From: Geothrix limicola | GTDB taxonomy: Bacteria > Acidobacteriota > Holophagae > Holophagales > Holophagaceae | Assembly: GCF_030268085.1 (NCBI RefSeq) | Contig: NZ_BSDE01000001.1 | Location: forward strand, 62,001-126,000 | Length of the DNA stretch: 64,000 nt | Reading direction: 5' to 3' | In this document: positions 1-64,000 of the stretch, piece by piece | Numbering within the stretch: the first letter of the stretch is position 1 | Layout: each line of letters opens with the position of its first letter | Position numbers and translations under genes: made by a program | Notes under the pieces: generated by a model | What the model was told of the DNA's origin: nothing | Database searches by the model: none | What the model saw: the letters and a program-made list of their open reading frames with translations, nothing else

Positions 1-1
1 C

Positions 2-1015
2 ACCCGCCTCGCCGGCGGCCACGTGGGCATCACGGGCCCCATGAACCGCATCATGTGGGGCATGGGCAAGGTGCCCATGCTGTCGATCCTGCGCGGTCTG
101 CCCATCTTCATCGCCGACGCGCTGAAGCTCATCACCAAGGAAGACATCATCCCGGCCAAGGCCGACCGCGGCGTGTTTACGCTGGCCCCCATCATCTCCG
201 TGATGGCCGCCTTCGGCGTGTTCGCCTGCGTCGCCTACTATCCCGGTGTCATGTTCTACATGCCCAAGAGCTGGCCGGTCATCGGCGGGCTGCCCTTCCA
301 GGGCTTCATCACCGACGTGAACGTGGGCCTGCTGTTCATCCTGGGCCTCGCTTCCGTGGGCGTCTACGGCATCGTGCTCGGCGCCTGGGCCTCCAACTCG
401 AAGTACCCCCTGCTCGGCAGCCTCCGCTCCGCCGCCCAGATCGTCAGCTACGAAGTGCCCCTGACCCTGAGCCTGCTGGTGCCCGTCCTGCTGTCCGGCA
501 GCCTGAGCTTCAAGGACATGTCCGTGGCCCTGTCCACGGGCAAGGACTTGAATCCCCTGGCCATCATTCCGCTCTTCATCGGCTTCTTCGTCTACCTGAC
601 CTGCGGATTTGCGGAAACCAACCGCGTGCCCTTCGACTTGGCCGAAGCCGAAACCGAGCTGGTGGCGGGCTTCCACACCGAGTATTCGGGCATGAAGTTC
701 GGATTCTTCTACCTGGCCGAATACGCCAACATGATCGTCGTCTCCTCGCTGGCCACGGCCTTCTTCCTCGGCGGCCACTACCTGCTGCCTTTCGGCCTGC
801 AGCGGTTCATCCCGGCCACGATGCCGATCATCGGCGGCCCCAGCTTCTTCTTCTTCTTCGCGAAGATCCTCTGCATCCTCTTCGTCTTCCTGTGGGTGCG
901 CGCCACGCTGCCGCGCTACCGCTATGACCAGCTCATGGATGTGGGTTGGAAGTACCTGATCCCGCTGACCCTCGTGAACCTCTTCCTCGCGGCCATCATC
1001 CGCTTCGCGTTCTGA
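2..1015 (+). CDS. nuoH: NADH-quinone oxidoreductase subunit H (5' truncated by window edge)
   Basis: This is the membrane subunit of complex I that lines the quinone pocket and joins the peripheral and membrane arms. The reading frame is open to the left edge, so the N-terminus is missing. The first residues seen (RLAGGHVGITGP) match the conserved RxGPN-type loop after TM1. A GTG at 23 is in frame but lies inside this conserved block and is not the true start. The family loop with many acidic residues (AEAETELVAGFHTEYSGM) and the AEYANM motif that line the quinone channel are present, as are about seven further membrane segments. It is the first visible gene of a tightly packed nuo operon; nuoI follows after 10 bases. 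Confidence 0.96.
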   Translation, partial: TRLAGGHVGITGPMNRIMWGMGKVPMLSILRGLPIFIADALKLITKEDIIPAKADRGVFTLAPIISVMAAFGVFACVAYYPGVMFYMPKSWPVIGGLPFQGFITDVNVGLLFILGLASVGVYGIVLGAWASNSKYPLLGSLRSAAQIVSYEVPLTLSLLVPVLLSGSLSFKDMSVALSTGKDLNPLAIIPLFIGFFVYLTCGFAETNRVPFDLAEAETELVAGFHTEYSGMKFGFFYLAEYANMIVVSSLATAFFLGGHYLLPFGLQRFIPATMPIIGGPSFFFFFAKILCILFVFLWVRATLPRYRYDQLMDVGWKYLIPLTLVNLFLAAIIRFAF

Positions 1016-1025
1016 GGGAGGACCC

Positions 1026-1535
1026 ATGAGCATGCTGAGAACCCTCATCCCCTTTGACATCGCCGGCGGCATGGCGCTGACCGGAAAGTACTTCGGCAAG
1101 GTGTTCTTCTCCGCCAACCGGAAGAAGATCCGCACCCAGCTCAAGCACTTCACCCAGGAATACCCCGAGGTGAAGGTGAACTTGGCGCCCCGGTACCGCG
1201 GCCGCCTCACCCTCCTGAAGGACGAGCAGGGCGAGATCAAGTGTGTCTGCTGCCTGGCCTGCGAAAAGATCTGCCCCACCGAAGTGATCACCATCGAGAA
1301 GGGCAAGAAGGAAGGGCGCAAGATGCCTTTCCCCGTGCGCTACGACTTCGAGATGGAGCGCTGCATCTTCTGCGAGTTCTGCGTCGAAAGCTGCGGTTTC
1401 GATTCGATCATCCTCAACCATCAGTTCGAACTGGCCACCTACAACCGCGAGGACTTCTCGATCGGCATGGAAGGCGCCGGCCAGAACATGTTCATTCCCT
1501 CGCCTGTGGGCCGCCATAGCGTGGCTGAGGACTGA
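1026..1535 (+). CDS. nuoI: NADH-quinone oxidoreductase subunit I (2x[4Fe-4S])
   Basis: This is the ferredoxin-like subunit that carries clusters N6a and N6b and passes electrons towards N2. Two cysteine motifs are visible: CVCCLACEKICP (a regular CxxCxxCxxxCP) and CIFCEFCVESCG. In the second, the usual proline after the fourth cysteine is glycine. At 169 residues its length is normal. The start is supported by a GAGGGAGG-like ribosome site upstream of the ATG. Between the motifs lies the expected loop (KMPFPVRYDFEMERC). It lies between nuoH and nuoJ, the canonical order. Confidence 0.96.
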   Translation: MSMLRTLIPFDIAGGMALTGKYFGKVFFSANRKKIRTQLKHFTQEYPEVKVNLAPRYRGRLTLLKDEQGEIKCVCCLACEKICPTEVITIEKGKKEGRKMPFPVRYDFEMERCIFCEFCVESCGFDSIILNHQFELATYNREDFSIGMEGAGQNMFIPSPVGRHSVAED

Positions 1536-1576
1536 CCCCTTTTCTGCATCCGAGCCTTCTGTCCCAAGGACGTCCC

Positions 1577-2128
1577 ATGGAACATCTACTCGAAACGATC
1601 GGCCGGAACATGTTCGCCATCTTCGGCGTCATGGCCCTGTGCGGCGCCGCGTTCATGGTCGCCTCCAAGAGCGCCGTCCACAGCGTGCTGGGCTTCCTGT
1701 TCGCCATGCTCTGCGTGGCGGGCTGCTTCCTCAGCCTGGAGGCGGAGTTCCTCGGCATGGCCCAGATCCTGGTCTACGCCGGCGGCATCGTCGTGCTCTT
1801 CCTCTTCGTGGTCATGCTCGTCGAGCTGAGCAAGTTCAAGGAGAAGTCGGTCTTCCAGCTCCAGTCCCGCTACGCCGTCGTGGCGGTGCTGCTCGGGGCC
1901 GCGGCCTTCGTGGCCATCTTCCGGAACCTGATCTTCGGAACCCCTTCGACCGAGGCCCTGGTGCTGCGCCCCGAACTGGCCAACGGGCTGAACGTGGCCC
2001 AGCAGAATGCGCAGGCCGTCAGCCGCGGCCTCTTCGCGGACTACCTTCTGCCCTTCGAGATCCTCAGCGTGATCCTCCTGGTGGCCCTGGTGGGCGCGGT
2101 CGTGCTGGCCAAGACGGAGCGGGTGTGA
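1577..2128 (+). CDS. nuoJ: NADH-quinone oxidoreductase subunit J
   Basis: This is a membrane subunit of the complex I proton-pumping arm, 183 residues with five predicted membrane segments. The conserved stretch EFLGMAQILVYAGGIVVLFLFVVML, which contains the pi-bulge helix TM3 of the family, is easily recognised. The C-terminal membrane helix ends in LVGAVVLAKTE, as in many NuoJ proteins. The stop overlaps the start of nuoK by one base (TGATG), indicating translational coupling. Confidence 0.95.
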   Translation: MEHLLETIGRNMFAIFGVMALCGAAFMVASKSAVHSVLGFLFAMLCVAGCFLSLEAEFLGMAQILVYAGGIVVLFLFVVMLVELSKFKEKSVFQLQSRYAVVAVLLGAAAFVAIFRNLIFGTPSTEALVLRPELANGLNVAQQNAQAVSRGLFADYLLPFEILSVILLVALVGAVVLAKTERV

Positions 2129-2430
2129 TGGTCAACCTGAACGCGGTCCTCCTCATCTCCTTCCTCCTGTTCTCCATCGGCATCATCGGCGTGCTCATCC
2201 GCCGGAACGCCCTGGTGATCCTCATGTGCGTGGAGCTCATGCTCAACGCCGCCAACCTGAACTTCATCGCCTTCGCCCGCCACAGCGGCTCCATCTCCGG
2301 TCAGGCCTTCGCGCTGCTGGTGATGGGCTTCGCCGCCGCCGAAGTGGCCGTGGGGCTCGCGCTGGTGGTGGCCCTCTACCGCAAGCGCGACACCGTCCAG
2401 GTGGACGACATCAACCTGCTGAAGGGATGA
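2128..2430 (+). CDS. nuoK: NADH-quinone oxidoreductase subunit K
   Basis: This is a small membrane subunit of complex I, 100 residues with three membrane helices. It shows the family hallmarks GIIGVLIRRNALVILMCVELMLNAANLNF, including the buried glutamate (E in MCVELML) essential for proton transfer, and the second glutamate in AAAEVAVGLAL. The start overlaps the nuoJ stop by one base and its stop overlaps the nuoL start (ATGA), so it sits in a coupled block. Confidence 0.96.
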   Translation: MVNLNAVLLISFLLFSIGIIGVLIRRNALVILMCVELMLNAANLNFIAFARHSGSISGQAFALLVMGFAAAEVAVGLALVVALYRKRDTVQVDDINLLKG

Positions 2431-4751
2431 CGACGACCATGGAACACGCAATGACCGCCGCCTCGCAGCCCGGCAGCTACCTCTGGCTGATCCCCTTCCT
2501 GCCCTTCTTCGGCTTCCTCATCAACGGCCTCAGCGGCCGGAAGCTGCGGAACACCGCCATCGTCGACACCTTCGCCCTGGGCAGCGTGGGCCTCGCCTTC
2601 GCCCTCACGCTCTGGCACTTCGTCCAGCTCGTCGGCCTGCCCGCCGACGGCCGCTCCATCCACCAGAGCCTCTGGACCTGGTTCGACGTGGGCGGCGCCC
2701 GCGTGCTCGGCGGCCTCAGCACCTACAAGATCGAATGGGCCTACAAGTTCGACGTGCTCAGCGGCTGCATGGCCCTGCTCGTGTCGGGTGCGGGCTTCCT
2801 GATCCACCTCTTCAGCACCGGCTACATGGCCGAAGAGCGCAACGACGGCCGCTACTACCGCTTCATGGCGTACCTGAACCTCTTCGTGTTCAGCATGCTG
2901 AATCTGGTGCTGGGCGCCAACATCATGATGATGTTCCTGGGCTGGGAAGGCGTGGGCCTCTGCTCCTACCTGCTCATCGGCTTCTACTTCGACAAGGAGT
3001 TCGCGGCCGTCGCGGGCAAGAAGGCCTTCGTCACGAACCGCATCGGCGACTTCGGCTTCATGCTGGGCTTCTTCCTGATCTTCCAGATCTTCGGCAGCCT
3101 CGACTACAACACCCTGATGGGCTCCGTCCGCGACATCGCGAACTTGCCCGCCATCACGCTCTACGGCTACACCCACACGGCGACTTGGTGGTTCAACCTC
3201 ATCGGCTGCTGCCTCTTCGTGGGCGCCATGGGCAAGTCCGCGCAGATCCCCCTGTACGTGTGGCTGCCGGACGCCATGGCGGGTCCGACACCCGTCAGCG
3301 CGCTGATCCACGCGGCCACCATGGTGACCAGCGGCCTCTACATGATCACGCGGCTGAACTTCATCTACGTGAACGCACCGGTGGCCCTGGCCGTCGTGCT
3401 GGCCTTCGGTTCGCTGACGGCCTTCGTGGCCGCCACCATGGGCCTGGCCCAGTACGACATCAAGAAGGTGCTGGCCTATTCCACCGTGTCCCAGCTGGGC
3501 TTCATGTTCATGGGCATGGGTGCGGGCGCCTTCAGCGCCGGCATGTTCCACGTCTTCACCCACGCCTTCTTCAAGGCCAGCCTCTTCCTTGGGTCCGGCG
3601 CCGTCATTGCGGCCTGCCACCACGAGCAGGACATGCGCAACATGGGCGGGCTCAAGAAGCTCATGCCCATCACGGCCATGAGCATGATCCTGGCGACCTT
3701 CGCCATCGCCGGCATCTTCCCCTTCTCGGGCTTCTTCTCCAAGGACGAGATCCTGTGGAAGGTCTTCGAAGGCTGGTACCAGCACGGCCACTACACCGGG
3801 CCCACGCTCAACCTGGTGGCCTGGATCCTCGGCATGCTGGGCGCCTTCTGCACCGCCTTCTACATGACCCGCCTCATCGCCATGACCTTCTACGGCAACT
3901 ACCGCGGGGCAGGGGATGATCCCTACGGCCTGACGGTGCAGTCCGAGGCCCATCACGGCCACGACGACCATCACGGGGCGCACGGCGCCCACGCCCACCC
4001 GCACGAGAACCACGTCCACGAGCTGGATCAGCACCACGACCACCACGTGGATGATCCGGAGGATCACGATTTCGTTCCGGGCCATCACCCTCACGAAGTG
4101 ACCTGGCGCATGTGGCTGCCTGTGGCGATTCTCGCGGGCCTGGCCGTGGTCGGCGGCTTCCTGAACTATCCCGAAAGCCTGCACCGCATCTTCCCCATCG
4201 TGCCGGCCGAGCTCTTCAGCAAGTGGATCGAGCCGCTGCTCTACCAGGTGGCCCCCGCCCATCATGGCGAGCATGTGCCGCCCATGATGGAATACGGCCT
4301 GATGGCCTGGGCCACGCTCGTCTGGGCCCCCGGCGCCATGCTGCTGGCCTGGTGGATCTACAAGGTGGATCCCAGCTGGAGCCGTGCCAAGGCCTTCGTC
4401 GAGCGTTTCCCGAACCTGTTCCGCTGGGTGAATGCCAAGTACTACGTGGACGAGTTCTACGAGTGGGCCCTCATCAATCCCATCAAGCGCTTCTCCGCCC
4501 AGCTCTGGAGCTTCGACACCTGGGTGGTGGACGGCATGGTGAACGGCGCCGCCCGCGTCACGATCATCTGGGCCAGCCTCTGCAACTGGGCCGATGAATA
4601 CCTGGTGGACGGCGCGGTCGACCTCGTCGAGTACATCGTGCACGAGACCAGTGATGTGTTCCGCGGCCTGCAGAGCGGCCGGGTGCAGCACTACGCCTTC
4701 GTGATGTTCATCGGCTTCCTCGTCTTCGCCTTCTGGAAATTCCTCGTCTAG
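2427..4751 (+). CDS. nuoL: NADH-quinone oxidoreductase subunit L with His-rich insert
   Basis: This is the antiporter-like distal pump subunit of complex I, about 774 residues when started at the ATG that overlaps the nuoK stop; in-frame ATGs at 2439 and 2451 are alternatives. Family motifs include FLGWEGVGLCSYLLIGF, KAFVTNRIGD and the lysine-bearing helix GKSAQIPLYVWLPDAMAGPTPVSALIHAATMVT. It is longer than the usual ~610-660 residues. Part of the excess is a hydrophilic insert (3951-4096) with 19 His among 49 residues plus many Asp/Glu, placed before the last group of membrane helices. The C-terminal region (KYYVDEFYEW...) is the long lateral helix and final TM region. Confidence 0.95.
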   Translation: MTTTMEHAMTAASQPGSYLWLIPFLPFFGFLINGLSGRKLRNTAIVDTFALGSVGLAFALTLWHFVQLVGLPADGRSIHQSLWTWFDVGGARVLGGLSTYKIEWAYKFDVLSGCMALLVSGAGFLIHLFSTGYMAEERNDGRYYRFMAYLNLFVFSMLNLVLGANIMMMFLGWEGVGLCSYLLIGFYFDKEFAAVAGKKAFVTNRIGDFGFMLGFFLIFQIFGSLDYNTLMGSVRDIANLPAITLYGYTHTATWWFNLIGCCLFVGAMGKSAQIPLYVWLPDAMAGPTPVSALIHAATMVTSGLYMITRLNFIYVNAPVALAVVLAFGSLTAFVAATMGLAQYDIKKVLAYSTVSQLGFMFMGMGAGAFSAGMFHVFTHAFFKASLFLGSGAVIAACHHEQDMRNMGGLKKLMPITAMSMILATFAIAGIFPFSGFFSKDEILWKVFEGWYQHGHYTGPTLNLVAWILGMLGAFCTAFYMTRLIAMTFYGNYRGAGDDPYGLTVQSEAHHGHDDHHGAHGAHAHPHENHVHELDQHHDHHVDDPEDHDFVPGHHPHEVTWRMWLPVAILAGLAVVGGFLNYPESLHRIFPIVPAELFSKWIEPLLYQVAPAHHGEHVPPMMEYGLMAWATLVWAPGAMLLAWWIYKVDPSWSRAKAFVERFPNLFRWVNAKYYVDEFYEWALINPIKRFSAQLWSFDTWVVDGMVNGAARVTIIWASLCNWADEYLVDGAVDLVEYIVHETSDVFRGLQSGRVQHYAFVMFIGFLVFAFWKFLV

Positions 4752-4779
4752 CCTGTCTGGCCCCTTGGTTGGAGTCCCC

Positions 4780-6474
4780 ATGTTCACCGCAAACACGACA
4801 CTGATGCTGGTGGCGACCTTCCTGCCCCTCCTGGGGGCGCTGGTTCTGCTCCTTGTGCCCAAGGAACAGCGCCGCGTCTTCGAGATCGGCTCGCTCCTGG
4901 TGATGATCGTCGCCCTGCTGATCAGCCTGCCCTTCTGGTTCGGCTATGACCGCGCCAGCGACGCCGTCCAGTGGTTCCAGGCCTGGACCTGGATCCCGTC
5001 CCTCGGCGTGAAGTTCGCGGTCGGCATGGACGGCATCAGCCTCCTGCTCTGGCTCCTGACGGCCTTCATCGGGCCCATCGCCATCGCCTGCTCCTTCAAG
5101 TCCATCGAGGAGCGGCACAAGGAGTACTACATCTGGATGCTGGTGCTCCAGACGGCCATGCTCGGCGTCTTCATCACCCAGGACATGTTCCTCTTCTACC
5201 TGTTCTGGGAAGTCATGCTCGTCCCCATGTATTTCCTCATCGCCATCTGGGGCGGCCCCCAGAAGCTCTACGCCGCCATCAAGCTCTTCCTCTACACCCT
5301 GGCCGGTTCCGTGCTGATGCTGGTGGCGATCCTCGCCATCTACTTCCTGCAGCACAAGACCACCGGCGGCTATGACTTCTCCATCGCCAGCTTCCAGGCC
5401 ATGGCCCCCGTGATCGCCCAGCAGACCAAGACCTACCAGTACCTGATGGCCCTCGCCTTCTTCATCGGCTTCGCCATCAAGGTGCCCATGTTCCCCTTCC
5501 ACACCTGGTTGCCGGACGCCCACGTGCAGGCCCCCACGGCCGGCTCCGTGATCCTGGCCGCCATCCTCCTGAAGATGGGCACCTACGGCTTCGTGCGCTT
5601 CCTGCTGCCCATCCTGCCCGGCGCCACCAAGGACCTGATGCCCTGGTTCATCGGCCTCTCGCTGATCGGCATCATCTACGGCGCCCTGGTCGCCATGATC
5701 CAGAAGGACATGAAGAAGCTGGTGGCCTACTCCTCCGTGAGTCACCTCGGACTCTGCATGCTGGGCCTCTTCGCCCTGAACCCCTACGGCATCAAGGGCG
5801 GCATGTTCCAGATGATCAACCACGGCATCAGCACCAGCGGCCTCTTCCTCGCGGTGGGCATCGTCTACGAGCGCCGGCACACCCGCATGATCGCGGATTT
5901 TGGCGGCCTTTCGAAGTCCATGCCTGTCTACGCCACGATCTTCATGATCATGACCATGAGCAGCATCGGCCTGCCCCTCCTCAACGGCTTCATCGGTGAG
6001 GGCGTCATCCTCATGGGCTCCTTCCAGGCCTTCCCCTGGGCCGCCGTGGTCGCCACGCTCGGCATCATCCTCGGCGCCGCCTACATGCTCTGGATGTTCC
6101 AGCGCGTCATGTTCGGACCCATCACCGCCGTGAACGAGAAGATGGAAGACCTCAGCCTGCGCGAAGTCCTCTACTTCGCCCCGCTGGTGCTGGCCGCCTT
6201 CTGGATCGGCCTCTATCCCAAGCCCCTCATGGACGTGATGGACGCCCCGGTCCGCAAGCTCGTCAACCAGGTCAACCCCGGCTTCTATGAGGCCGAGGCG
6301 CTGGCCGCCAAGCAGGCCGCCGCCGCCAAGCTCGGCATGCGCGGCATGGCCGCTCCCGCCCATCACGAAGCCGCGCCGGCAGGCCACGAAGGCGTTGAAG
6401 GACACGAGGCCTCCGAAGCCCCCGCCCATGAGGCGCCCACCCACGAGGCTCCTGGCCACGGCGGAGGCCACTGA
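4780..6474 (+). CDS. nuoM: NADH-quinone oxidoreductase subunit M with His-rich C-terminal tail
   Basis: This is the antiporter-like pump subunit of complex I, 564 residues. The ATG at 4780 is preferred because GGAG lies just upstream; a TTG at 4765 is in frame but has no ribosome site. Conserved segments are FYLFWEVMLVPMYFLIAIWGG (pump glutamate), FFIGFAIKVPMFPFHTWLPDAHVQAPTAGSVILA, and the QKDMKKLVAYSSVSHLG lysine/helix motif. After the last helix there is a hydrophilic tail of about 40 residues with eight histidines, many in His-Glu pairs, which is absent from the standard family. The stop overlaps the nuoN start by one base. Confidence 0.95.
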   Translation: MFTANTTLMLVATFLPLLGALVLLLVPKEQRRVFEIGSLLVMIVALLISLPFWFGYDRASDAVQWFQAWTWIPSLGVKFAVGMDGISLLLWLLTAFIGPIAIACSFKSIEERHKEYYIWMLVLQTAMLGVFITQDMFLFYLFWEVMLVPMYFLIAIWGGPQKLYAAIKLFLYTLAGSVLMLVAILAIYFLQHKTTGGYDFSIASFQAMAPVIAQQTKTYQYLMALAFFIGFAIKVPMFPFHTWLPDAHVQAPTAGSVILAAILLKMGTYGFVRFLLPILPGATKDLMPWFIGLSLIGIIYGALVAMIQKDMKKLVAYSSVSHLGLCMLGLFALNPYGIKGGMFQMINHGISTSGLFLAVGIVYERRHTRMIADFGGLSKSMPVYATIFMIMTMSSIGLPLLNGFIGEGVILMGSFQAFPWAAVVATLGIILGAAYMLWMFQRVMFGPITAVNEKMEDLSLREVLYFAPLVLAAFWIGLYPKPLMDVMDAPVRKLVNQVNPGFYEAEALAAKQAAAAKLGMRGMAAPAHHEAAPAGHEGVEGHEASEAPAHEAPTHEAPGHGGGH

Positions 6475-7937
6475 TGAGCGGTTTCGCGCAGGGGCTTCTG
6501 GACGCGCTCCTTCGGGACTCGCGCCTGATCACCCCCCAACTCTTCCTGATGACCGTGGCCACGCTCATGCTCTGGCCCGGCGACCTCTTCTTCAACCGGA
6601 ACGAGAAACACAAGTGGGCACCCATCACGCTGCTGATCCTGGCGGCCACCGCGGTGCTCGTCATGAAGACGCCGGACGGCGAGGGCTTCTCCCGCATGTT
6701 CCGCATGGACGGCCTCACCCGCGGCTTCGAGCTGCTCTGCGTGCTTGGTTCGGCCGGTGCCGTGGCCCTGAGCGTGAAGCTGCTCGATAGCCTCAAGCAG
6801 CAGACCGTCGAGTACTACGCCCTGATCCTCTTCTCGCTGTCGGGCATGCTCTTCCTCTGCGGCGCCTCGGATCTGATCTCGGTCTACTTCAGCATCGAAC
6901 TCATGGCCATCTGCATCTATGTCCTGGTGGCCTACCTCCGGGACCGCGCCACCAGCGTGGAAGCCGGCCTGAAGTACTTCCTGCTGGGCGCCTTCTCCAG
7001 CGCCATCCTCGTCTACGGCATCAGCCTGCTCTACGGTGCCGCGGGCGGTGTCACCACCAACCTGGCGGACCTGAACCAGGCCCTGGCCCTCACGCCCGGC
7101 ACCAGCAACCTGCTGGTCTACGCCGGGGTCCTGATGGTGCTGGTGGGCATGGGCTTCAAGGTGGCCGCGGTGCCCTTCCACATGTGGGCACCCGACGCCT
7201 ATGAAGGCGCGCCGACGCCCATCACCGCCTTCATGGCCACCGCCCCCAAGGCCGCGGCCCTGGCGGCCTTTCTGCGCGTCTTCGGTACGGGCTTCCACGG
7301 CGTGTCCAGCGACTGGGTGCAGCCCCTCTGCTACATCGCTGGCGCCAGCATGATCCTGGGCAACGTGGCGGCCGTGAAGCAGGTGAGCATGAAGCGTCTG
7401 CTGGCCTATTCCAGCATCGCCCACGTGGGCTACATGCTGCTGGGCATCCTCTCGGGCGATCCCAAGGCCGGCGCCCAGGCGGTGTGGCTCTACATGCTCA
7501 TCTACATCGTGATGAACACGGGTGCCTTCGCCGTGGTGATCTACCTCCAGGGCAAGGGTGAGGGTGAGCGCATCGAGGACTTCAGGGGCCTCGGGAAGAA
7601 GCGTCCCGTCCTGGCCTTCGCCATGATGGTCTTCCTCCTCAGTCTGGCGGGCATCCCCCCCCTGGTGGGCTTCTTCGGGAAGTTCTACCTCTTCAAGCTG
7701 GCCATCGAGCAGGGCTACGTCACCCTCACCGTCCTCGCGCTGCTGACCAGTGCCGTGAGCGCCTACTACTACCTGGGCGTGGTGAGCCAGATGTACTTCC
7801 GCGAGCCCGAAGGCGAGGCCGTGCCCATGGGCGCCGCCTCGGTTTTCATCATCAGCGTGGCTTCGGCCCTGGTGCTGGTGGGTACGGCCTTCGGCCCCTG
7901 GCTGCTGGACTGGGCCGGCCGCATATTCTGGGTTTGA
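6474..7937 (+). CDS. nuoN: NADH-quinone oxidoreductase subunit N
   Basis: This is the third antiporter-like membrane subunit, 487 residues, and the last gene of the nuo operon. The family segments are present: SDLISVYFSIELMAICIYVLVAY (pump glutamate in the middle), EAGLKYFLLGAFSSAILVYGISLLYG, FKVAAVPFHMWAPDAYEGAPTPITAFMATAPKAAA, and KRLLAYSSIAHVGYMLLG. About 14 membrane helices can be drawn. It is coupled to nuoM by a one-base overlap and followed at 18 bases by a strong hairpin that probably ends the operon. Confidence 0.96.
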   Translation: MSGFAQGLLDALLRDSRLITPQLFLMTVATLMLWPGDLFFNRNEKHKWAPITLLILAATAVLVMKTPDGEGFSRMFRMDGLTRGFELLCVLGSAGAVALSVKLLDSLKQQTVEYYALILFSLSGMLFLCGASDLISVYFSIELMAICIYVLVAYLRDRATSVEAGLKYFLLGAFSSAILVYGISLLYGAAGGVTTNLADLNQALALTPGTSNLLVYAGVLMVLVGMGFKVAAVPFHMWAPDAYEGAPTPITAFMATAPKAAALAAFLRVFGTGFHGVSSDWVQPLCYIAGASMILGNVAAVKQVSMKRLLAYSSIAHVGYMLLGILSGDPKAGAQAVWLYMLIYIVMNTGAFAVVIYLQGKGEGERIEDFRGLGKKRPVLAFAMMVFLLSLAGIPPLVGFFGKFYLFKLAIEQGYVTLTVLALLTSAVSAYYYLGVVSQMYFREPEGEAVPMGAASVFIISVASALVLVGTAFGPWLLDWAGRIFWV

Positions 7938-7954
7938 GCCGCAGGCTTACACTG

Positions 7955-7986
7955 AAAGGCGCGGGGTGACCCGCGCCTTTCCTTTA
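7955..7986 (+). terminator. Intrinsic terminator-like hairpin between nuoN and the atp genes
   Basis: A perfect 10-bp stem (AAAGGCGCGG / CCGCGCCTTT) with a six-base loop is followed by CCTTTAG rather than a full T tract. It lies downstream of the nuoN stop and ends only about 10 bases before the likely start of the next gene, so it may act as a leaky terminator or attenuator between the respiratory and ATP synthase genes. Confidence 0.7.
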
Positions 7987-7995
7987 GGGGTGGAC

Positions 7996-8277
7996 GTGAT
8001 CTTCAAGAAGACCGAAGGGGCCGATCCGGGGGAACGGGCCCTCTGGGGGGACCTGATGTCCCTGGGCTTCAGCTTCCCCCTCTGCATCGTCCTGGGCTTC
8101 TTCTTGGGCCGCTGGATCGGGGGCTGGTTCGGGCACCCCTCCGTCGGCCAGTGGGTGGGCCTGGTCTGGGGCATCGCCGCGGCCTTCTGGGAGCTCTACA
8201 AGGTGAACCGGCGTATGGCCAAGCGGGATGCGGCCGAGCTTGAGAAGCTCAAGGATGGGAAGGGGCCCCATGAGTGA
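7996..8277 (+). CDS. AtpZ/AtpI-family small membrane protein
   Basis: A small protein (about 93 residues) with two membrane helices and a charged C-terminus (RRMAKRDAAELEKLKDG). The spacing of GFFLGRWIGGWFG followed by GQWVGLVWGIAAAFWELYKV fits the AtpZ/AtpI family (short proteins encoded at the head of F0 operons, thought to help c-ring assembly or ion supply). The start is uncertain. GTG at 7996 has an AGGGG five bases upstream; GTG 7990 is an alternative, and the frame is open further upstream into the terminator hairpin. The next gene overlaps its stop. Confidence 0.75.
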   Translation: MIFKKTEGADPGERALWGDLMSLGFSFPLCIVLGFFLGRWIGGWFGHPSVGQWVGLVWGIAAAFWELYKVNRRMAKRDAAELEKLKDGKGPHE

Positions 8278-8662
8278 GGGCGAAGGCGAGGATCACCTCC
8301 GCCGGGTGACCCGGGCCATGGTGCTGCTGGGCCTCCTGGGGATCCCCCTCTGGGGCTTCCTGCGGTCCTGGACGGCGGCCCTGTGCTTCGGGGTGGGCGC
8401 CCTGGCCAGCCTGGCCTTCTGGACCCTGCACCGGGTGCTGACCTCCAGGATGCTCGCCCCTTCGGTGCGCCGGAGGTGGCTCTACGGCTTCCTGTCCTTG
8501 GGAAAACTGGCGTTGATCGCCCTCGTGCTGCGTGGGATGATGGGTAGATACCCGGCGGAAGCCCTGCCGCTGGCCCTTGGAGTGCTCCTCTTCGTGGCCG
8601 GCATCCTTCTGGAGGCGCTACGTCTGGCCTTCCAGAGACCCGAAGCCCCACCGCCCGATTGA
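8270..8662 (+). CDS. ATP synthase subunit I-like membrane protein
   Basis: A 130-residue protein with four hydrophobic segments and few charged residues outside the N-terminal 16 and C-terminal 12. Its place directly between an AtpZ-like gene and atpB, plus its size and four-helix pattern, match ATP synthase subunit I (AtpI), which chaperones c-ring assembly. Sequence motifs of AtpI are weak, so the assignment rests on topology and neighbourhood. The ATG overlaps the end of the upstream gene by eight bases, indicating translational coupling. Confidence 0.65.
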   Translation: MSEGEGEDHLRRVTRAMVLLGLLGIPLWGFLRSWTAALCFGVGALASLAFWTLHRVLTSRMLAPSVRRRWLYGFLSLGKLALIALVLRGMMGRYPAEALPLALGVLLFVAGILLEALRLAFQRPEAPPPD

Positions 8663-8674
8663 GGTTCGACCGAG

Positions 8675-9406
8675 ATGGAACACCACGCATCGTTGCTCGC
8701 CCAGTGGCTCACCCACGTGCTGCACCTGTCCCAGCACCCCTGGCCGGGCTTTGCCCACGGGGCGGCCCTGTCCGTGATCGAGCGCTATGACCACCTGCTC
8801 AACGCGGCCCTGGCGGCCCTGTTGACCATGGTCATCACCACCCTCGTGCGCAAGAACCTGACCCGCATCCCCGGCCCCCTGCAGCAGATCTTCGAGGGCG
8901 TGGTCGGCGGCCTGAAGGACATGATCAACGACAACATCGCCCACCACGGTGAGAAGTACCTGCCCTTCATCGGGACCATGGCCCTGTTCGTCTTCTTCAA
9001 CAACCTCTTCGGCCTGCTGCCGGCCCTCAGCCCTGGCACCAGCAACTGGAACGTCACCCTGGGCGCGGCCCTGGTGGTGTTCGGCTACTACAACTGGCAC
9101 GGCATGAAGGAACAGGGTGTGGGCAAGTACTGGCTGCACTTCGCCGGGCCCATCTGGTGGCTGGCGCCCCTCATGTTCCCCCTGGAGATCCTGGGCCTGC
9201 TCAGCCGCATCCTCAGCCATTCGCTCCGTCTCTTCGGCAACATCGCCGGCGAGCACGTGGTGGCGGGCATCTTCTTCGGCCTGATGCCGATCCTGCTGCC
9301 GGTGCCCATGATGTTCCTGGGCCTCTTCTTCGGCCTGATCCAGACCTTCGTGTTCACGATGCTGGCCACGATCTACCTCAGCGGCGCCGTCTCCCACGAT
9401 CATTGA
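8675..9406 (+). CDS. atpB: F0F1 ATP synthase subunit a
   Basis: This is the stator channel subunit of the F0 motor, 243 residues. The segment SLRLFGNIAGEHVVAG contains the essential arginine (equivalent to E. coli aArg210) and the conserved Asn and Glu around it. The C-terminal helix GLIQTFVFTMLATIYLSGAV carries the conserved Gln. The N-terminal helix, the cytosolic loop with NLTRIPGPLQQIFE, and FFNNLFGLLP are also typical. It lies upstream of atpE. atpF and the F1 genes do not follow, so the ATP synthase genes are split in this genome. Confidence 0.96.
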   Translation: MEHHASLLAQWLTHVLHLSQHPWPGFAHGAALSVIERYDHLLNAALAALLTMVITTLVRKNLTRIPGPLQQIFEGVVGGLKDMINDNIAHHGEKYLPFIGTMALFVFFNNLFGLLPALSPGTSNWNVTLGAALVVFGYYNWHGMKEQGVGKYWLHFAGPIWWLAPLMFPLEILGLLSRILSHSLRLFGNIAGEHVVAGIFFGLMPILLPVPMMFLGLFFGLIQTFVFTMLATIYLSGAVSHDH

Positions 9407-9409
9407 TCC

Positions 9410-9436
9410 CACGGAAATCGCTGCGCGATTTCCGTG
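9410..9436 (+). other. Stem-loop between atpB and atpE
   Basis: A perfect 11-bp inverted repeat (CACGGAAATCG / CGATTTCCGTG, 5-base loop) starts four bases after the atpB stop. It is followed by AGAAAAAGC, not a T tract, so it is unlikely to be a full terminator. A processing or RNA-stability element that lets atpE be made at a higher level than atpB is a reasonable inference, because the c subunit is needed in about tenfold excess. Confidence 0.7.
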
Positions 9437-9499
9437 AGAAAAAGCATTCACCCGTCCCCGGGATTCCGAACCCCTTGGACAACCTTTAGGAGCACTCCC

Positions 9500-9799
9500 A
9501 TGAAGAAGTTCCTCACCACCGCCTTCCTCTTCACCCTGGCTGCCTTCGCGTTCGCCCAGGGCGCCCCCGTGGCCGCCCAGAAGAGCCTCTTCGAAGGCCA
9601 GTTCGTGGCTCACCTCTCCCTCGCCATCGCGGCCGCCGGCTGCGGTCTGGCCCAGGGCAAGGCCGTGGTCGCCGCCTGCGAAGGCGTCGCCCGCAATCCT
9701 CAGGCTGCCGGCAACATCCGCACGACCATGATCATCGGTCTGGCCCTCATCGAGGCCCTCGTGATCTACGTGCTCGTCGCCGCCTTCGCCATCAAGTAG
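9500..9799 (+). CDS. atpE: F0F1 ATP synthase subunit c with signal-peptide-like N-terminus
   Basis: This is the proteolipid of the rotary c ring. The hairpin fold is clear: helix 1 (LSLAIAAAGCGLAQGKAVVAAC), polar loop (ARNPQA), helix 2 (IIGLALIEALVIYVLVAAF) with the ion-binding Glu. The residues after that Glu are Ala-Leu rather than the Ser-Thr of sodium-type rings, so proton coupling is more likely, although a Gln equivalent to Gln32 and a Tyr of the sodium site are kept. The protein is 99 residues instead of about 75-85 because it begins with a Lys-Lys, hydrophobic stretch and AFA-Q site that looks like a cleavable signal peptide. The ribosome site TTTAGGAGC is strong. Confidence 0.95.
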   Translation: MKKFLTTAFLFTLAAFAFAQGAPVAAQKSLFEGQFVAHLSLAIAAAGCGLAQGKAVVAACEGVARNPQAAGNIRTTMIIGLALIEALVIYVLVAAFAIK

Positions 9800-9814
9800 G
9801 CTTCACCTGATCGG

Positions 9815-9850
9815 AACGGGGCGCCCATGACCTGGACGCCCCGTTTTTTT
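9815..9850 (+). terminator. Intrinsic terminator after atpE
   Basis: A nine-base-pair stem (AACGGGGCG / CGCCCCGTT) is followed directly by seven T residues. It closes the F0 gene block, which confirms that atpF and the F1 genes are not in this transcript. Confidence 0.92.
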
Positions 9851-9870
9851 ATCTTTCCCCGGGCCGGCCG

Positions 9871-11058
9871 ATGTACATGTCTGACACCATGACCCCCCAC
9901 TCGTTGTTCCCCATGCCACCCGAAGTCACCCAGGTGATCTTGGGAGGGGGCTCGCCCATCGACCTGGATTCCCTCCGGATCCACTCGCCGGCCGAAGCCT
10001 GGAATTTCGCCCTCAACTACGGCTACGACATGGGCATCCCGGTTCAGAAGGCCGCTGTGATGCGGGTCTACGAGGACGCGGTGGACTTCCTGGAAGGGGT
10101 CGTCCTGGAAGGAACCAACCTTCACGTGCCCTTCGAAGTCCGCGACCTCCAGGATCCCCTCGATCTGCTGGTCTGGGCCTCGGAACGGCCGCGGAACCTC
10201 CGCGGGCGCTGGTCCTGCGCGGTCCTGCGCGTGATGCACACGCTCTTCCACGTGGACCACAACGTGAACCTCCGCTTCCTGCCGGAGATCCAGCGCCAGG
10301 TCTTCCAGCGCTACGACCAGTACCTCGCGTGCGAGGAGGGCCACTGGTTCCTCCGCGGTTCCTACGAGGTGCCCCTGGTGGCCGTGGAGCGCAAGGAGAA
10401 CAAGGATCGCGTCTCCATGCTCCTGAAGATGCTCCACAAGCCGGAGAACGTGGCGGAGACCATCTACGACCAGATCGGCATCCGCTTCGTGGCCGAGGAC
10501 CAGCTGGGCGTGCTCATGGTCATCCGCTTCCTGCTGGACCACCACGTGCTGATGCCCACCCACATCAAGCCCAGCCGCAGCCGGAACCTCATGATCGACA
10601 TGGAGGCCTTGGCCACCTGGAGCGAATCGGCGCCTCCCTTCTTCCGGATCCAGGATCTGGGCCCCGAGGAGCGGAAGGCCCTGAGCCATACCCTTACCCT
10701 CAAGTCCCCGACCAAGGAGCAGAACCCCTTTTCCAGCAAGGATTACTCCGCCATCCAGTTCACGGCCCGCACCCTCGTGCGCCTGCCCAGCCCCGCGACC
10801 AAGGCGCTGGAGACCCTCCAGGAGCGGCTGCAGACCATGGGGGACACCGAGCTATCAGACCTTGTCCGGATTCCCGAGTTGATCCAGGATCAGGAGGAGT
10901 TTACTTTCTTCTTCGCACATGAAGTCCAAGTGATGGAACAATCGGGGTTTCAAAGCTCACGATCTGGTCCGGCATCCCATACCGAATACAAACAACGCCA
11001 GCGGGACGCCGCCCGGCGGAGAGTGCTACAGGGCATCCTTCAGGAGGAACCATGCTGA
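9871..11058 (+). CDS. Uncharacterised protein with RelA/SpoT-like nucleotidyltransferase motif
   Basis: A 395-residue cytosolic protein with no signal peptide or membrane segment. I do not know a described function. Residues about 171-222 read like the heart of a (p)ppGpp synthetase domain. An ERKxxxxRVSMLLKML block (Arg174, Lys175, Ser182, Lys186) is followed by YDQIGIRFVAED (Asp200, Gly203, Arg205) and a helix, the same order as the RPKxxYSIWRKM...FDVRAVRIVAE region of RelA. The stretch before it (RWSCAVLRVMHTLFHVDHN) is helical with His and Asp residues. The C-terminal part is charged and probably partly disordered. The start may be the ATG at 9871, 9877 or 9889; no strong ribosome site decides. 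Its last seven bases overlap the STAS gene, so the two are coupled. Confidence 0.8.
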   Translation: MYMSDTMTPHSLFPMPPEVTQVILGGGSPIDLDSLRIHSPAEAWNFALNYGYDMGIPVQKAAVMRVYEDAVDFLEGVVLEGTNLHVPFEVRDLQDPLDLLVWASERPRNLRGRWSCAVLRVMHTLFHVDHNVNLRFLPEIQRQVFQRYDQYLACEEGHWFLRGSYEVPLVAVERKENKDRVSMLLKMLHKPENVAETIYDQIGIRFVAEDQLGVLMVIRFLLDHHVLMPTHIKPSRSRNLMIDMEALATWSESAPPFFRIQDLGPEERKALSHTLTLKSPTKEQNPFSSKDYSAIQFTARTLVRLPSPATKALETLQERLQTMGDTELSDLVRIPELIQDQEEFTFFFAHEVQVMEQSGFQSSRSGPASHTEYKQRQRDAARRRVLQGILQEEPC

Positions 11059-11390
11059 ACATCCAGACCCGCCAAGAAGGCACCGCGTCGGTGGTGTCCA
11101 TCCAAGGCAAGGTCAATTTCGAAGTGACCGCCCAGTTGCGGGACGTCATCCGCGAAACGGTGGCCACGGCGCAGCCGAAGCTCCTCGTGATCAACCTGGA
11201 GGGCGTCAGCTTCATTGATTCCTCCGGTCTCGGACTCCTCGTCGCCGCCCGCAACAGCGTGGACAAGTCCGGGGGCAAGCTGCACCTCGCCTGCCTGCCC
11301 GCGCCGGTAAAGAAGACCTTTGATCAGACCAACCTCACCAACTATTTCTCGATTTTCGCCACGGAGCAGGACGCTCTTCGCGGCGCCTGA
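11052..11390 (+). CDS. STAS-domain anti-sigma factor antagonist
   Basis: A 112-residue single STAS domain of the SpoIIAA/RsbV type. These proteins bind and neutralise an anti-sigma kinase when dephosphorylated. The phosphorylation loop FIDSSGLGLL is intact, with Ser58 aligning with the phosphorylated serine of SpoIIAA. It has a strong GGAGGAA ribosome site that lies inside the upstream coding sequence. The next gene is a PP2C phosphatase, the natural partner that would dephosphorylate this loop. No RsbW-type kinase gene is visible nearby. Confidence 0.92.
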   Translation: MLNIQTRQEGTASVVSIQGKVNFEVTAQLRDVIRETVATAQPKLLVINLEGVSFIDSSGLGLLVAARNSVDKSGGKLHLACLPAPVKKTFDQTNLTNYFSIFATEQDALRGA

Positions 11391-11406
11391 TCTAGCCTCA
11401 GGCAGC

Positions 11407-12573
11407 ATGGCCAAGGGCGCGGTCCTGGTGGTGGATGATGAAGCACCCATCAGGGACATCCTCAGCTTCTACCTCAAGCGGGCGGGCTACCAGGTCCTGA
11501 CCGCTGGCAACGGCGTCGAGGCCCTTGCCGAGATGGGCCGCTCCCGTCCCGACCTCATCATCTCGGATCTGCGCATGCCCGAGATGCCGGGGGACGAGCT
11601 GTGCAAGCGCGTCAAGAGCGATCCCGGCACCCGCGACATCTACTTCATCATCCTGTCGGCGCTGGATGGCACCGCCTCGCGCATCGGCGGCCTGTCCCTG
11701 GGCGCCGACGACATGATCCCCAAGCCCTTCCACGCACAGGAAGTGCTGGCCAAGGTGGATTCGACCTTCCGTCTCATCGAGATGCAGAAGGAGATCAAGC
11801 GCCAGAACAAGGAGCTGACGACCTTCCAGCAGCGCGTGCAGGAGGAGATGGCCCTGGCGGCGGCCCTGCAGATGGGCCTGCTGCCTAAGCTTCCGGGCGA
11901 GGCGCCGGGATCCCGCTACACGCACCGCTACCTGCCGGCCGAAGGCATCGGCGGCGACATCTACGCGATCCTGCCGCTGCCAGACGGCTGCACGGCCATG
12001 ATGATCGCCGACGTGAGCGGCCACGGCGTCACGGCGGCACTCATCTCGGCCATGGTGAAGACCTCCTTCGAGAACCAGGTGCGCCTCGGCGGCGAGCCGC
12101 TGGCCTGGGCCCATGGCATGAACGAGGACCTCTGCCGCTCCACGCTGGCCGAACAGTTCGCCACGGCCTGGCTGGGGCGCCTGGATCCGGTGGCCAACCG
12201 CCTCCGCTACGTGGTGGCGGGCCACTGTGCCCCCCTGCGCATCGTGGGCGGCGCGCGCGGCGGCCTGCAGCGCTCCGAGGTGCTGCGCGGCAAGGGTTTC
12301 ATGCTGGGCCTTGATGAGCAGCTGCCCTTCATGGAGCACGACGCGGAATTCCTGCCCGAGGATCGCCTGGTGCTCTACACCGACGGCCTGGTCGAAGTGG
12401 AACGCGAGGACCGCAGCATGCTGGAAGAGGCCGGCCTGCGCCGCATCTGCGCGGAACTGCCCGTGGGCGCTGAGGAGGCCGCGGATTCCGTCATCGCCCA
12501 GGCCCGGGCCTACAACCAGCCCGCGCCTTTCGTGGATGACGTGACCCTCGTGATCCTGGACCGGCAGGCCTGA
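11407..12573 (+). CDS. Response regulator with PP2C (SpoIIE/RsbU) phosphatase output
   Basis: A 388-residue protein with an N-terminal receiver domain (acidic pocket VVDDE, phosphoacceptor Asp54 in IISDLRMP, Lys106 in IPKPF) and a short coiled-coil linker (EMQKEIKRQNKELTTFQQRVQEE). The C-terminal PP2C-type Ser phosphatase domain (SpoIIE family) has its metal-binding aspartates in GGDIYAI and IADVSGHG, then YTDGLVE and a final DDVTLVIL. It lies 16 bases after the STAS gene and would dephosphorylate that protein in response to a sensor kinase encoded elsewhere. The start is the ATG in front of MAKGAVLVVDDE. Confidence 0.94.
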   Translation: MAKGAVLVVDDEAPIRDILSFYLKRAGYQVLTAGNGVEALAEMGRSRPDLIISDLRMPEMPGDELCKRVKSDPGTRDIYFIILSALDGTASRIGGLSLGADDMIPKPFHAQEVLAKVDSTFRLIEMQKEIKRQNKELTTFQQRVQEEMALAAALQMGLLPKLPGEAPGSRYTHRYLPAEGIGGDIYAILPLPDGCTAMMIADVSGHGVTAALISAMVKTSFENQVRLGGEPLAWAHGMNEDLCRSTLAEQFATAWLGRLDPVANRLRYVVAGHCAPLRIVGGARGGLQRSEVLRGKGFMLGLDEQLPFMEHDAEFLPEDRLVLYTDGLVEVEREDRSMLEEAGLRRICAELPVGAEEAADSVIAQARAYNQPAPFVDDVTLVILDRQA

Positions 12574-12590
12574 GTTTCGGGAACGGATCC

Positions 12591-12691
12591 ACCACGGAGA
12601 CACGGAGAAAGACAGAAGGATTGCACGGAGACGTCGTGTCTTCCCGGTGCCCTCCTCCGTGATAGCTCCGTGCTCTCCGTGCCTCCGTGGT
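12591..12691. repeat. Palindromic intergenic repeat, CACGGAG type (copy 1)
   Basis: The left arm ACCACGGAGACACGGAGA (12591-12608) is the reverse complement, with one mismatch, of TCTCCGTGCCTCCGTGGT (12674-12691). More CACGGAG/CTCCGTG units lie between the arms. The same arms recur at 21744-21848, so this is a dispersed non-coding repeat between convergent genes. It has no coding capacity that I can support. Confidence 0.85.
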
Positions 12692-12711
12692 GAAGCTCTG
12701 ACGCCCCGGAT

Positions 12712-13650
12712 CTAATGAATCTCCGCCAGGGTCGCCGCGATCCCCGCTTCCAGCTCGGTGAAGGGGGCCGTGTAGCCCGCCGCCCGCAGGGTGCGCACGT
12801 CCGCCTGGGTGAAGCTCTGGTACTTGCCGATCAATTCGTCGGGGAAGGGGATGTAGTCGATGCGGCCCTGACCGAGGTGCGCGATGAGCGTCTTCGCGAT
12901 GTCGTTGAAGCTGCGGGCGAGGCCCGTGCCGGCGTTCACGATGCCCTTCGCCATGTTCGAACTGCCGAAGTGCAGGTTGATGGATACGATGTCGCCCACG
13001 TAGATGAAGTCGCGCTGCTGTTCGCCATCGCCGAAGCCGTCCGTGCCGCGGAAGAGCCGGCAGGCGCCGCTCTCCTTCAACTGGCGCAGCAGCTGGTGCA
13101 GCACGGACATCATGCGGCCCTTGTGCTGCTCGCGCGGGCCGAAGACGTTGAAGTAGCGCAGGCCCACGACGGGGCTCTGGATGGCGGGGAAGAGGCTGCG
13201 CACGTGCTGGTCGAAGGCCAGCTTCGAGTAGCCGTAGACGTTGAGCGGGCCCTCGTTGGCGGGCACGGGCTCGAAGGAGGGGCTGGCGCCGTAGGTGGCG
13301 GCGCTGCTGGCGTAGACCAGGGGCGCCTTGCGGGCCAGGCACCAGTGGAGCAGGGCCTTCGAATCCCCGTAGTTGTTCTCCATCATGTAGCGCCCGTCGG
13401 ATTCCATCGTGTCGGAGCAGGCGCCGTTGTGGAACACGGCCTCGGGCCGCAGATCCAGCGTGCCCGCGTCGAGCCGCGCGCGGAACTCGCGCTTGTCCAT
13501 GTAGTCGGACAGGGTCAGGTCCGCCAAATTGCGCGCCTTTTCGGCCCGCGCCAGATTGTCCACGATGAGGATGTCCGTGTGGCCGCGGCGGTTCAGCTCC
13601 CGCACCAGGTTGCTGCCCACGAACCCCGCGCCACCCGTGACGATGAACAT
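12712..13650 (-). CDS. hldD: ADP-L-glycero-D-manno-heptose 6-epimerase
   Basis: This short-chain dehydrogenase/reductase-type epimerase makes ADP-L-glycero-D-manno-heptose for the LPS inner core. The N-terminal NAD(P)-binding motif GGAGFVGSN, the DNLARAEKARNLADLTLSDYMDK block, the catalytic YGYSK (Tyr139, Lys143), and RYFNVFGPREQHKGRMMSVLHQL are all diagnostic of HldD/RfaD. At 312 residues its length is normal. A GAGGAG ribosome site precedes the ATG. Two heptosyltransferase-like genes follow upstream on the same strand, which supports a heptose-containing core. Confidence 0.95.
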   Translation of the reverse strand: MFIVTGGAGFVGSNLVRELNRRGHTDILIVDNLARAEKARNLADLTLSDYMDKREFRARLDAGTLDLRPEAVFHNGACSDTMESDGRYMMENNYGDSKALLHWCLARKAPLVYASSAATYGASPSFEPVPANEGPLNVYGYSKLAFDQHVRSLFPAIQSPVVGLRYFNVFGPREQHKGRMMSVLHQLLRQLKESGACRLFRGTDGFGDGEQQRDFIYVGDIVSINLHFGSSNMAKGIVNAGTGLARSFNDIAKTLIAHLGQGRIDYIPFPDELIGKYQSFTQADVRTLRAAGYTAPFTELEAGIAATLAEIH

Positions 13651-13720
13651 GCCCGACTCCTCTGCCGCCCCCAGAATACCGTTACCTGGCTCCTAGCCGG
13701 GTCCTGCGGGAAAAAGCAGG

Positions 13721-13812
13721 AACCGCGAATGGGCGCGAATGAAGCAGGACTGCGGCTTATCCGTCAGCATTTCATTCGCGCGCCCGAAGGGCGATTCGCG
13801 TCCTTCGCGGTT
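13721..13812. repeat. Palindromic intergenic repeat, CGCGAAT type
   Basis: The left arm AACCGCGAATGGGCGCGAAT is nearly the reverse complement of ATTCGCGTCCTTCGCGGTT at the right end. Inside there is a second inverted piece (TTCATTCGCGCGCCC...GGGCGATTCGCG). The sequence lies between convergent-or-tandem minus-strand genes and codes for nothing recognisable. It is unrelated in sequence to the CACGGAG repeat. Confidence 0.8.
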
Positions 13813-13866
13813 CCAGTTCTTGTCTTGAAACCATTGAATTCGCGCTCGGATGGCCATCTGGAACGG

Positions 13867-14817
13867 CTACCCGATGACGTCTTCCGTTTCCACGGGACTC
13901 AGGCGGCGCAACAACCTCGGCCCGAGCTCGGCGACGAGCGTGGCCGCGAGGATGAGGCCGCCTCCCGCCAGTTGGATGGGGCTGAGGTGTTCGCGGATGC
14001 CCGGGATCCAGCCGCTGACGGCCAGGGCGGCGGTCCACACGGGTTCCGAGGAAAAGATGATGGCGCTTTCCGTGGCGCCCAGGCGGGCCTGAAAGGTGCT
14101 CTGGACGTAGAAGGCCAGGGTGGTCGCCAGCAGACCCATGAAGGCGAGTGACACCCAGGTGCCACCCCTGGCCAGGGCCGGTCCGGCGGCCTGGAAGCCG
14201 TAGGGGGCGGGCAGGGCGAGGGTGATGGCCAGCGAAATGACGGCCGTCACGGCCACCTGCATGAAGGCCAGCACCCACCCGGAGGACCGGCGCGAGAAGT
14301 GCGAGGTCATCACAATGTGGAAGCCGCAGAGGATGGCCGCGAGAAAGGTTTCGGAATCTCCCCGGTTCCATCCGCCCCAGGCCGCGCCCGGTTCGCGCAC
14401 CAGCAGGGCCAGGCCCGTGAGGGCCACGAGGGCGCCCAGGCCGTGCGAGGGGCGCAGCCGGTCACCCACCAGCAGGGCCACCATGGGCGTGAAGATCACG
14501 TAGAGCCCCGTGATGAAGCCCGATTTCGACGTGGTGGTGAAGCGCAGGCCGTCGGTCTGCAGCCAGAACAGGGTGGCGAGCACCAGGCCCAGCCAAAGGC
14601 CGTCCAGCGCGTCCCTCCGCCGGATGGGCACCTTCAGGATCAGCAGCAGGGCGCCGAGGCCCGCCGTCCCGATGGCGAAACGGAGGCTCAGCAGGGCGCC
14701 CACCGAGAGCCCGGCCTGAAGGGCGTACTTGGCGGCGGGGAACCCCCCCGCCCAGACGACCGCGATGGCGGCCAGGGCGAACACGGCGAAGAGGTGGGAC
14801 CTGCGGGCTTCCGGCAT
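13867..14817 (-). CDS. EamA/DMT-family transporter
   Basis: A 316-residue inner-membrane protein with ten predicted helices arranged as two five-helix repeats, the drug/metabolite transporter (EamA) architecture. The first repeat starts with AIAVVWAGGFPAAKYAL and the second with ETFLAAILCGFHIVMTSHFSRR. The typical end-of-repeat segment ESAIIFSSEPVWTAALAVSGW corresponds to the conserved A..S..EPV.A motif. The substrate cannot be told from sequence. It lies between hldD and the DUF1573 gene on the same strand; a shared function is not evident. Confidence 0.88.
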   Translation of the reverse strand: MPEARRSHLFAVFALAAIAVVWAGGFPAAKYALQAGLSVGALLSLRFAIGTAGLGALLLILKVPIRRRDALDGLWLGLVLATLFWLQTDGLRFTTTSKSGFITGLYVIFTPMVALLVGDRLRPSHGLGALVALTGLALLVREPGAAWGGWNRGDSETFLAAILCGFHIVMTSHFSRRSSGWVLAFMQVAVTAVISLAITLALPAPYGFQAAGPALARGGTWVSLAFMGLLATTLAFYVQSTFQARLGATESAIIFSSEPVWTAALAVSGWIPGIREHLSPIQLAGGGLILAATLVAELGPRLLRRLSPVETEDVIG

Positions 14818-14882
14818 CCTTCCAGGCTATCGCCGGGGAGGACGGGCTCCGAGGGGAACTTGGTGGAAAGGGGTGATCGCCG

Positions 14883-15845
14883 CTATTTCAGCAGGGCCAC
14901 CACGCGAACCGTCAACTCGGGCTGGTCCGGATCGTCCGTCGTAAGGGCGAGCACTTCGCTGTAGCGTCCGGCCTTCACGGTGGCGGGAAGGACCACGGTC
15001 AGTTCCGTGGTGCCGCCTTTCTGGCTGATGCCCTCCACCCGCATGCCCTGCAGGGAGGGGTGGCTGCCGGTGATGCGGAAGGCCTTGCCCTCGGCCTGCT
15101 TGAGCGTCAGCTTCTGGCGCAGCTCCTTGCCGGCCGCGTCCTGGAACACCAGTTCCGCGGGGCTGGACTGGATGGCGGGCTTGAGGTCCCACTGGATGTT
15201 CAGGGGCATCACGGTGGTGTGCGCATTGCTGAACTTCACCATGGCCTGCTCGACGCCGCGGAACTGGCCCGCGGGCACCTTGCGGCCGTCGAAGGTCACT
15301 TCCAGCACCACGTCCTTGCCCTCGGGCTTGAACCCGAAGCTGAGGAAGGGCGCCCCGGGGGCCTTCACATCCAGGATCTGGACCGTTTCACCGTTGCCGC
15401 TGGCGTAGCGGACCTGGCTGCGGCTGGCCGCGGACTTGGGAGCCTGGTGGAAGTAGACGGATTCCACCGAGGGCATGATCTCCTGCACCACCTCGGCTTC
15501 GAGGGTGAGGCTGATGTTGGGCGTCTTCGGGTCGTTGCAGACCACCTCGATGGATTTGCGCACGCTGCCCTTCTGGCCCTTGGGATCGAACTGGGCCTCG
15601 ATCTCGGTGCTTTCCCCCGGCGCCAGGGACCACTTCCCGAGCATGGTGTACGTGCATCCGCAGCTGGGGCGCACCTGGGTGATGCTCAGGTAGGCGTTGC
15701 CCGTGTTGCTCACCTTATATTTGTGGGCCACCTTGCGGTCCGGCGTGATGCGGCCGAAGTCGTGATGGGTCTTGTCGAAGCTGATGACGGGCGCTTGGGC
15801 CATCAGGGTCACGGCGGCAGCGCTGAAGAGAAGACGTCGGAACAT
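14883..15845 (-). CDS. Secreted DUF1573-domain protein
   Basis: A 320-residue exported protein with an N-terminal signal peptide (MFRRLLFSAAAVTLMAQA). Residues about 21-110 form a DUF1573 domain: HDFGRITPDRKVAHKYKVSNTGNAYLSITQVRPSCGCT, an immunoglobulin-like fold with the paired cysteines in SCGC that is common in Bacteroidota and Acidobacteriota. The rest is beta-rich, with alternating hydrophobic residues, and probably contains two further Ig-like domains. Its role is unknown; family members are presumed periplasmic. The ATG is the only sensible start for the signal peptide. Confidence 0.85.
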   Translation of the reverse strand: MFRRLLFSAAAVTLMAQAPVISFDKTHHDFGRITPDRKVAHKYKVSNTGNAYLSITQVRPSCGCTYTMLGKWSLAPGESTEIEAQFDPKGQKGSVRKSIEVVCNDPKTPNISLTLEAEVVQEIMPSVESVYFHQAPKSAASRSQVRYASGNGETVQILDVKAPGAPFLSFGFKPEGKDVVLEVTFDGRKVPAGQFRGVEQAMVKFSNAHTTVMPLNIQWDLKPAIQSSPAELVFQDAAGKELRQKLTLKQAEGKAFRITGSHPSLQGMRVEGISQKGGTTELTVVLPATVKAGRYSEVLALTTDDPDQPELTVRVVALLK

Positions 15846-15871
15846 GCGAACCTCGAGAAGTCCTGTTGATT

Positions 15872-16840
15872 CTATACGGAGATCAGGGCCTGCAGTTCAG
15901 CCCAGACCTGGTCGGGACGGATCTCCACAAGGCAGGGGTGGCCCGGCGTGAAGCAGTCCCGCTTGAAGCAGGGTGCGCACGGGACGCCTTCCTTGCGGAG
16001 CCCGCGGCTCTTGGGTCCCCACGGCGTGGACCCGCCGGGATCCGTGGCGCCGTAGAGGGCCAGGGCTGGCGCGCCACAGGCCGCTGCCAGGTGGCTGAGT
16101 CCCGAATCGTTGCCGAGCACCGCCGCCGCGCCGCGCATCCAGGCCGCGGCCTCCTTGAGGCTCGTCCTGCCGCAGAGGTTCAGTCCCTCCGTCCCGGCCA
16201 CGGCCGCGCAGGTGGCCGCCTCGTCCGGTGATCCCAGCACCGCCACGGCGAAGCCCTCGGCGCGGGCGCGCAGCAGCAGGGCGCGGAAGTGCTCCACGGG
16301 CCAGGCCTTCGACGGCCAGGTGGAGCCGGGCATGAGGCAGAGGTAGCGTTCCGCGGGCCGGTCGATGGGGACGGCCGGATCGAAATCCGCGAAGGGCATG
16401 GGTGGCAGATCCGGCCAGCGGCGCGCCAGCACCGCATGGTAGCGGAGGAGGAAGGGGCCTTCGGCCTCCCAGAAGGGGCCGCTGTGGGTGTTGAAGAAGC
16501 CCGCCAGGCTTTCATCCACGCCGATGCGCTCGGGCACCCGGGCCAGCCAGGCCGCCAGGGCGGGGCGCAGAGACTTGGGAAAGTGGATGCTGCGAGCCGC
16601 CTGGTGGTGTCGCAGGATGCGGGCCATGGCGAAGGGACTGGGCTTGCCGTCGTCCGGCAGCACCGCGTCGCAGAACCAGGTGCCCTCCACCAGGCCCACC
16701 GTGGTCTTGGGGCCCCACACGACGAGCGGGCCGACGCCGATTTCGCGCAGCAGGCGCAGGATGGGCAGCTGCATGGCGGCGTCGCCCACGAAGCGCGGGA
16801 AGCGTACCCAAGTTGCGTGGGCGGGGATCACGGCACTCAT
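15872..16840 (-). CDS. Glycosyltransferase family 9 (heptosyltransferase-like)
   Basis: A 322-residue GT-B enzyme of the ADP-heptose:LPS heptosyltransferase family. The N-terminal acceptor domain starts with RFPRFVGDAAMQLPILRLLRE, the equivalent of the family motif (V/I)R....GD......L. The nucleotide-sugar domain has MPGSTWPSKAWPVEHF and GNDSGLSHLAAACGAPALALYGATDP. It ends with CxxC-containing text (GVPCAPCFKRDCFTPGHPC) seen in many WaaF-type proteins. The start overlaps the stop of the other GT9 gene by four bases (ATGA). It probably adds heptose to the LPS core. Confidence 0.9.
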   Translation of the reverse strand: MSAVIPAHATWVRFPRFVGDAAMQLPILRLLREIGVGPLVVWGPKTTVGLVEGTWFCDAVLPDDGKPSPFAMARILRHHQAARSIHFPKSLRPALAAWLARVPERIGVDESLAGFFNTHSGPFWEAEGPFLLRYHAVLARRWPDLPPMPFADFDPAVPIDRPAERYLCLMPGSTWPSKAWPVEHFRALLLRARAEGFAVAVLGSPDEAATCAAVAGTEGLNLCGRTSLKEAAAWMRGAAAVLGNDSGLSHLAAACGAPALALYGATDPGGSTPWGPKSRGLRKEGVPCAPCFKRDCFTPGHPCLVEIRPDQVWAELQALISV

Positions 16841-17820
16841 GCGCGTCCGCCCTCGCGTAGGCGCAGCGACCTTTCCAGGTGCGGCAGCAGAATCCCGGGA
16901 TCGAGCCGGTCCATGCCGCCGGACAGATCCGCCTCGGGGCCGGGGTACTGCACCACCTGAACCTTGGTGCCCAAGGGCGCCCAGCGATCCGGGCTGTGGT
17001 TGGGGCGCAGGCCCATCAGGCAGAGCACCGGCAGGTCCAGGGCCGCGGCCATGTGGGCGGGGCCGGAGGAGGGGCTGAGGATCGCGTCACAGGCGGCCAT
17101 GCGCGCCATGAGCCCGCGCAGGTCCGTGGGGGCGAGTTCGGAGGCCTCGGGGGGGCCGAGGAGGACGGGGGCCCAGCCGGCTTCCCTGAAGAGGGGCAGG
17201 GCCTTGGCCCACCAGTCCTGGCTGGGATGGGCGCCGGCCCCGGAGCCGCGGAAGAAGACGCCCAGGCGCGGACGGCCGAAAGCCTGCAGGTCCCGCTCGC
17301 CCTGGGCCCGCTCGGCCTCGCTCAGGTAGAGTCGCGGCGGGGTGGGGGCGCCGCCATCCAGGCCCCAGGGGCCGAGGAAATCCATCACGTTCATGGCTTC
17401 GTGGCGCCCGCTTCCATAGCGGCCCTTCCAGAGGAGATCCGTGGCGCCGAGGATCTGGGGCAGCTTGCGCGCCCGGGCCACGCGCACGGGTACCGCGGCC
17501 CGCTTGGCGGCCCGGATGACCTCCACGTCCCGGTGCCCCAGGTTGAGCACGGCCTGGGGCTTCAGCTGCGCGAAGAAGGCCTCCAGATCCTGGCCCTCCG
17601 TTCTTGCGTGCACACCCGCGACATCGGGATGCCCCGCGAGCAGGGGCGCCGAATAGGGCCGGACGAGCCAGTGGATTTCGAGCCCGGGAAACCGCGACAG
17701 AAGCCGCTGCTGGACGGGCAGGGACACCATCAGATCGCCCAGGGCATCCGTCCGGGCGAGCAGCACCCGCTCGCGCCCTTCGAAGCCGAGGTTGCGTCGC
17801 GCGGAGAAGAGGTGCTTCAC
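16837..17820 (-). CDS. Glycosyltransferase family 9 (second heptosyltransferase-like)
   Basis: A 327-residue GT9 protein with ERVLLARTDALGDLMVSLPVQQRLLSRFP at the N-terminus and SPSSGPAHMAAALDLPVLCLMGLRPNHSPDRWAPLG near the C-terminus, the acceptor and nucleotide-sugar motifs of heptosyltransferases. It differs from its neighbour, so the pair could be the WaaC- and WaaF-like enzymes of inner-core assembly, though the order cannot be assigned from sequence alone. It is the first gene of this coupled pair and is divergent from the PilR-like gene. Confidence 0.88.
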   Translation of the reverse strand: MKHLFSARRNLGFEGRERVLLARTDALGDLMVSLPVQQRLLSRFPGLEIHWLVRPYSAPLLAGHPDVAGVHARTEGQDLEAFFAQLKPQAVLNLGHRDVEVIRAAKRAAVPVRVARARKLPQILGATDLLWKGRYGSGRHEAMNVMDFLGPWGLDGGAPTPPRLYLSEAERAQGERDLQAFGRPRLGVFFRGSGAGAHPSQDWWAKALPLFREAGWAPVLLGPPEASELAPTDLRGLMARMAACDAILSPSSGPAHMAAALDLPVLCLMGLRPNHSPDRWAPLGTKVQVVQYPGPEADLSGGMDRLDPGILLPHLERSLRLREGGRA

Positions 17821-17899
17821 GGGACTCCAGGAAAGGGTTCAGGATAGGATGACTGACCCAGCACGTCACAAACCTCGGGCGTCACACTCACAGGTTGCC

Positions 17900-19348
17900 A
17901 TGTCCCTTGCCTCGACCCAACGGATCCTGCTGGTGGAGGACGAACCCGGCCTCCGGGAGGTCCTGACCCTGGCCCTGGAGGGGGCGGGCTTCAAGTGCGA
18001 GGCGGTCTCGGGCATCGAAGAGGCCCAGCAGTCCCTGCGGGAGACGACCTTCGACGGCGTGCTGTCGGACCTGAAGCTCAAGGATGGCTCGGGCATCGAG
18101 CTGCTGGGCTGGATGAAGGAGCAGGGCCTGGAGACGCCCGTCGTCATCATGACGGCCTACGCCACCACGGAAACCACCGTGCAGGCGCTCAACCAGGGCG
18201 CCGTGGACTTCATCACCAAGCCCTTCAAGCACGAGGATCTCATCGCCACGCTCAAGGGGCTGCTGGCCTCCGCCGAGCCCGAGGCACCGCCGCCCTCGGA
18301 CCTGGGCGAACTGGTGGGCGTGGGCCCCATGATGCGCAAGATCAACGCGCTCATCGGCAAGGTTTCCCGGGCCGACACGACGGTGCTGCTCACGGGCGAA
18401 AGCGGCACGGGCAAGGAAGTGGTGGCGCGCCTCATCCACCGCTACTCGGACCGCGCCAAGGGCCCCTTCGTGGCCGTGAACTGCGGTGCCCTGCCCGAGG
18501 CCCTGCTGGAAAGCGAATTGTTCGGCTTCGAGAAGGGCGCCTTCACCGGCGCCACGGCCCTGAAGCGGGGACTCTTCGAAGAGGCCGGCGGCGGCATCCT
18601 CTTCCTCGACGAGATCGGCGAAATGCCCCTCTCCCTGCAGGTGAAGCTGCTGCGCGTGCTGCAGGAGCGCCGGGTGCGGCGCCTGGGGGCCACGGAGGAA
18701 AAGCCCGTGGATGTCCGCGTCATCGCGGCCACCAACCGGGACCTGCGGGCCCGGGCCGAATCCGGCGCCTTCCGCGAGGACCTCTTCTACCGCCTCAACA
18801 TCCTGCAGATCGAGCTGCCCCCGCTCCGCGAACGTCCCGAGGACCTGCCGGTGCTGGCCGAGCACTTCATCCGCCGCTCCTGCCTGAAGCTGGGCAAGCC
18901 GCCCATGCAGCTTCATCCCGAGGCCATGTCCCAGCTGCTCTGCCACCGCTTCCCGGGCAACGTGCGGGAGCTGGAAAACCTCATGGAGCGCTGCGTGGCG
19001 CTCAACCCCGGCGGCCCCATCACCCGGGACCTGCTGCCCGAAGGCTTCGGACTGTCGAGTTCGGCCGAACCCGCGAACCGGCCGCTGATCATCCCCGCCG
19101 AAGGCTTCGATCTGGAGGCCTGGATCCAGGCCCTGAAGGGGCATTTCCTCCGCCGGGCCCTCGACGAGGTCGGGGGTGTCAAGACCAAGGCCGGGAAGCG
19201 GCTGGGCATGAGCTTCCGGGCCTACCGCTACTGGCTGGCGGAACTCGGCGGGGTGGAGGCCCTTCCGAAGGAATTCCCATGGCCCGCCGACTTCCCCGCG
19301 CCCATGGTGGACGATTCCGGGGGAACCGAAGGCTCCAAGGAGGCATGA
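17900..19348 (+). CDS. pilR: PilR-like NtrC-family response regulator (sigma-54 activator)
   Basis: A 482-residue activator with a receiver domain (phosphoacceptor Asp57 in VLSDLKL), an AAA+ domain with Walker A GESGTGKE, the sigma-54 contact loop GAFTGA (GFEKGAFTGATALKRG), Walker B GGGILFLDEIGE, arginine finger region and FPGNVRELENLMER, and a Fis-type DNA-binding domain. The C-terminal KTKAGKRLGMSFRAYRYWLAELG matches the PilR helix-turn-helix (normally KTAAAKLLGISFRALRYRLKKLG), and the next gene is a type IV pilin-like protein. The start at 17900 fits the receiver domain; an ATG at 17849 would add 17 residues. Confidence 0.88.
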   Translation: MSLASTQRILLVEDEPGLREVLTLALEGAGFKCEAVSGIEEAQQSLRETTFDGVLSDLKLKDGSGIELLGWMKEQGLETPVVIMTAYATTETTVQALNQGAVDFITKPFKHEDLIATLKGLLASAEPEAPPPSDLGELVGVGPMMRKINALIGKVSRADTTVLLTGESGTGKEVVARLIHRYSDRAKGPFVAVNCGALPEALLESELFGFEKGAFTGATALKRGLFEEAGGGILFLDEIGEMPLSLQVKLLRVLQERRVRRLGATEEKPVDVRVIAATNRDLRARAESGAFREDLFYRLNILQIELPPLRERPEDLPVLAEHFIRRSCLKLGKPPMQLHPEAMSQLLCHRFPGNVRELENLMERCVALNPGGPITRDLLPEGFGLSSSAEPANRPLIIPAEGFDLEAWIQALKGHFLRRALDEVGGVKTKAGKRLGMSFRAYRYWLAELGGVEALPKEFPWPADFPAPMVDDSGGTEGSKEA

Positions 19349-19437
19349 TGCCCATGAATGCTTGCTTTTCCGGCCATTCCTGGCACACTGAAACGCTCGG
19401 ATGCGACCCATCCGGCCCTTCCTACCGGACGCCTCCC

Positions 19438-19932
19438 ATGACCTCGAACCCGAACCAGGCCTCTCGCAAGAGCCGCGGCTTCTCGCTGCTGGAGCTCCTG
19501 GTGGCGATGATGATCATTTCCGTGCTGGCCACGCTCGGCTTCAGACAGTTCAAAAAGCAGTCAGCCCAGGCTCGGCATATTAAGGCCGTGAATGAAATCA
19601 CGATCGTGGGCGAAGGCCTGGATCAGTATTACCTGAAACACGGGCATTTCCCTGATTTTGGTAGCTTTGACGCCATGGTGGACAGCAATTCACCCCTGGC
19701 AAAGGAAAGCCTCATCAAATTGGGGATGTCAGCTGTGGACCCCTTCGGTCAGCCCTATGAGGGTAAGTCCAACAAAGCTACGTATGAACTCAAGTGCCTC
19801 GGTGACCCGAATGACCAGGAAGAACATGGCCTCATTGTCCGGACACCCGGGCAGATGACCACTGGTACCCCGGCTAATTCTTCGGAAGCCGCCCCCAAGG
19901 GCGAAGCACCTGACGCCGGAGCCAAGAAGTGA
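19438..19932 (+). CDS. Type IV pilin/GspG-like prepilin
   Basis: A 164-residue prepilin. A 14-residue leader with basic residues ends in Gly, followed by FSLLELLVAMMIISVLATLG, so a prepilin peptidase would cut between Gly14 and Phe15; Glu5 of the mature protein is present. The globular part contains GLDQYYLKHGHFPDF and MSAVDPFGQPYEG, which resembles the DPWGxPY signature of the major pseudopilin GspG. The C-terminus is a low-complexity Ala/Pro/Lys/Glu tail. Codon choice in the middle of the gene is clearly less G+C-rich than in its neighbours. It sits 90 bases after a PilR-like regulator; no assembly ATPase or secretin gene is nearby. Its last four bases overlap the next gene. Confidence 0.88.
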   Translation: MTSNPNQASRKSRGFSLLELLVAMMIISVLATLGFRQFKKQSAQARHIKAVNEITIVGEGLDQYYLKHGHFPDFGSFDAMVDSNSPLAKESLIKLGMSAVDPFGQPYEGKSNKATYELKCLGDPNDQEEHGLIVRTPGQMTTGTPANSSEAAPKGEAPDAGAKK

Positions 19933-20462
19933 TCAACCTCTACAACCTGCCCCCCGAGGGCCTTCGCCTGAACGGCACCACGGAGCGCCTGGAGCTCGAA
20001 GGGGACGTGTCCCTGCGCGACCTCAGCTGGTCGGTCTTCGCGCTGGCCTCGGACGGCGATGTGTTCCTCGAGGTGAAGGGCCAGGCCCTGTGGCAGGGCG
20101 CCTGCAGCCGCTGCCTGGCGCCGCTGGACCGGCCCCTGGCCGTCGAAAGCCAGTTTCTCGGCAGCAAGGACGCGGATCTGGTGGGCCGGGGTTCACACAC
20201 CCTGGGCTCCCAGGATCTAGACGTGGTCTTCCTGCCGGAGGACACCCTGGACGAGGCCGAACTGGTGCGCGAGCAGTTCGAGCTCCAGGCCCCCATGCAT
20301 CCCCTCTGCACCGAGGACTGCAAGGGGCTTTGTCCCAACTGCGGCAAGAACTGGAACAAGGGCCTCTGCCACTGCCGCCCTGAAGCCGAAAAGGAACCTT
20401 CGGCCCTGAACCGGGCCCTCACCAAGGCTCTGGCGGGAATCAAGCTGGACCCGGAATCCTGA
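19929..20462 (+). CDS. yceD: YceD/DUF177 family protein
   Basis: A 177-residue protein with the DUF177 core: SRCLAPLDRPL (the conserved C-x2-C is SRC only here), then a later CTEDCKGLCPNCGKNWNKGLCHC zinc-ribbon-like block typical of non-enteric members. YceD is linked to 23S rRNA accumulation and is almost always encoded directly before rpmF, as here. The GTG start overlaps the pilin stop (GTGA), and rpmF begins 52 bases downstream. Confidence 0.9.
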   Translation: MINLYNLPPEGLRLNGTTERLELEGDVSLRDLSWSVFALASDGDVFLEVKGQALWQGACSRCLAPLDRPLAVESQFLGSKDADLVGRGSHTLGSQDLDVVFLPEDTLDEAELVREQFELQAPMHPLCTEDCKGLCPNCGKNWNKGLCHCRPEAEKEPSALNRALTKALAGIKLDPES

Positions 20463-20514
20463 AACCTTTAACCTGGAACATTGCGTTCTATCGTTCTACT
20501 CCTAGGAGCAAGCC

Positions 20515-20700
20515 ATGCCGAATCCCAAGCGCCGCCATTCCAAGGCCCGCCGCGACCGCCGGCGCACCCATGACGCGCTGGAAGTCATGAGCGCCAGCAC
20601 CTGCCCCAACTGCCAGACCCCCAAGCTGCCCCACCGCGTGTGCCCCAGCTGCGGCTTCTACCGCGGCAAGCTGGCCGTCCGCATCGCCGAGTCGGTCTAA
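20515..20700 (+). CDS. rpmF: 50S ribosomal protein L32 (zinc form)
   Basis: A 61-residue ribosomal protein beginning MPNPKRRHSKARRDRRRTHD, the L32 signature. The C-terminal part has two CxxC pairs (CPNC and CPSC) and so is the zinc-binding form. CTCCTAGGAGCAAGCC provides a good ribosome site. The order yceD-rpmF-plsX-fabD is the standard ribosome/fatty acid cluster. Confidence 0.97.
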   Translation: MPNPKRRHSKARRDRRRTHDALEVMSASTCPNCQTPKLPHRVCPSCGFYRGKLAVRIAESV

Positions 20701-20710
20701 GGGCCGGCCC

Positions 20711-21736
20711 TTGGACGGCCATCGCATCGCATTGGACGTCATGGGGGGCGACTACGCTCCCCATGCCACCTTGCAAGGCGCCCGGGAGGCCCTCGAGGCC
20801 TGGCCGGGGCTCCGACTGTTCCTCGTCGGGGACCTGGCGCGGATCCATCCCGAGATGGAACGCCATGGCTTCACCCAGGAACTGCTGAACCGGGCCGAGC
20901 TCGTCCATGCCTCCCAGACCGTGGTCATGGAGGACAAGGCGACCTGCATCCTGAAGGAAAAGAAGGACAGCTCCATTCGCGTCGCCGCCCAGCTCGTTCG
21001 CGAGGGGCGGGCCCACGGCGTGGTGTCCATGGGGCACACGGGCGCCGCGATGGTGGCCTCCAGCCTCGTCATCGGCAAGCTCGAAGGCGTGGACCGGCCG
21101 GCCCTGGCCAGCGTCCTGCCCAACATGAAGGGCGGCCCCACGGTCCTGCTGGATGTGGGCGCCAACGTGGATTGCCGCGCCGAGCACATCGCCCAGTTCG
21201 CGGTGATGGGCTCGGTCTACGCGACGGAAGTGCTCGGCCTGGAGCGGCCCCGCGTGGGCATCCTCAGCGTGGGCGAAGAGGACGGCAAGGGCACGGACGT
21301 GACCAAGGACGCCTCCGCCATGCTGCGCCAGATGGAGATCCGCTTCGAAGGCAACGCCGAGGGCCGCGACATCTGGAACGGCAACTTCGACGTCATCGCC
21401 TGCGACGGCTTCGTGGGCAACGTGGTGCTCAAATCCAGCGAGGCGCTCGCTGAAGGCATCCTCAACGGCCTGCGCGACAGCTTCATGGAAAGTGCCATCA
21501 CCAAGTTCGCCGGCCTCCTGGCCAAGCCCGCCATGAAGCGCTTCAAGAAGAAGCTCGACTACGCGGAATACGGCGGCGCGCCGCTGCTGGGCGTCAAGGG
21601 CGTGAGCATCATCGGCCACGGCCGCAGCGACGCCAAGGCCGTGCGCAACGCCATCCGTGCCGCCCTCCGGGCCGCGGAGCACCGCCTCCACGAGCGCATC
21701 CAGGAGCGCGTGGCGCTGCTGCTCCCGCAGGACTGA
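20711..21736 (+). CDS. plsX: Phosphate acyltransferase
   Basis: PlsX converts acyl-ACP to acyl-phosphate for phospholipid synthesis. The 341-residue sequence has IALDVMGGDYAPHATLQGA at the N-terminus and GVVSMGHTGAAMVASSLVIGKLEGVDRPALAS in the middle, followed by DVGANVDCRAEHIAQFAVMG and CDGFVGNVVLKSSE. The start is a TTG at 20711, ten bases after rpmF; there is no ATG before the conserved MGGD block, so the TTG is needed to include the first strand. Confidence 0.95.
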   Translation: MDGHRIALDVMGGDYAPHATLQGAREALEAWPGLRLFLVGDLARIHPEMERHGFTQELLNRAELVHASQTVVMEDKATCILKEKKDSSIRVAAQLVREGRAHGVVSMGHTGAAMVASSLVIGKLEGVDRPALASVLPNMKGGPTVLLDVGANVDCRAEHIAQFAVMGSVYATEVLGLERPRVGILSVGEEDGKGTDVTKDASAMLRQMEIRFEGNAEGRDIWNGNFDVIACDGFVGNVVLKSSEALAEGILNGLRDSFMESAITKFAGLLAKPAMKRFKKKLDYAEYGGAPLLGVKGVSIIGHGRSDAKAVRNAIRAALRAAEHRLHERIQERVALLLPQD

Positions 21737-21743
21737 ACAACCT

Positions 21744-21848
21744 ACCACGGAGGCACGGAGGGCACTGAGAAAGAAACACGGAGAAAAAGGCTGGTTCTAC
21801 CCCGAGCATTTCTCCGTGTTCCCTCCGTGATCTCCGTGTCTCCGTGGT
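21744..21848. repeat. Palindromic intergenic repeat, CACGGAG type (copy 2)
   Basis: ACCACGGAGGCACGGAG (21744-21760) pairs with TCTCCGTGTCTCCGTGGT (21831-21848). The arms match those of the element at 12591-12691 while the middle differs. It fills the space between plsX and fabD, so any transcript across this pair would form a large hairpin just upstream of the fabD ribosome site. Confidence 0.85.
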
Positions 21849-21867
21849 GAATCTTTTGGAGTCGTCG

Positions 21868-22806
21868 ATGAGCAAGGTCGCGTGGCTGTTTCCGGGTCAG
21901 GGTTCCCAGGCCGTGGGCATGGGGATGGCGCTCGCGGAATCTGAGGCGGCCGCCCGCGGCGTGCTCCAGGAGGCCGACGTGGCCCTGGGTTTCCCCCTTT
22001 CGAGGCTGATGGCCGAAGGCCCCGAAGAGACGCTGAAACTCACCGAGCACACCCAGCCCGCCATCCTCACCCACAGCACCATGGTGGTGAAGGCCTGGGG
22101 CGCGAAGCTGCCCAAGCCCGACTTCGCCGCGGGCCACTCCCTGGGCGAGTACAGCGCCCTGGTGGCCATGGGTGCGCTGGATTTCGGGGATGCGGTGCGC
22201 ACGGTGCGCGAACGCGGCCGGGCCATGCAGGTGGCCGTGCCCGTGGGCGTGGGCGCCATGGCGGCCCTGCTGGGCATGAGCCTGGCCGATGTGGAGGCGA
22301 GCTGCGCCGAGGCCGCCGCCTCGACGGGTAAGATCGTCGTGCCTGCCAACTTCAACGGGCCTGGCCAGATCGTCATCGCGGGCCATACCGAAGCGGTGGA
22401 AGCGGCCCTGGAAGCCGCCAAGGCCCGGGGTGGACGCAAGGCCATGAAGCTGCCCGTGAGCGCGCCCTTCCATTCCCCGCTCATGGAACCCGCCAAGGCG
22501 CACATGGAACCGATCCTTAAAACCCTCACTTTCAAGGCGCCCATCTGCCCCCTCGTCAACAACGTGGATGCGGCTCTGGCCTCTGAGCCCGAGGCGCTGC
22601 GGGACGGTCTCATCCGCCAGATCCCGGGGGCCGTACGCTGGCAGGCGACGTTGGACCTGCTGCTGGATCAGGGCGTCACGACCTTCCTCGAACTGGGTCC
22701 AGGCAAGGTGCTGGCGGGCCTCGTGAAACGCCAGGCCAAGGAGCGCGGCCTGGAAGTTTCGGCCCTGAGTCTGGGGACACCGGAAGATCTCGCGCAGCTG
22801 GGTTAA
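21868..22806 (+). CDS. fabD: Malonyl-CoA:ACP transacylase
   Basis: FabD loads malonyl groups on acyl carrier protein. It is 312 residues long with FPGQGSQAVGMG at the N-terminus, the nucleophile Ser91 in GHSLGEYSALVA, a catalytic His in PVSAPFHSPLM, and the C-terminal FLELGPGKVLAGLVKR. The ATG at 21868 has GGAG seven bases upstream; an upstream in-frame GTG lies in the repeat and is not used. It follows plsX in the fatty acid cluster, but fabH, fabG and acpP are not adjacent here. Confidence 0.96.
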   Translation: MSKVAWLFPGQGSQAVGMGMALAESEAAARGVLQEADVALGFPLSRLMAEGPEETLKLTEHTQPAILTHSTMVVKAWGAKLPKPDFAAGHSLGEYSALVAMGALDFGDAVRTVRERGRAMQVAVPVGVGAMAALLGMSLADVEASCAEAAASTGKIVVPANFNGPGQIVIAGHTEAVEAALEAAKARGGRKAMKLPVSAPFHSPLMEPAKAHMEPILKTLTFKAPICPLVNNVDAALASEPEALRDGLIRQIPGAVRWQATLDLLLDQGVTTFLELGPGKVLAGLVKRQAKERGLEVSALSLGTPEDLAQLG

Positions 22807-22812
22807 TCTTCA

Positions 22813-22857
22813 CGAGGGGGACCGCCCGCTCGCTGGGCTCGCTCTGCGTCCCCCTCG
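22813..22857 (+). other. Stem-loop downstream of fabD
   Basis: CGAGGGGGAC and GTCCCCCTCG form a perfect ten-base-pair stem around a 25-base loop, starting seven bases after the fabD stop. There is no T tract. It may act as a 3' stability element or a weak terminator. Confidence 0.6.
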
Positions 22858-22866
22858 ATCTCCCCA

Positions 22867-22897
22867 CAGGCGATCCAGGCAGAGCCCGGATCGCCTG
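22867..22897 (+). terminator. Probable terminator-like hairpin before korA
   Basis: CAGGCGATCC and GGATCGCCTG form a perfect ten-base-pair stem with an 11-base loop. It is followed by TCTGG, so it lacks a full T tract. With the hairpin just upstream it separates the fatty acid cluster from korAB. The remaining leader before korA (to 23060) shows no other clear element. Confidence 0.5.
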
Positions 22898-23060
22898 TCT
22901 GGCAGCCACTGGGGCCCTTTCCTTCCGGGAAGGTGTGATGAAAAGCAAGGGCCTTCGGGGCTAGGGTGGAGAGAACGCCACGATCATGATTTTCGTGTGC
23001 GGGACGTTGGGCTGCGAACAGCTGTCTGGCCATCCCCATCCACTCCCGCCGGAGGTGCCC

Positions 23061-24851
23061 ATGCGCAAGGATCTTGTCTTCGGAATGGCTGGTTCGGGAG
23101 GAGATGGCATCGTCTCCGCCGGTGATTCGCTGCTCCAGGCCGCGGCGGCTGAGGGCTACCACGGCGTCATGACCAAGAGCTTCGGATCCCAGATCCGCGG
23201 CGGCGAATCCTCCTGCCGCGTGCGCATCAGCACCGATCCCATCCTCAACCCCGGCGGCAATCTGGACGTGGCCGTGGCCCTGAACTGGGAGGACTTTCTC
23301 AAGTTCGGCGCCGAGCTGCCCGTCAGCGGCAACACCGTGGTGATCTACGAGGCCGCCACGAACATCCCCGTGGATCAGATCCCCCTCGTCGGCGTCACGC
23401 CCCTGCAGGTGATCGCCGTGCCCATCGCCGAGATGGCCAAGAGCACCGCGGGCACCGAGCGTGCGAAGAACACGGTCGTGCTGGGCCTCATCGCGGGCTG
23501 GTTCGGCATCGGCGCCGTGGCCGTGATGAAGGGCATCCGGAAGAAGCTGGCCAAGAAGGGCGAGGAGCTGGTCGAAGCCAACCAGCGCGCCTTCGACGCG
23601 GGCCGGGCCTTCGCCATGGAGCACCCGCTCAAGGTGAGCATGAACGTCGTCGCCTCCGAGACCAAGGGCGCGGTCAAGCTCATCACCGACGGCAATGACA
23701 TGTGCGGCGCGGCGGCGATCTTTGCGGGCTGCCAGTTCTTCGGCGGCTATCCGATCACGCCTTCGACTGAGATCATGCAGTTCTTCACGGACCACGTCTG
23801 GAAGTATGGCGGTGCCGTCCTGCAGGCCGAGGATGAGATCGCCGGCATCGGCGCGGCCGTGGGCGCCTCCTTCGCGGGCAAGAAGGCCATGACCGCCACC
23901 AGTGGTCCCGGCCTTTCGCTCAAGTCCGAGATGATGGGCCTGGCGAGCATCGCCGAATTGCCCCTCGTGATCGTGGACGTGCAGCGCGGCGGCCCTTCCA
24001 CGGGCCTGCCCACCAAGACCGAGCAGTCCGACCTCTTCGCCGCGGCCTTCTCGGCCCACGGCGACGTGATCCGACCCGTGCTGGCGCCCACCTCGGTGGC
24101 CGACACCTTCCGCATCACCCTCGAGGCCTTCAACATCGCCGAGTACTACCAGACACCGGTGATCGTGCTGTCGGACCAGGAGATCGCCTCCCGCAAGGAG
24201 ACGCTGGATCCCATCGACACCACCCAGTTCAAGATCCTCAACCGCGTCCGTCCCACCGGCGCGGACCTGCAGGACTACAAGCGCTTCAAGCAGACGGAAA
24301 ACCACATCAGCCCCATCAGCCATCCCGGCATGCTCGGGGGCACCTACCTGGCCTCGGGCATCGAGCACGTGGAATCCGGCGCGCCCACCAACAGCGGCTC
24401 CGTGCACCAGCGCATGAACGACAAGCGCACGAAGAAATTCGATCCGCTGAAGGATCGCAAGGATCTGTTCACGGTCTACGGCAACCCCGATGCGCCCATC
24501 GCCATGGTGGCCTGGGGCAGCGTGGCGGGCGTGTGCCGCGAAGCCCTCGACATGGCTCTGGCCGAGGGGCTGAACGTCAAACTCCTCGTGCCCTACCTGC
24601 TCTATCCCGTGGCCGAAGGCGTCTACAACGACTTCTTCGCCTCCGTGCAGAAGGGCCTGGTCATCGAGCAGACCCACCTGGCCCAGACCTTCAAGCTGCT
24701 CCGCATGCACATCGATCTGCCCAAGGGTCTGAAGTCCCTGGCCCGCAGCGGTGCGAACCCCTTCCTGCCCGGCGAGATCGTCGCGGCCCTCCACCATCTC
24801 CTCTCGGAGCTGCAGCGCAGCCACGAGGGCAAGCTTCAGCCCCAGGAGTGA
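23061..24851 (+). CDS. korA: 2-oxoacid:ferredoxin oxidoreductase, fused gamma-alpha subunit (KorA)
   Basis: A 596-residue subunit in which an N-terminal gamma domain (MAGSGGDGIVSAGDSLLQAAAAEG, TKSFGSQIRGGESSCRVRIS) is fused to the alpha pyrimidine-binding domain (GCQFFGGYPITPSTEIMQFF, QAEDEIAGIGAAVGASFAGKKAMTATSGPGLSLKSE). This is the layout of 2-oxoglutarate:ferredoxin oxidoreductases of the KorAB type, which make or use 2-oxoglutarate with ferredoxin in the TCA cycle or its reverse. The ATG at 23061 has GGAGGTG upstream. korB follows after eight bases. Confidence 0.94.
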   Translation: MRKDLVFGMAGSGGDGIVSAGDSLLQAAAAEGYHGVMTKSFGSQIRGGESSCRVRISTDPILNPGGNLDVAVALNWEDFLKFGAELPVSGNTVVIYEAATNIPVDQIPLVGVTPLQVIAVPIAEMAKSTAGTERAKNTVVLGLIAGWFGIGAVAVMKGIRKKLAKKGEELVEANQRAFDAGRAFAMEHPLKVSMNVVASETKGAVKLITDGNDMCGAAAIFAGCQFFGGYPITPSTEIMQFFTDHVWKYGGAVLQAEDEIAGIGAAVGASFAGKKAMTATSGPGLSLKSEMMGLASIAELPLVIVDVQRGGPSTGLPTKTEQSDLFAAAFSAHGDVIRPVLAPTSVADTFRITLEAFNIAEYYQTPVIVLSDQEIASRKETLDPIDTTQFKILNRVRPTGADLQDYKRFKQTENHISPISHPGMLGGTYLASGIEHVESGAPTNSGSVHQRMNDKRTKKFDPLKDRKDLFTVYGNPDAPIAMVAWGSVAGVCREALDMALAEGLNVKLLVPYLLYPVAEGVYNDFFASVQKGLVIEQTHLAQTFKLLRMHIDLPKGLKSLARSGANPFLPGEIVAALHHLLSELQRSHEGKLQPQE

Positions 24852-24859
24852 GGTCGACC

Positions 24860-25741
24860 ATGAGCGCAACCGGCACCTGCGATTACCAAGCCAAGGACTA
24901 CAAGAGCGACCTCAAGCCCATCTGGTGCCCCGGATGCGGCGACTACTCGGTGGTGCAGGGCATCTACCGGGCCCTGGCCGCCATCGGCCGCCCGCCCCAC
25001 GAGATCGCCTTCGTCTCGGGCATCGGCTGCTCTAGCCGCATCCCCGGCTACACGACGGCCTACGGCTTCAACAGCGTCCACGGACGTTCGCTGCCCATCG
25101 CCCAGGGCATCAAGCTGGCCAACCCCGACCTGCTGGTGCTGGCCGCGGGCGGCGACGGCGACGGCTTCTCCATCGGCGGCGGGCACATCGCCCACCTCAT
25201 CCGGCGCAACATGGACATCACCTACATCGTGATGGACAACCAGATCTACGGCCTCACCAAGGGCCAGCTCTCGCCCACCTCCCAGAAGGGCCGCGTCACC
25301 TGCACCTCGCGCTACGGCAGCCTGGAAGAGCCGGTGAATCCGCTGCTCTACACCCTGGCCTACGGCGCGGGCTTCGTGGCCCAGGCCTCGCCCACGGATC
25401 TGGCGGGCATGGCGAGCATCATCGAGGAGGCCATCCGCTACCCCGGTTTTGCCTTCGTGAACATCCAGTCGCCCTGCGTGACCTACGGCGAGGAGGCCCA
25501 GCAGATCAAGGGCCTCAAGGCCATCCAGGAAACGCTGGCCAGCCTGGGGCACAACCCGGCGGACCGCCTCGCGGCCATGGATCTCGCCCAGCACTACGGC
25601 GAGAAGCTCCACCTCGGCGTGTTCTACCGCAATCCCGAGCCGCCGCCCACCTACGGTGACCTTGTGAAGGAACGCCAGGCCCTGCTCTCCAAGGATGCCC
25701 TTCCCAAGGAGCGCATCCTGGATCTCTTCATCAAGAAGTGA
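24860..25741 (+). CDS. korB: 2-oxoacid:ferredoxin oxidoreductase beta subunit (KorB)
   Basis: A 293-residue beta subunit that binds thiamine diphosphate and a [4Fe-4S] cluster. WCPGCGDY gives the first cluster cysteines, SGIGCSSRIPGY another, and the TPP motif GGDGDGFSIGGGH...DNQIYGLTKGQ is complete. The fourth cluster cysteine is probably the one in SPCVTYG. Together with KorA it forms the two-subunit enzyme. The substrate is most likely 2-oxoglutarate, but other 2-oxoacids cannot be excluded by sequence alone. Confidence 0.95.
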   Translation: MSATGTCDYQAKDYKSDLKPIWCPGCGDYSVVQGIYRALAAIGRPPHEIAFVSGIGCSSRIPGYTTAYGFNSVHGRSLPIAQGIKLANPDLLVLAAGGDGDGFSIGGGHIAHLIRRNMDITYIVMDNQIYGLTKGQLSPTSQKGRVTCTSRYGSLEEPVNPLLYTLAYGAGFVAQASPTDLAGMASIIEEAIRYPGFAFVNIQSPCVTYGEEAQQIKGLKAIQETLASLGHNPADRLAAMDLAQHYGEKLHLGVFYRNPEPPPTYGDLVKERQALLSKDALPKERILDLFIKK

Positions 25742-25755
25742 TTGGAGGGCCCGCC

Positions 25756-26280
25756 ATGAACACACAAGGCATCAACTTCTTCAACCTCTCCCTGATGGAC
25801 GCGCTGGACCTGGCGATCCTGGTGGAGGACGAAGCCGAAGAACGCTACGGGGAGTTCGCGGCGCAGATGGATCAGCACCGGACGCCTGACGCCGCGACCT
25901 TCTTCCGATACATGGTCGAGAACGAGGCCAAGCACGGCCGCGAGCTCCTGGCACGCCGCGTCCAGCGCTTCGGTGACGCGCCCCGCAACGTGACCCGCGC
26001 CATGATCTTCGACGTCGAGGCGCCCGACTACGATGCGGCGCGCGCCTTCATGAGCCCGCGCCAGGCCATGGAAGCCGCCCTGCTTTCGGAGATGAAGGCC
26101 CATGCCTTCTTCGCCGCGGCCCTACCGGGCATCAAGGATGACGAGGTCCGCGCCCTGTTCGAAGAACTGCGCGACGAGGAACTGGCGCACCAGAAACTCG
26201 TGCGGGCCGAACTCGCCAAGCTGCCCAAGGACAGCGGCCTGTCCGATGACGATTTCGTGGACGAACCCGCGGCGCAGTAA
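25756..26280 (+). CDS. Ferritin-like/rubrerythrin-family di-iron protein
   Basis: A 174-residue four-helix-bundle protein with carboxylate ligands in the right spacing for a rubrerythrin-like di-iron site: EDEAEERY, ENEAKH, LLSEMKAHAFF and DEELAHQKL. There is no C-terminal rubredoxin domain (no CxxC pairs). Such proteins usually reduce peroxide or handle iron. It is 14 bases after korB, so it is probably co-transcribed and may protect the oxygen-sensitive iron-sulfur oxidoreductase. Confidence 0.88.
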   Translation: MNTQGINFFNLSLMDALDLAILVEDEAEERYGEFAAQMDQHRTPDAATFFRYMVENEAKHGRELLARRVQRFGDAPRNVTRAMIFDVEAPDYDAARAFMSPRQAMEAALLSEMKAHAFFAAALPGIKDDEVRALFEELRDEELAHQKLVRAELAKLPKDSGLSDDDFVDEPAAQ

Positions 26281-26289
26281 CCGAGCCGG

Positions 26290-26952
26290 TCAGGCCTCGG
26301 AATTCCCGGCCCACATCTGGAACAGCACGACGCCGACGACCGCCGCCATGGCCAGGGCCAGGCCCGCGGCGCCCGCCCAGGCGGCCCAGAGGTGTTCGGG
26401 CCGTCCCTGGCGCAGCGCCCATTGGGCCATGTCGAAGGCCAGGAGGATGAGCGAAGCAACCAACAACCGCTTCCGGAATACTCCTTCTGTCCGCCGGAGG
26501 TAACCCCCCAAGGCCAGCAGGAAGAGGCCGGGGAAGACGGCCAGATGGAGGCCGCGAGCCCCGAGGAACCCCATCAGGCCCTCGGGCACGGATTCCAGGG
26601 CGATGGGGCGCAGGTCCTCGAAGCCGGTCAGGTGCGGATACTGCCCGCCCCGGTCATGGCAGGCGGCGCAGGTGTTCGTGACGATGGGCTCGACCTGGGC
26701 ATAGCCCTCCCGGGTCGCGCCGCTGGCCACCCAGGCTCTGAACCGCTCCCGCTCGGCTTCTGTCGTATTCGTGGCCATCACGCCTTCGAGCACCGCCACG
26801 AGGCGGGAGCGGGCGGGTGGCGCGGCTTTCGGTGTGAGACTCAGCTCGCGCTTCAGCGCGGCGGCCAGACCCAGGCCGAGGGCCAGGGCCAGCGCGAGGA
26901 CCGCCAGACTGGCGAAGATGCGTTCGGAGCGGGGAAGGGTGCGAAGCGGCAT
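26290..26952 (-). CDS. Membrane-anchored c-type cytochrome-like protein
   Basis: A 220-residue inner-membrane protein with one N-terminal helix (about residues 12-33), a periplasmic segment carrying a single haem-attachment motif CAACH (Cys95, Cys98, His99), and three C-terminal helices. I do not recognise a named family. It is the last gene of the minus-strand efflux operon, four bases after emrB, and converges on the ferritin-like gene with nine bases between. Its helices lack an obvious haem b pair, so it may carry one haem c only. Confidence 0.7.
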   Translation of the reverse strand: MPLRTLPRSERIFASLAVLALALALGLGLAAALKRELSLTPKAAPPARSRLVAVLEGVMATNTTEAERERFRAWVASGATREGYAQVEPIVTNTCAACHDRGGQYPHLTGFEDLRPIALESVPEGLMGFLGARGLHLAVFPGLFLLALGGYLRRTEGVFRKRLLVASLILLAFDMAQWALRQGRPEHLWAAWAGAAGLALAMAAVVGVVLFQMWAGNSEA

Positions 26953-26956
26953 GGGA

Positions 26957-28522
26957 TCAGTCGATGGCGATGGGTCCGGCGGCGCGGCTCTTCCGCATGA
27001 GGAAGATCAGCGGGAAGAGGGCGAAGCAGAGCATGCCCATGAACCAGAAGGTGTCGGTGAAGGCCATCATGTTGGCGTGCCGCACGACGGTGCCGTAGGC
27101 GGCGCCCTGGGCCACATGCGCCGCGTCCGTCGGCGACAGGCCCCCGCGCAGCACCCCCAACGAGGTGGCCCGGTCCAGGAAGCCCTGGTAGGCCGGGTTG
27201 CCCGGCGCGAGGTGGCCGATGAGGTTGGCCTGGTGGACCTGGGCCCGGCGGGAGAGCAGGGTGGTGGCGAGGGCGATGCCCGTGCTGCCGCCGATGTTGC
27301 GCACCAGGTTCATGAGGCCGGCGGCGTAGGCCGTCTTCTCGTGGGGGATGTGCTGGAAGGCCGACACGTTGATGGGGATGAAGAGGAAGGCAAATCCCAG
27401 ACTCTGCACCACGCGGGACCACATGGCCGTCCGGAAGTCCACCTGCAGGTTGAAGCCCGCCATCTGGATGAGCCCCAGACCGCAGAAGAAGAAGCCCACG
27501 CCGATGAGCCAGCGGGTGTCGAACTTCTTCAGCAGTGTGGCCACCACGGGCATCATGATGAGGACCGCCAGGCCGCCGGGACTTAGCACCCAGCCGCTGA
27601 GCAGGGCCGTGTAGCCAAGCAGGGTCTGCAGGAAGATGGGCAGCAGGGCCAGGCTGCCGTAGAGCACGAAGCCCAGCACGAAGAGCATGAGGATCGCCAC
27701 GGCGAAGGTGCGGTCCTTCAGCAGGCGCAGGTCCACGATGGGGCGCTCCTTCTGCAGCTCGTGGTAGACGGCGTAGAGCAGCATGACCACGGCGAGGATG
27801 GCGAAGAAGACGATGAAGTTGGAACCGAACCAGTCCTTTCGCTGCCCCTCGTCCAGCACGATTTCCAGGGAGGCCAGTCCGAGGGTGATGACGCCGATGC
27901 CCAGGTAGTCGAACTTCGCGCCCTCCTTGAGGGAGATGCGGTGGAAGGTGTGGGGATCGTGCACCAGGGCGCTGGTGAGGGTGAAGGACAGCAGGCCCAC
28001 GGGGATGTTGATGAGGAAGATCCAATGCCAGCTGAAGTTGTCGGTGATCCAGCCGCCCAGCACGGGACCGATGATGGGGGCCAGCACCACGCCCATGCCG
28101 TAGACGGCCATGGCGGCGCCGCGCTTCTCGTGGGGGAAGGTTTCCACGAGGATCGCCTGGGAGATGGGCTGCAGGCCGCCGCCGCCGAGGCCCTGCAGCA
28201 CGCGGAAGAAGATCAGCCAACCCAAGCTGGGCGCGATGCCGCACAGCAGGGAGGCCACGGTGAAGATGCTCACGCAGGTGAGGTAGAAGCGCTTGCGACC
28301 GATGAGGCTGGAAAAATAGCCGCCGAGGGGCAGCACGACGGCGTTGGCCACCAGGTACGAGGTCAGCACCCAGGTGGTTTCCTCCACCGTGGCCGAGAGG
28401 TTCCCCGCGATGTGGGGCAGGGCCACGTTCGCCACGCTGGTGTCCAGCACTTCCATGAACGTCGCGATCATCACCGTGAGGGCGATGATCCAGGGATTGA
28501 TGTGGCGGTGGGAGGAAGTCAC
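26957..28522 (-). CDS. DHA2-family MFS drug efflux protein (EmrB-like)
   Basis: A 521-residue transporter of the 14-helix DHA2 major facilitator family. The motifs LDTSVANVALPHIAGNL (motif D1), GGYFSSLIGRKRFYL (motif A), FRVLQGLGGGGLQPISQAIL (motif B) and GPVLGGWITDNFSWHWIFLINIPVG (motif C, antiporter signature) are all present. The gene order outer-membrane factor, adaptor, pump and the upstream MarR regulator match EmrAB-TolC multidrug systems. Confidence 0.94.
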   Translation of the reverse strand: MTSSHRHINPWIIALTVMIATFMEVLDTSVANVALPHIAGNLSATVEETTWVLTSYLVANAVVLPLGGYFSSLIGRKRFYLTCVSIFTVASLLCGIAPSLGWLIFFRVLQGLGGGGLQPISQAILVETFPHEKRGAAMAVYGMGVVLAPIIGPVLGGWITDNFSWHWIFLINIPVGLLSFTLTSALVHDPHTFHRISLKEGAKFDYLGIGVITLGLASLEIVLDEGQRKDWFGSNFIVFFAILAVVMLLYAVYHELQKERPIVDLRLLKDRTFAVAILMLFVLGFVLYGSLALLPIFLQTLLGYTALLSGWVLSPGGLAVLIMMPVVATLLKKFDTRWLIGVGFFFCGLGLIQMAGFNLQVDFRTAMWSRVVQSLGFAFLFIPINVSAFQHIPHEKTAYAAGLMNLVRNIGGSTGIALATTLLSRRAQVHQANLIGHLAPGNPAYQGFLDRATSLGVLRGGLSPTDAAHVAQGAAYGTVVRHANMMAFTDTFWFMGMLCFALFPLIFLMRKSRAAGPIAID

Positions 28523-28538
28523 TGGGCGGTTCCTGGCG

Positions 28539-29651
28539 CTACTCGACGATGACCGTGGCCTCGACGTTCATGCCGGGGCGCAGGATGACCTTCTTGGCTT
28601 CCTCTTCGTCGATGCGGATCTTCACGGGGATGCGCTGGACCACCTTCACGAAGTTGCCCACCGCGTTTTCGGGGGGCAAGAGGCTCATGCGTGATCCGGT
28701 GGAGCCGGCGATGGAATCCACGTGGCCCTTGAGCACGAGGCCGTTCATGTCCACCTTGATCTCGGCCTCCTGGCCGGGCTTCATGCGCGCGAGCTGAGTC
28801 TCCTTGAAGTTCGCGGTGACCCAGGTGCGGTGCAGGGGGATGAGGGTGAGCAGGCCCTGGCCCGGCTGGATGGTCTGTCCGGCCTCCACGAGCTTGCGGG
28901 TCACCACGCCATCCACGGGGGCGATGATCTTGGTGTAGCCGAGCTGGAGGTCGAGACCTTCCTGGCTGGCCTTGGCCTGGTCCACCTGGGCCTTGGCGGA
29001 GGCCAGACGGGCTTCGGCGGCACCCACGGCCACCTTGCGGATGTCCGCCTCGCGCTGGAGCGAACCGAGCTTCTGCTGGGCGGCGCGCCACTCGCTGTCG
29101 GCCACCTCAGCCTGGGTGCGGAATCCATCGAACTGCAGGGCCGAGATCTCCTCGCGTTCGGCCAGGGGTTTCATGCGCTGCAGGTCGGTCTTGGCCTTGT
29201 CGAGACTGGCCTTCTTGGAATCCACGTTGGCCTTGGCCGTTTCGATGTCGGACCCGCGGGCCTGCTGGAAGGCCACCTGGGCCCGCTCCAGATCGGCCTT
29301 GGCGGCCTCCAGCTGGGCGAGGGCCTGGGCCAGCGAACCCTTGGTCTGATCGAGTCGCGCCTGGATGTCGCGGGGATCGACTTCGAGGAGGGTGTCCCCG
29401 GCCTTCACGGCCTGGTTGTCCTCCACGAGCACTTTCTCGACGGTGCCGTAGACGCGGCAGGAGACGGGCACGAGGTGGCCATCCACCTGGGCGTCGTCGG
29501 TGCTCATGCGGTTGCGGGAATAGAACCACATGCCCGCGGCGAGCAGCAGCACGAGGGGCGTGCCGATCTTCAGGGCGAGGAAGGCCTTGTTGCCGTTGGC
29601 CTCAGGCGCGCCTGAATTGGAGGCGGCGGGCGTGGAAGCGTCTTGATTCAT
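28539..29651 (-). CDS. HlyD/EmrA-family membrane fusion protein
   Basis: A periplasmic adaptor of about 370 residues with one N-terminal membrane helix, a barrel-sandwich hairpin (VDGHLVPVSCRVYGTVEKVLVEDNQAVKAGDTLLEVDP), a long coiled-coil hairpin rich in Ala/Gln/Lys, and a second lipoyl half (YTKIIAPVDGVVTRKLVEAGQTIQPGQGLLTLIPL). ATG 29651 is preferred because GGAG lies six bases upstream; an ATG at 29663 overlaps the tolC stop by one base but has no ribosome site. It links the MFS pump to the outer-membrane channel. Confidence 0.93.
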   Translation of the reverse strand: MNQDASTPAASNSGAPEANGNKAFLALKIGTPLVLLLAAGMWFYSRNRMSTDDAQVDGHLVPVSCRVYGTVEKVLVEDNQAVKAGDTLLEVDPRDIQARLDQTKGSLAQALAQLEAAKADLERAQVAFQQARGSDIETAKANVDSKKASLDKAKTDLQRMKPLAEREEISALQFDGFRTQAEVADSEWRAAQQKLGSLQREADIRKVAVGAAEARLASAKAQVDQAKASQEGLDLQLGYTKIIAPVDGVVTRKLVEAGQTIQPGQGLLTLIPLHRTWVTANFKETQLARMKPGQEAEIKVDMNGLVLKGHVDSIAGSTGSRMSLLPPENAVGNFVKVVQRIPVKIRIDEEEAKKVILRPGMNVEATVIVE

Positions 29652-29662
29652 CGGAGTCTCCA

Positions 29663-31036
29663 TCAGCGTGCGAAGAAGGATTCGAGCTGCCCGGTCGCCC
29701 GGGCCAAGTCCGCGCGGGACTGGTTCAGGCGGTAGAGGGCGCTGATCTGGTTGTCGTTGGCCTTGGCCAGTTCGTCCTGGGCGTTGATCACTTCGATGTT
29801 GTTGCTGACGCCCGCCTCGAAGCGGTGCCGGGCCTGCGAAAGGGCCTCAGTGGAAAGCGTCACGGCGAGATTGGCCACCTCGACTTCATGGGAGGCAGCG
29901 TCCAGTTCGGCCTGGGCCACCTGGATCTCGAAGCCCACCTGGGCGCGGACCTCGCGGCGGGCCTCCTGCACGCGGCTCTGCTCGGACTGGGCCCGGGCGA
30001 TCTGCGCAGACACGAGTCCGCCCGTGAAGAGCGGCACCTTGAGGCCGACGGAGATCTGGTACGTGGTGGTCGAAGGGAGGGACTGCAGTCCCGTGGAACC
30101 GTACGATCCCGTGGCCACGAGGGTCGGCAGGCGCAGGCCCTGGGCGGCTTCACGCATGTTCGATGCGGCCTTCTCGCGGGCATCCAGGACGGCGAGTTCA
30201 GGACGCTGCGCCAGGCTCGCCTGGAAGGTTTCCTGGAAGCCGGCGATGGGCATGGCGGGCGCCGCGAGGGAATCCGTCAGCTCGATGCGGGTGCCCGGTT
30301 CCAAATCCAGTGCGCGGCCGAGGCCCGCGAGCGCCGTGGTGCGCTGGGTCTGGGCCTGGATGAGCCGCTGGCGTTCCGCCTGCAGCTGCACCTGCGACCG
30401 CAGCGTGTCGAGTTTGGTGCCGACGCCCTGCTTCTGCTGATTCTCCGCCAGCTTCGCTAGGGCCTCGGCCAGCTCCACCCGGGATTCACTGGCCTGCACC
30501 GAAGCCGTGGCGCGCAGGGCGCGGAGATACTGGCCTACGACGATGGCGGCGATCTCTTCGCGCACGGCGCGGCCCTGGGCGCGGGCGGAATCCTCCGCGT
30601 GCTGGGAGGCCCGCCATTTCTTCCAGAGGCTCAGATCGAAGAGGGAGACCTGGGCTTCGAGGCCCATGTGGCTCCAGTTGTAGGGGCCCACTTCAGGCGG
30701 GAAGCCAGGGACCGTCATGCCCATCTGGGCGTTCAGGTTGTATTTGTTGCGCTGACCGAAGGCCTGGGCGGCCACGCTGGGCATGAGGGCCGCGGCGGCG
30801 GAACGGCGGTCGTCCCCGCTTTCGGCGATGGCCAGCAGGGACTGATGCACCCGGGGGTTCTGATCCAGGGCCGTCTTGATGGCCTGGGCCAGGGTGAGCT
30901 GGACCGTCCGACTGGACGTGGCCGGTGCGGAGGAAGGTGCGGGCGCTTGGGGCCAGGCCACTCCCGCGCTCAGCAGGGTGAGGAGCAGGGGCACTCGCAC
31001 CGGGGTGCCAGCGATCCGGGAAGGGGTGCGGAACAT
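29663..31036 (-). CDS. TolC-family outer-membrane efflux channel
   Basis: An outer-membrane factor of about 457 residues. A signal peptide (RVPLLLTLLSAGVAWPQA) precedes a repeat pair of long helices and short strands, e.g. LTLAQAIKTALDQNPRVHQSLLAIAESGDDRRSA and QVSLFDLSLWKKWRAS in the first half and LKVPLFTGGLVSAQIARAQSEQ in the second. ATG 31036 has GGAG six bases upstream and gives the shorter signal peptide; a start at 31078 is possible but lacks a ribosome site. It is the second gene after marR. Confidence 0.92.
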   Translation of the reverse strand: MFRTPSRIAGTPVRVPLLLTLLSAGVAWPQAPAPSSAPATSSRTVQLTLAQAIKTALDQNPRVHQSLLAIAESGDDRRSAAAALMPSVAAQAFGQRNKYNLNAQMGMTVPGFPPEVGPYNWSHMGLEAQVSLFDLSLWKKWRASQHAEDSARAQGRAVREEIAAIVVGQYLRALRATASVQASESRVELAEALAKLAENQQKQGVGTKLDTLRSQVQLQAERQRLIQAQTQRTTALAGLGRALDLEPGTRIELTDSLAAPAMPIAGFQETFQASLAQRPELAVLDAREKAASNMREAAQGLRLPTLVATGSYGSTGLQSLPSTTTYQISVGLKVPLFTGGLVSAQIARAQSEQSRVQEARREVRAQVGFEIQVAQAELDAASHEVEVANLAVTLSTEALSQARHRFEAGVSNNIEVINAQDELAKANDNQISALYRLNQSRADLARATGQLESFFAR

Positions 31037-31133
31037 GGAAGTCTCCATCCGTCGTGAAAAAGCTCGTGATCGATTCATGCGAGGATGCCTCGTGGGGTCG
31101 GTCCCGGCCTGGGCGGGAACGAAGGGGCGGCGC

Positions 31134-31634
31134 TCAGGTATCGCCGTTGGCGGGAGACGGGGCGGACTCGTCGCTGTTGGCCCGCATCCTCCGGAGGAAA
31201 TCCTTGAAGAGCTCGACCTCAGCCCGGGTGAAGCCCTTGAGCTGGGCGTTCAGCACCTTGATCGCCACCGGCGGCAGTTGGGGATACAGCTCGCGTCCCG
31301 CTTCGCTTAGCTCCAGGCATACGACCCGGCGATCCTTGCAGCTGCGAACCCGCCGGATCAGGCCCTTTTCCTCCAGGCGGTCCAGCATGCGCGTCATCGA
31401 ACCGGTGTCGTAGCGGCTGAAACGGCACAGCTCGGCCGCCGAGGAGCCGCATCCGTTGGCGATGCGCATGAGGATCACCCACTGGGCTCCCGTGATGCCC
31501 AGGCCGCCCATCTCGTCGTCGAGGGAAGCCAGCAGCCGCCCGGACACATCGGCGATGAGCCGCCCGATGCTGTCCTCCGGTGTGAAATTCTCGGAGGTGT
31601 ACACGGGCTGGTGGGCTTTGGAATCCGTGGTCAT
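31134..31634 (-). CDS. MarR-family transcriptional regulator
   Basis: A regulator of about 166 residues with the winged helix typical of MarR: LGITGAQWVILMRIA, SSAAELCRFSRYDTGSMTRMLDRLEEKGLIRRVRSCKDRRVVCLELSEAG. MarR proteins of this layout normally repress their own operon and release DNA on binding small aromatic compounds. ATG 31634 is the first ATG; the frame also opens at a TTG (31646). It lies at the head of the tolC-emrA-emrB operon and an inverted repeat lies directly upstream. Confidence 0.93.
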   Translation of the reverse strand: MTTDSKAHQPVYTSENFTPEDSIGRLIADVSGRLLASLDDEMGGLGITGAQWVILMRIANGCGSSAAELCRFSRYDTGSMTRMLDRLEEKGLIRRVRSCKDRRVVCLELSEAGRELYPQLPPVAIKVLNAQLKGFTRAEVELFKDFLRRMRANSDESAPSPANGDT

Positions 31635-31652
31635 GGGGGCTTTCAAATTAGA

Positions 31653-31679
31653 TGCTTAAGCAATCACTGCCGAGGCAGT
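31653..31679. promoter_or_regulatory. Candidate MarR operator
   Basis: A perfect ten-base palindrome TGCTTAAGCA (31653-31662) and an adjacent inverted repeat ACTGCC-GA-GGCAGT (31666-31679) lie 19-45 bases upstream of the marR ATG. The local sequence is the most A+T-rich of the area. MarR sites are often TTGC...GCAA-type palindromes, so either or both could be the autoregulatory operator. Confidence 0.55.
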
Positions 31680-31815
31680 AATGTAGGGTGCCCCCCGGAG
31701 CTTGTCAACCGCGGGACCCGGGGCGTGCCCTAACTGTTTTCGTGAACCTTGGGCCTCTCCGCATCATGAAGGGTCTGACGCTGAAGGTTCAGCGACAACC
31801 GCTCCTGGAGTTCCG

Positions 31816-32847
31816 ATGACACGCACCGGCCTGCTCATGCCCCTCCTGATCCTGCCGGGTCTCGTCCAGGCGCCTGCGGCCCAGGCAGCCGCACCTCAGT
31901 CACCCGTGCCTCAGTCAGCCACAGCGGCGGATCGTGAGATCGGTTTCCCGGGCTTCAACGCCTATCCCTTGAAGGGCAGCGTGAAGGCCGGCGGCGCCCA
32001 CCCCTATTTCGCCGTGATGGTCGCGGGTTCGGGTCCCACTGACCGGGACTGGTCCAATCCGTTGATCGGCCTCCCCAGCCACGGGGGCCGCGACCTCGCC
32101 GATTGGCTGCAGGCCCAGGGCATCGGCTCGCTGCGCTACGACAAGCGCTTCATCGGATCCAGGAATCCCAAGCTGGACATCTCCCTGGACGCGCAGGTGG
32201 GCGACGTGAAGGGCGCGCTGCGGGCCGCGCGTGCGCTGCCCGAAGCGAAGGGGAAGAAGCTGCTGCTGGTCGGGCACAGCGAGGGCGCGCTGCTGTCGCT
32301 ACTGGCGGCGGGCGAGGCTGACGCCGCGCTGCTGCTGGCCATGCCGGGCCTCAGCATGGGTAAGCTCATCCTCGCGCAGGTGAAGGCCCAGCTGGTGGCC
32401 GCCCAGGCCCCCGCGGAGGCGACGGCGCAGAACATGGCCTATCTGGAGGCGGCGCTCGACGCCATCCGGAAGAACCAGGATCTGGCCACGGACACCACAG
32501 GCATCGCGCCGGGCATCGTGGCCCTCGCGAGCGGCCTCGCCCGTCCCGAAAGCCGCGGCTTCGTGCGCGATCTGCTCGACCTGGATCCCTGGGGCGCGGC
32601 CCAGCGCCTGCCCATCCCCTGCGCCATCGCCTGGGGTGACCGCGACGTGCAGACCTGGAAGCCCGACGTGATGCCCGAGGATTTCAAGGGCGCGGTGATC
32701 CAGATTCCCGGCGCGAACCACCTCTTCAAACGCGAGACCCGCGTCAAGGCCGGACTCTCCGGCGCCGAGGCCATGAGCACGTACGGCGACAGCACGCCTC
32801 TGGCGGATCTGACGCCTCTCGCCGCCTGGCTGAAGGGGCTGAAGTAG
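31816..32847 (+). CDS. Secreted alpha/beta hydrolase
   Basis: A 343-residue exported hydrolase. A signal peptide (residues about 1-25) precedes an alpha/beta fold with the nucleophile elbow GHSEG (Ser155), an oxyanion segment VAGSGPTDRDWSNP, an acidic residue in AWGDRDVQTWK (about 267) and the histidine in GANHLFKRE (about 290). It resembles periplasmic acyl-ester or peptidase-like hydrolases whose N-terminus is short. ATG 31816 has CTGGAG upstream; the frame is open further upstream but without a signal sequence. The substrate is unknown. Confidence 0.85.
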   Translation: MTRTGLLMPLLILPGLVQAPAAQAAAPQSPVPQSATAADREIGFPGFNAYPLKGSVKAGGAHPYFAVMVAGSGPTDRDWSNPLIGLPSHGGRDLADWLQAQGIGSLRYDKRFIGSRNPKLDISLDAQVGDVKGALRAARALPEAKGKKLLLVGHSEGALLSLLAAGEADAALLLAMPGLSMGKLILAQVKAQLVAAQAPAEATAQNMAYLEAALDAIRKNQDLATDTTGIAPGIVALASGLARPESRGFVRDLLDLDPWGAAQRLPIPCAIAWGDRDVQTWKPDVMPEDFKGAVIQIPGANHLFKRETRVKAGLSGAEAMSTYGDSTPLADLTPLAAWLKGLK

Positions 32848-33276
32848 CTACTTCGCCCCGGCGGGAACGGGGATGAAGAGGGTGTGGATGCCGCCGTGCT
32901 CGGAGGCCATGCCCGACAGGGTGAGGGTCTGGGCCATGTGCTCGCTGAGGTACTGGGCCAGGCTGGCCTTGCCGTCGCGCCGGGGATGGTGCGGCTCGGG
33001 CATGAGGATGTAGAGCGTGCCGTCGGCTGTGAGGAGGCCCGCGGGAGAGCCGGTTTTCACGCACATGGCGCCGCAGGCCTTGTGGGCCTCGCCGCGCTTG
33101 CCCAGCTGGGTGTAGCAGGAGACATCCACCACTTCGCCAGTGAGGGTGAGGGGCTTGGCTTCCGCCAGCACCTTCTTGTTGGCCTCGGCCGCCGCGGCTT
33201 CAAGCGTGGTGGCGGTCCACGCGGGAGTCTGGGGTGCGGGAGACTGGAGCAGCAGGAAGCAGGCGATCAGGATCAT
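32848..33276 (-). CDS. Small secreted protein with Cys/His motif
   Basis: A 142-residue protein with a short hydrophobic N-terminus that may be a signal peptide (MILIACFLLLQSPA). The core LTLTGEVVDVSCYTQLG begins like an OB-type strand pair and is followed by H-x2-C-x3-C (Cys54, His65, Cys68, Cys72) and the GSPAGLL turn. Proteins with this C...H..C...C..G.P.G pattern occur in several environmental phyla without a defined function; metal or haem binding is a plausible inference. It converges directly on the hydrolase gene, with no space between the stops. Confidence 0.7.
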   Translation of the reverse strand: MILIACFLLLQSPAPQTPAWTATTLEAAAAEANKKVLAEAKPLTLTGEVVDVSCYTQLGKRGEAHKACGAMCVKTGSPAGLLTADGTLYILMPEPHHPRRDGKASLAQYLSEHMAQTLTLSGMASEHGGIHTLFIPVPAGAK

Positions 33277-33335
33277 GGTCGCTCCTTGGAAAAGACCTTC
33301 AAAGTATAACTGATTGGCGAGAATGACAAGGTTGG

Positions 33336-33372
33336 CCTACGCCCGATGACGGAGTGGCCGAAAGGGCGTAGG
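33336..33372. other. Intergenic inverted repeat
   Basis: CCTACGCCC and GGGCGTAGG form a nine-base-pair stem around a 19-base loop in the 225-base divergent spacer between the small secreted protein and the lipoprotein gene. It could be an operator or the start of an RNA leader; nothing else is recognisable in this spacer. Confidence 0.5.
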
Positions 33373-33501
33373 AGGCAGGTCTGTTGCATGCTCAGCACCA
33401 GGGTGTGATCTCTGTCTGCAGGGAGACTCGTCAAAGGGTTGCTACATTCGAGTTCTGTTCCCCCAAAGATGATCGGGCAGGGACGACGAATCGGAGCTGA
33501 C

Positions 33502-34947
33502 ATGAAAAAGATCTGGCTGGGGTTGCCGGTGGCAATCCTTGTGGGCTGCGGGGGTGGAGGATCTGCGCCGAAGAGTCAGGCAGCCGACCCCAACGCCCCG
33601 AGAACCATCAGCGGGACCATGCGGACAGACTGCTTCGGCGATTCCGGTTCCACCGTTCGGAACACGGATCTGAGCGGCTACACCATCCGGGCCCTCGTTC
33701 CCAAGGCGGCGGGGGGATATACCGTCTATGCGGGATCGGGGCTCGCCGACGGCACCTTCACCATCCCTTCGGTTCCTCCTGGGGAATGCCTCATTCAACT
33801 GTCCAAGGCCGGAAGCAACTACGCCTCACACTTCTGGACAAACCTTTCCGAGATCCATCTGGGAGGGTATTCGCAAGGCCGGCCGGATTGGACTGCCGCG
33901 CCCTCGGCGACGACCTTGGACATCCAGCCCACCGTGGCGCCCGCGTCCAACACGTACGGGGAGATCATCGCGCCATCCCTGGGGATGCAGCGCCAGGCCT
34001 ATTTCAGCACTGGCCTCAACGCCTGGCGCTTCAGCCTCGCGGGCTCGCCGCTGCCGGAACAGGGGAAGGATTCGGGCTATTTCAGCTACATGACCCCTCT
34101 GGTTTCGATGGGTTCGGGATGGAGCCAGACCCTCGCGGGAATCCTGTCCCTGCCTTCTTCAGGCCTCCAGCCTGGCGTCACGACGCAGATCCTGGCCGCC
34201 CCCCAGGGGCTGGCTCCCAACGCCTCCCAAAACCTCACCATCGACGCCGATGCCTTCCATGCCGCCGTTCTTGCGGTCGACACGTCCAGCCCCGCCACGA
34301 ACACAGTCTTCACCCTGAAGGCACAGCCCTATGGATCCACGGTGGCTCCGTTGGCGGCGGCGGCGATGCTGGTCTACCAAAGCTCAGCTTCGGGGATCAT
34401 CCAGGAGTGGAACCTTCCTTACTCCAATCCCTACCCCGCGAGTTGGGGCGGGGTGGTGAGCGTCACTCGGAATTGCATCAAGACCTATACGATACCTGGG
34501 ACGACCAATACCGCCAATTGGGCCTTTTCGGTCAACGTGACCTATCCAAAAACCGCCCTGCCCAGCCAGCCCATCGCCCCCCTCGTCGGTCCTCCTCGCA
34601 ACGTGAAGATGAATGGACAGGCCATGTCCAATCCGACACTTTCGGTGGGAACCACCCCGCTGTTCTCTTGGGATGCGCCGGCGACGGGCACGCCAAGCTA
34701 TTACCTGCTATCCATCTACCAGCTGCTGCCCGTGTCCGGAAGCACCTTCATGAGTAGCACAACGGTCGCCCAGTTCCGGATGACCAACAACCGCCTGGAA
34801 GTCCCCCCAGGGCTCCTCAGCCCCGGCGCGACCTATTTCGGCTACCTGAGGGCGTATTACCAAGGACAGTACGATCCCTCCCATCCCACGCGATTGGGTT
34901 TTCCCCTGGCCTACGCCGACTACAACACGGAGATCTTCGTCCCCTGA
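33502..34947 (+). CDS. Lipoprotein of unknown function
   Basis: A 481-residue exported lipoprotein. MKKIWLGLPVAILVGC ends in a lipobox (LVGC), followed by a Gly/Ser spacer. The remaining sequence is rich in Ser, Thr, Pro, Gly and aromatic residues and is predicted to be beta-rich, with a Ig/fibronectin-like segment near the C-terminus (VGTTPLFSWDAPATGTPSYYLLSIYQL...YFGYLRAYY). I recognise no enzyme motif. Codon choice is less extreme than in the housekeeping genes around it. ATG 33502 has GGAG upstream. Confidence 0.8.
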   Translation: MKKIWLGLPVAILVGCGGGGSAPKSQAADPNAPRTISGTMRTDCFGDSGSTVRNTDLSGYTIRALVPKAAGGYTVYAGSGLADGTFTIPSVPPGECLIQLSKAGSNYASHFWTNLSEIHLGGYSQGRPDWTAAPSATTLDIQPTVAPASNTYGEIIAPSLGMQRQAYFSTGLNAWRFSLAGSPLPEQGKDSGYFSYMTPLVSMGSGWSQTLAGILSLPSSGLQPGVTTQILAAPQGLAPNASQNLTIDADAFHAAVLAVDTSSPATNTVFTLKAQPYGSTVAPLAAAAMLVYQSSASGIIQEWNLPYSNPYPASWGGVVSVTRNCIKTYTIPGTTNTANWAFSVNVTYPKTALPSQPIAPLVGPPRNVKMNGQAMSNPTLSVGTTPLFSWDAPATGTPSYYLLSIYQLLPVSGSTFMSSTTVAQFRMTNNRLEVPPGLLSPGATYFGYLRAYYQGQYDPSHPTRLGFPLAYADYNTEIFVP

Positions 34948-35061
34948 ATCCGCGATCTAACCTGATTTGGGTCAAGTGGCGAGGTCTTCTGAAGAGCGGC
35001 GATCCGGAGGCGCCGGGCGGCCTAGGCGGCTAGACTGGTTTTTCATCTTTTCGGAGGTTCC

Positions 35062-35808
35062 ATGTTCCGTCTCGACGGCAAGATCGCGCTCGTCACCGGC
35101 GCCAGCCAGGGCATCGGCGAAGCCATCGCGAAGCATCTTGCGGCCCAGGGCGCCACGGTGGTCTGCGCGGCCCGCACGCTGAGCAAGCTGCAGGCAGTGG
35201 CCGATGCCATCACCACCGCAGGCGGGAAGGCGGACGTGCTGGCGGCGGATCTCGCTGACACGGCCTCGGTGAAGGCGGCCATCGCGACCACCATCGAGCG
35301 CCACGGCGCCATTCACATCCTGGTGAACAACGCGGGCATCACCCGCGACAAGCTGCTCATCCAGATGAAGGAAGAGGATTGGGACGCGGTGATCGACACC
35401 AACCTCAAGGGCGCCTACACGGCCATCCAGGCGGCCACCAAGCCCATGATGAAGCAGCGCTGGGGCCGCATCATCAACATCGCTTCCGTCGTGGGGCAGA
35501 TGGGCAACGCGGGCCAGGCCAACTACGTCGCGGCGAAGGCCGGCCTCATCGGCCTCACCAAGTCGGTGGCGCGGGAGTTGGCCAGCCGCAACGTCACAGC
35601 CAACGCGGTGACGCCGGGCTACATCGAGACCGCCATGACCGCGGGGCTGCCCGAGGACGTGAAGGCCGAATTCACCAAGCAGATTCCCCTGGGCCGCATG
35701 GGCACCGGAGCCGACATCGCCGCCGCCGTGGCCTTCCTCGCCAGCGAAGAAGCTGGCTACATCACCGGCCAGGTGCTCAGCGTGAACGGCGGAATGCTGA
35801 TGGCCTAA
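35062..35808 (+). CDS. fabG: 3-oxoacyl-ACP reductase
   Basis: A 248-residue short-chain dehydrogenase of fatty acid elongation. It shows the cofactor motif TGASQGIGE, NNAG at 89-92, the catalytic Ser142, Tyr155 and Lys159 (NYVAAKAG), and the C-terminal VLSVNGGMLMA typical of FabG. TCGGAGGTTCC provides the ribosome site. It is separated from the plsX-fabD cluster by about 12 kb, so fatty acid genes are scattered in this genome. The phosphatase gene begins four bases downstream. Confidence 0.94.
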   Translation: MFRLDGKIALVTGASQGIGEAIAKHLAAQGATVVCAARTLSKLQAVADAITTAGGKADVLAADLADTASVKAAIATTIERHGAIHILVNNAGITRDKLLIQMKEEDWDAVIDTNLKGAYTAIQAATKPMMKQRWGRIINIASVVGQMGNAGQANYVAAKAGLIGLTKSVARELASRNVTANAVTPGYIETAMTAGLPEDVKAEFTKQIPLGRMGTGADIAAAVAFLASEEAGYITGQVLSVNGGMLMA

Positions 35809-35812
35809 AGCC

Positions 35813-37750
35813 ATGTTCCAAGCGCTCGGGGATCTCCTTCGCCGCGGCTGGGCCGGTTTCCGGTTCCGGCGGCACTGGCCCTGGGCGCTGCTCGTCGTCG
35901 GTCTGGCGCTGTCCCTGCCTCCGGTGGATTCCGGCTGCGCAGGCTTTTTCGCCTTCGTGGGCGGAACCGTACTGGTCATCCGGGGCCTGCATTGGATCTG
36001 GGTCAAGCTGCTGTTCCGCGTGTCGCGGCGCCTCTGGGTGATCCTCGCCCTGATGTCGGTGCTTCCCGTGGCGGCCATGGCCCTGATGCTCATGTCCCTG
36101 GGCTGGCTCGGCCTCGGCGCCCAGGTGAGCCGCTCCACCCAGCAGACGATGAGCGCCTGGGAGGACGCCCTGAGGGTCGCCAATCGCGAACCTTCTGATG
36201 CCACGGCGCTGCAGGCCCTGCGCACCTATGGCGAAGCCTGGGTCGAACACGTCCAGACTCTGCCCGAGGGTGTGCCGTCCACCTTCGTCGGCGTGGTTTG
36301 GGCCGACGGTCACGCGGTAAGTGGCAAGGAGCTGCGCAAGGATACGTATTTGCGGGCCGTTCAGAAGGAAGCCGGCGGATTCCGCGTGCTGTCCCTCGGC
36401 CTCGGCGTCCTCGGCGACCGCGCCCAGGCCCTCGCGGGCGGACAGGTGCGCTTCGACCTGGCGTACCAGGTGAAGCGGAAGAAGGCCCGAGACTTCAAAG
36501 TCGAGGCGGGAGGGCAGACCCGGAGCGTGACGCCCATCCTGGAAGCCCAGGACGACAGCACCATCTCCTGGACCAAGGGGCAGGCCCTCGAAGGCACGGG
36601 ATTCTTTGCGCCCTTCAATCTGCCGCCCATGGCGTTCAAGCTCATGGACTGGTCCACAGGCCAGCCCATGGTGCTGACGGCCACGCCGGAAACGAACCTC
36701 TATGCGCTGTTCTCGGGGTTCCGCTCCAGCGAGCGGGGGGCCCTTTCATCCGGCACGGTGAAGTCCATCATCGTCGTCGTGCTCGTGATGATGGGCCTGG
36801 CCACTGCCCAGGCCATGGCCGCCGTGCTGGGCCTGCTGCTGGCCTGGTCCCTGGGCCGTGCGGTGAACGATCTGCACGGGGGCGTGAAGCGGCTCAGCCT
36901 CGGCGATTTCTCGGCGCGCATCCGGCCCCGCGGCAAGGATCAGGTGGCCCAGCTTTCTTCGGCCTTCAATGAAATGGCCGAACAGCTCCAGGCGGCGGAC
37001 GCGGAGCGCGGGGAACGGCTGCGGATGGAGGAGGAACTTCGCGTCGCCCGCGAGGTGCAGATGCGCCTGCTGCCGGATCTGGAGGCGCTGCGCATGCCCT
37101 CCGTGCGCGCCACCATTCTTCCGGCGCGGGAAGTGGCCGGGGACTACTACGATGTGTTCCCCCTGAGAGACGGAAGCCTGGCCTTCCTGATCCTCGACGT
37201 GAGCGGAAAGGGCACGAGCGCCGCCTTCTACGCGGCGGAAACGAAGGGCGTGCTGTCGGCCCTCGACAAGCAATTGCTCGGCCCCCTGGAGGTGGCGGAC
37301 CGCCTCAACGCCATCTGGTGCCAGGGCCACGATCGGCGCCTCTTCCTCACCCTCGCCTACGGCACCTTCCACCCGCGCTCGGGCCGCTACCAGTTCGTGC
37401 GGGCGGGGCACCCTTCAGCCTTCCTGCGCCATGCAGACGGACGCGTGACACGCCTGCACCCGCGGGGCCTGGGTGTGGGCCTCAGCGCCAGCCAGTTCAG
37501 GGCCGCGCTGGAACTCGACGAAGGCATCCTCGAGCCCGGCGACAGCCTGATCTTCTACACGGACGGACTCTCGGAGGCTCAGGCCCCCGACGACAGCTTC
37601 TACGGCGAAGCGCGTCTGGAAGCGCTGCTGCGGCGCCCTTCGGAGGATCTGCAGGGCAGCATCCTCGCCGACGTGGTGGCCTTCGCCGATGGGCGTCCGC
37701 TGGCGGACGACCTGACCCTGCTCATCCTCAGCCGCGGACTAGTGGGCTGA
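35813..37750 (+). CDS. Membrane HAMP-PP2C (SpoIIE-type) serine phosphatase
   Basis: A 645-residue integral membrane signalling protein. Two to three N-terminal helices (to about residue 105) are followed by an extracytoplasmic domain of roughly 200 residues and another helix (TVKSIIVVVLVMMGLATAQAMAAVLGLLLAW). Next come a HAMP linker (RAVNDLHGGVKRLSLGDFSARIRPRGKDQVAQLSSAFNEMAEQL) and a coiled coil. The PP2C phosphatase domain has VAGDYYDVF, LDVSGKGTSAAF, YTDGLSEA and DDLTLLIL. It would dephosphorylate a Ser/Thr substrate such as a STAS protein. Its last 12 bases overlap, on the opposite strand, the end of a large Ser/Thr kinase gene. Confidence 0.92.
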   Translation: MFQALGDLLRRGWAGFRFRRHWPWALLVVGLALSLPPVDSGCAGFFAFVGGTVLVIRGLHWIWVKLLFRVSRRLWVILALMSVLPVAAMALMLMSLGWLGLGAQVSRSTQQTMSAWEDALRVANREPSDATALQALRTYGEAWVEHVQTLPEGVPSTFVGVVWADGHAVSGKELRKDTYLRAVQKEAGGFRVLSLGLGVLGDRAQALAGGQVRFDLAYQVKRKKARDFKVEAGGQTRSVTPILEAQDDSTISWTKGQALEGTGFFAPFNLPPMAFKLMDWSTGQPMVLTATPETNLYALFSGFRSSERGALSSGTVKSIIVVVLVMMGLATAQAMAAVLGLLLAWSLGRAVNDLHGGVKRLSLGDFSARIRPRGKDQVAQLSSAFNEMAEQLQAADAERGERLRMEEELRVAREVQMRLLPDLEALRMPSVRATILPAREVAGDYYDVFPLRDGSLAFLILDVSGKGTSAAFYAAETKGVLSALDKQLLGPLEVADRLNAIWCQGHDRRLFLTLAYGTFHPRSGRYQFVRAGHPSAFLRHADGRVTRLHPRGLGVGLSASQFRAALELDEGILEPGDSLIFYTDGLSEAQAPDDSFYGEARLEALLRRPSEDLQGSILADVVAFADGRPLADDLTLLILSRGLVG

Positions 37751-40531
37751 CACGTCCTTCAGCTCCCGCACGATCTCGGGGGCCTGGAGCCGGGCGGCGT
37801 TGAGGGCCTTGTCGAAGAGCGCCTTCGATTCGTCGCTGCGGCCCTCACTGCGCGCCAGCCAGCCTTCGGCCCGCAGGATGTACGGGGTCTCCTCCGTGGA
37901 GAGGGTGCGGCTGCGGTCGAGGAGGGCCCGGGCCATGCCGCGGCGTCCGTCCCGGGCCATGCACTCGGCCTCGCCCGCCAGGCAGTGGGCCTCCATGAGG
38001 GCATCCTTCAGTTCCTCGTGAAGGGCGAGGGACTGCCGGTAGCAGTCGCGCGCGGCTTCGTACTTGCCCGCCGTGCGGTTCAGCTCCCCGAGGTTGTAGA
38101 GGGCGAGGGCCTCCATGGGCCGCAGCGTGGTCTTGCGCGCGAGTTCGAGCATCTGGCGCACGAGGCCTTCGGCGCGGTCGAGGTCGCCCCGGGCCTGGGC
38201 GACGCTGCCGAGGCCCATGAGCGTATAGACCAGGCCGTTCTGATCGCCGATGGCTTCGCGCAGGCTCTGGGTCTTGCGGAAGAAGGCTTCGGCGCGATCC
38301 AGCCCGCCCTCCTGCGAAAGCGCCAGGTCGCCGAGGTTGTTGGTGAGGAAGGATTCGCCCCACTTGTCGCCGTAGCTCTGCACGGTCTCCAGGGCGCCCA
38401 GGTAGCGGGCCTCGGCGCCCTTGAGGTTGCCGCGCTCGCGCTCGATCACCGCCAGGTTGTTGAGCACCCGCGTGGCACTCAGCTTGTCGCCGGCGGAGCG
38501 GTACATGGCCAGGGCCTCCTGGTAGGCGGCCTCGGCTTCCCCGGGTTTGTGTTGGCGCTGCAGGTTCACGCCGAGGGTCGCGTGCACCCCGGCCTCGAAA
38601 TCCGTCGCACCCAGCGCCCGGGCCAATTCCAGGGCCTCGCGGCAGGTCTGGTCCGAGGCCGCCCACTGGCCGCGGTCGCCGTAGCGGATGGACAGGTGAT
38701 GCAGCGCCCTCATCTCGAAGACGCGGTTTCCCTGGGCCCGCGCCACCCAGCGCGCCCACTGGAACACCGGTTCCGGCGGCACGTCCGCCAGGCGGCTGAG
38801 GCAGCGGGCGTACATCAGCACCGCGGGCGCGTAATCCGGGGCCCACTGGGTGGCCTCCCGGAAGGCCGGCGCGGCCTCCTTGAAGTCGCCGCGGTCCATG
38901 CACTCGGCGCCGCGGGCATAGGCCTCGAGGGCCTTGGCGGGCAGGTCCGGCAGGCGCCGCAGTGAGGTGCGGGAGGCGAAGGGATCGACGGCTTTGAGCA
39001 GGTCGTTGACGACCTGCCGCGCCAGGGGCAGCGAGGCCTCGGCGCCCTGGCCGCCTTCGCGGGCCTCGCCCCCCTGGCGGAGCGTTCCCTTCGCATCGAT
39101 CAATTCGTAGGCCACGACGAAGGCGCCATCGGGACCCTTCTTCAGGGTGCCCCGCAGCATCAGCTGGGTGCCGAGGGCCGAGGCCAGCCGCGCGAGGTCC
39201 GCGGAACTGAGGGGCCCATCCGCCGCGAGATGGAGCGTACTCCGGGCGCTGACGACACTTTCCGGATCGAGGGGCGCCAGCTTGGGATGCTCGCGCAGCG
39301 CGGCCTCCAGCATCTCCGGTAGCACGAGGCGCATGAGCGGGTCCATCCGCGGGTCGCCCGTCTGGTTCACGAAGGGCAGCACGGCGAGCCGCGCGGGGCG
39401 CTCCTTCGCGAGGTCGGCGATGATTCCGCGGCTGAGGAACCAGTTCACGCCGCCGGCGAGCGCCAGGGCCGCGACCGTGGAGGCGGCCGTCCAGCGGAGC
39501 AGGGTGCGGGGCTTCAGCAGGCGGCCCAGTCGTTCGGCCACCCTGGCCGCGCTGGGCCGCTTGAAGGGATGGGCATCCAGCATGCCGCGCAGGAGATCCG
39601 CCGTGCCCGAGGGCAGGCCACGCACCTTCAGTTCGCGGCGCGCGCCTTCCACGATGGCCCGCATGCGGATCCGCCCCTCGCCGGGGAAGGGGTGCTCGCC
39701 GGCCAGCAGCTCCCAGGCCACGATGCCCATGGAGAACACGTCGCTGGCGGGGCCCGCCGCCTGGCCCTGGATCTGCTCGGGCGAGGCGTAGCTGGGGCTG
39801 CCCATGAAGACGCCGGCCTGGGTGAGCTTCTCCCAGCTGTGGGGCCCGGAGGCGTCGCGCCAGGCACCTTCGATGGGATTGGCGGCCGTGTCGCGCCGGT
39901 CGGCGTTCCGCTTCTGCTCCGCTTCGGCGAGGGCCTGCAGCAGGGCGAGGTTCGACACAGCGGGTGGCGTGAGCTGGTATTCGCCGGGGTTCTGGGGATC
40001 CGTGAGGCGGGCCAGGCCGAAGTCGAGCACCTTCACCTTGGGTCCCTGGTCGCCGCTTCCGGGCGCCACCATGATGTTGCGGGGCTTGAGATCGCGGTGG
40101 ACCAGACCCTTGGCGTGCGCGGCTTCCAGCGCCAGGGCCACGGAGCGGATCACCTGCAGCTTCTCGCGAACCTTCAGTGTCGGGGCGATCTGATCGAGGG
40201 TCTGGCCCTCCAGCAGCTCCATGGCGATGTAGGTGCCGCTGGGGCCATCCACCCAATCGTGGACGAGGCATACGTTCGGGTGGTTCAGCTGCGCCAGGGC
40301 GAGGGCTTCGCGACGGAACCGCTCGGGCGCGCCGGCCTCGCGCTCTTCTCCGGCCCTCAGCGCCTTGAGCGCGACGCTGCGTTCCAGCGTGGAATCCCAG
40401 GCCTTGTAGACTTCGCCCATGCCGCCCGTGCCCACGAGGCATTCCACGCGGAAGCGCCCAATCTGGGTTCCGGGTTCCAGAATCCGTCTTCCCTCAGGAG
40501 GGGCAGACGTGGGCTGAGGGTCGTTGGACAT
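37739..40531 (-). CDS. Membrane Ser/Thr protein kinase with TPR sensor region
   Basis: A 930-residue eukaryotic-like kinase. The kinase domain (about 23-320) has the glycine loop GTGGMGEVYKAW, the lysine in VALKAL, HRDLKPRNIMV, DFGLAR and GSPSYASPEQ. One membrane helix (about 350-375) is followed by a region of about 150 residues that resembles the alpha/beta domain seen after the helix in Acidobacteriota kinases. The C-terminus has at least eight tetratricopeptide-like repeats (e.g. ALEAYARGAECMDRGDFKEAAPAF). The activation segment between DFG and SPEQ is unusually long, about 80 residues. It converges on, and overlaps by 12 bases, a PP2C phosphatase gene. Confidence 0.93.
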   Translation of the reverse strand: MSNDPQPTSAPPEGRRILEPGTQIGRFRVECLVGTGGMGEVYKAWDSTLERSVALKALRAGEEREAGAPERFRREALALAQLNHPNVCLVHDWVDGPSGTYIAMELLEGQTLDQIAPTLKVREKLQVIRSVALALEAAHAKGLVHRDLKPRNIMVAPGSGDQGPKVKVLDFGLARLTDPQNPGEYQLTPPAVSNLALLQALAEAEQKRNADRRDTAANPIEGAWRDASGPHSWEKLTQAGVFMGSPSYASPEQIQGQAAGPASDVFSMGIVAWELLAGEHPFPGEGRIRMRAIVEGARRELKVRGLPSGTADLLRGMLDAHPFKRPSAARVAERLGRLLKPRTLLRWTAASTVAALALAGGVNWFLSRGIIADLAKERPARLAVLPFVNQTGDPRMDPLMRLVLPEMLEAALREHPKLAPLDPESVVSARSTLHLAADGPLSSADLARLASALGTQLMLRGTLKKGPDGAFVVAYELIDAKGTLRQGGEAREGGQGAEASLPLARQVVNDLLKAVDPFASRTSLRRLPDLPAKALEAYARGAECMDRGDFKEAAPAFREATQWAPDYAPAVLMYARCLSRLADVPPEPVFQWARWVARAQGNRVFEMRALHHLSIRYGDRGQWAASDQTCREALELARALGATDFEAGVHATLGVNLQRQHKPGEAEAAYQEALAMYRSAGDKLSATRVLNNLAVIERERGNLKGAEARYLGALETVQSYGDKWGESFLTNNLGDLALSQEGGLDRAEAFFRKTQSLREAIGDQNGLVYTLMGLGSVAQARGDLDRAEGLVRQMLELARKTTLRPMEALALYNLGELNRTAGKYEAARDCYRQSLALHEELKDALMEAHCLAGEAECMARDGRRGMARALLDRSRTLSTEETPYILRAEGWLARSEGRSDESKALFDKALNAARLQAPEIVRELKDVSAH

Positions 40532-40630
40532 GCGGGTCTGTCCTCCACTTGAATGCGAGCTGTTCTCCGGAACGAGGACAGGCTCTAAGCATCAGGTGTT
40601 TGTTAAAACGTAACACACCCGCTAGAAAAA

Positions 40631-41947
40631 TCAGTCCAGCGTGGCCTTCCGCTCGCCATCCCGCCAGCGCAGGCGCAGGGCGGCCCCGGGGGGCAGGGCC
40701 AGGGCCCGGGTCACGGGCTTCCCGTCCGGCCCCAGCGCCAGCACGAAACCGCGCGAAAGGGGGCCCGTGGGATCGAGGCCCTGCAGCCGCTCGGCCTGCA
40801 CGGCGAGCCGGTGGTCGCGCTGCTGGAGGGCGCGGAGGATCGCGGGGCCCAGGCGCCGCTGGGCCTCGCGCACCCGGGGCAGGTCCAGTTCCCCCGCGGC
40901 CAGGGATCCGGCGCGGGCGAGGCGGTGGCGCAACAGGGCCATCCGCGCGGCGGCGCCGTCCAGGCCGCGGCTGGGATGGGCCAGGGCCAGGCGCTGGGAG
41001 AGGGCGGCGAAGCGCGCGGCCGCCGAAGCCAGCGGATCGGCGCGCTGGAGGCCGTGGTCCGTCAGCAGGTTCAGCGTGGTCTCGAGGCCGCGCAGGCGCC
41101 AGGCCGTCTTGGCGGCGAGGGCTTCGACGCGGCGGCGCAGGTCGGCGCCCAGGGCTTCGCGGTCCGGCGTCGCCAGTTCCGCCGCCTGGCTGGGTGTGGC
41201 GGCGCGGCGGTCCGCGGCGAGGTCCACCAGGGTCGTGTCGATCTCATGGCCCACGCCGGTGATGACGGGGATCCGGCATTCCGCCACGGCGCGCACGAGG
41301 TCGGGATCGTTGAAGGCCCAGAGATCCTCCAGGCTGCCGCCGCCGCGCACGAGCAGCAGCGCGTCGCAGTGCCAGTAGGGATCCTGGATCTCCTGCAGGG
41401 CCAGCAGGGTCTCGGGCACGCAGCGTTCGCCCTGGGCGGCGGCGGGCGCGATGAGCAGATCGATGCCCGGCGCACGGCGGGCGGTCACCTCCAGCACGTC
41501 GCGCAGGGCCGCGCCGCCGAGGGCGGCCACGATGCCGAGCCGCTTCGGGAAGCGGGGCAGGGGGCGCTTGGGTCGATCGAACAGCCCCTGGGCGCGCAGG
41601 TCCGCTTCGAGCTGGCGCAGCCGCGCCTGCAAGTCGCCCACGCCCGCGGGCTCGCAGTGGGTCACGGCCAGGGTGAGCGTGCCGCCGGCGACGTAGAGGT
41701 TGAGGCTGCCCTTCAGCACCACGCGCTGGCCATCCGCGGGCCTGTGCTGCAGGAAGCGCTGCTGGCCGGCCCACACGGCGCAGGAAAGGGAGGCGCCTTC
41801 TTCTTTGAGCGTGAAGTACCAGTGGCGGCCCGAACCGCGGAAGTTCGACACCTCGCCCACCACGCAGACGGCGGCGAAGGCGGGTTCCAGGCGGGCCTTG
41901 ATCTGCTCCAGCAGGCGCTTGACGGAGAGGGGGGCGGATTCGCTCAT
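40631..41947 (-). CDS. xseA: Exodeoxyribonuclease VII large subunit
   Basis: A 438-residue nuclease subunit that degrades single-stranded DNA. The N-terminal OB fold (VCVVGEVSNFRGSGRHWYFTLKEEGASLSCAVW) is followed by the catalytic core RFPKRLGIVAALGGAALRDVLEV, LLLVRGGGSLEDLWAFNDPDLVRAVAECRIPVITGVGHEIDTTLVDLAADRRAATPSQAAEL, and a long coiled-coil C-terminus. The ATG at 41947 overlaps the stop of the upstream barrel gene by four bases (ATGA). The small subunit xseB is not in the window. Confidence 0.95.
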   Translation of the reverse strand: MSESAPLSVKRLLEQIKARLEPAFAAVCVVGEVSNFRGSGRHWYFTLKEEGASLSCAVWAGQQRFLQHRPADGQRVVLKGSLNLYVAGGTLTLAVTHCEPAGVGDLQARLRQLEADLRAQGLFDRPKRPLPRFPKRLGIVAALGGAALRDVLEVTARRAPGIDLLIAPAAAQGERCVPETLLALQEIQDPYWHCDALLLVRGGGSLEDLWAFNDPDLVRAVAECRIPVITGVGHEIDTTLVDLAADRRAATPSQAAELATPDREALGADLRRRVEALAAKTAWRLRGLETTLNLLTDHGLQRADPLASAAARFAALSQRLALAHPSRGLDGAAARMALLRHRLARAGSLAAGELDLPRVREAQRRLGPAILRALQQRDHRLAVQAERLQGLDPTGPLSRGFVLALGPDGKPVTRALALPPGAALRLRWRDGERKATLD

Positions 41948-42744
41948 GGTTTCCGGAAGCGCCCGAGGCCCACCGTGAGCCCCGCGAAGAGGGTGTAGCG
42001 CGGCGCCCCGTGGGACAGGCCCACGTCCACACCGCCATCCAGCACCAGCCGCTTGGACACCTTGTAGGCGACGCACCAGAGGTTGGAGACGATCCGCTCG
42101 TTCTGGGGCGTGGCCTGGAGGGCGTACAGTTCGCCCGTGAGCGACCAAGCCTCGCTGAGGTTGCGCGTGATGGAGACCGTGCCCGCGGCCTGGGCCGCCC
42201 TTCCGCCGCCCAGTTCAGAGGGCTGGCCGATCCAGGATTCCAGCAGGTTCACGTCGATGTGGTAGTCCCCCGCATCGCGGCTGAAGAGCAGCGTGAGCGT
42301 GTCAATGGGTGCGCCGTTGCCCAGGCCCTGGGAGGCCGGAGCCGTGGGGAAGGTGTGGGCCACCTGGACGGCCTGGTCCGCGCCGAACAGTCCGTCGTGC
42401 AGGTAGCACCATTGGGCCGCCAGGTTGAAGTCGCCCAGACCCGTGGCCACGGGCGCGCCCGTGGGGGCGAGGCGCAGGTAGCCCGGGCAGGAGAGGCGCA
42501 GCTCCACATCCTTGGCCAGACCCAGCTTCAGGAGGGTCGGCGTGCCGAAGCTGGGGCCATCCTCGCGCAGGTGGCTCTGCTGCAGGCCCCACTCCAGCTC
42601 GGCCAGCCCGGGCTGGGTGGTGAGGGCGGGATTGGCGAAGGTGGGCCGGTTGGGGTTCACCTCGATGGGCGGCGGTTCCTCCGCCCTCAGGGTGAAGGCG
42701 GGCGCGAAGGGCAGCGCGAGGATGAGGAACCAGGGGAGCTTCAT
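41944..42744 (-). CDS. Outer-membrane beta-barrel protein (MetA-pathway phenol-degradation family-like)
   Basis: A 266-residue exported protein with a signal peptide (LPWFLILALPFAPAFTLRA) and the N-terminal block NPNRPTFANPALTTQPGLAELEWGLQQ. This matches the uncharacterised family often annotated as putative MetA-pathway phenol degradation protein. The body has alternating hydrophobic strands and ends in FAGLTVGLGRFRKP, a possible final barrel strand. Substrate and role are unknown. It is transcribed first in a coupled pair with xseA, which need not imply a shared function. Confidence 0.78.
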   Translation of the reverse strand: MKLPWFLILALPFAPAFTLRAEEPPPIEVNPNRPTFANPALTTQPGLAELEWGLQQSHLREDGPSFGTPTLLKLGLAKDVELRLSCPGYLRLAPTGAPVATGLGDFNLAAQWCYLHDGLFGADQAVQVAHTFPTAPASQGLGNGAPIDTLTLLFSRDAGDYHIDVNLLESWIGQPSELGGGRAAQAAGTVSITRNLSEAWSLTGELYALQATPQNERIVSNLWCVAYKVSKRLVLDGGVDVGLSHGAPRYTLFAGLTVGLGRFRKP

Positions 42745-42856
42745 GACCCTCCAGGCTAGCGGATCCGGCCTCGCCTGAAGCCAGGGCCGCGAGTTATTCC
42801 TGGATGCGGCCCGTCTACCTCGTCATACAATGGTCGCCATCCCCCGAGGTGTTCCC

Positions 42857-45800
42857 ATGCACGGACGCGTCCTCCTCCTTCGAAGCCTGGTCTTCGCCTT
42901 CACCTTGGCCGGTGCCGCAGAAGCCCAAACCAAGCTGCTCCGCTTCCCTGATATCCACGGCGACAAGGTCGTCTTCACCTACGGCGGGGACCTCTGGACC
43001 GCGTCGGACCAGGGCGGCACGGCCACGCGCCTGACGGCCCACCCCGGGGTGGAGCTCTTCGCGAAGTTCAGCCCCGACGGCAAGTGGATCGCCTTCACGG
43101 GCCAGTACGACGGAGACGAGCAGGTCTACGTCATCCCCAGCGGCGGCGGCATTCCGCGCCAGCTCACCTTCGATCCAGCCGCGGGGCCGCTGCCGCCGCG
43201 CGGGGGCTACGATCATCAGGTGGTGGGCTGGACGCCGGACGGCACCAGCGTGCTGTTCCGCGCCGGGATGGATACGGACGGCGTCCTCAGCCGCACGGCG
43301 CTCTTCACCGTGAGCCTGAAGGGCGGCCTGCCCCAGAAGCTGCCCATGCCCACGGCCGGGCCGGGCTCCTATTCGCCCGACGGCAAGCGCATGGTCTACG
43401 CGCCCATGTTCCGCGACTTCCGCCATTGGAAGCGCTACCAGGGCGGTTGGGCGCAGGATCTCTACGTCTTCGACTTCGCCACGCACCAGCAGAAGAAGAT
43501 CGCCGCCAGCCCGCGCACCGAGCGCGATCCCATGTGGATCGGCGACAAGGTCTACTTCGCCTCGGATAGAGACGGCACGCTGAATCTCTACGCCGCAGAT
43601 CCCGCGTCCGACGCCGTGAAGCAGCTCACCTTCCAGAAGACGTGGGACGTGCGCTGGCCCTCCAGTGACCATCAGGCCCGCATCGTCTACGAACTGAACG
43701 GCGAGCTGCACGTGTTCAACGTGCAGGACGGCAGCGACCGCGGCCTCGCCATCACCGTGCCCACGGACGGCGGCGCCTCGCGGCCTGCGCGCATCAGCGC
43801 GGAGCGCAACATCGAGGGCTACAGCCTCTCGCCCAAGGGCGAGCGGGCCCTCTTCGTCGCCCGCGGCGACGTGTTCACGGTGCCCATCGAAAAGGGCCCC
43901 GTGCGCAACCTGACGAACAGTTCCGGCGCCCACGACAAGTACGCCCGCTGGTCGCCGGATGGCAAGAAGATCGCCTTCATCTCCGACCTGAGCGGCGAGG
44001 AACAGCTCTACCTCGTGGATCAGGAGGGCAAGGCCAAGCCAGAGGCCCTCACCTCCGGACTGGCGGTACCCCTCAATCCGCCAAGCTGGGCGCCGGATGG
44101 CAAGCACATCGCCTTCACGGACAAGGACGGTGTCATCTACGTGGTGTCCGTGGCCGATCGCAAGCTGATCAAGGCCGCCAAGGACGACTTCGGCCGCGTG
44201 AACGACCTGGCCTGGTCGCCGGACGGGCAGTTCCTGGCCTTCTCCATGGGCAACCTGAACCGCGTCCGCAGCCTCTGCGTGTGGGGGCTCGCAGACCAGA
44301 AGCTGCACCGCGTCACGGGTGACCTCTTCCCTGTTTTCGAGCCCGCCTGGGATCCCGAGGGCAAGTACCTCTACGCCCTCAGCCGTCGCGACTACGCGCC
44401 GCAGATCAGCGATCTCGAATTCGATTACGCGGGCAACCGCAACCTGGACGTGGTCGCCTACAGCCTGCGCAAGGACGTGGCCCATCCCTTCCCGCCCGAA
44501 AGCGATGAAGTGGGCGCGGCGTCCGAGAAGAAGGAGGACGGCGACAAGAACGGCGGCGAGAAGAAGGCCGAGGCGCCGAAGGCTCCCGCGGCCCTGCGCA
44601 TCGACTGGGAGGGCTTCGAGCAGCGCGGCACGCGGGTGCCCCTGCCGGCGGACAACCTGAGCGGGCTCGAAGCCACCAAGGGCTTCCTGGTCTACTCCAA
44701 GGACGCGCCCTTCATCTACGGCGAGATCAACGGCCAGCGCCGGACGGGCAGCAGCCTCTGGCTGTTCGACCTGAAGAAGCGCCAGGAGAGCGAACTGCTG
44801 GCCGATGTCCAGGGCTGGGCCCTCAGCCAGGATGGCGCCAAGGTCCTGGTCCGAACGGGGCAGGGGCCCGCGGCCTCCTTCCAGCTCCTGGACGCCAAGC
44901 CCAAGAGCACGGAGAAGAAGACCGTCTCCACGAAGGAGCTCTTTGTCGACCGCATCCCCGCCGAAGAGTGGCGCGAGGTCTACGACGAGGCCTGGCGGCG
45001 CTTCCGCGACTACTTCTACGTCAAGAACATGCACGGCTACGACTGGAAGGCCCTGCGCGAGCAGTACCGCCCCTGGCTCCAGTACGTCACGCACCGTTCG
45101 GACCTGACCTACGTCATCACCGAGCTCATCTCCGAACTGAACATCGGCCACACCTACACGGAAGGCGGCGATTACGTGCTGCCGGAGCGCGCCAAGGTGG
45201 CCCTGCCCGGTGCGCGCCTCGAACTCGACGCCGCGGCCGGACGCTACCGCCTGGCCCACATCTACCGCGGGCAGAACGAAGAACCCAAGTACCGCAGCCC
45301 CCTCACGGAAGTCGGCGTGGATGCCCGCGAAGGCGACTACATCCTGGCCATCGATGGCGTGGAGCTGAAGGCCGAGGACAACCCCTACCAGATGCTGCGC
45401 AACAAGAGCTTCAGCGTGACCCTCACGCTGAACACCAAGCCCACCCTCGAGGGCGCGCGGCAGGTCGCCTACCGTCCCATCGACAGCGATGCCAACCTCC
45501 GCTACCTGGACTTCGTGCTGCGCTCGAAAGAAACCGTCGACAAGCTCAGCGGCGGCAAGGTGGGCTACCTCCACATCCCCGACATGGGCGCCCCCGGCCT
45601 CTACGAATTCATCAAGTGGTACTACCCGCAGATCCGCAAGGAGGGCCTGGTGATCGACGTCCGCGCCAACGGCGGAGGCAACACCAGCCAGATGTTCCTG
45701 GAGCGCCTCGGCAAGAAGCTGCTGGGCACCCGCTTCGGCAACGGCAACGACCACCCGGAGACCTACCCCAGCACCGTCTTCCACGGCCACCTGGTGGCGC

Positions 45801-46159
45801 TCACCAGCGAGACCAGCGCCAGCGACGGCGACATCTTCCCCTACCACTTCCGCTTCGCGGGCCTCGGCCCCCTCATCGGCAAGCGCACCTGGGGCGGCGT
45901 CGTGGGCGGCGGCAGCACGCCCCTCGTCGATGGCGGCAGCGTCTTCGTGCCCCGCTCGGGCACCAACGCCCCGACGGGTGAATGGATCATCGAAGGCGAG
46001 GGCGTGAGCCCCGACATCGAAGTGGAGAACGATCCCGCCTCCCTGCTGGCGGGCCACGATCTCCAGCTGGAGCGCGGCGTCCAGGAGGTGCTCAAACGCA
46101 TTGCCGAGAAGCCCATGGCCCTGCCCAAGCGCCCCGCCGACCCCGTGAAAACCAAGTAG
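42857..46159 (+). CDS. Tricorn-type serine protease (S41)
   Basis: A 1100-residue exported peptidase with signal sequence (to about residue 24). The N-terminal half is a pair of beta-propeller domains with [17 protein letters not shown] and [13 protein letters not shown] blades. Then come a PDZ domain (about 800-870) and the S41 core: [10 protein letters not shown] (His in the catalytic triad at about 765), [25 protein letters not shown], the nucleophile Ser989 in SASDGD, and [14 protein letters not shown]. Tricorn degrades oligopeptides made by other proteases. ATG 42857 has GAGGTG upstream. The spacer to the glycerate kinase gene is five bases. Confidence 0.93.
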
Positions 46160-46164
46160 GAAGC

Positions 46165-47316
46165 ATGCGCATCCTCGTCGCCCCGGATTCCTTCAAGGGC
46201 AGCCTGTCCGCCCTGGGTGTCGCCCAGGCCATGGCGAGGGGCATCCATGCCGTGTTCCCTGAGGCCGTCATCCTCCAGGTGCCCATCGCCGACGGCGGCG
46301 AGGGCACCGCGGAGGCCCTGGTGGCGGCCACGCTGGGGCGCCTTAGGGAGGCGGAGGTGCGCGGCCCCATGGGCGAACCTCAGCGCGCCCAGTGGGGCGT
46401 GTCCGGCGACGGCGCCACGGCCTTCCTGGAGATGGCGGCGGCCTCGGGCCTGACCCTGGTGCCCGAGGCTAGCCGCGATCCGCGCCTCGCCAGCAGCTTC
46501 GGCACGGGACAACTGATCAAAGCCGCCCTGGACGCGGGGCTGCGCAGGATCGTCCTCGGCCTGGGCGGCAGCGCCACCAACGATGGTGGCGCCGGCATGG
46601 CGCGCGCCCTCGGCGTCCGCTTCCTCGATGCCGAGGGCCGCGACCTGCCCGAGGGGGGCGCGGCCCTGGCGCGCCTGGCTCGCATCGACTTGTCGGGCCT
46701 GGATCCGCGGCTGGCGGAGGCCTCCCTGCTGGTGGCCTGCGACGTGGACAATCCCCTCTGCGGACCCCGCGGCGCCTCGGCCGTCTACGGACCGCAGAAG
46801 GGGGCGACGCCCGACATGGTCGCCGAACTGGATGCGGCCCTCGGCGTCTTCGCCCAGGTCGCCGCGGCGGCCACGGGCCGTGACATCGCCTCGCTTCCGG
46901 GGGCCGGCGCGGCCGGAGGTCTGGGCGCGGGCCTGCGCTTCTTCACGCCGGCGGAACTGCGCCCCGGCGTGTCCATCGTCCTCGAGACGACGGGCTTCGA
47001 GGCCCTGGTGCAGAACGTGGACCTGGTCTTCACCGGCGAGGGCCGGACCGACTTCCAGACGGCCATGGGCAAGGCCCCGGTGGGGGTCGCGGAGGTGGCC
47101 AAGCACTACGGTGTGCCGGTGATCTGCCTGTCCGGCGGCCTGGGCGAAGGCGCCGACGAGGTGCTCGCCCACGGCATCGACGCCCTGGCCAGCCTGACGC
47201 CCGGACCCATGTCCCTGGAGGCCTGCATGGCCCAGGGCGAGGCCCTGGTGGAAGCCGCCGCAGCCCGGGCATGCCGCCTACTGAAGGTAGGCATGTTCAT
47301 ACAGGCTTTTCAGTGA
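46165..47316 (+). CDS. Glycerate 2-kinase (GlxK/GarK family)
   Basis: A 383-residue kinase that phosphorylates glycerate at position 2 to give 2-phosphoglycerate. Diagnostic blocks are MRILVAPDSFKGSLSA at the N-terminus, VPIADGGEGT, LGGSATNDGGAGMA, DVDNPLCGPRGAS-VYGPQKGA and DLVFTGEGRTDFQTAMGKAP. It is 45 bases upstream of a malate synthase gene, so both enzymes could act on glyoxylate-derived carbon. The start is the ATG five bases after the tricorn stop, with GGAAGC as ribosome site. Confidence 0.95.
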   Translation: MRILVAPDSFKGSLSALGVAQAMARGIHAVFPEAVILQVPIADGGEGTAEALVAATLGRLREAEVRGPMGEPQRAQWGVSGDGATAFLEMAAASGLTLVPEASRDPRLASSFGTGQLIKAALDAGLRRIVLGLGGSATNDGGAGMARALGVRFLDAEGRDLPEGGAALARLARIDLSGLDPRLAEASLLVACDVDNPLCGPRGASAVYGPQKGATPDMVAELDAALGVFAQVAAAATGRDIASLPGAGAAGGLGAGLRFFTPAELRPGVSIVLETTGFEALVQNVDLVFTGEGRTDFQTAMGKAPVGVAEVAKHYGVPVICLSGGLGEGADEVLAHGIDALASLTPGPMSLEACMAQGEALVEAAAARACRLLKVGMFIQAFQ

Positions 47317-47360
47317 AGAATGGAAGCATTCAAGCCTGATCCAGTGATTGGAGGACCGCG

Positions 47361-49235
47361 ATGACCATCGACCTCGAATTCCGTTCGGGGGTGCTGGCGG
47401 ATTACGCCGACGTCTACACGCCGGAGGTGCTCCGTGCCCTGGAAGCCTTGGCCCCGCTCGACGCGCGCCGCAAGGAGCTGATGGCCCTCCGCCTCGCCCG
47501 GCGGAAGCGCCGCGCCGATCAGGGCGAACGCATCGGCTTCCTGGATCCCGGTTCGCTCATCCCCGGCACGCAGATCCGCGTGGCCGATGCCCGCGCAGGG
47601 AATTTCGACGGCGCGGTGATTCCGCCGGACCTGCAGCGCCAGTGGATCCAGGGCACGGGCCCGGCCACGAAGCCGCGCTCCGACCTGCGCTCGGGCCTGC
47701 GCAACGTCGCCTACGCCCTGCTTTCCGGCGCCGATGGCTGGATGTTCGACGGCGAGGACGCCCTGGGCCAGGTGGACACGATGTCGCTGGACAACCACCG
47801 CAACCTCAAGCTCGCCATCGCCCGCGACCCGCGCTTCCTGGAGGTGGCCGAAGAGGTCGCCGCGGAGATGAACCAGTGGGCCCAAGGGTTCTTCGGCCAT
47901 CCGATCATCGCCGACTGGCGCGCGCAGCTGGACTTCACCACCGTGATCTACCGCGTGCGGGGCCTGCACCTGGAGGACCGGCACATCCGCCGAGCCGGTC
48001 ACGGCTTCTCCGCTTCCATCGCCGACATGGTGCTGTACGTCGTAAACAATTACCGGAGGCTGCAGGAGGCGGGCCGCAGCCTCGTGCTCTACCTGCCCAA
48101 GACGCAAACCGCCGAGGACGCGGCCTACTTCAACAGCCTCCTCCTGGCGCTGGAGGCCCACCTGGGCCTGCCCGTCGGCACCATCAAGTGCTACGTGCTG
48201 GTGGAGCAGATCGAGCAGTGCTTCCAGCTCATGGAGATCCGCGCGGCGCTCTCGCCCCACTTCGTCGGCTTCAACACCGGACGCTGGGACTACATCAACA
48301 GCGTGTCGGACGCCTTGTCCTGGGATCCGGCCTTCGTGAATCCCAACATCTCCTCGATCACCATGACCTACGGCTACATGCGGACCTACGAGGATCGCGT
48401 TCGCCGGGCCATGAACACGCCGGATCGGAACGGCCGCTTCGCCCTCTGGCAGGGCGGCATGGAACCCAACATCCCCGTGGGATCCGAGGCCGGGGTTTCC
48501 GCCAGCATGAAGCGGGCCGTGGCCGGGGCCGAGCGGGAGCAGCGCGAGGGCGCCTCCGGAAAGTGGGTGGCCCACTGGAAGATGGTCCACATCGTTCGTC
48601 CCGTGTGGGAGAGGGCAGGCCAGGACAACCAGGCGGGGCGCGCCTTTCCGGCCCTCACCTACACGCCGGAGGACGCCGCGGGCTTGATGCAGCTGGAGCC
48701 CGCGCCCCGCACCATCGCGGGCGCGCGCGACCTGCTTTCCGTGGCCCTGCAGTACGGCAACGCGTTCCTGCGCGGCTTCCAGGCCGCGGCCTTGAAGCCC
48801 GCCGACTTCTTCGGCAACGACGACGTGCTCTACCTCATGGAGGACATGGCCACGGGTGAGATCCGCCTGTCCATCCTCTGGGAGTGGATTCACAAGGGCG
48901 CGCGGCTCACGGAGGCCGACGCCGAAACCGGCTGCGCCGCTGGCGAGGCTTTCACGTTGGAGCTCTTCGCGCGCCTGCTGGAGGAGGAATACGCCAAGCT
49001 GCGCCGGGCCGGCAACCGCGATGTCCACGACGATTCCAAGGACACCACCCTGCCCATCGCCCGCGCCATCGTCCGCACCTACGTCCAGAGCGCCGTGAAG
49101 GCGCCCTGGTACGTGGACCTGCTCAACCTCAACCTCGGAGTGGAGAACCTCGCCGAGGCCGAGGCGCGCATCACGCGATTCCTGGAGACCTTCCGGAAGG
49201 ACGGCACGCGCCTCACGGAGAACCTGGATTTCTGA
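47361..49235 (+). CDS. Malate synthase (divergent, A-type-like)
   Basis: A 624-residue enzyme (classic malate synthase A is about 530) that condenses glyoxylate with acetyl-CoA. Recognisable blocks are SGADGWMFDGEDALGQ, LVEQIEQCFQLMEIRAALSPHFVGFNTGRWDYINS, RRAMNTPDRNGRFALWQGGMEPNIPV, KWVAHWKMVHI and LYLMEDMATGEIRLSILWEWIHKGARL, corresponding to the Mg/glyoxylate site and the catalytic Asp region. The body between them is longer than in E. coli. GGAGGACCGCG precedes the ATG. No isocitrate lyase gene is visible, so glyoxylate may come from another route. Confidence 0.9.
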   Translation: MTIDLEFRSGVLADYADVYTPEVLRALEALAPLDARRKELMALRLARRKRRADQGERIGFLDPGSLIPGTQIRVADARAGNFDGAVIPPDLQRQWIQGTGPATKPRSDLRSGLRNVAYALLSGADGWMFDGEDALGQVDTMSLDNHRNLKLAIARDPRFLEVAEEVAAEMNQWAQGFFGHPIIADWRAQLDFTTVIYRVRGLHLEDRHIRRAGHGFSASIADMVLYVVNNYRRLQEAGRSLVLYLPKTQTAEDAAYFNSLLLALEAHLGLPVGTIKCYVLVEQIEQCFQLMEIRAALSPHFVGFNTGRWDYINSVSDALSWDPAFVNPNISSITMTYGYMRTYEDRVRRAMNTPDRNGRFALWQGGMEPNIPVGSEAGVSASMKRAVAGAEREQREGASGKWVAHWKMVHIVRPVWERAGQDNQAGRAFPALTYTPEDAAGLMQLEPAPRTIAGARDLLSVALQYGNAFLRGFQAAALKPADFFGNDDVLYLMEDMATGEIRLSILWEWIHKGARLTEADAETGCAAGEAFTLELFARLLEEEYAKLRRAGNRDVHDDSKDTTLPIARAIVRTYVQSAVKAPWYVDLLNLNLGVENLAEAEARITRFLETFRKDGTRLTENLDF

Positions 49236-49275
49236 GGGCTGTCTTCCGCGCTGCCCAAGCTGCCTTTCGCGTGGC

Positions 49276-49548
49276 CTAGGCTGCGCTGGACCGGCGCGGG
49301 AAATGCGCGCGTGCGCACTCGGGGCACACGCCGTGGGTGAGGGGCACGTCTCCCGCTTCCAGAAGGCCTCGCTCCGGGGAGACCCAGGCCCCCGCCTCGT
49401 TTCGAACCCGGCTGCACCAGCTGCAGACGGACAGGGGATGGCCCCGGCGGCGAAGCTCCGTGAACCGATCCGTGAAAGGGCGGGGGGTCGGGCCCTGAGG
49501 TTCCGGATTTCCAAAGACGACCTGAAGGCGGTCGGCCACGCGACTCAT
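49276..49548 (-). CDS. Small CxxC-domain protein
   Basis: A 90-residue protein whose second half is SVCSWCSRVRNEAGAWV...LTHGVCPECARAHF, a conserved Cys/His pattern (CxxC then HGxCPxC) often found as a C-terminal module of bacterial signalling proteins. The N-terminal half is unremarkable. It is clearly related to the C-terminal module of the frameshifted gene next upstream. ATG 49548 has GGAG upstream. A zinc site is likely. Confidence 0.7.
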   Translation of the reverse strand: MSRVADRLQVVFGNPEPQGPTPRPFTDRFTELRRRGHPLSVCSWCSRVRNEAGAWVSPERGLLEAGDVPLTHGVCPECARAHFPRRSSAA

Positions 49549-49679
49549 GAAACTCTCCTGGGCTTCGGAAGAAGGAAGGGCCTTCCTCCTGGTGCCCAGA
49601 TCTGAGGATGAACTGGTAAATCTGTTTTGACAGTGATCTCGGGCACAAAATCCGCAACGCTCCGAATCGAGGCCAGGGC

Positions 49680-50236
49680 TCAGTCTGCCTCGGATGAGGG
49701 CGGGGCCTTCGCGACCTGTTGCCGGGAGGTCGAGAAGTGCTCCTTCGCGCTTTCGGGGCACGTGCCATGGGTGAAAGAGGCCTCCGTGTGCTGAGCGAGG
49801 AAGTGCTCGACCTGGGTCCACAGGCCCTCGTCGTCGCGGATTTTCTTGCACCAGCTGCAGATGGGCAGCATGCCCCGGAGGGTACCGATCTCGTTGAGGC
49901 TGCGCTGCAGTTCGGCATTTACCTCGATGAGGCGCCTCCGCTCCGCGCATGGTTGGCCACCACCACCCAGAGCATGAGGATGCAGGCGACCACGCTCACG
50001 AGAAAGCCCGTCGCCAGGTCGAGGTAGCGGTCCAGCGGTGTTTTGAAGAGGGTGGGCCAGTCGGGATGCAGGTGGTCCAGGGTCAGCAGGACGATGACGT
50101 TGAGCGCGAAGGCTGCGAGGAACCACGGCTGGAAGAGGCGGCGCTCCATGTCCGGTTCCCGCTCGAGCGAGAACCGGAACTTCAGCCAAGTCATGAAGGG
50201 CTTCAGGAGTCCTCCCCGCCGGATGATCGGGATCAT
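49680..50236 (-). pseudogene. Frameshifted membrane protein with CxxC signalling module
   Basis: The first frame (ATG at 50236) codes two membrane helices (WFLAAFALNVIVLLTLDHL and LDLATGFLVSVVACILMLWVVVANHA). It stops at a TAA near 49919. Without a new start, the next frame continues with RRRLIEVNAELQRSLNEIGTLRGMLPICSWCKKIRDDEGLWTQVEHFL...FTHGTCPESAKEHF, a coiled coil plus the CxxC/HGTCP module. A one-base change around 49935-49945 would join them into one protein of about 185 residues. It could be a true pseudogene, a sequencing error or a recoding site. The second HGTCPES lacks the last Cys that its small neighbour keeps. Confidence 0.75.
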
Positions 50237-50272
50237 CTGGCGGGGAGTCGACCTACGTTCTGAGGCGGGGTC

Positions 50273-53101
50273 TTAGGACTTCTGCAGTTCCGCCGCGAAG
50301 GCCTCCAGCGCCCGGTAGTAGGGATCGATGCTGGGGATGTAGTGGCGTTCGCTGGCGGCGTGGGGGCCGATGCCCGTCTGGCCCCAGACCACGGCCTGAC
50401 CGCCCGGCGCGAATCGAGCGGAGGTACCAGCGCCCTTGCGGCCGATGCGCACGTCGCCGCCGGCCGCCGCGATGCCTGCCAGCAGGGCCTTGAGGTAGGG
50501 GTTCTCGGGATCGCAGGCGACGCCGGGTTCCCAGGCGGAGGCGACAAACTCGAGGCTCCGCTCGGCGGCGAGGGCTTCGATGTCGGCGCGCATCTTCGAT
50601 ACGTCATCCTGGGGGATGGGGCGGATCTCCACGCCGAGTGAACCGCGATCCGGCGTGATGTTGTAGACGCCGGGCTTGCCCACCTGGATGTAGGCGAAGC
50701 GGGCCAGGGACTGCCAGCCGCCTTCGGCCTTCAGGGTGAGGTGCCTGGCGAAGAGCTCGCGCAGAGCCTCGCGGGCGCTGAGCAGGCGCTCGGTGAGATC
50801 GGTGCCGCCCACCAGGCCGCTGTGGCCGCGGGTGCCGTGGGCCACGAGCTCGAAGCGCAGCACGCCGCGGTTCTGGGTGCAGACCTCGCCCCAGAGTTCG
50901 GTGCCCTTTTCGCCGGTGCGCTCGCCCGCGATGAAGAAGGAGGGCTCGTAGCCGCCTTCCTCCTTCAGGGCCTTCAGCACGTGGGGCGTACCCATGGGCT
51001 CGAGCTCGCCATTCTCCTCGTTGCCCACCAGCAGCAGGTTCACGGGGGGGTAGGGCGCGCCCTTCTTCAGGGTGTCCTTCATCCACACGAGGTAGGTCGA
51101 GACGACGGTCTTCATGTCCGCGGCGCCGCGACCCCAGAGGTAGTCGCCTTCGATCTTGGGCTCGAACTGGCTGTCGTCGGGCTCGGGCTCCACCACGTCG
51201 AAGTGGCCGCACAGCATCGCCGGGGCGTGCTCACCGCCGGGGAAGTGTGCGAACACGGCGGGGAAGGGGCCGCCGTCGAAGGTGCGCACGGGTACGCCGT
51301 GGTTGCGCAGGTAGTCGTAGACGAAGGTGGCCGCGCGATGCACTTCGGGCACGCGCTCCTCCGGGCAGGCCGTCACGCTGGGGATGCGCACCAGGCGCTG
51401 GGAGAGGTCCAGGACCTCCGAGGTCTTGTCCGGATATTCGGTCTCCACCAGGGCCTCGGGCCGGGGCTGGAAGCGCACGGGAGCCTGGGGATCGAGGTGC
51501 ACCTCGTCGCGGGCGTGCTCGACGAAGTCGCGCAGCTTGCCCTGTTCCCCGCCCAGATCCGTGAGGTGGGCCGTGATGGTCTCCACATCGCCGCGGACTT
51601 GCTCCTTGCGAGCCTCGGCCAGGTCCACCAGCAGGTCGGCGGGCACGATGTCCGAGCTGCCGATCCGCGCCTTCAGGCGCTGCCGGATCTTCTCGGCGGT
51701 GCTGGGGGCGCCTGCGGCCAGGTCGCACAGGGGCTGCAGGTCGTCCCAGAGGCCCAGGGCCTCGGCCATGGGTCGCATCTGCTGGAGTGTCCAGTCCAGG
51801 AAGGCCGAGAGGCTGATGGGCTTGGCCGTGAGGGGATCCTCGATGACGGCCTTCAGGCCCTCCTTGGCGGCCAGGTTCTCATTGCGGCGGGCGCGCTTGA
51901 TGTCCTCAGAGTCGTAGCGGAAGCCGCGGGCGAAGTCGGGATCGCCATAGAAGCGGAGCAGCAGCAGGTGTTTCAGCGTGAGGTTGGCGACATCGAGGCG
52001 CAGGTCGTGGCAGGGGTCGTCCGTGCGCACTTCCACGCGGGCCATGGGCAGGTCGATGCGGGCGAAGAGGTTCTGGCGCTCGATCTGGGCGGCCATGTCC
52101 TCCACGTTGCGCGTCTCGCCGGCGGCGAAGAGGCCGCGGGCGTAGATGTCATGCAGCTGGTCACTGGTGACCTGGATGAGGCGCTCCACGGGCTCGGCCT
52201 GGGAGCGGGCGCGCACGGGGATCCAGTTGTTGTTTCCGAAGCGCACGCCGCTGCGCACCAGCTCGTAGGAGAGGCGCAGATAGTCCGAGTGGCTGCGGTT
52301 GAGATCCGGCACGTCGAGGGCGGGCGGGTTCGGGAAGGTGAGGTTGCGCACCGATTCGTAGGGCGTGAGCCGCACGACGGGCTTGCCGTTCTCTTCCGAG
52401 GCCTGCAGGGGCGTGCTGGCGCTGGTGGCGATGAAGACGGCGGCGAAGGCGCGCATGAGCCGCGTGCCGGTGATGTAGACCTGGTTCTTGTAGTCGTCGA
52501 GGTGCGTGTCGCCGCGCTCGGCGGCGGGCAGGTGCATGAAGTCCCAGGCCAGCATGGGCTCCGGCAGGCTCAGGTTGGAGTGGGTGCCCGCCGTCGCCAG
52601 CTCGGTGCCGTACATGTCCACGCAGCGCTGGAGGTAGCGCCGCTTGGCCAGGTGCCAGGATTCGGGCACGCAGTCGGGACCGATCTTGGGCAGCACGAGG
52701 AGGTTGCCGTGCCAGTAGTGGAGGGGCTCTCCGAAGGCGCGCCCGGCCTTGGCCAGGGCGTTGATGAGCGCGCCCTCCAGCAGGCGTCCCTCGTACACCG
52801 CGCCCTTGGGCGTGTGGTAGGGCTTGGTGACGAATTCGATCATCCAGTGGAAGACTTCCAGCTGGTGGTATTCCTCGGTCCAGGGCGCGAGCACCTTCGA
52901 GCGCAGGTGGTCCACGAATGACATGCGGTCCGGTCCCGTGCCCACGGTGAGCAGAGGACGGAACTGCGGATCCATGAGATTCCACTCCAGCTCCAGGCCG
53001 CAGAGGCCGCCGGAAGGACGGGTCTCCAGCGCGGTCTGGCGGGCCAGTTGGAACTTCTCGACGAAGGCATTCAGGTCGAACACGGGGTACTCCGGATCCA
53101 T
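50273..53101 (-). CDS. Fusion: GCS2-type carboxylate-amine ligase and M20 metallopeptidase
   Basis: A 942-residue protein made of two enzymes. Residues about 1-530 resemble the glutamate-cysteine ligase/carboxylate-amine ligase family: GLCGLELEWNLMDPQFRPL, HWMIEFVTKPYHTPKGAVYEGRL, ATAGTHSNLSLPEPM, and ARVEVRTDDPCHDLRLDV. Residues about 555-942 form an M20 deacylase. CGHFDVVEPEPD has metal ligands His630 and Asp632, RGAADMKT has the bridging Asp, NEENGELEP has the Glu base and a Glu ligand (691-692), and GTSARF...GIGPHAASERHYIP carries the last His. The M20 part is of the ArgE/DapE/LysK kind. The gene follows an aminotransferase after 62 bases. Function is unknown. Confidence 0.85.
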   Translation of the reverse strand: MDPEYPVFDLNAFVEKFQLARQTALETRPSGGLCGLELEWNLMDPQFRPLLTVGTGPDRMSFVDHLRSKVLAPWTEEYHQLEVFHWMIEFVTKPYHTPKGAVYEGRLLEGALINALAKAGRAFGEPLHYWHGNLLVLPKIGPDCVPESWHLAKRRYLQRCVDMYGTELATAGTHSNLSLPEPMLAWDFMHLPAAERGDTHLDDYKNQVYITGTRLMRAFAAVFIATSASTPLQASEENGKPVVRLTPYESVRNLTFPNPPALDVPDLNRSHSDYLRLSYELVRSGVRFGNNNWIPVRARSQAEPVERLIQVTSDQLHDIYARGLFAAGETRNVEDMAAQIERQNLFARIDLPMARVEVRTDDPCHDLRLDVANLTLKHLLLLRFYGDPDFARGFRYDSEDIKRARRNENLAAKEGLKAVIEDPLTAKPISLSAFLDWTLQQMRPMAEALGLWDDLQPLCDLAAGAPSTAEKIRQRLKARIGSSDIVPADLLVDLAEARKEQVRGDVETITAHLTDLGGEQGKLRDFVEHARDEVHLDPQAPVRFQPRPEALVETEYPDKTSEVLDLSQRLVRIPSVTACPEERVPEVHRAATFVYDYLRNHGVPVRTFDGGPFPAVFAHFPGGEHAPAMLCGHFDVVEPEPDDSQFEPKIEGDYLWGRGAADMKTVVSTYLVWMKDTLKKGAPYPPVNLLLVGNEENGELEPMGTPHVLKALKEEGGYEPSFFIAGERTGEKGTELWGEVCTQNRGVLRFELVAHGTRGHSGLVGGTDLTERLLSAREALRELFARHLTLKAEGGWQSLARFAYIQVGKPGVYNITPDRGSLGVEIRPIPQDDVSKMRADIEALAAERSLEFVASAWEPGVACDPENPYLKALLAGIAAAGGDVRIGRKGAGTSARFAPGGQAVVWGQTGIGPHAASERHYIPSIDPYYRALEAFAAELQKS

Positions 53102-53163
53102 CTGCGGAGGGCGGTGATCCCTCAGCGGCTCAAAAGGTCATGCGAAGAGTCGTTCTCGTCTGA

Positions 53164-54474
53164 TTATTTCCCGAGGTCTTTGAGCGCTTCGACCAGCCGC
53201 TCGGCCGCGCCCTGGGTGCGTTCGACGGGGGTGGCGTAGGAGAAGCGGATCCACTCGGCGCCGTAAGGGCTGAAGAAGGCGCCGGGCACCACCGCCACGC
53301 CATGGTTCTCGGCGAAGTGCTGGCCCAGGGGTTCCGAATCGGCCCAGCCCTTGGCTTTCAGGCCTTCCGCGACGTTGATGAAGGCGTAGTAGCCCTGGCC
53401 GATGATGTGCGTCAGCCCCTGCTTCTTGAGGAATTCGCGGATCCAGGCGCGGCTCGCGCGGCAGGGTCCGACGATGGGCGCGGCGGCCTCCTGCAGGCCC
53501 TTCTCGTAGGCGGCCATGGCCACGGCGAGGCTGAAGAAGGAGGGGATCACGGTGTGCGAGGCCTGGGCCACGATGGTCTTCACCACCTCGGCATCCGCCA
53601 GCAGGTGGCAGTTGCGGATGTTCGATCCGCCCAGGCTCTTGGTGATGCCGTCGAGCACCATCAGGCGCTTGCGCAGGGCGGGCTCGAAGGCGCGCAGCAG
53701 CACGTTCACATCGTAGGGCTCGTCGTCGCCCACGGCGTGGTACATCCAGTCGAAGAGCACGAAGGCGATGCCCGCCTCCAGCGCGGCGCGGGCGAGTTCG
53801 ATCTGCCGCTGCAGCGTGAGGGTCTGGCCCGTCGGATTATCGGGGCTGGTGATGACGAGGCCAGCCACCTTGCGGCCGGTCTTCGCGGCTTCGGCGACGC
53901 AGGCGCGGATGCCCTCTTCCGAATAGGCCCAGCCTTCCTCGGCTCGGCCGGGGGCCCACATCACGTTGGCGCCGACGCCGTACGGCCCCCAGTTATAGCT
54001 GATCCAGGGCACGCGGCTGACGACGATCACGTCGCCCTGGCGGCCGTGACCGAGGGCCAGCATGGCCTGGTAGGCCTTCTGCAGGCCGTCGCGGCCGCCC
54101 TGGGTGCCGATGACGTTGGCGGTACCCCAGCCCGTGTCGGGAGCGAGCTTCCAGTAGGATTCGGCGACGATCTTGCGATAGGCCTCGGTGCCGAAGGGCA
54201 TGTCGTAGGCGGTGCCGTGCTGCTTTTGCAGCTCGAAGGCGCGGTCCAGCAGGGCCTCGGGCACGCCGGGCAGCGAGGCGCCGCCGTCGCCTTGGCTGGC
54301 GTCGAAGATGGGCACGCCGGGCTGTTTCTCCTGGAAGACCTTCAGCGATTTGTTGATGAGGAACATGCGCGACGCGGGAATCGGCGCGAGCTGCCCCAGG
54401 TGATCACTCACGGGGACGAGGTTCGCCGCGGGCACGGCGAAGGCGGGAGTCTCGGGAGGGAGCAGGTTGGACAC
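53164..54474 (-). CDS. Fold-type I aminotransferase (class I/II)
   Basis: A 436-residue PLP enzyme. ITSPDNPTGQ (Asn213), FDWMYHAVGDD (Asp242, Tyr245) and DGITKSLGGSNIRNCHLL (Schiff-base Lys279) give the PLP site; WIRFSYATP contains the substrate carboxylate arginine. It is related to aspartate-type aminotransferases but the first 50 residues are atypical, so the substrate is not predictable. The start is a GTG with TTGGAGGACCC upstream. It lies directly upstream of the ligase-M20 fusion, and a hairpin leader lies in front of it. Confidence 0.9.
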   Translation of the reverse strand: MSNLLPPETPAFAVPAANLVPVSDHLGQLAPIPASRMFLINKSLKVFQEKQPGVPIFDASQGDGGASLPGVPEALLDRAFELQKQHGTAYDMPFGTEAYRKIVAESYWKLAPDTGWGTANVIGTQGGRDGLQKAYQAMLALGHGRQGDVIVVSRVPWISYNWGPYGVGANVMWAPGRAEEGWAYSEEGIRACVAEAAKTGRKVAGLVITSPDNPTGQTLTLQRQIELARAALEAGIAFVLFDWMYHAVGDDEPYDVNVLLRAFEPALRKRLMVLDGITKSLGGSNIRNCHLLADAEVVKTIVAQASHTVIPSFFSLAVAMAAYEKGLQEAAAPIVGPCRASRAWIREFLKKQGLTHIIGQGYYAFINVAEGLKAKGWADSEPLGQHFAENHGVAVVPGAFFSPYGAEWIRFSYATPVERTQGAAERLVEALKDLGK

Positions 54475-54520
54475 GGGTCCTCCAAGGGCGGGCGCGGCGC
54501 AGGTGGGCCGATATGAAAAG

Positions 54521-54548
54521 GTCGCCCCCGCGGAACCGCAAGGGCGAC
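54521..54548 (-). promoter_or_regulatory. Terminator-like leader hairpin before the aminotransferase gene
   Basis: Read on the minus strand, GTCGCCC and GGGCGAC form a seven-base-pair stem enclosing a G+C-rich loop, followed by CTTTTCATAT. It ends 47 bases before the aminotransferase start. The region between 54590 and 54720 is A+T-rich and likely contains the promoter. The layout (promoter, tiny open frame, hairpin, gene) is that of an attenuator. Confidence 0.55.
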
Positions 54549-54552
54549 AAAC

Positions 54553-54588
54553 TCAGTCTAAAGAATAGCAGCGGAACCGCTTCTGCAT
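54553..54588 (-). CDS. Possible 11-residue leader peptide
   Basis: A short minus-strand open frame (MQKRFRCYSLD) starts at an ATG about 110 bases before the aminotransferase gene and stops five bases before the terminator-like hairpin. It has no clear ribosome site, so it may be fortuitous. The DNA word GCGGTTCCGC occurs inside this frame and again inside the hairpin loop, which could permit alternative pairing. Confidence 0.3.
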   Translation of the reverse strand: MQKRFRCYSLD

Positions 54589-54725
54589 GGACCGAGAATT
54601 TGGTGAAGGCAATTCAAAAGGCAAAAAAATTGACGATGTGTTGAATTGGAGACGGCCGGATCGCGAGCATTTCCGGGGCCCGCGGCTGCTAGGTCGAAGG
54701 CTGATTATCGATTCATTAAAGTGCT

Positions 54726-56039
54726 TTATGGCGCTCCTGCTCCTTTGTCTTTGTGTATGAAAGAGCGGGCACCCGGGCCGGAGTAGTCCTCCACGCGATG
54801 CCCCCGCCCGCGCAGCAGGTAGCGGTAGCTGAGCAGGCCCTCCAATCCCACGGGGCCGCGGGCGTGGATGCGGCCCGTGCTGATGCCCACCTCGGCGCCG
54901 AATCCATAACGGAACCCGTCGGCGAAGCGCGTGGAGGCGTTGTGGAAGACGCCCGCCGCGTCGACCTCGGCGAGGAACCGCGCGGCGACCTCGGCATCCT
55001 CGGTGACGATGGCCTCCGTGTGTCCGCTACCGTGGGCGCGGATGTGGGCGAGGGCTTCGTCCAGATCCGTCACCACCTTGAGGGCGAGGATGGGCGCGCC
55101 GTACTCCGCCTCCCAGTCCGCGTCGGTGGCAGGCAGGAGATCCGGCGCGATCGCTCGGCAGGCCGCGCATCCGCGCAGTTCCACGCCGCGGGGGGCGAGG
55201 TCGGCCACAAGGGCCGGAAGAAGGCGTTCAGCCGCGCCGCGATGAATCAGGACCGTCTCCACCGCGTTGCAGGCTGAGGGATACTGCAGCTTCGCGTCGC
55301 GCACGAGGGCGACGGCCATGGTGGTGTCGGCGGCCTGGTCGAGCACCATGTGGCAGACGCCGTCGGCGTGACCCAGCACGGGGATGCGCGTGGCCGCCTG
55401 GAGGCTCTGCACCAGCTCGCGGGATCCGCGGGGGATCACCAGGTCGATGAGATCGGGGCGCTGCAGAAGCACCGCGACGGCGGCGCGATCGCCGAGGCCC
55501 TGGATCGCCGTTTCGGGCAGATCGGCGTCCCGAAGGGCGGACTGCACGGCCTCCAACAGGATGGCGTTGGAGTGGCGGGCCTCGCTTCCGCCCTTGAGCA
55601 GGGCGGCGTTGCCGCTCTTGAGCGCCAGGGCGCTGATCTGGATGAGGGCGTCGGGCCGCGATTCGAAGACGACGCAGAGCACGCCCAGGGGGCAGGCCAC
55701 CCGGGTGAGTTCGAGGCCCTCGTCCAGATCGCGGCGGAGCTGGATGCGGTGCAGGGGATCGGGCAGCCCCGCCACGGCGCGCACGCCCTGGGCCATGGCG
55801 GCCACTTTGGAGGAGTCGAGCTTGAGCCGCTGCAGGCTGGACGCGTCAATGACGCCTTCGGCCGCCCGGACGTCTTCCGCGTTGGCTTCAAGGATGGCGG
55901 CCTGCCGTTGTTCCAACAGATCCGCCAGGCGAAGCAGCACGCCGGCACGTTGCTCCGAGCTGGTGGTGGCCAGCCGGCGCGAGGCGGTCCGGGCGGCCTC
56001 GGCCTTGGCTTGAATGAGGGAGGGCGATTCCAGGCTCAT
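54726..56039 (-). CDS. proA: Gamma-glutamyl phosphate reductase
   Basis: ProA reduces gamma-glutamyl phosphate to glutamate semialdehyde in proline synthesis. It is 437 residues long with VFESRPDALIQISALALKSGNAALLKGGSEA, VLGHADGVCHMVLD and the catalytic Cys257 in YPSACNAVETVLIH, then FGAEVGISTGRIHARGPVGLEGLLSYRYLLRG. The ATG is two bases after the proB stop (TGA-G-ATG), so the two are a coupled pair. The C-terminus (RGHRVEDYSGPGARSFIHKDKGAGAP) is slightly longer than usual. Confidence 0.96.
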   Translation of the reverse strand: MSLESPSLIQAKAEAARTASRRLATTSSEQRAGVLLRLADLLEQRQAAILEANAEDVRAAEGVIDASSLQRLKLDSSKVAAMAQGVRAVAGLPDPLHRIQLRRDLDEGLELTRVACPLGVLCVVFESRPDALIQISALALKSGNAALLKGGSEARHSNAILLEAVQSALRDADLPETAIQGLGDRAAVAVLLQRPDLIDLVIPRGSRELVQSLQAATRIPVLGHADGVCHMVLDQAADTTMAVALVRDAKLQYPSACNAVETVLIHRGAAERLLPALVADLAPRGVELRGCAACRAIAPDLLPATDADWEAEYGAPILALKVVTDLDEALAHIRAHGSGHTEAIVTEDAEVAARFLAEVDAAGVFHNASTRFADGFRYGFGAEVGISTGRIHARGPVGLEGLLSYRYLLRGRGHRVEDYSGPGARSFIHKDKGAGAP

Positions 56040-56040
56040 C

Positions 56041-56892
56041 TCAGGCTCCCTTTGGTGCGGCGAGGAAGTGGGTGCCCACGGGCTCACCGGCGAGGATCTG
56101 ATCGAGGATGCGAGGCACGAGTCCCGAGGCCAGCACCACGGGCACACCCGCCCGCGCGGCCACGCGGGCCGCCTCCACCTTGCTGACCATGCCGCCGCGG
56201 CCGCGTTCCGAGGTGCCTTCGAGGTTCACCTGCAGGTCGGCGCCGAAGGCCACTTCGGCCAGGGGCGTCGCTTCGGGATCCAGGCCCGGGTTGCCCGTGT
56301 GCAGGGCGCTCACGTCGGAGAGCAGCACGAGCAGGTCGGCCTCCAGATGCGCGGCGACGAGGGCCGACAGATGATCGTTGTCGCTGAAGATCGGCGTGCG
56401 GCCCGGGGAGGGACGTTCGAGCTCCAGCGTGGAGACCGTGTCGTTCTCGTTGAGCACGGGGATGGCACCCAGTTCCAGCAGGGTGTCCAGCGTGTGACGG
56501 AGGTTGGCATGGCGCAGGGGATCGGCGAAGTCGTCCTCTGTGAGCAGCACCTGGGCGGCGCAGAGGCCCATGCGGGCGAAGCCCTCCTGGTAGATGGACA
56601 TGAGCTTGCCCTGGCCGACGGCCGCGCAGGCCTGCTTTTGCGCCATGCCCCCGGGCTTCACGCCGAGCTGGCGGGCGCCGAGACCCACCGCGCCCGAGGA
56701 CACGAGCACGGGCTGGGTGCCCCGGCGGCGCAGCTCGGCCACGGTCTCCATGAGGCCGTAGAGACGGCTGAGGACGGGCTGGCCTTCGGCATCCAACACC
56801 ACCTGGGTGCCGAGCTTGACGACGATGCGTCGGGCGCCGTGGAAGGCCATCCGGTGCGCGGAGGCGTGAGTTCGGTCGAGAGCTTGATGCAT
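56041..56892 (-). CDS. proB: Glutamate 5-kinase, short form without PUA domain
   Basis: ProB phosphorylates glutamate, the first and feedback-regulated step of proline synthesis. The amino acid kinase fold is complete: IVVKLGTQVV at the N-terminus, PVLVSSGAVGLGARQLG, PVLNENDTVS, FSDNDHLSALVAAHL, LVLLSDVSALHTGNP, and GTSERGRGGMVSKVEAARVAARAGVPVVLASG. At 283 residues it ends before the PUA domain found in the 367-residue E. coli enzyme. The ATG at 56892 lies 20 bases after a terminator hairpin and a proline-rich leader peptide. Confidence 0.95.
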   Translation of the reverse strand: MHQALDRTHASAHRMAFHGARRIVVKLGTQVVLDAEGQPVLSRLYGLMETVAELRRRGTQPVLVSSGAVGLGARQLGVKPGGMAQKQACAAVGQGKLMSIYQEGFARMGLCAAQVLLTEDDFADPLRHANLRHTLDTLLELGAIPVLNENDTVSTLELERPSPGRTPIFSDNDHLSALVAAHLEADLLVLLSDVSALHTGNPGLDPEATPLAEVAFGADLQVNLEGTSERGRGGMVSKVEAARVAARAGVPVVLASGLVPRILDQILAGEPVGTHFLAAPKGA

Positions 56893-56912
56893 GGATGCCT
56901 GCCAAAAGAAAA

Positions 56913-56941
56913 ACCCCCGGGTCGGTGGCGACTCCGGGGGT
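56913..56941 (-). terminator. Intrinsic terminator in the proB leader (attenuator)
   Basis: Read on the minus strand, ACCCCCGG and CCGGGGGT pair into an eight-base-pair stem with a 13-base loop. It is followed by TTTTTCTTTT, a textbook intrinsic terminator. It lies about 20 bases before the proB start and after the proline-rich leader frame, so most transcripts that stop here would never reach proBA. Confidence 0.85.
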
Positions 56942-56949
56942 GGATGTGA

Positions 56950-56975
56950 GCTGAGCGATGCGACGACTGGCTCAG
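56950..56975 (-). promoter_or_regulatory. Second hairpin of the proB leader
   Basis: On the minus strand CTGAGC and GCTCAG form a six-base-pair stem (loop 13 bases) between the leader stop codon and the terminator. A first, stronger hairpin (CCTCC...GGAGG around 56978-57001) lies inside the end of the leader frame. Both could exchange with the terminator; CTCCGG at 56994-56999 is the exact complement of CCGGAG in the terminator's 5' arm. Confidence 0.5.
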
Positions 56976-57040
56976 ACCCCTCCTACCGGCTCACCGGAGG
57001 TGGGCTGGCTAGGGCGCGGGTTGAAGGTCGGCTGATACAT
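56972..57040 (-). CDS. Proline-rich leader peptide of proBA
   Basis: A 22-residue open frame that starts at the second of two adjacent ATGs (57043 or 57040; GAGG five bases before the latter) and ends in TGA before the hairpins. Prolines are at residues 4, 8, 10, 13 and 18, i.e. five of 22, encoded by CCG, CCG, CCT, CCC and CCG. It is the only gene-like feature between the decarboxylase and proB. The arrangement matches ribosome-mediated attenuation as known for his, trp or leu operons, here for proline. Confidence 0.6.
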   Translation of the reverse strand: MYQPTFNPRPSQPTSGEPVGGV

Positions 57041-57118
57041 CATGTCCTCACAAGTGTGCCGCCCCGGGGCGCCGGATACAACGGGCAAAGCCATACTGAT
57101 TTTTTATGGATTCATTTG

Positions 57119-58534
57119 TCAGACGGCTTCGGAAGCCTGCTTCAGTGCAGCCCACAGGGCCTCGACATGCCTGCGCTCCGTGGCTTCGGCGCCGATGCTC
57201 ACCCGCAGCATCTGCTTGCCCTTGAGCAGGGAGGGCGTCAGATAGGCCTTGCCGCCTTCGTTGATGCGGCGCGCGATCTCCAGGTTGTGGGCGGCGAGGG
57301 CGGCCTCGTCGAGGCCGGGCCGCAGGTGGCGGATGCACACGGTCTGCAGGGGCACGGGGGCGAGGCGCTCCCAGTCGGCGACGGCGTCCACCTGCTGCAT
57401 CAGCCACTGGGCGTTCTCGAGGTCACGGCGCAGGCGGGTCTGCAGCCCCTCCACGCCCACGTCCATGAGGTAGAACCAGAGCTTGAGGGCGCGGAAGCGG
57501 CGGCCCAGCTGGATGTGCCAATCGCGGAAGTTGCTCACCTGGCCGTCCTGCGCCGTGCGCAGGTAGCTGGGGTTGGTGCTCATGACGCGGATGAGGTGCT
57601 GGGGATCGCGCACGTAGTAGGCGCTGAGATCGAAGCCGACGCCCATCCATTTGTGGGGGTTGAACACGAGGCTGTCGGCGCGCTCCACGCCCGCCCACAT
57701 CCCGCGGCATTCGGGCAGCACCATGGCCGTGCCCGCCATGGCGGCGTCCACGTGGAGCCACATGCCGTGCTGCTCCGCCAGGTCCGCCATGGCGGCGACG
57801 GAATCGATGGAGGTCGTGCCCGTGGTGCCCACACAGGCCACCAGCGCGCAGGGGCGGAGGCCGATCTCCAGGTCCTTCTCGATGGCCTCCTGCAGAAGGT
57901 CGAGGCGGATGGCGTGGTTGTCGTCGGTGGGGATGAGGCGCAGGAAACTGCGGCCGAAGCCCGCCAGCAGCGCGGCCTTTTCGATGGAGCTGTGGCCCTG
58001 GTCCGAGGCGTAGACCACCAGGGGCGCCTCGCCGCTCTGGAGGCCTTCCTCGTTCTGGGCGTAGTCCGAGCCCTTCTCGCGGGCGCAGAGCAGGGCCGTG
58101 AAGGTGGCCGTGCTGGCCGTGTCATGGATGACGCCGGTGAAGGCCGGGCTCAGGCCCACCATCTGGCGCAGCCAGTCCATGACCACTTCTTCGACCTCGG
58201 TGGCCGCGGGGCTCGTCTGCCAGCTCATGCCCTGGGCGCCGATGCCCGAGGCGGCCAGGTCGCCGAGGATGGAGGCGTAGCTCGTGTTGCTGGGGAAGTA
58301 GGCGAAGAAGGAGGGGTGGTTCCAGTGGGTGATGCCCGGCATGACGTCGCGGTCGAGGGCCGCCAGGGCCTGATCCATGCGGCCCCCGTGCAGGGGCGGA
58401 TGATCCGGGAAGGCTGCGCGAACCTCGCCGGGCTTGGCCGGGCTCATGACGGGCAGGCGCTCCAACCCTTCGCGGTACTCCGCGATCCAATCCACGAGCT
58501 GGTAGCCGAGGCGACGGAATTCTTGGGCGTCCAT
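57119..58534 (-). CDS. Aromatic-L-amino-acid decarboxylase family PLP enzyme
   Basis: A 471-residue group II PLP decarboxylase. HWNHPSFFAYFPSNTSYASILGDLAASGIGAQGMSWQTSPAATEVE is the family N-terminal block; His181 stacks on PLP; VDAAMAG (Asp263) and NPHKW (Schiff-base Lys295) are the PLP site. The C-terminal half has LRTAQDGQVSNFRDWHIQLGRRFRALKLWF, the conserved arginine-rich helix. It is closest to enzymes that decarboxylate Tyr, Trp, Phe or dopa, but the natural substrate cannot be read off. It is 226 bases upstream of proB on the same strand, with the proB leader in between. Confidence 0.9.
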   Translation of the reverse strand: MDAQEFRRLGYQLVDWIAEYREGLERLPVMSPAKPGEVRAAFPDHPPLHGGRMDQALAALDRDVMPGITHWNHPSFFAYFPSNTSYASILGDLAASGIGAQGMSWQTSPAATEVEEVVMDWLRQMVGLSPAFTGVIHDTASTATFTALLCAREKGSDYAQNEEGLQSGEAPLVVYASDQGHSSIEKAALLAGFGRSFLRLIPTDDNHAIRLDLLQEAIEKDLEIGLRPCALVACVGTTGTTSIDSVAAMADLAEQHGMWLHVDAAMAGTAMVLPECRGMWAGVERADSLVFNPHKWMGVGFDLSAYYVRDPQHLIRVMSTNPSYLRTAQDGQVSNFRDWHIQLGRRFRALKLWFYLMDVGVEGLQTRLRRDLENAQWLMQQVDAVADWERLAPVPLQTVCIRHLRPGLDEAALAAHNLEIARRINEGGKAYLTPSLLKGKQMLRVSIGAEATERRHVEALWAALKQASEAV

Positions 58535-58605
58535 GGCGTTCTCCTGAGATCAGCGTACCGCCTGCGGAGGGCCAGGCGAACGTCGATCTTGAGGGCCGCT
58601 CTGCT

Positions 58606-59382
58606 TCAGTGGTGGGCCTCTTCAGCCGCGGGGGAGATGGGCTTGAAGAACTGCACCTTCCCGCTGGCCAGGTTGTAGAGGGCGGGGACGATCCAGAGCT
58701 TCTCGCTGCCCACGCGCTCACGAAGCAGGGCGGATCGGTCCAGTATGTTCTGCGCCTGCCTGCGCGCGTTGGCCTCTTCGAGGCGCGCCATGTAGGCCTT
58801 GCCATCCTCGTTGGGATCCTGGGGGGTGGTCTCCAGCAGGCCCGCCATGCCGGATTGCAGGGCCCAGAGGTTGCCCGGGAGCGGTTTGCCGTTGGCTTCG
58901 CGGATGGCTTTGACGGCGCCGCAGCTGGTGTGGCCCATGAGGACGATGAGCTTCGAGCCCAGGTGCTCGACGGCGTACTCGGCGGAGGCGATGCCCTGCA
59001 GGTCCGGCGCGTTGCCCGCCTCCCGGATGGTGAAGAGGCGGCCCGCCTCCTGATCGAAAAGCAGGGCATCGGCCACGCGGCTGTCCGAGCAGGTGATGAC
59101 GACGGCGAAGGGGGCCTGGCCGTTCGCCAGCGCCGCGCGCATGGCCGCGTCGTGGCCCGTGTCCAGGGTGCGCGTGCGCCGGCCCGCCACGAACCGCGCG
59201 TTGCCCGCGCTGAGTTCCGCCAGCGCGGCGCTGGGGCTGTCGGGCGCCTCCGCGGCGGGCGCGGGGGCGTGGGAGGCCGGTGCCGCCGCATGGGCCGGAG
59301 CCTTGGATTTGGCGGGAGCCCCATGTTCCTGAGCCACGAGGGCGAAAGACGTGGCAAGCAGAAGGGCGGAAAGGCGGCGCAT
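58606..59382 (-). CDS. Periplasmic beta-carbonic anhydrase
   Basis: A 258-residue exported zinc enzyme that interconverts CO2 and bicarbonate. A signal peptide and a low-complexity Ala/Pro/His linker (to about residue 50) precede the catalytic domain. The zinc ligands and active-site dyad are present: Cys98 and Asp100-Arg102 in CSDSR, His151 and Cys154 in HTSCGA. The C-terminus (VPALYNLASGKVQFF) matches the usual final strand. Two further segments, GQAPFAVVI and GSKLIVLMG, are typical. It is 71 bases upstream of the decarboxylase gene. Confidence 0.93.
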   Translation of the reverse strand: MRRLSALLLATSFALVAQEHGAPAKSKAPAHAAAPASHAPAPAAEAPDSPSAALAELSAGNARFVAGRRTRTLDTGHDAAMRAALANGQAPFAVVITCSDSRVADALLFDQEAGRLFTIREAGNAPDLQGIASAEYAVEHLGSKLIVLMGHTSCGAVKAIREANGKPLPGNLWALQSGMAGLLETTPQDPNEDGKAYMARLEEANARRQAQNILDRSALLRERVGSEKLWIVPALYNLASGKVQFFKPISPAAEEAHH

Positions 59383-59439
59383 GGCGACTCCAGGGCGATC
59401 TATTCCAGATCGGGAGGAGCGGCCTGCTGGGTGAGTTTG

Positions 59440-59495
59440 CTACTCGTAGCGAAGGGCCGCGGGACCCGCTCCGCGAGGCCAAGCAGGGCGCAGGC
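59440..59495 (-). pseudogene. Remnant of a permease 3' end
   Basis: On the minus strand this short stretch reads ...LGLRPAWPRGAGPAALRYE followed by TAG. It resembles FGLWPALKAAKQDPIEALRYE, the end of the intact permease located about 160 bases away. An 18-base word (TACTCGTAGCGAAGGGCC) is identical at 59441 and 59603. It looks like a degraded duplicate of the gene's end rather than a coding region. Confidence 0.45.
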
Positions 59496-59601
59496 CGAGT
59501 GGGAGGTCGCGCCAGGGGGCGCGACCGATCGCGGGGGAGCAGGCGCCGTGCGTGAGGCATAGCCGAACGCCCAGGCGCTGGCCCACGGACGAAGATGCGG
59601 G

Positions 59602-60900
59602 TTACTCGTAGCGAAGGGCCTCGATGGGATCCTGTTTCGCGGCCTTCAGGGCGGGCCACAGGCCGAAGATCAAGCCCACGGCCGTGCTGACGCCGAAGCC
59701 CAGCACGATGCTCCAGAGGGGGGCCGCCGCGGGGAAGCTGAAGACGAGGCGCACCAGCATGGCGATGCCCAGGCCCACGGCGATGCCGATGGCGCCGCCC
59801 ACGCCGGTGAGGGCGATGGCTTCGACGAGGAACTGCATGGCGATGTCCTTGCGGGTGGCGCCGAGGGCCTTGCGTACGCCGATCTCGCGGGTGCGCTCAG
59901 TGACGCTCACCAGCATGATGTTCATGACGCCCACGCCGCCCACCAGCAGGGCGATGCCGGCGATGAGGATCATGGCCCCGGCGATGCCGCCCGTGATGGC
60001 GCGGAAGGTCTCCAACTGGCCTTCGCTGGTGAAGATGGCGAAGTCGTTGGGGTCCTTGGCCTTCAACCCGCGGCGCGTCCGCAGGATCGAGATGCCCTGA
60101 TCGGTCATGGCCTGCTGCTCTTTGGGATCCTTGGGCACGGTGGCGATGTGGATGGTGTCGCCGTTGCTGTTCTTCACATCGGGGAACATCTCGTCGAAGG
60201 TGCTGAAGGGGATGAGCACGATGTTGTCGGCACTGCCGCCGAGGAAGGAGCCGCGCTTCTCCAGAAGACCGATGACGCGGAAGGCGACGCCGTTGATGAG
60301 CAGTTCCTGGTTGATGGGGTCGCGGTGGAACCAGAGCGCCTCGGCCACGTCGGGGCCGACGACCGCCGTGCGCGCGGAATGCGTGACGTCGGCATCCGCG
60401 AAGAATCGGCCGTCCTCGATGGTGGCGTTGTTCGCCTGCGCGTAGTCGGGCACGACACCCGCCAGGGTGGGGCCATTGGCCTCCTTCCCCTTGCGGTTCT
60501 TGAAGGTGGTGGAGGCGGCCAGGGCGGGCAGGTTCAGGTAGCGTTCGGGGCTCACGGCGGCGGCCAGGGTGTTGAGCCGCTTGAGGGCCTGGGCGTCCTC
60601 CAGGGTGAGATCGCGGCGCTTGCGCTGCTCCTCGGGCGGTCCCGTGGGGCCGCCGCCGAAGCGGGGTTCGTACTTCTGGTACTGGACGAGGGTGGTTCCG
60701 AAACTGGAGAAGGCGCCCGTGATGGCGTCGTTGAAGCCGGCGACGAAGCTCACCATGGCGATGACGGTGGCCACGCCGGACACGATGCCGAGCAGGGTGA
60801 GGAAGCTTCGCAGGCGCTGGACGAGGATGGAACGGAAGGCGAATCGGATGTTCTCGATACCGATGCTGCGGAGGCTGGAGCGGGTTTGGGCGGAGGCCAT
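59602..60900 (-). CDS. FtsX/MacB-type ABC transporter permease (second of pair)
   Basis: A 432-residue permease with one N-terminal helix (FLTLLGIVSGVATVIAMVSFVAGF), a large periplasmic MacB_PCD domain, and three C-terminal helices containing VGGVGVMNIMLVSVTERTREIGVRKALGATRKDIAMQFLVEAIALT, the FtsX signature. It ends in DPIEALRYE. ATG 60900 (MASAQTRSS) is preferred; the frame extends upstream inside the neighbouring gene. Its partner permease precedes it. No ATPase domain is present. Confidence 0.92.
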   Translation of the reverse strand: MASAQTRSSLRSIGIENIRFAFRSILVQRLRSFLTLLGIVSGVATVIAMVSFVAGFNDAITGAFSSFGTTLVQYQKYEPRFGGGPTGPPEEQRKRRDLTLEDAQALKRLNTLAAAVSPERYLNLPALAASTTFKNRKGKEANGPTLAGVVPDYAQANNATIEDGRFFADADVTHSARTAVVGPDVAEALWFHRDPINQELLINGVAFRVIGLLEKRGSFLGGSADNIVLIPFSTFDEMFPDVKNSNGDTIHIATVPKDPKEQQAMTDQGISILRTRRGLKAKDPNDFAIFTSEGQLETFRAITGGIAGAMILIAGIALLVGGVGVMNIMLVSVTERTREIGVRKALGATRKDIAMQFLVEAIALTGVGGAIGIAVGLGIAMLVRLVFSFPAAAPLWSIVLGFGVSTAVGLIFGLWPALKAAKQDPIEALRYE

Positions 60901-60910
60901 GTCAATCCAC

Positions 60911-62140
<1,230 letters not shown>

Positions 62141-62149
62141 GTGAGGCCC

Positions 62150-63370
62150 TTAACCCTTCTTCTCGTCCTTCTTCTTGCTCTTGTCTTCGCGGACCTGCTC
62201 GCCGCCCTTGAGGTCGCGGAGGATGCGGAAGGGGCCGGTGATGACCTTCTCCCCGCCCTTCAGTCCGTCCAGGACCTCCACGTTCAGGTCGCCCAGGAGG
62301 CCCGTCTTGACGGCCGCGAACTTGGCCTTGCCGCCTTCGAAGAGCCAGACGCCTTCCTCGTCCCGGGGAGCGCCGGGCTTGGGCGTTTCACCGGGCTTGA
62401 GCTTGATCTCGCGGGTCACGAGGGACTGGATGGGGATGGCCAGCACCTGGTTGCGGCTGCCGGTGAAGATGTCGGCCTGGGCCGAGAGGCCGGGCTTGAT
62501 GGTGAGGGGCGGATTCTTGATCCAGACCTTGACCTTGAACTTGATGGCCTCGTTGGCACTGGCCTTCAGGATGGGGCTGCCGCCCACTTCGGTGACCTCG
62601 CCTTCGAAGGTCTGGTTGGGATAGGCGTCGATGCGCACCTGGGCCTTCTGGGCCTGTTTGACGGTGGGGATGGAGGCCTCGTCCACTTCCATCTCGGCTT
62701 CGACCTTGCTCATGTCGGAGATGGTGAGCAGCACGGTGCCCGCCTGGTTCTGGATGCCCGGGACGGCGGTTTCGCCCAGCTCGATGCGGCGCGCCGTCAC
62801 CACGCCATCCATGGGCGCGGAGATGGTGGCGTATCCGAGGCCCACGTGAGACTGGTTCACGTTGGCCTTGGCCTGGTCGGCCCGGCGGTGGGCGCTCAGC
62901 TCGGTGGCCTTGGCGGTTTCGAAGGCCGTCTTGGCGTGCTCGAAATCCGCGGCGGAGATGATGCCCGCGTCACGGTTGGTCTTGGCGCGCTCGAAATCAG
63001 ACTTGGCCTGGGCGAGGTTGGCGGTGGCCGAGGTCAGGTCCGACAGGATGGCCTGGAGGTTGGCCTGCATGGCGTCCGCATTGGCGCGCGCGTTGCGGGG
63101 ATCGATCTCCATGAGGAACTGGCCCTTCGTGACCCGGTCCCCTTCCTTCACGGCCAGGCGGGTGACCTGTCCGATGATGTTTGCCGAGATATCGGCCTTG
63201 GTGACCGCCTGGATCTTGCCGTTGGCGCTCACCTTGGATTCGAGGTTTTCCCGTCCTACGGCAGCCATCTGCACGGCCAGGCCCTTGTCCTGCATGCCGG
63301 CGATGCTGAGCCCGCCGACGAGGAGGACCACCAGGCCACCACCCAGGAACCACAATTTCTTCCGCTTCAT
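62150..63370 (-). CDS. MacA-like periplasmic adaptor (HlyD family)
   Basis: A 406-residue adaptor with an N-terminal membrane helix (LWFLGGGLVVLLVGGLSIAGM), biotinyl-lipoyl halves (SANIIGQVTRLAVKEGDRVTKGQFLMEIDP and GYATISAPMDGVVTARRIELGETAVPG), a long coiled-coil hairpin, and a beta-barrel. MacA-type adaptors connect an ABC or RND inner-membrane transporter to TolC. ATG 63370 has GGGGAGGCC upstream; an upstream ATG at 63403 lacks one. The C-terminal Lys-rich tail (EDKSKKKDEKKG) is unusual. Confidence 0.9.
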   Translation of the reverse strand: MKRKKLWFLGGGLVVLLVGGLSIAGMQDKGLAVQMAAVGRENLESKVSANGKIQAVTKADISANIIGQVTRLAVKEGDRVTKGQFLMEIDPRNARANADAMQANLQAILSDLTSATANLAQAKSDFERAKTNRDAGIISAADFEHAKTAFETAKATELSAHRRADQAKANVNQSHVGLGYATISAPMDGVVTARRIELGETAVPGIQNQAGTVLLTISDMSKVEAEMEVDEASIPTVKQAQKAQVRIDAYPNQTFEGEVTEVGGSPILKASANEAIKFKVKVWIKNPPLTIKPGLSAQADIFTGSRNQVLAIPIQSLVTREIKLKPGETPKPGAPRDEEGVWLFEGGKAKFAAVKTGLLGDLNVEVLDGLKGGEKVITGPFRILRDLKGGEQVREDKSKKKDEKKG

Positions 63371-63448
63371 GTCAAAGGCCTCCCCAAGGGGCAATGGATG
63401 CATATGCTTCGCTCAAGTATGCGCGGGGTTTAGTAGGGGAAGTTGTAG

Positions 63449-63497
63449 ATGAAAAATGTTTTCATTGACGGCGAGGGGTAATTGGAAAATGATTCCA
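63449..63497. promoter_or_regulatory. Paired inverted repeats in the divergent macA/porin spacer
   Basis: ATGAAAA-ATG-TTTTCAT (63449-63465) and TGGAA-AATGA-TTCCA (63483-63497) are two imperfectly related palindromes whose centres are about 33 bases, roughly three helical turns, apart. They lie in the A+T-rich part of the spacer between the adaptor gene and the porin-like gene. They look like operator sites for a dimeric regulator. Confidence 0.45.
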
Positions 63498-63626
63498 TTT
63501 GTCCTTCGACATCGTGGATCGGGTGGGGTTCCGGCTCCCCTGGTTTTTCCCCGAATGCCGGAGGGCCACAGAGGGGCCCCGCTCCTCGAAATCCCGTTTA
63601 ACCATGGTCTTGCTCGGAGTGCACCC

Positions 63627-64000
63627 GTGAACAAAGCCGCTGCGATGCTCCTTGGCGCCGCCACTTGGATGGGGGTGGCCCAGGCCCAGGAGTTGCCTGC
63701 GCCCGCCCCGGCCCCCGCACCCGTGAGCGATGCGGCGAAGGCCCAGGAAGAGCGCATCCGCAAGCTGGAAGAGGAGGTCCAGGCCCTCAAGGCCCAGGGC
63801 GCCACGAAACCCGAGCCGGTCCAGCTGGGCGGCGCGGGCGGGGCCGCGGCCAAGGCCCTGAACCCTGACATCAGCCTGAACGGGGATTTCCTCGGCGCCA
63901 TGGGCCGCAACGAGGTCCGGCCCGTGCCGGGCCTGGAGATGCACGAGGCGGAGCTGGGCATCCAATCGGTCATCGATCCCTATTCCCGCGGCGACGTCTT
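63627..64000 (+). CDS. Porin-like outer-membrane protein (3' truncated by window edge)
   Basis: The frame starts at a GTG with CGGAG upstream and runs open to the window edge. A signal peptide (AAAMLLGAATWMGVAQA) is followed by a Pro/Ala spacer, a short coiled coil (EERIRKLEEEVQALKAQ), and the beginning of a barrel: NPDISLNGDFLGAMG and PGLEMHEAELGIQSVIDPYSRGDV. This N-terminal plan (coiled coil, then NPDISL and E-ELG-Q---DPY) is typical of a family of Acidobacteriota and Myxococcota porin-like proteins. The substrate is unknown. It is divergent from the macA-like operon. Confidence 0.8.
   Translation, partial: MNKAAAMLLGAATWMGVAQAQELPAPAPAPAPVSDAAKAQEERIRKLEEEVQALKAQGATKPEPVQLGGAGGAAAKALNPDISLNGDFLGAMGRNEVRPVPGLEMHEAELGIQSVIDPYSRGDV

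Follow-up and report, generated by a model that had tools for sequence, protein, structure and literature searches.

A proline-codon leader before proBA in Geothrix limicola as a well-supported candidate for a conserved proline attenuator

Proline biosynthesis in Geothrix limicola is very probably controlled by a ribosome-mediated transcription attenuator, which senses charged tRNA-Pro and acts on the proBA genes. The presence of a proline-codon leader and a terminator before proBA is confirmed as a real and conserved feature, and the proB leader represents a well-supported candidate for a genuine, conserved proline attenuator, one among several cognate-codon leaders of this genome. The frame, its Pro codons, the terminator and the promoter spacing are conserved, the same design is found at proC, and sister leaders carry codons cognate to their own downstream genes. 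Translation of the leader by a ribosome, its stalling and a response to proline would complete the mechanism.

The locus lies on the minus strand of the window, i.e., the whole 64,000-nt stretch of DNA analysed (contig NZ_BSDE01000001.1, positions 62,001 to 126,000). A PLP decarboxylase-like gene on this strand ends at 57119 and is followed by a promoter-like TTGTAT-17 nt-CACACT sequence, the leader, the terminator, proB and proA. The features, in window coordinates, are:

57076..57081, minus strand: -35 element TTGTAT (TTG-type -35 in 21 of 22 genus loci)
57053..57058, minus strand: -10 element CACACT, with 9 nt between its end and the leader ATG
56972..57043, minus strand: leader ORF MMYQPTFNPRPSQPTSGEPVGGV, stop TGA (22-23 codons in 22/22 loci)
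56970..56989, minus strand: predicted antiterminator 5' half, formed by the leader ORF end and stop codon (per-sequence folds)
56934..56951, minus strand: predicted antiterminator 3' half, formed by GCTCA and the 5' arm of the terminator (per-sequence folds)
56904..56941, minus strand: intrinsic terminator, stem-loop 56941-56913, T-run 56913-56904 (TTTTTCTTTT)
56041..56892, minus strand: proB, glutamate 5-kinase, 283 aa (NCBIfam TIGR01027, E 5.1e-76)
54726..56039, minus strand: proA, glutamate-5-semialdehyde dehydrogenase (NCBIfam NF001221; start codon chosen in this analysis)

A previous reading of this DNA from sequence only had described a 22-23-codon frame with two ATGs and five Pro codons, together with a strong intrinsic terminator with an 8-bp stem right before proB, and both are present. 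The first ATG occupies 57043-57041, the second 57040-57038 and the TGA 56974-56972, which gives 23 codons from the first ATG. Pro codons stand at positions 5, 9, 11, 14 and 19; codons 9, 11 and 14 (also 5 and 19) are the candidate regulatory codons. The terminator combines an outer stem of 8 bp with an inner stem of 4 bp and a 1-nt bulge, and its hairpin is calculated by folding at -22.8 kcal/mol. The proB ATG, at 56892, lies 21 nt past the last stem G. The fold of the 181-nt leader has a z of -1.72, with 9 of 200 shuffles equally good. A simple consensus scan for terminators and promoters returned neither of the two window elements and was therefore not used as evidence. The evidence from the window by itself is modest, and it is conservation that lifts the leader above chance.

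The first search covered 60 genomes, including 37 of the window's genus (its own genome counted). ProB was found in 27 of them, 22 of which belong to the genus, and a leader ORF with a terminator precedes proB in all 22 genus loci. The length of the frame varies by one whole codon only, and the stop is TGA in 20 loci and TAG in two. Pro occupies codon 11 in 22 leaders, codon 9 in 21 and codon 14 in 16; codon 14 is thus not Pro in six leaders, and four leaders hold just three Pro altogether. The Pro codons are mostly interspersed rather than in a run, with PPP in 5 of 22. In a search of the family Holophagaceae, ProB was detected in 35 of 77 genomes (the proB locus of G071 being cut by a contig end), with the leader directly 5' of proB in 27 and 5' of a proC-proB pair in four more. 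The former are 26 genus members (the 22 first loci and L130-L133) and G088 from another genus (L136), while in G073, G074, G089 and G093 proC and proB are adjacent and the leader lies 5' of proC (two by rule, two by eye). G005 has a leader at a contig edge, with proB out of reach (L137). ProB genomes without the switch are G075 and G082, which show none, and G092, where a Pro-rich ORF (MLNLRPIPRPPFRPTGA, L134) stands 5' of proB with no recognised intrinsic terminator; perhaps another control mode operates there.

The first listing of proB leaders demanded Pro at residues 8-16, and one frame (L018) was set by hand. A rule that took no account of amino acid content recovered the same ORF in 23 of 31 proB regions. 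Among its eight failures, L134, L135 and L138 have no such switch; in the other five (L001, L003, L007, L010, L132) the leader is present and the hairpin or T-run falls outside the rule limits. The window's own locus is one of these five, as a bulge-free hairpin rule overlooks its terminator. Beyond the family, four f3 loci in the right orientation (L024 left out) showed no such leader by eye, and when 16 genomes from families f2 and f3 were searched, the leader model R1 gave two weak matches, both in one genome (best E 0.0135). A scan of the window's genome with the motif CCNCGCCCTAGCCA gave one other match (L029), where no leader was recognised by eye. As a separate observation, proB and proA are fused in frame in 5 of the 22 loci (L018-L022), resembling a bifunctional P5CS-like enzyme; ProA aligns from residue 298-301 of a 726-728-aa ORF, and L020 is cut by a contig end.

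The second gene of proline synthesis with this design is proC (pyrroline-5-carboxylate reductase). The next-best R1 matches stand 5' of proC, also in the window's own genome, whose proC leader (L060/L141) is MIRFSAVHPRPSTLRAGGSCSR. Of the 77 family genomes, 57 have a ProC match, and 56 upstream regions were examined, a set that omits the partial ProC of G082 and second partial matches of G022 and G011. The blind rule used here required a terminator at ≤75 nt, an ATG soon after a -10-like hexamer and a 15-35-codon ORF ending before the terminator. A Pro leader lies 5' of proC in 34 of the 56 regions: 32 pass this rule, and L076 and L121, whose layout agrees and whose -10 escaped the rule, were added by eye. 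In the remaining regions, 21 have no terminator by the rule, and one has a 5-bp hairpin and no leader. TAnnnT hexamers stand a few nt 5' of the proC leader ATGs. Together, the distinct proline leaders (n=59) hold at least two Pro each, with a mean of 4.07, and some proC leaders hold two. Six genus members of 87-100% completeness (G001, G002, G019, G028, G033, G070) keep proC and lack a ProB match; a Pro leader is present in five of the six.

Other R1 matches stand before genes for different amino acids, and their leaders change accordingly in composition. Phe-rich leaders (FFAFSFR) precede chorismate mutase/prephenate dehydratase, Asn-rich ones (NRNFNN, QNNRNN) asparagine synthases B and A, and Tyr/aromatic/His-rich ones (HHHYY, NHYW, FYYF) DAHP synthases. 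Similarly, HHHH leaders with adjacent double matches precede hisG, and AIAII precedes an ilvA-like gene. Across 103 distinct leader peptides, 405 cognate residues were counted, vs 224 (sd 13.9, max 279) after shuffling of the gene labels; the frame was chosen by eye where there were several, and L065, L079, L176, L179, L183, L192 and L194 were left out. The window's genome contains five cognate leaders, namely those of proB, proC (L141), pheA, asnB and DAHP synthase (HHHYY), so that four sister loci (L141, L142, L143, L145) exist besides proB. At the lower end of R1 scores in this genome the separation is less clean, with asnB at E 0.009, a terminator-only match (L144) at 0.023 and DAHP synthase at 0.030. 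In another genus, the hisG leaders MTTFTFHHHHAHPPPPG and MNIFAALHHHTHPPPSG (L174, L175, L193) have two adjacent matches each and may be tandem attenuators.

The sister leaders bear directly on the strongest alternative, in which a nascent PRPS or PPPS peptide would itself arrest the ribosome, and the switch would sense EF-P activity or a small molecule instead of tRNA-Pro charging. The PPP found in five proB leaders fits this idea, and so does RPS[HQ], which is nearly as conserved as Pro, at the nucleotide level too: within CGC CCT AGC (codons 10-12, window 57008-57016), CGC is kept in 14, CCT in 18 and AGC in 17 of the 22 proB leaders, and this conservation extends to many proC leaders. Codon sensing alone is insufficient to explain it. 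However, proC leader peptides diverge (HPRPSTLRAGG, MSFHPGLPPQPGTPG, HPGLPPQPGTPG, PNPNPG, APSPCPLPRT) while the Pro codons stay, and an arrest peptide would not predict that sister leaders swap Pro for Phe, Asn or Tyr/His before matching genes. An arrest-peptide or EF-P switch is therefore improbable, and sensing of tRNA-Pro charging is the preferred explanation. The choice of codons may also matter for such sensing. The leader Pro codons (n=103) are CCT 36, CCG 45, CCC 21 and CCA 1, vs CCT 6, CCG 41, CCC 159 and CCA 4 in eight window ORFs (n=210); the leaders thus favour CCT and CCG, and rare codons might sharpen the response.

According to the attenuation model, when proline is ample the ribosome would pass the Pro codons toward the stop and cover the ORF end. 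The terminator (56941-56913) would then form, and RNA polymerase would halt before proB. Under a shortage of charged tRNA-Pro, the ribosome would pause as Pro codon 9, 11 or 14 occupies its A site. The free ORF end could then pair with GCTCA...CCCCCGG, which would block the terminator and allow transcription of proBA.

Terminator hairpins occur in all 22 genus loci, and their predicted energies range between -14.7 and -26.8 kcal/mol. The core keeps five invariant C-G pairs, and one pair is G-C in 12 loci and A-U in 10. For the antiterminator, a pairing of CTCCGG with CCGGAG had been suggested in the sequence-only reading. Both parts exist in the window, but they occur together in just 1 of 22 loci, and for this reason that pairing was dropped. 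A different putative antiterminator is common to the loci, in which CCGG..GG..GGGT.TGAGC is predicted to pair with GCTCA.ATCC..CCCCGG; its paired cells amount to 72.8%, vs 36-49% when the halves are slid. The alignment of relatives, which had been proposed as a check, revealed conserved Pro codons and a conserved terminator, whereas covariation in the shared antiterminator across the 22 loci was not above that of shuffles.

The coupling of ribosome position to folding was modelled with RNA free from 15 nt past the first P-site base, without pairing upstream, and with the P site stepped by codon. In most loci, the 5' arm of the terminator is predicted to pair with the ORF end as long as the P site is at or before codon 14, and to be largely free after codon 15-18. 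For the window leader, the antiterminator 3' half is sequestered at about 0.7 with P-site codons 8-14. The stalled-minus-passed difference averages 0.565 over the 22 proB loci, and 100 shuffled sets give 0.111 (sd 0.056, max 0.348). Taken singly, 10 of the 22 loci have ≤5% of shuffles as good, seven have 6-15%, and L006, L009, L013, L015 and L020 have 17-22%. Similarly, 31 distinct proC leaders give 0.542, and 60 shuffled sets give 0.135 (sd 0.041, max 0.220); for five of these leaders, 17-48% of the shuffles do equally well. In this model the regulatory codons sit where stalling would free the antiterminator and passing would not, which is strong for the sets and weaker for single loci, and the switch point is predicted just after about codon 14 in most of the 22 loci.

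A structured RNA that senses uncharged tRNA-Pro or proline directly, with an incidental ORF, would equally place a terminator with an alternative pairing 5' of a biosynthetic operon. In Firmicutes, T-box riboswitches on proBA and proI couple tRNA-Pro charging to proline-synthesis genes through a terminator. The proB leader resembles these in its proposed terminator-based control of proBA, and differs in that its proposed sensing is by translation and a T-box match is absent. Such a riboswitch is very unlikely here, since a search of window 56000-58000 against Rfam, T-box included, was empty at E <= 1, folding the 22 leaders to a consensus leaves the 8-bp terminator alone, and the ORF length shifts by whole codons only.

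The predicted promoter, too, is conserved in its position. In 22/22 loci, exactly 9 nt separate the leader ATG from the end of a -10 box (CACACT, CAGACT or CACAAT), and the -35/-10 spacer is 17 nt in 14 loci and 18 in seven, the -35 being absent in L003. Just as remote is the idea that the hairpin simply terminates the decarboxylase gene on its upstream side, proB being read from its own downstream promoter and the ORF fortuitous: it does sit between two same-strand genes, with that decarboxylase upstream in 13 of 22 loci, but the fixed -10 spacing, a T-run-proB gap of only 11 nt and the conserved ORF length and Pro codons speak against it, and in nine loci no such gene was found upstream. Where the upstream gene is a different one, the leader still accompanies proB.

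Transcription usually starts 6-8 nt past a -10 box. The position of the promoter thus implies a 5' UTR that is probably 0-4 nt long, and with such a start the leader peptide would be translated from an almost leaderless message. Of the 22 leaders, two have an SD-like motif, each at 2 nt from the ATG, vs 7 of 22 proB genes (3 vs 14 with CAGG included). The ribosome site GAGG suggested previously does exist in the window, ending 2 nt before the ATG, but with such motifs in only two of the 22 loci it is not a general feature of these leaders.

The earlier interpretation of the locus as a proline attenuator is supported in its core, as judged by comparison of sequences: frame, Pro codons and terminator are kept in 22/22 loci, a Pro leader recurs at proC, and the sister leaders are cognate. 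The proposed mechanism is known in kind. As described in part in PMC1262725 and PMC2965389, and otherwise as generally known, the trp, his, phe, leu, ilv and thr attenuators share with the proB leader a short cognate-codon ORF 5' of the biosynthetic operon of the amino acid sensed; they also have an antiterminator and a terminator that exclude each other, as is predicted for the proB leader. The proB leader differs from them in its predicted sensing of proline, in its mostly interspersed Pro codons and in a start predicted to be probably near-leaderless, without a Shine-Dalgarno sequence.

Proline codons have been described in another regulatory context. According to PMC3641672, the leader ORFs of Salmonella mgtP (mgtCBR) and mgtA are rich in Pro codons, and low charged tRNA-Pro increases downstream transcription. 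These leaders resemble the proB leader as proline-codon-rich ORFs read under low charged tRNA-Pro, whereas their targets are Mg2+ transport and virulence genes instead of proline synthesis (PMC3641672). A further difference from the proB leader is that mgtP combines an SD-like sequence with a run of three Pro codons. A further parallel is offered by the mycobacterial leaderless polycysteine attenuators (Canestrari et al. 2020, as cited in PMC9031893): there too, a short ORF carries codons that match the amino acid of the operon behind it, and this ORF is leaderless, as the proB leader probably nearly is. In contrast to the mostly interspersed Pro codons of the proB leader, their cysteine codons are contiguous; a conserved terminator-like hairpin is absent from mycobacterial cys leaders according to PMC1262725, while the proB leader has a strong intrinsic terminator.

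The statement that no proline attenuator of this kind is established needs qualification for proline codons, since the mgtP and mgtA leader ORFs use them (PMC3641672). A literature search over titles and abstract openings of open-licence papers found no proline-biosynthesis attenuator among the papers listed, and a search of titles and abstract openings found no attenuator of proline synthesis in Acidobacteria or Geothrix among those listed. The word 'proline' is absent from PMC1262725, and in PMC8632094 it appears three times, one of them in a passage on proline betaine. The claim of novelty is limited to this open-licence literature, which does not include the survey of Lopatovskaya et al. 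2010 (cited in PMC4833913). Within it, the candidate novelties would be proline as the amino acid, Acidobacteriota as the phylum, the recoded cassettes and a layout that is probably near-leaderless. Proline is missing among the biosynthetic pathways under leader-peptide attenuation in the papers listed by the searches, and cognate-codon attenuators would be extended to Acidobacteriota. The proBA case offers a directly testable attenuator model in Geothrix.

The relatedness of the five leaders in the window's genome suggests how the family of switches may have arisen. The proB and pheA leaders resemble each other in the segment that follows the sensor codons (score 40, null 15.7 sd 2.8), and a like segment links the asnB and DAHP synthase leaders (score 76, null 17.7 sd 3.4). 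The proB and proC leaders are alike in the sensor part CCGCGCCCTAGC (score 30, null 16.4 sd 3.1, best of 300 shuffles 32). No outstanding similarity of ORF parts was found in the remaining seven pairs. Shared segments with differing sensor codons point to duplication and exchange of sensor codons. A broader proposal, which may equally well hold or fail, is that Holophagaceae use near-leaderless, modular attenuator cassettes for amino acid synthesis, duplicated and retargeted by sensor-codon swaps (proB/pheA body, asnB/DAHP synthase body, proB/proC Pro sensor), with the proline switch as the first attenuator of proline synthesis. Sister switches in one genome, with differing sensor codons and a similar body, would represent a natural experiment on the gain of specificity.

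Outside Holophagaceae, R1 matches at E <= 0.001 were weak and came from 13 of the 247 genomes of the phylum, and four of the five outside-family loci that were read show no leader. One locus in another Acidobacteriota family (L238) carries, by eye, a Leu/Ile/Val-rich leader ending SLFLIVLVLVIGPPGVG, then a terminator-like hairpin and an ilvD-like gene. Elsewhere in the window, a 942-aa ORF (50273-53101, minus strand) may be a fusion; its first 550 residues are uncovered among the 25 of 28 NCBIfam matches listed, and M20-family deacylase models align to about residues 555-930, in its C-terminal part.
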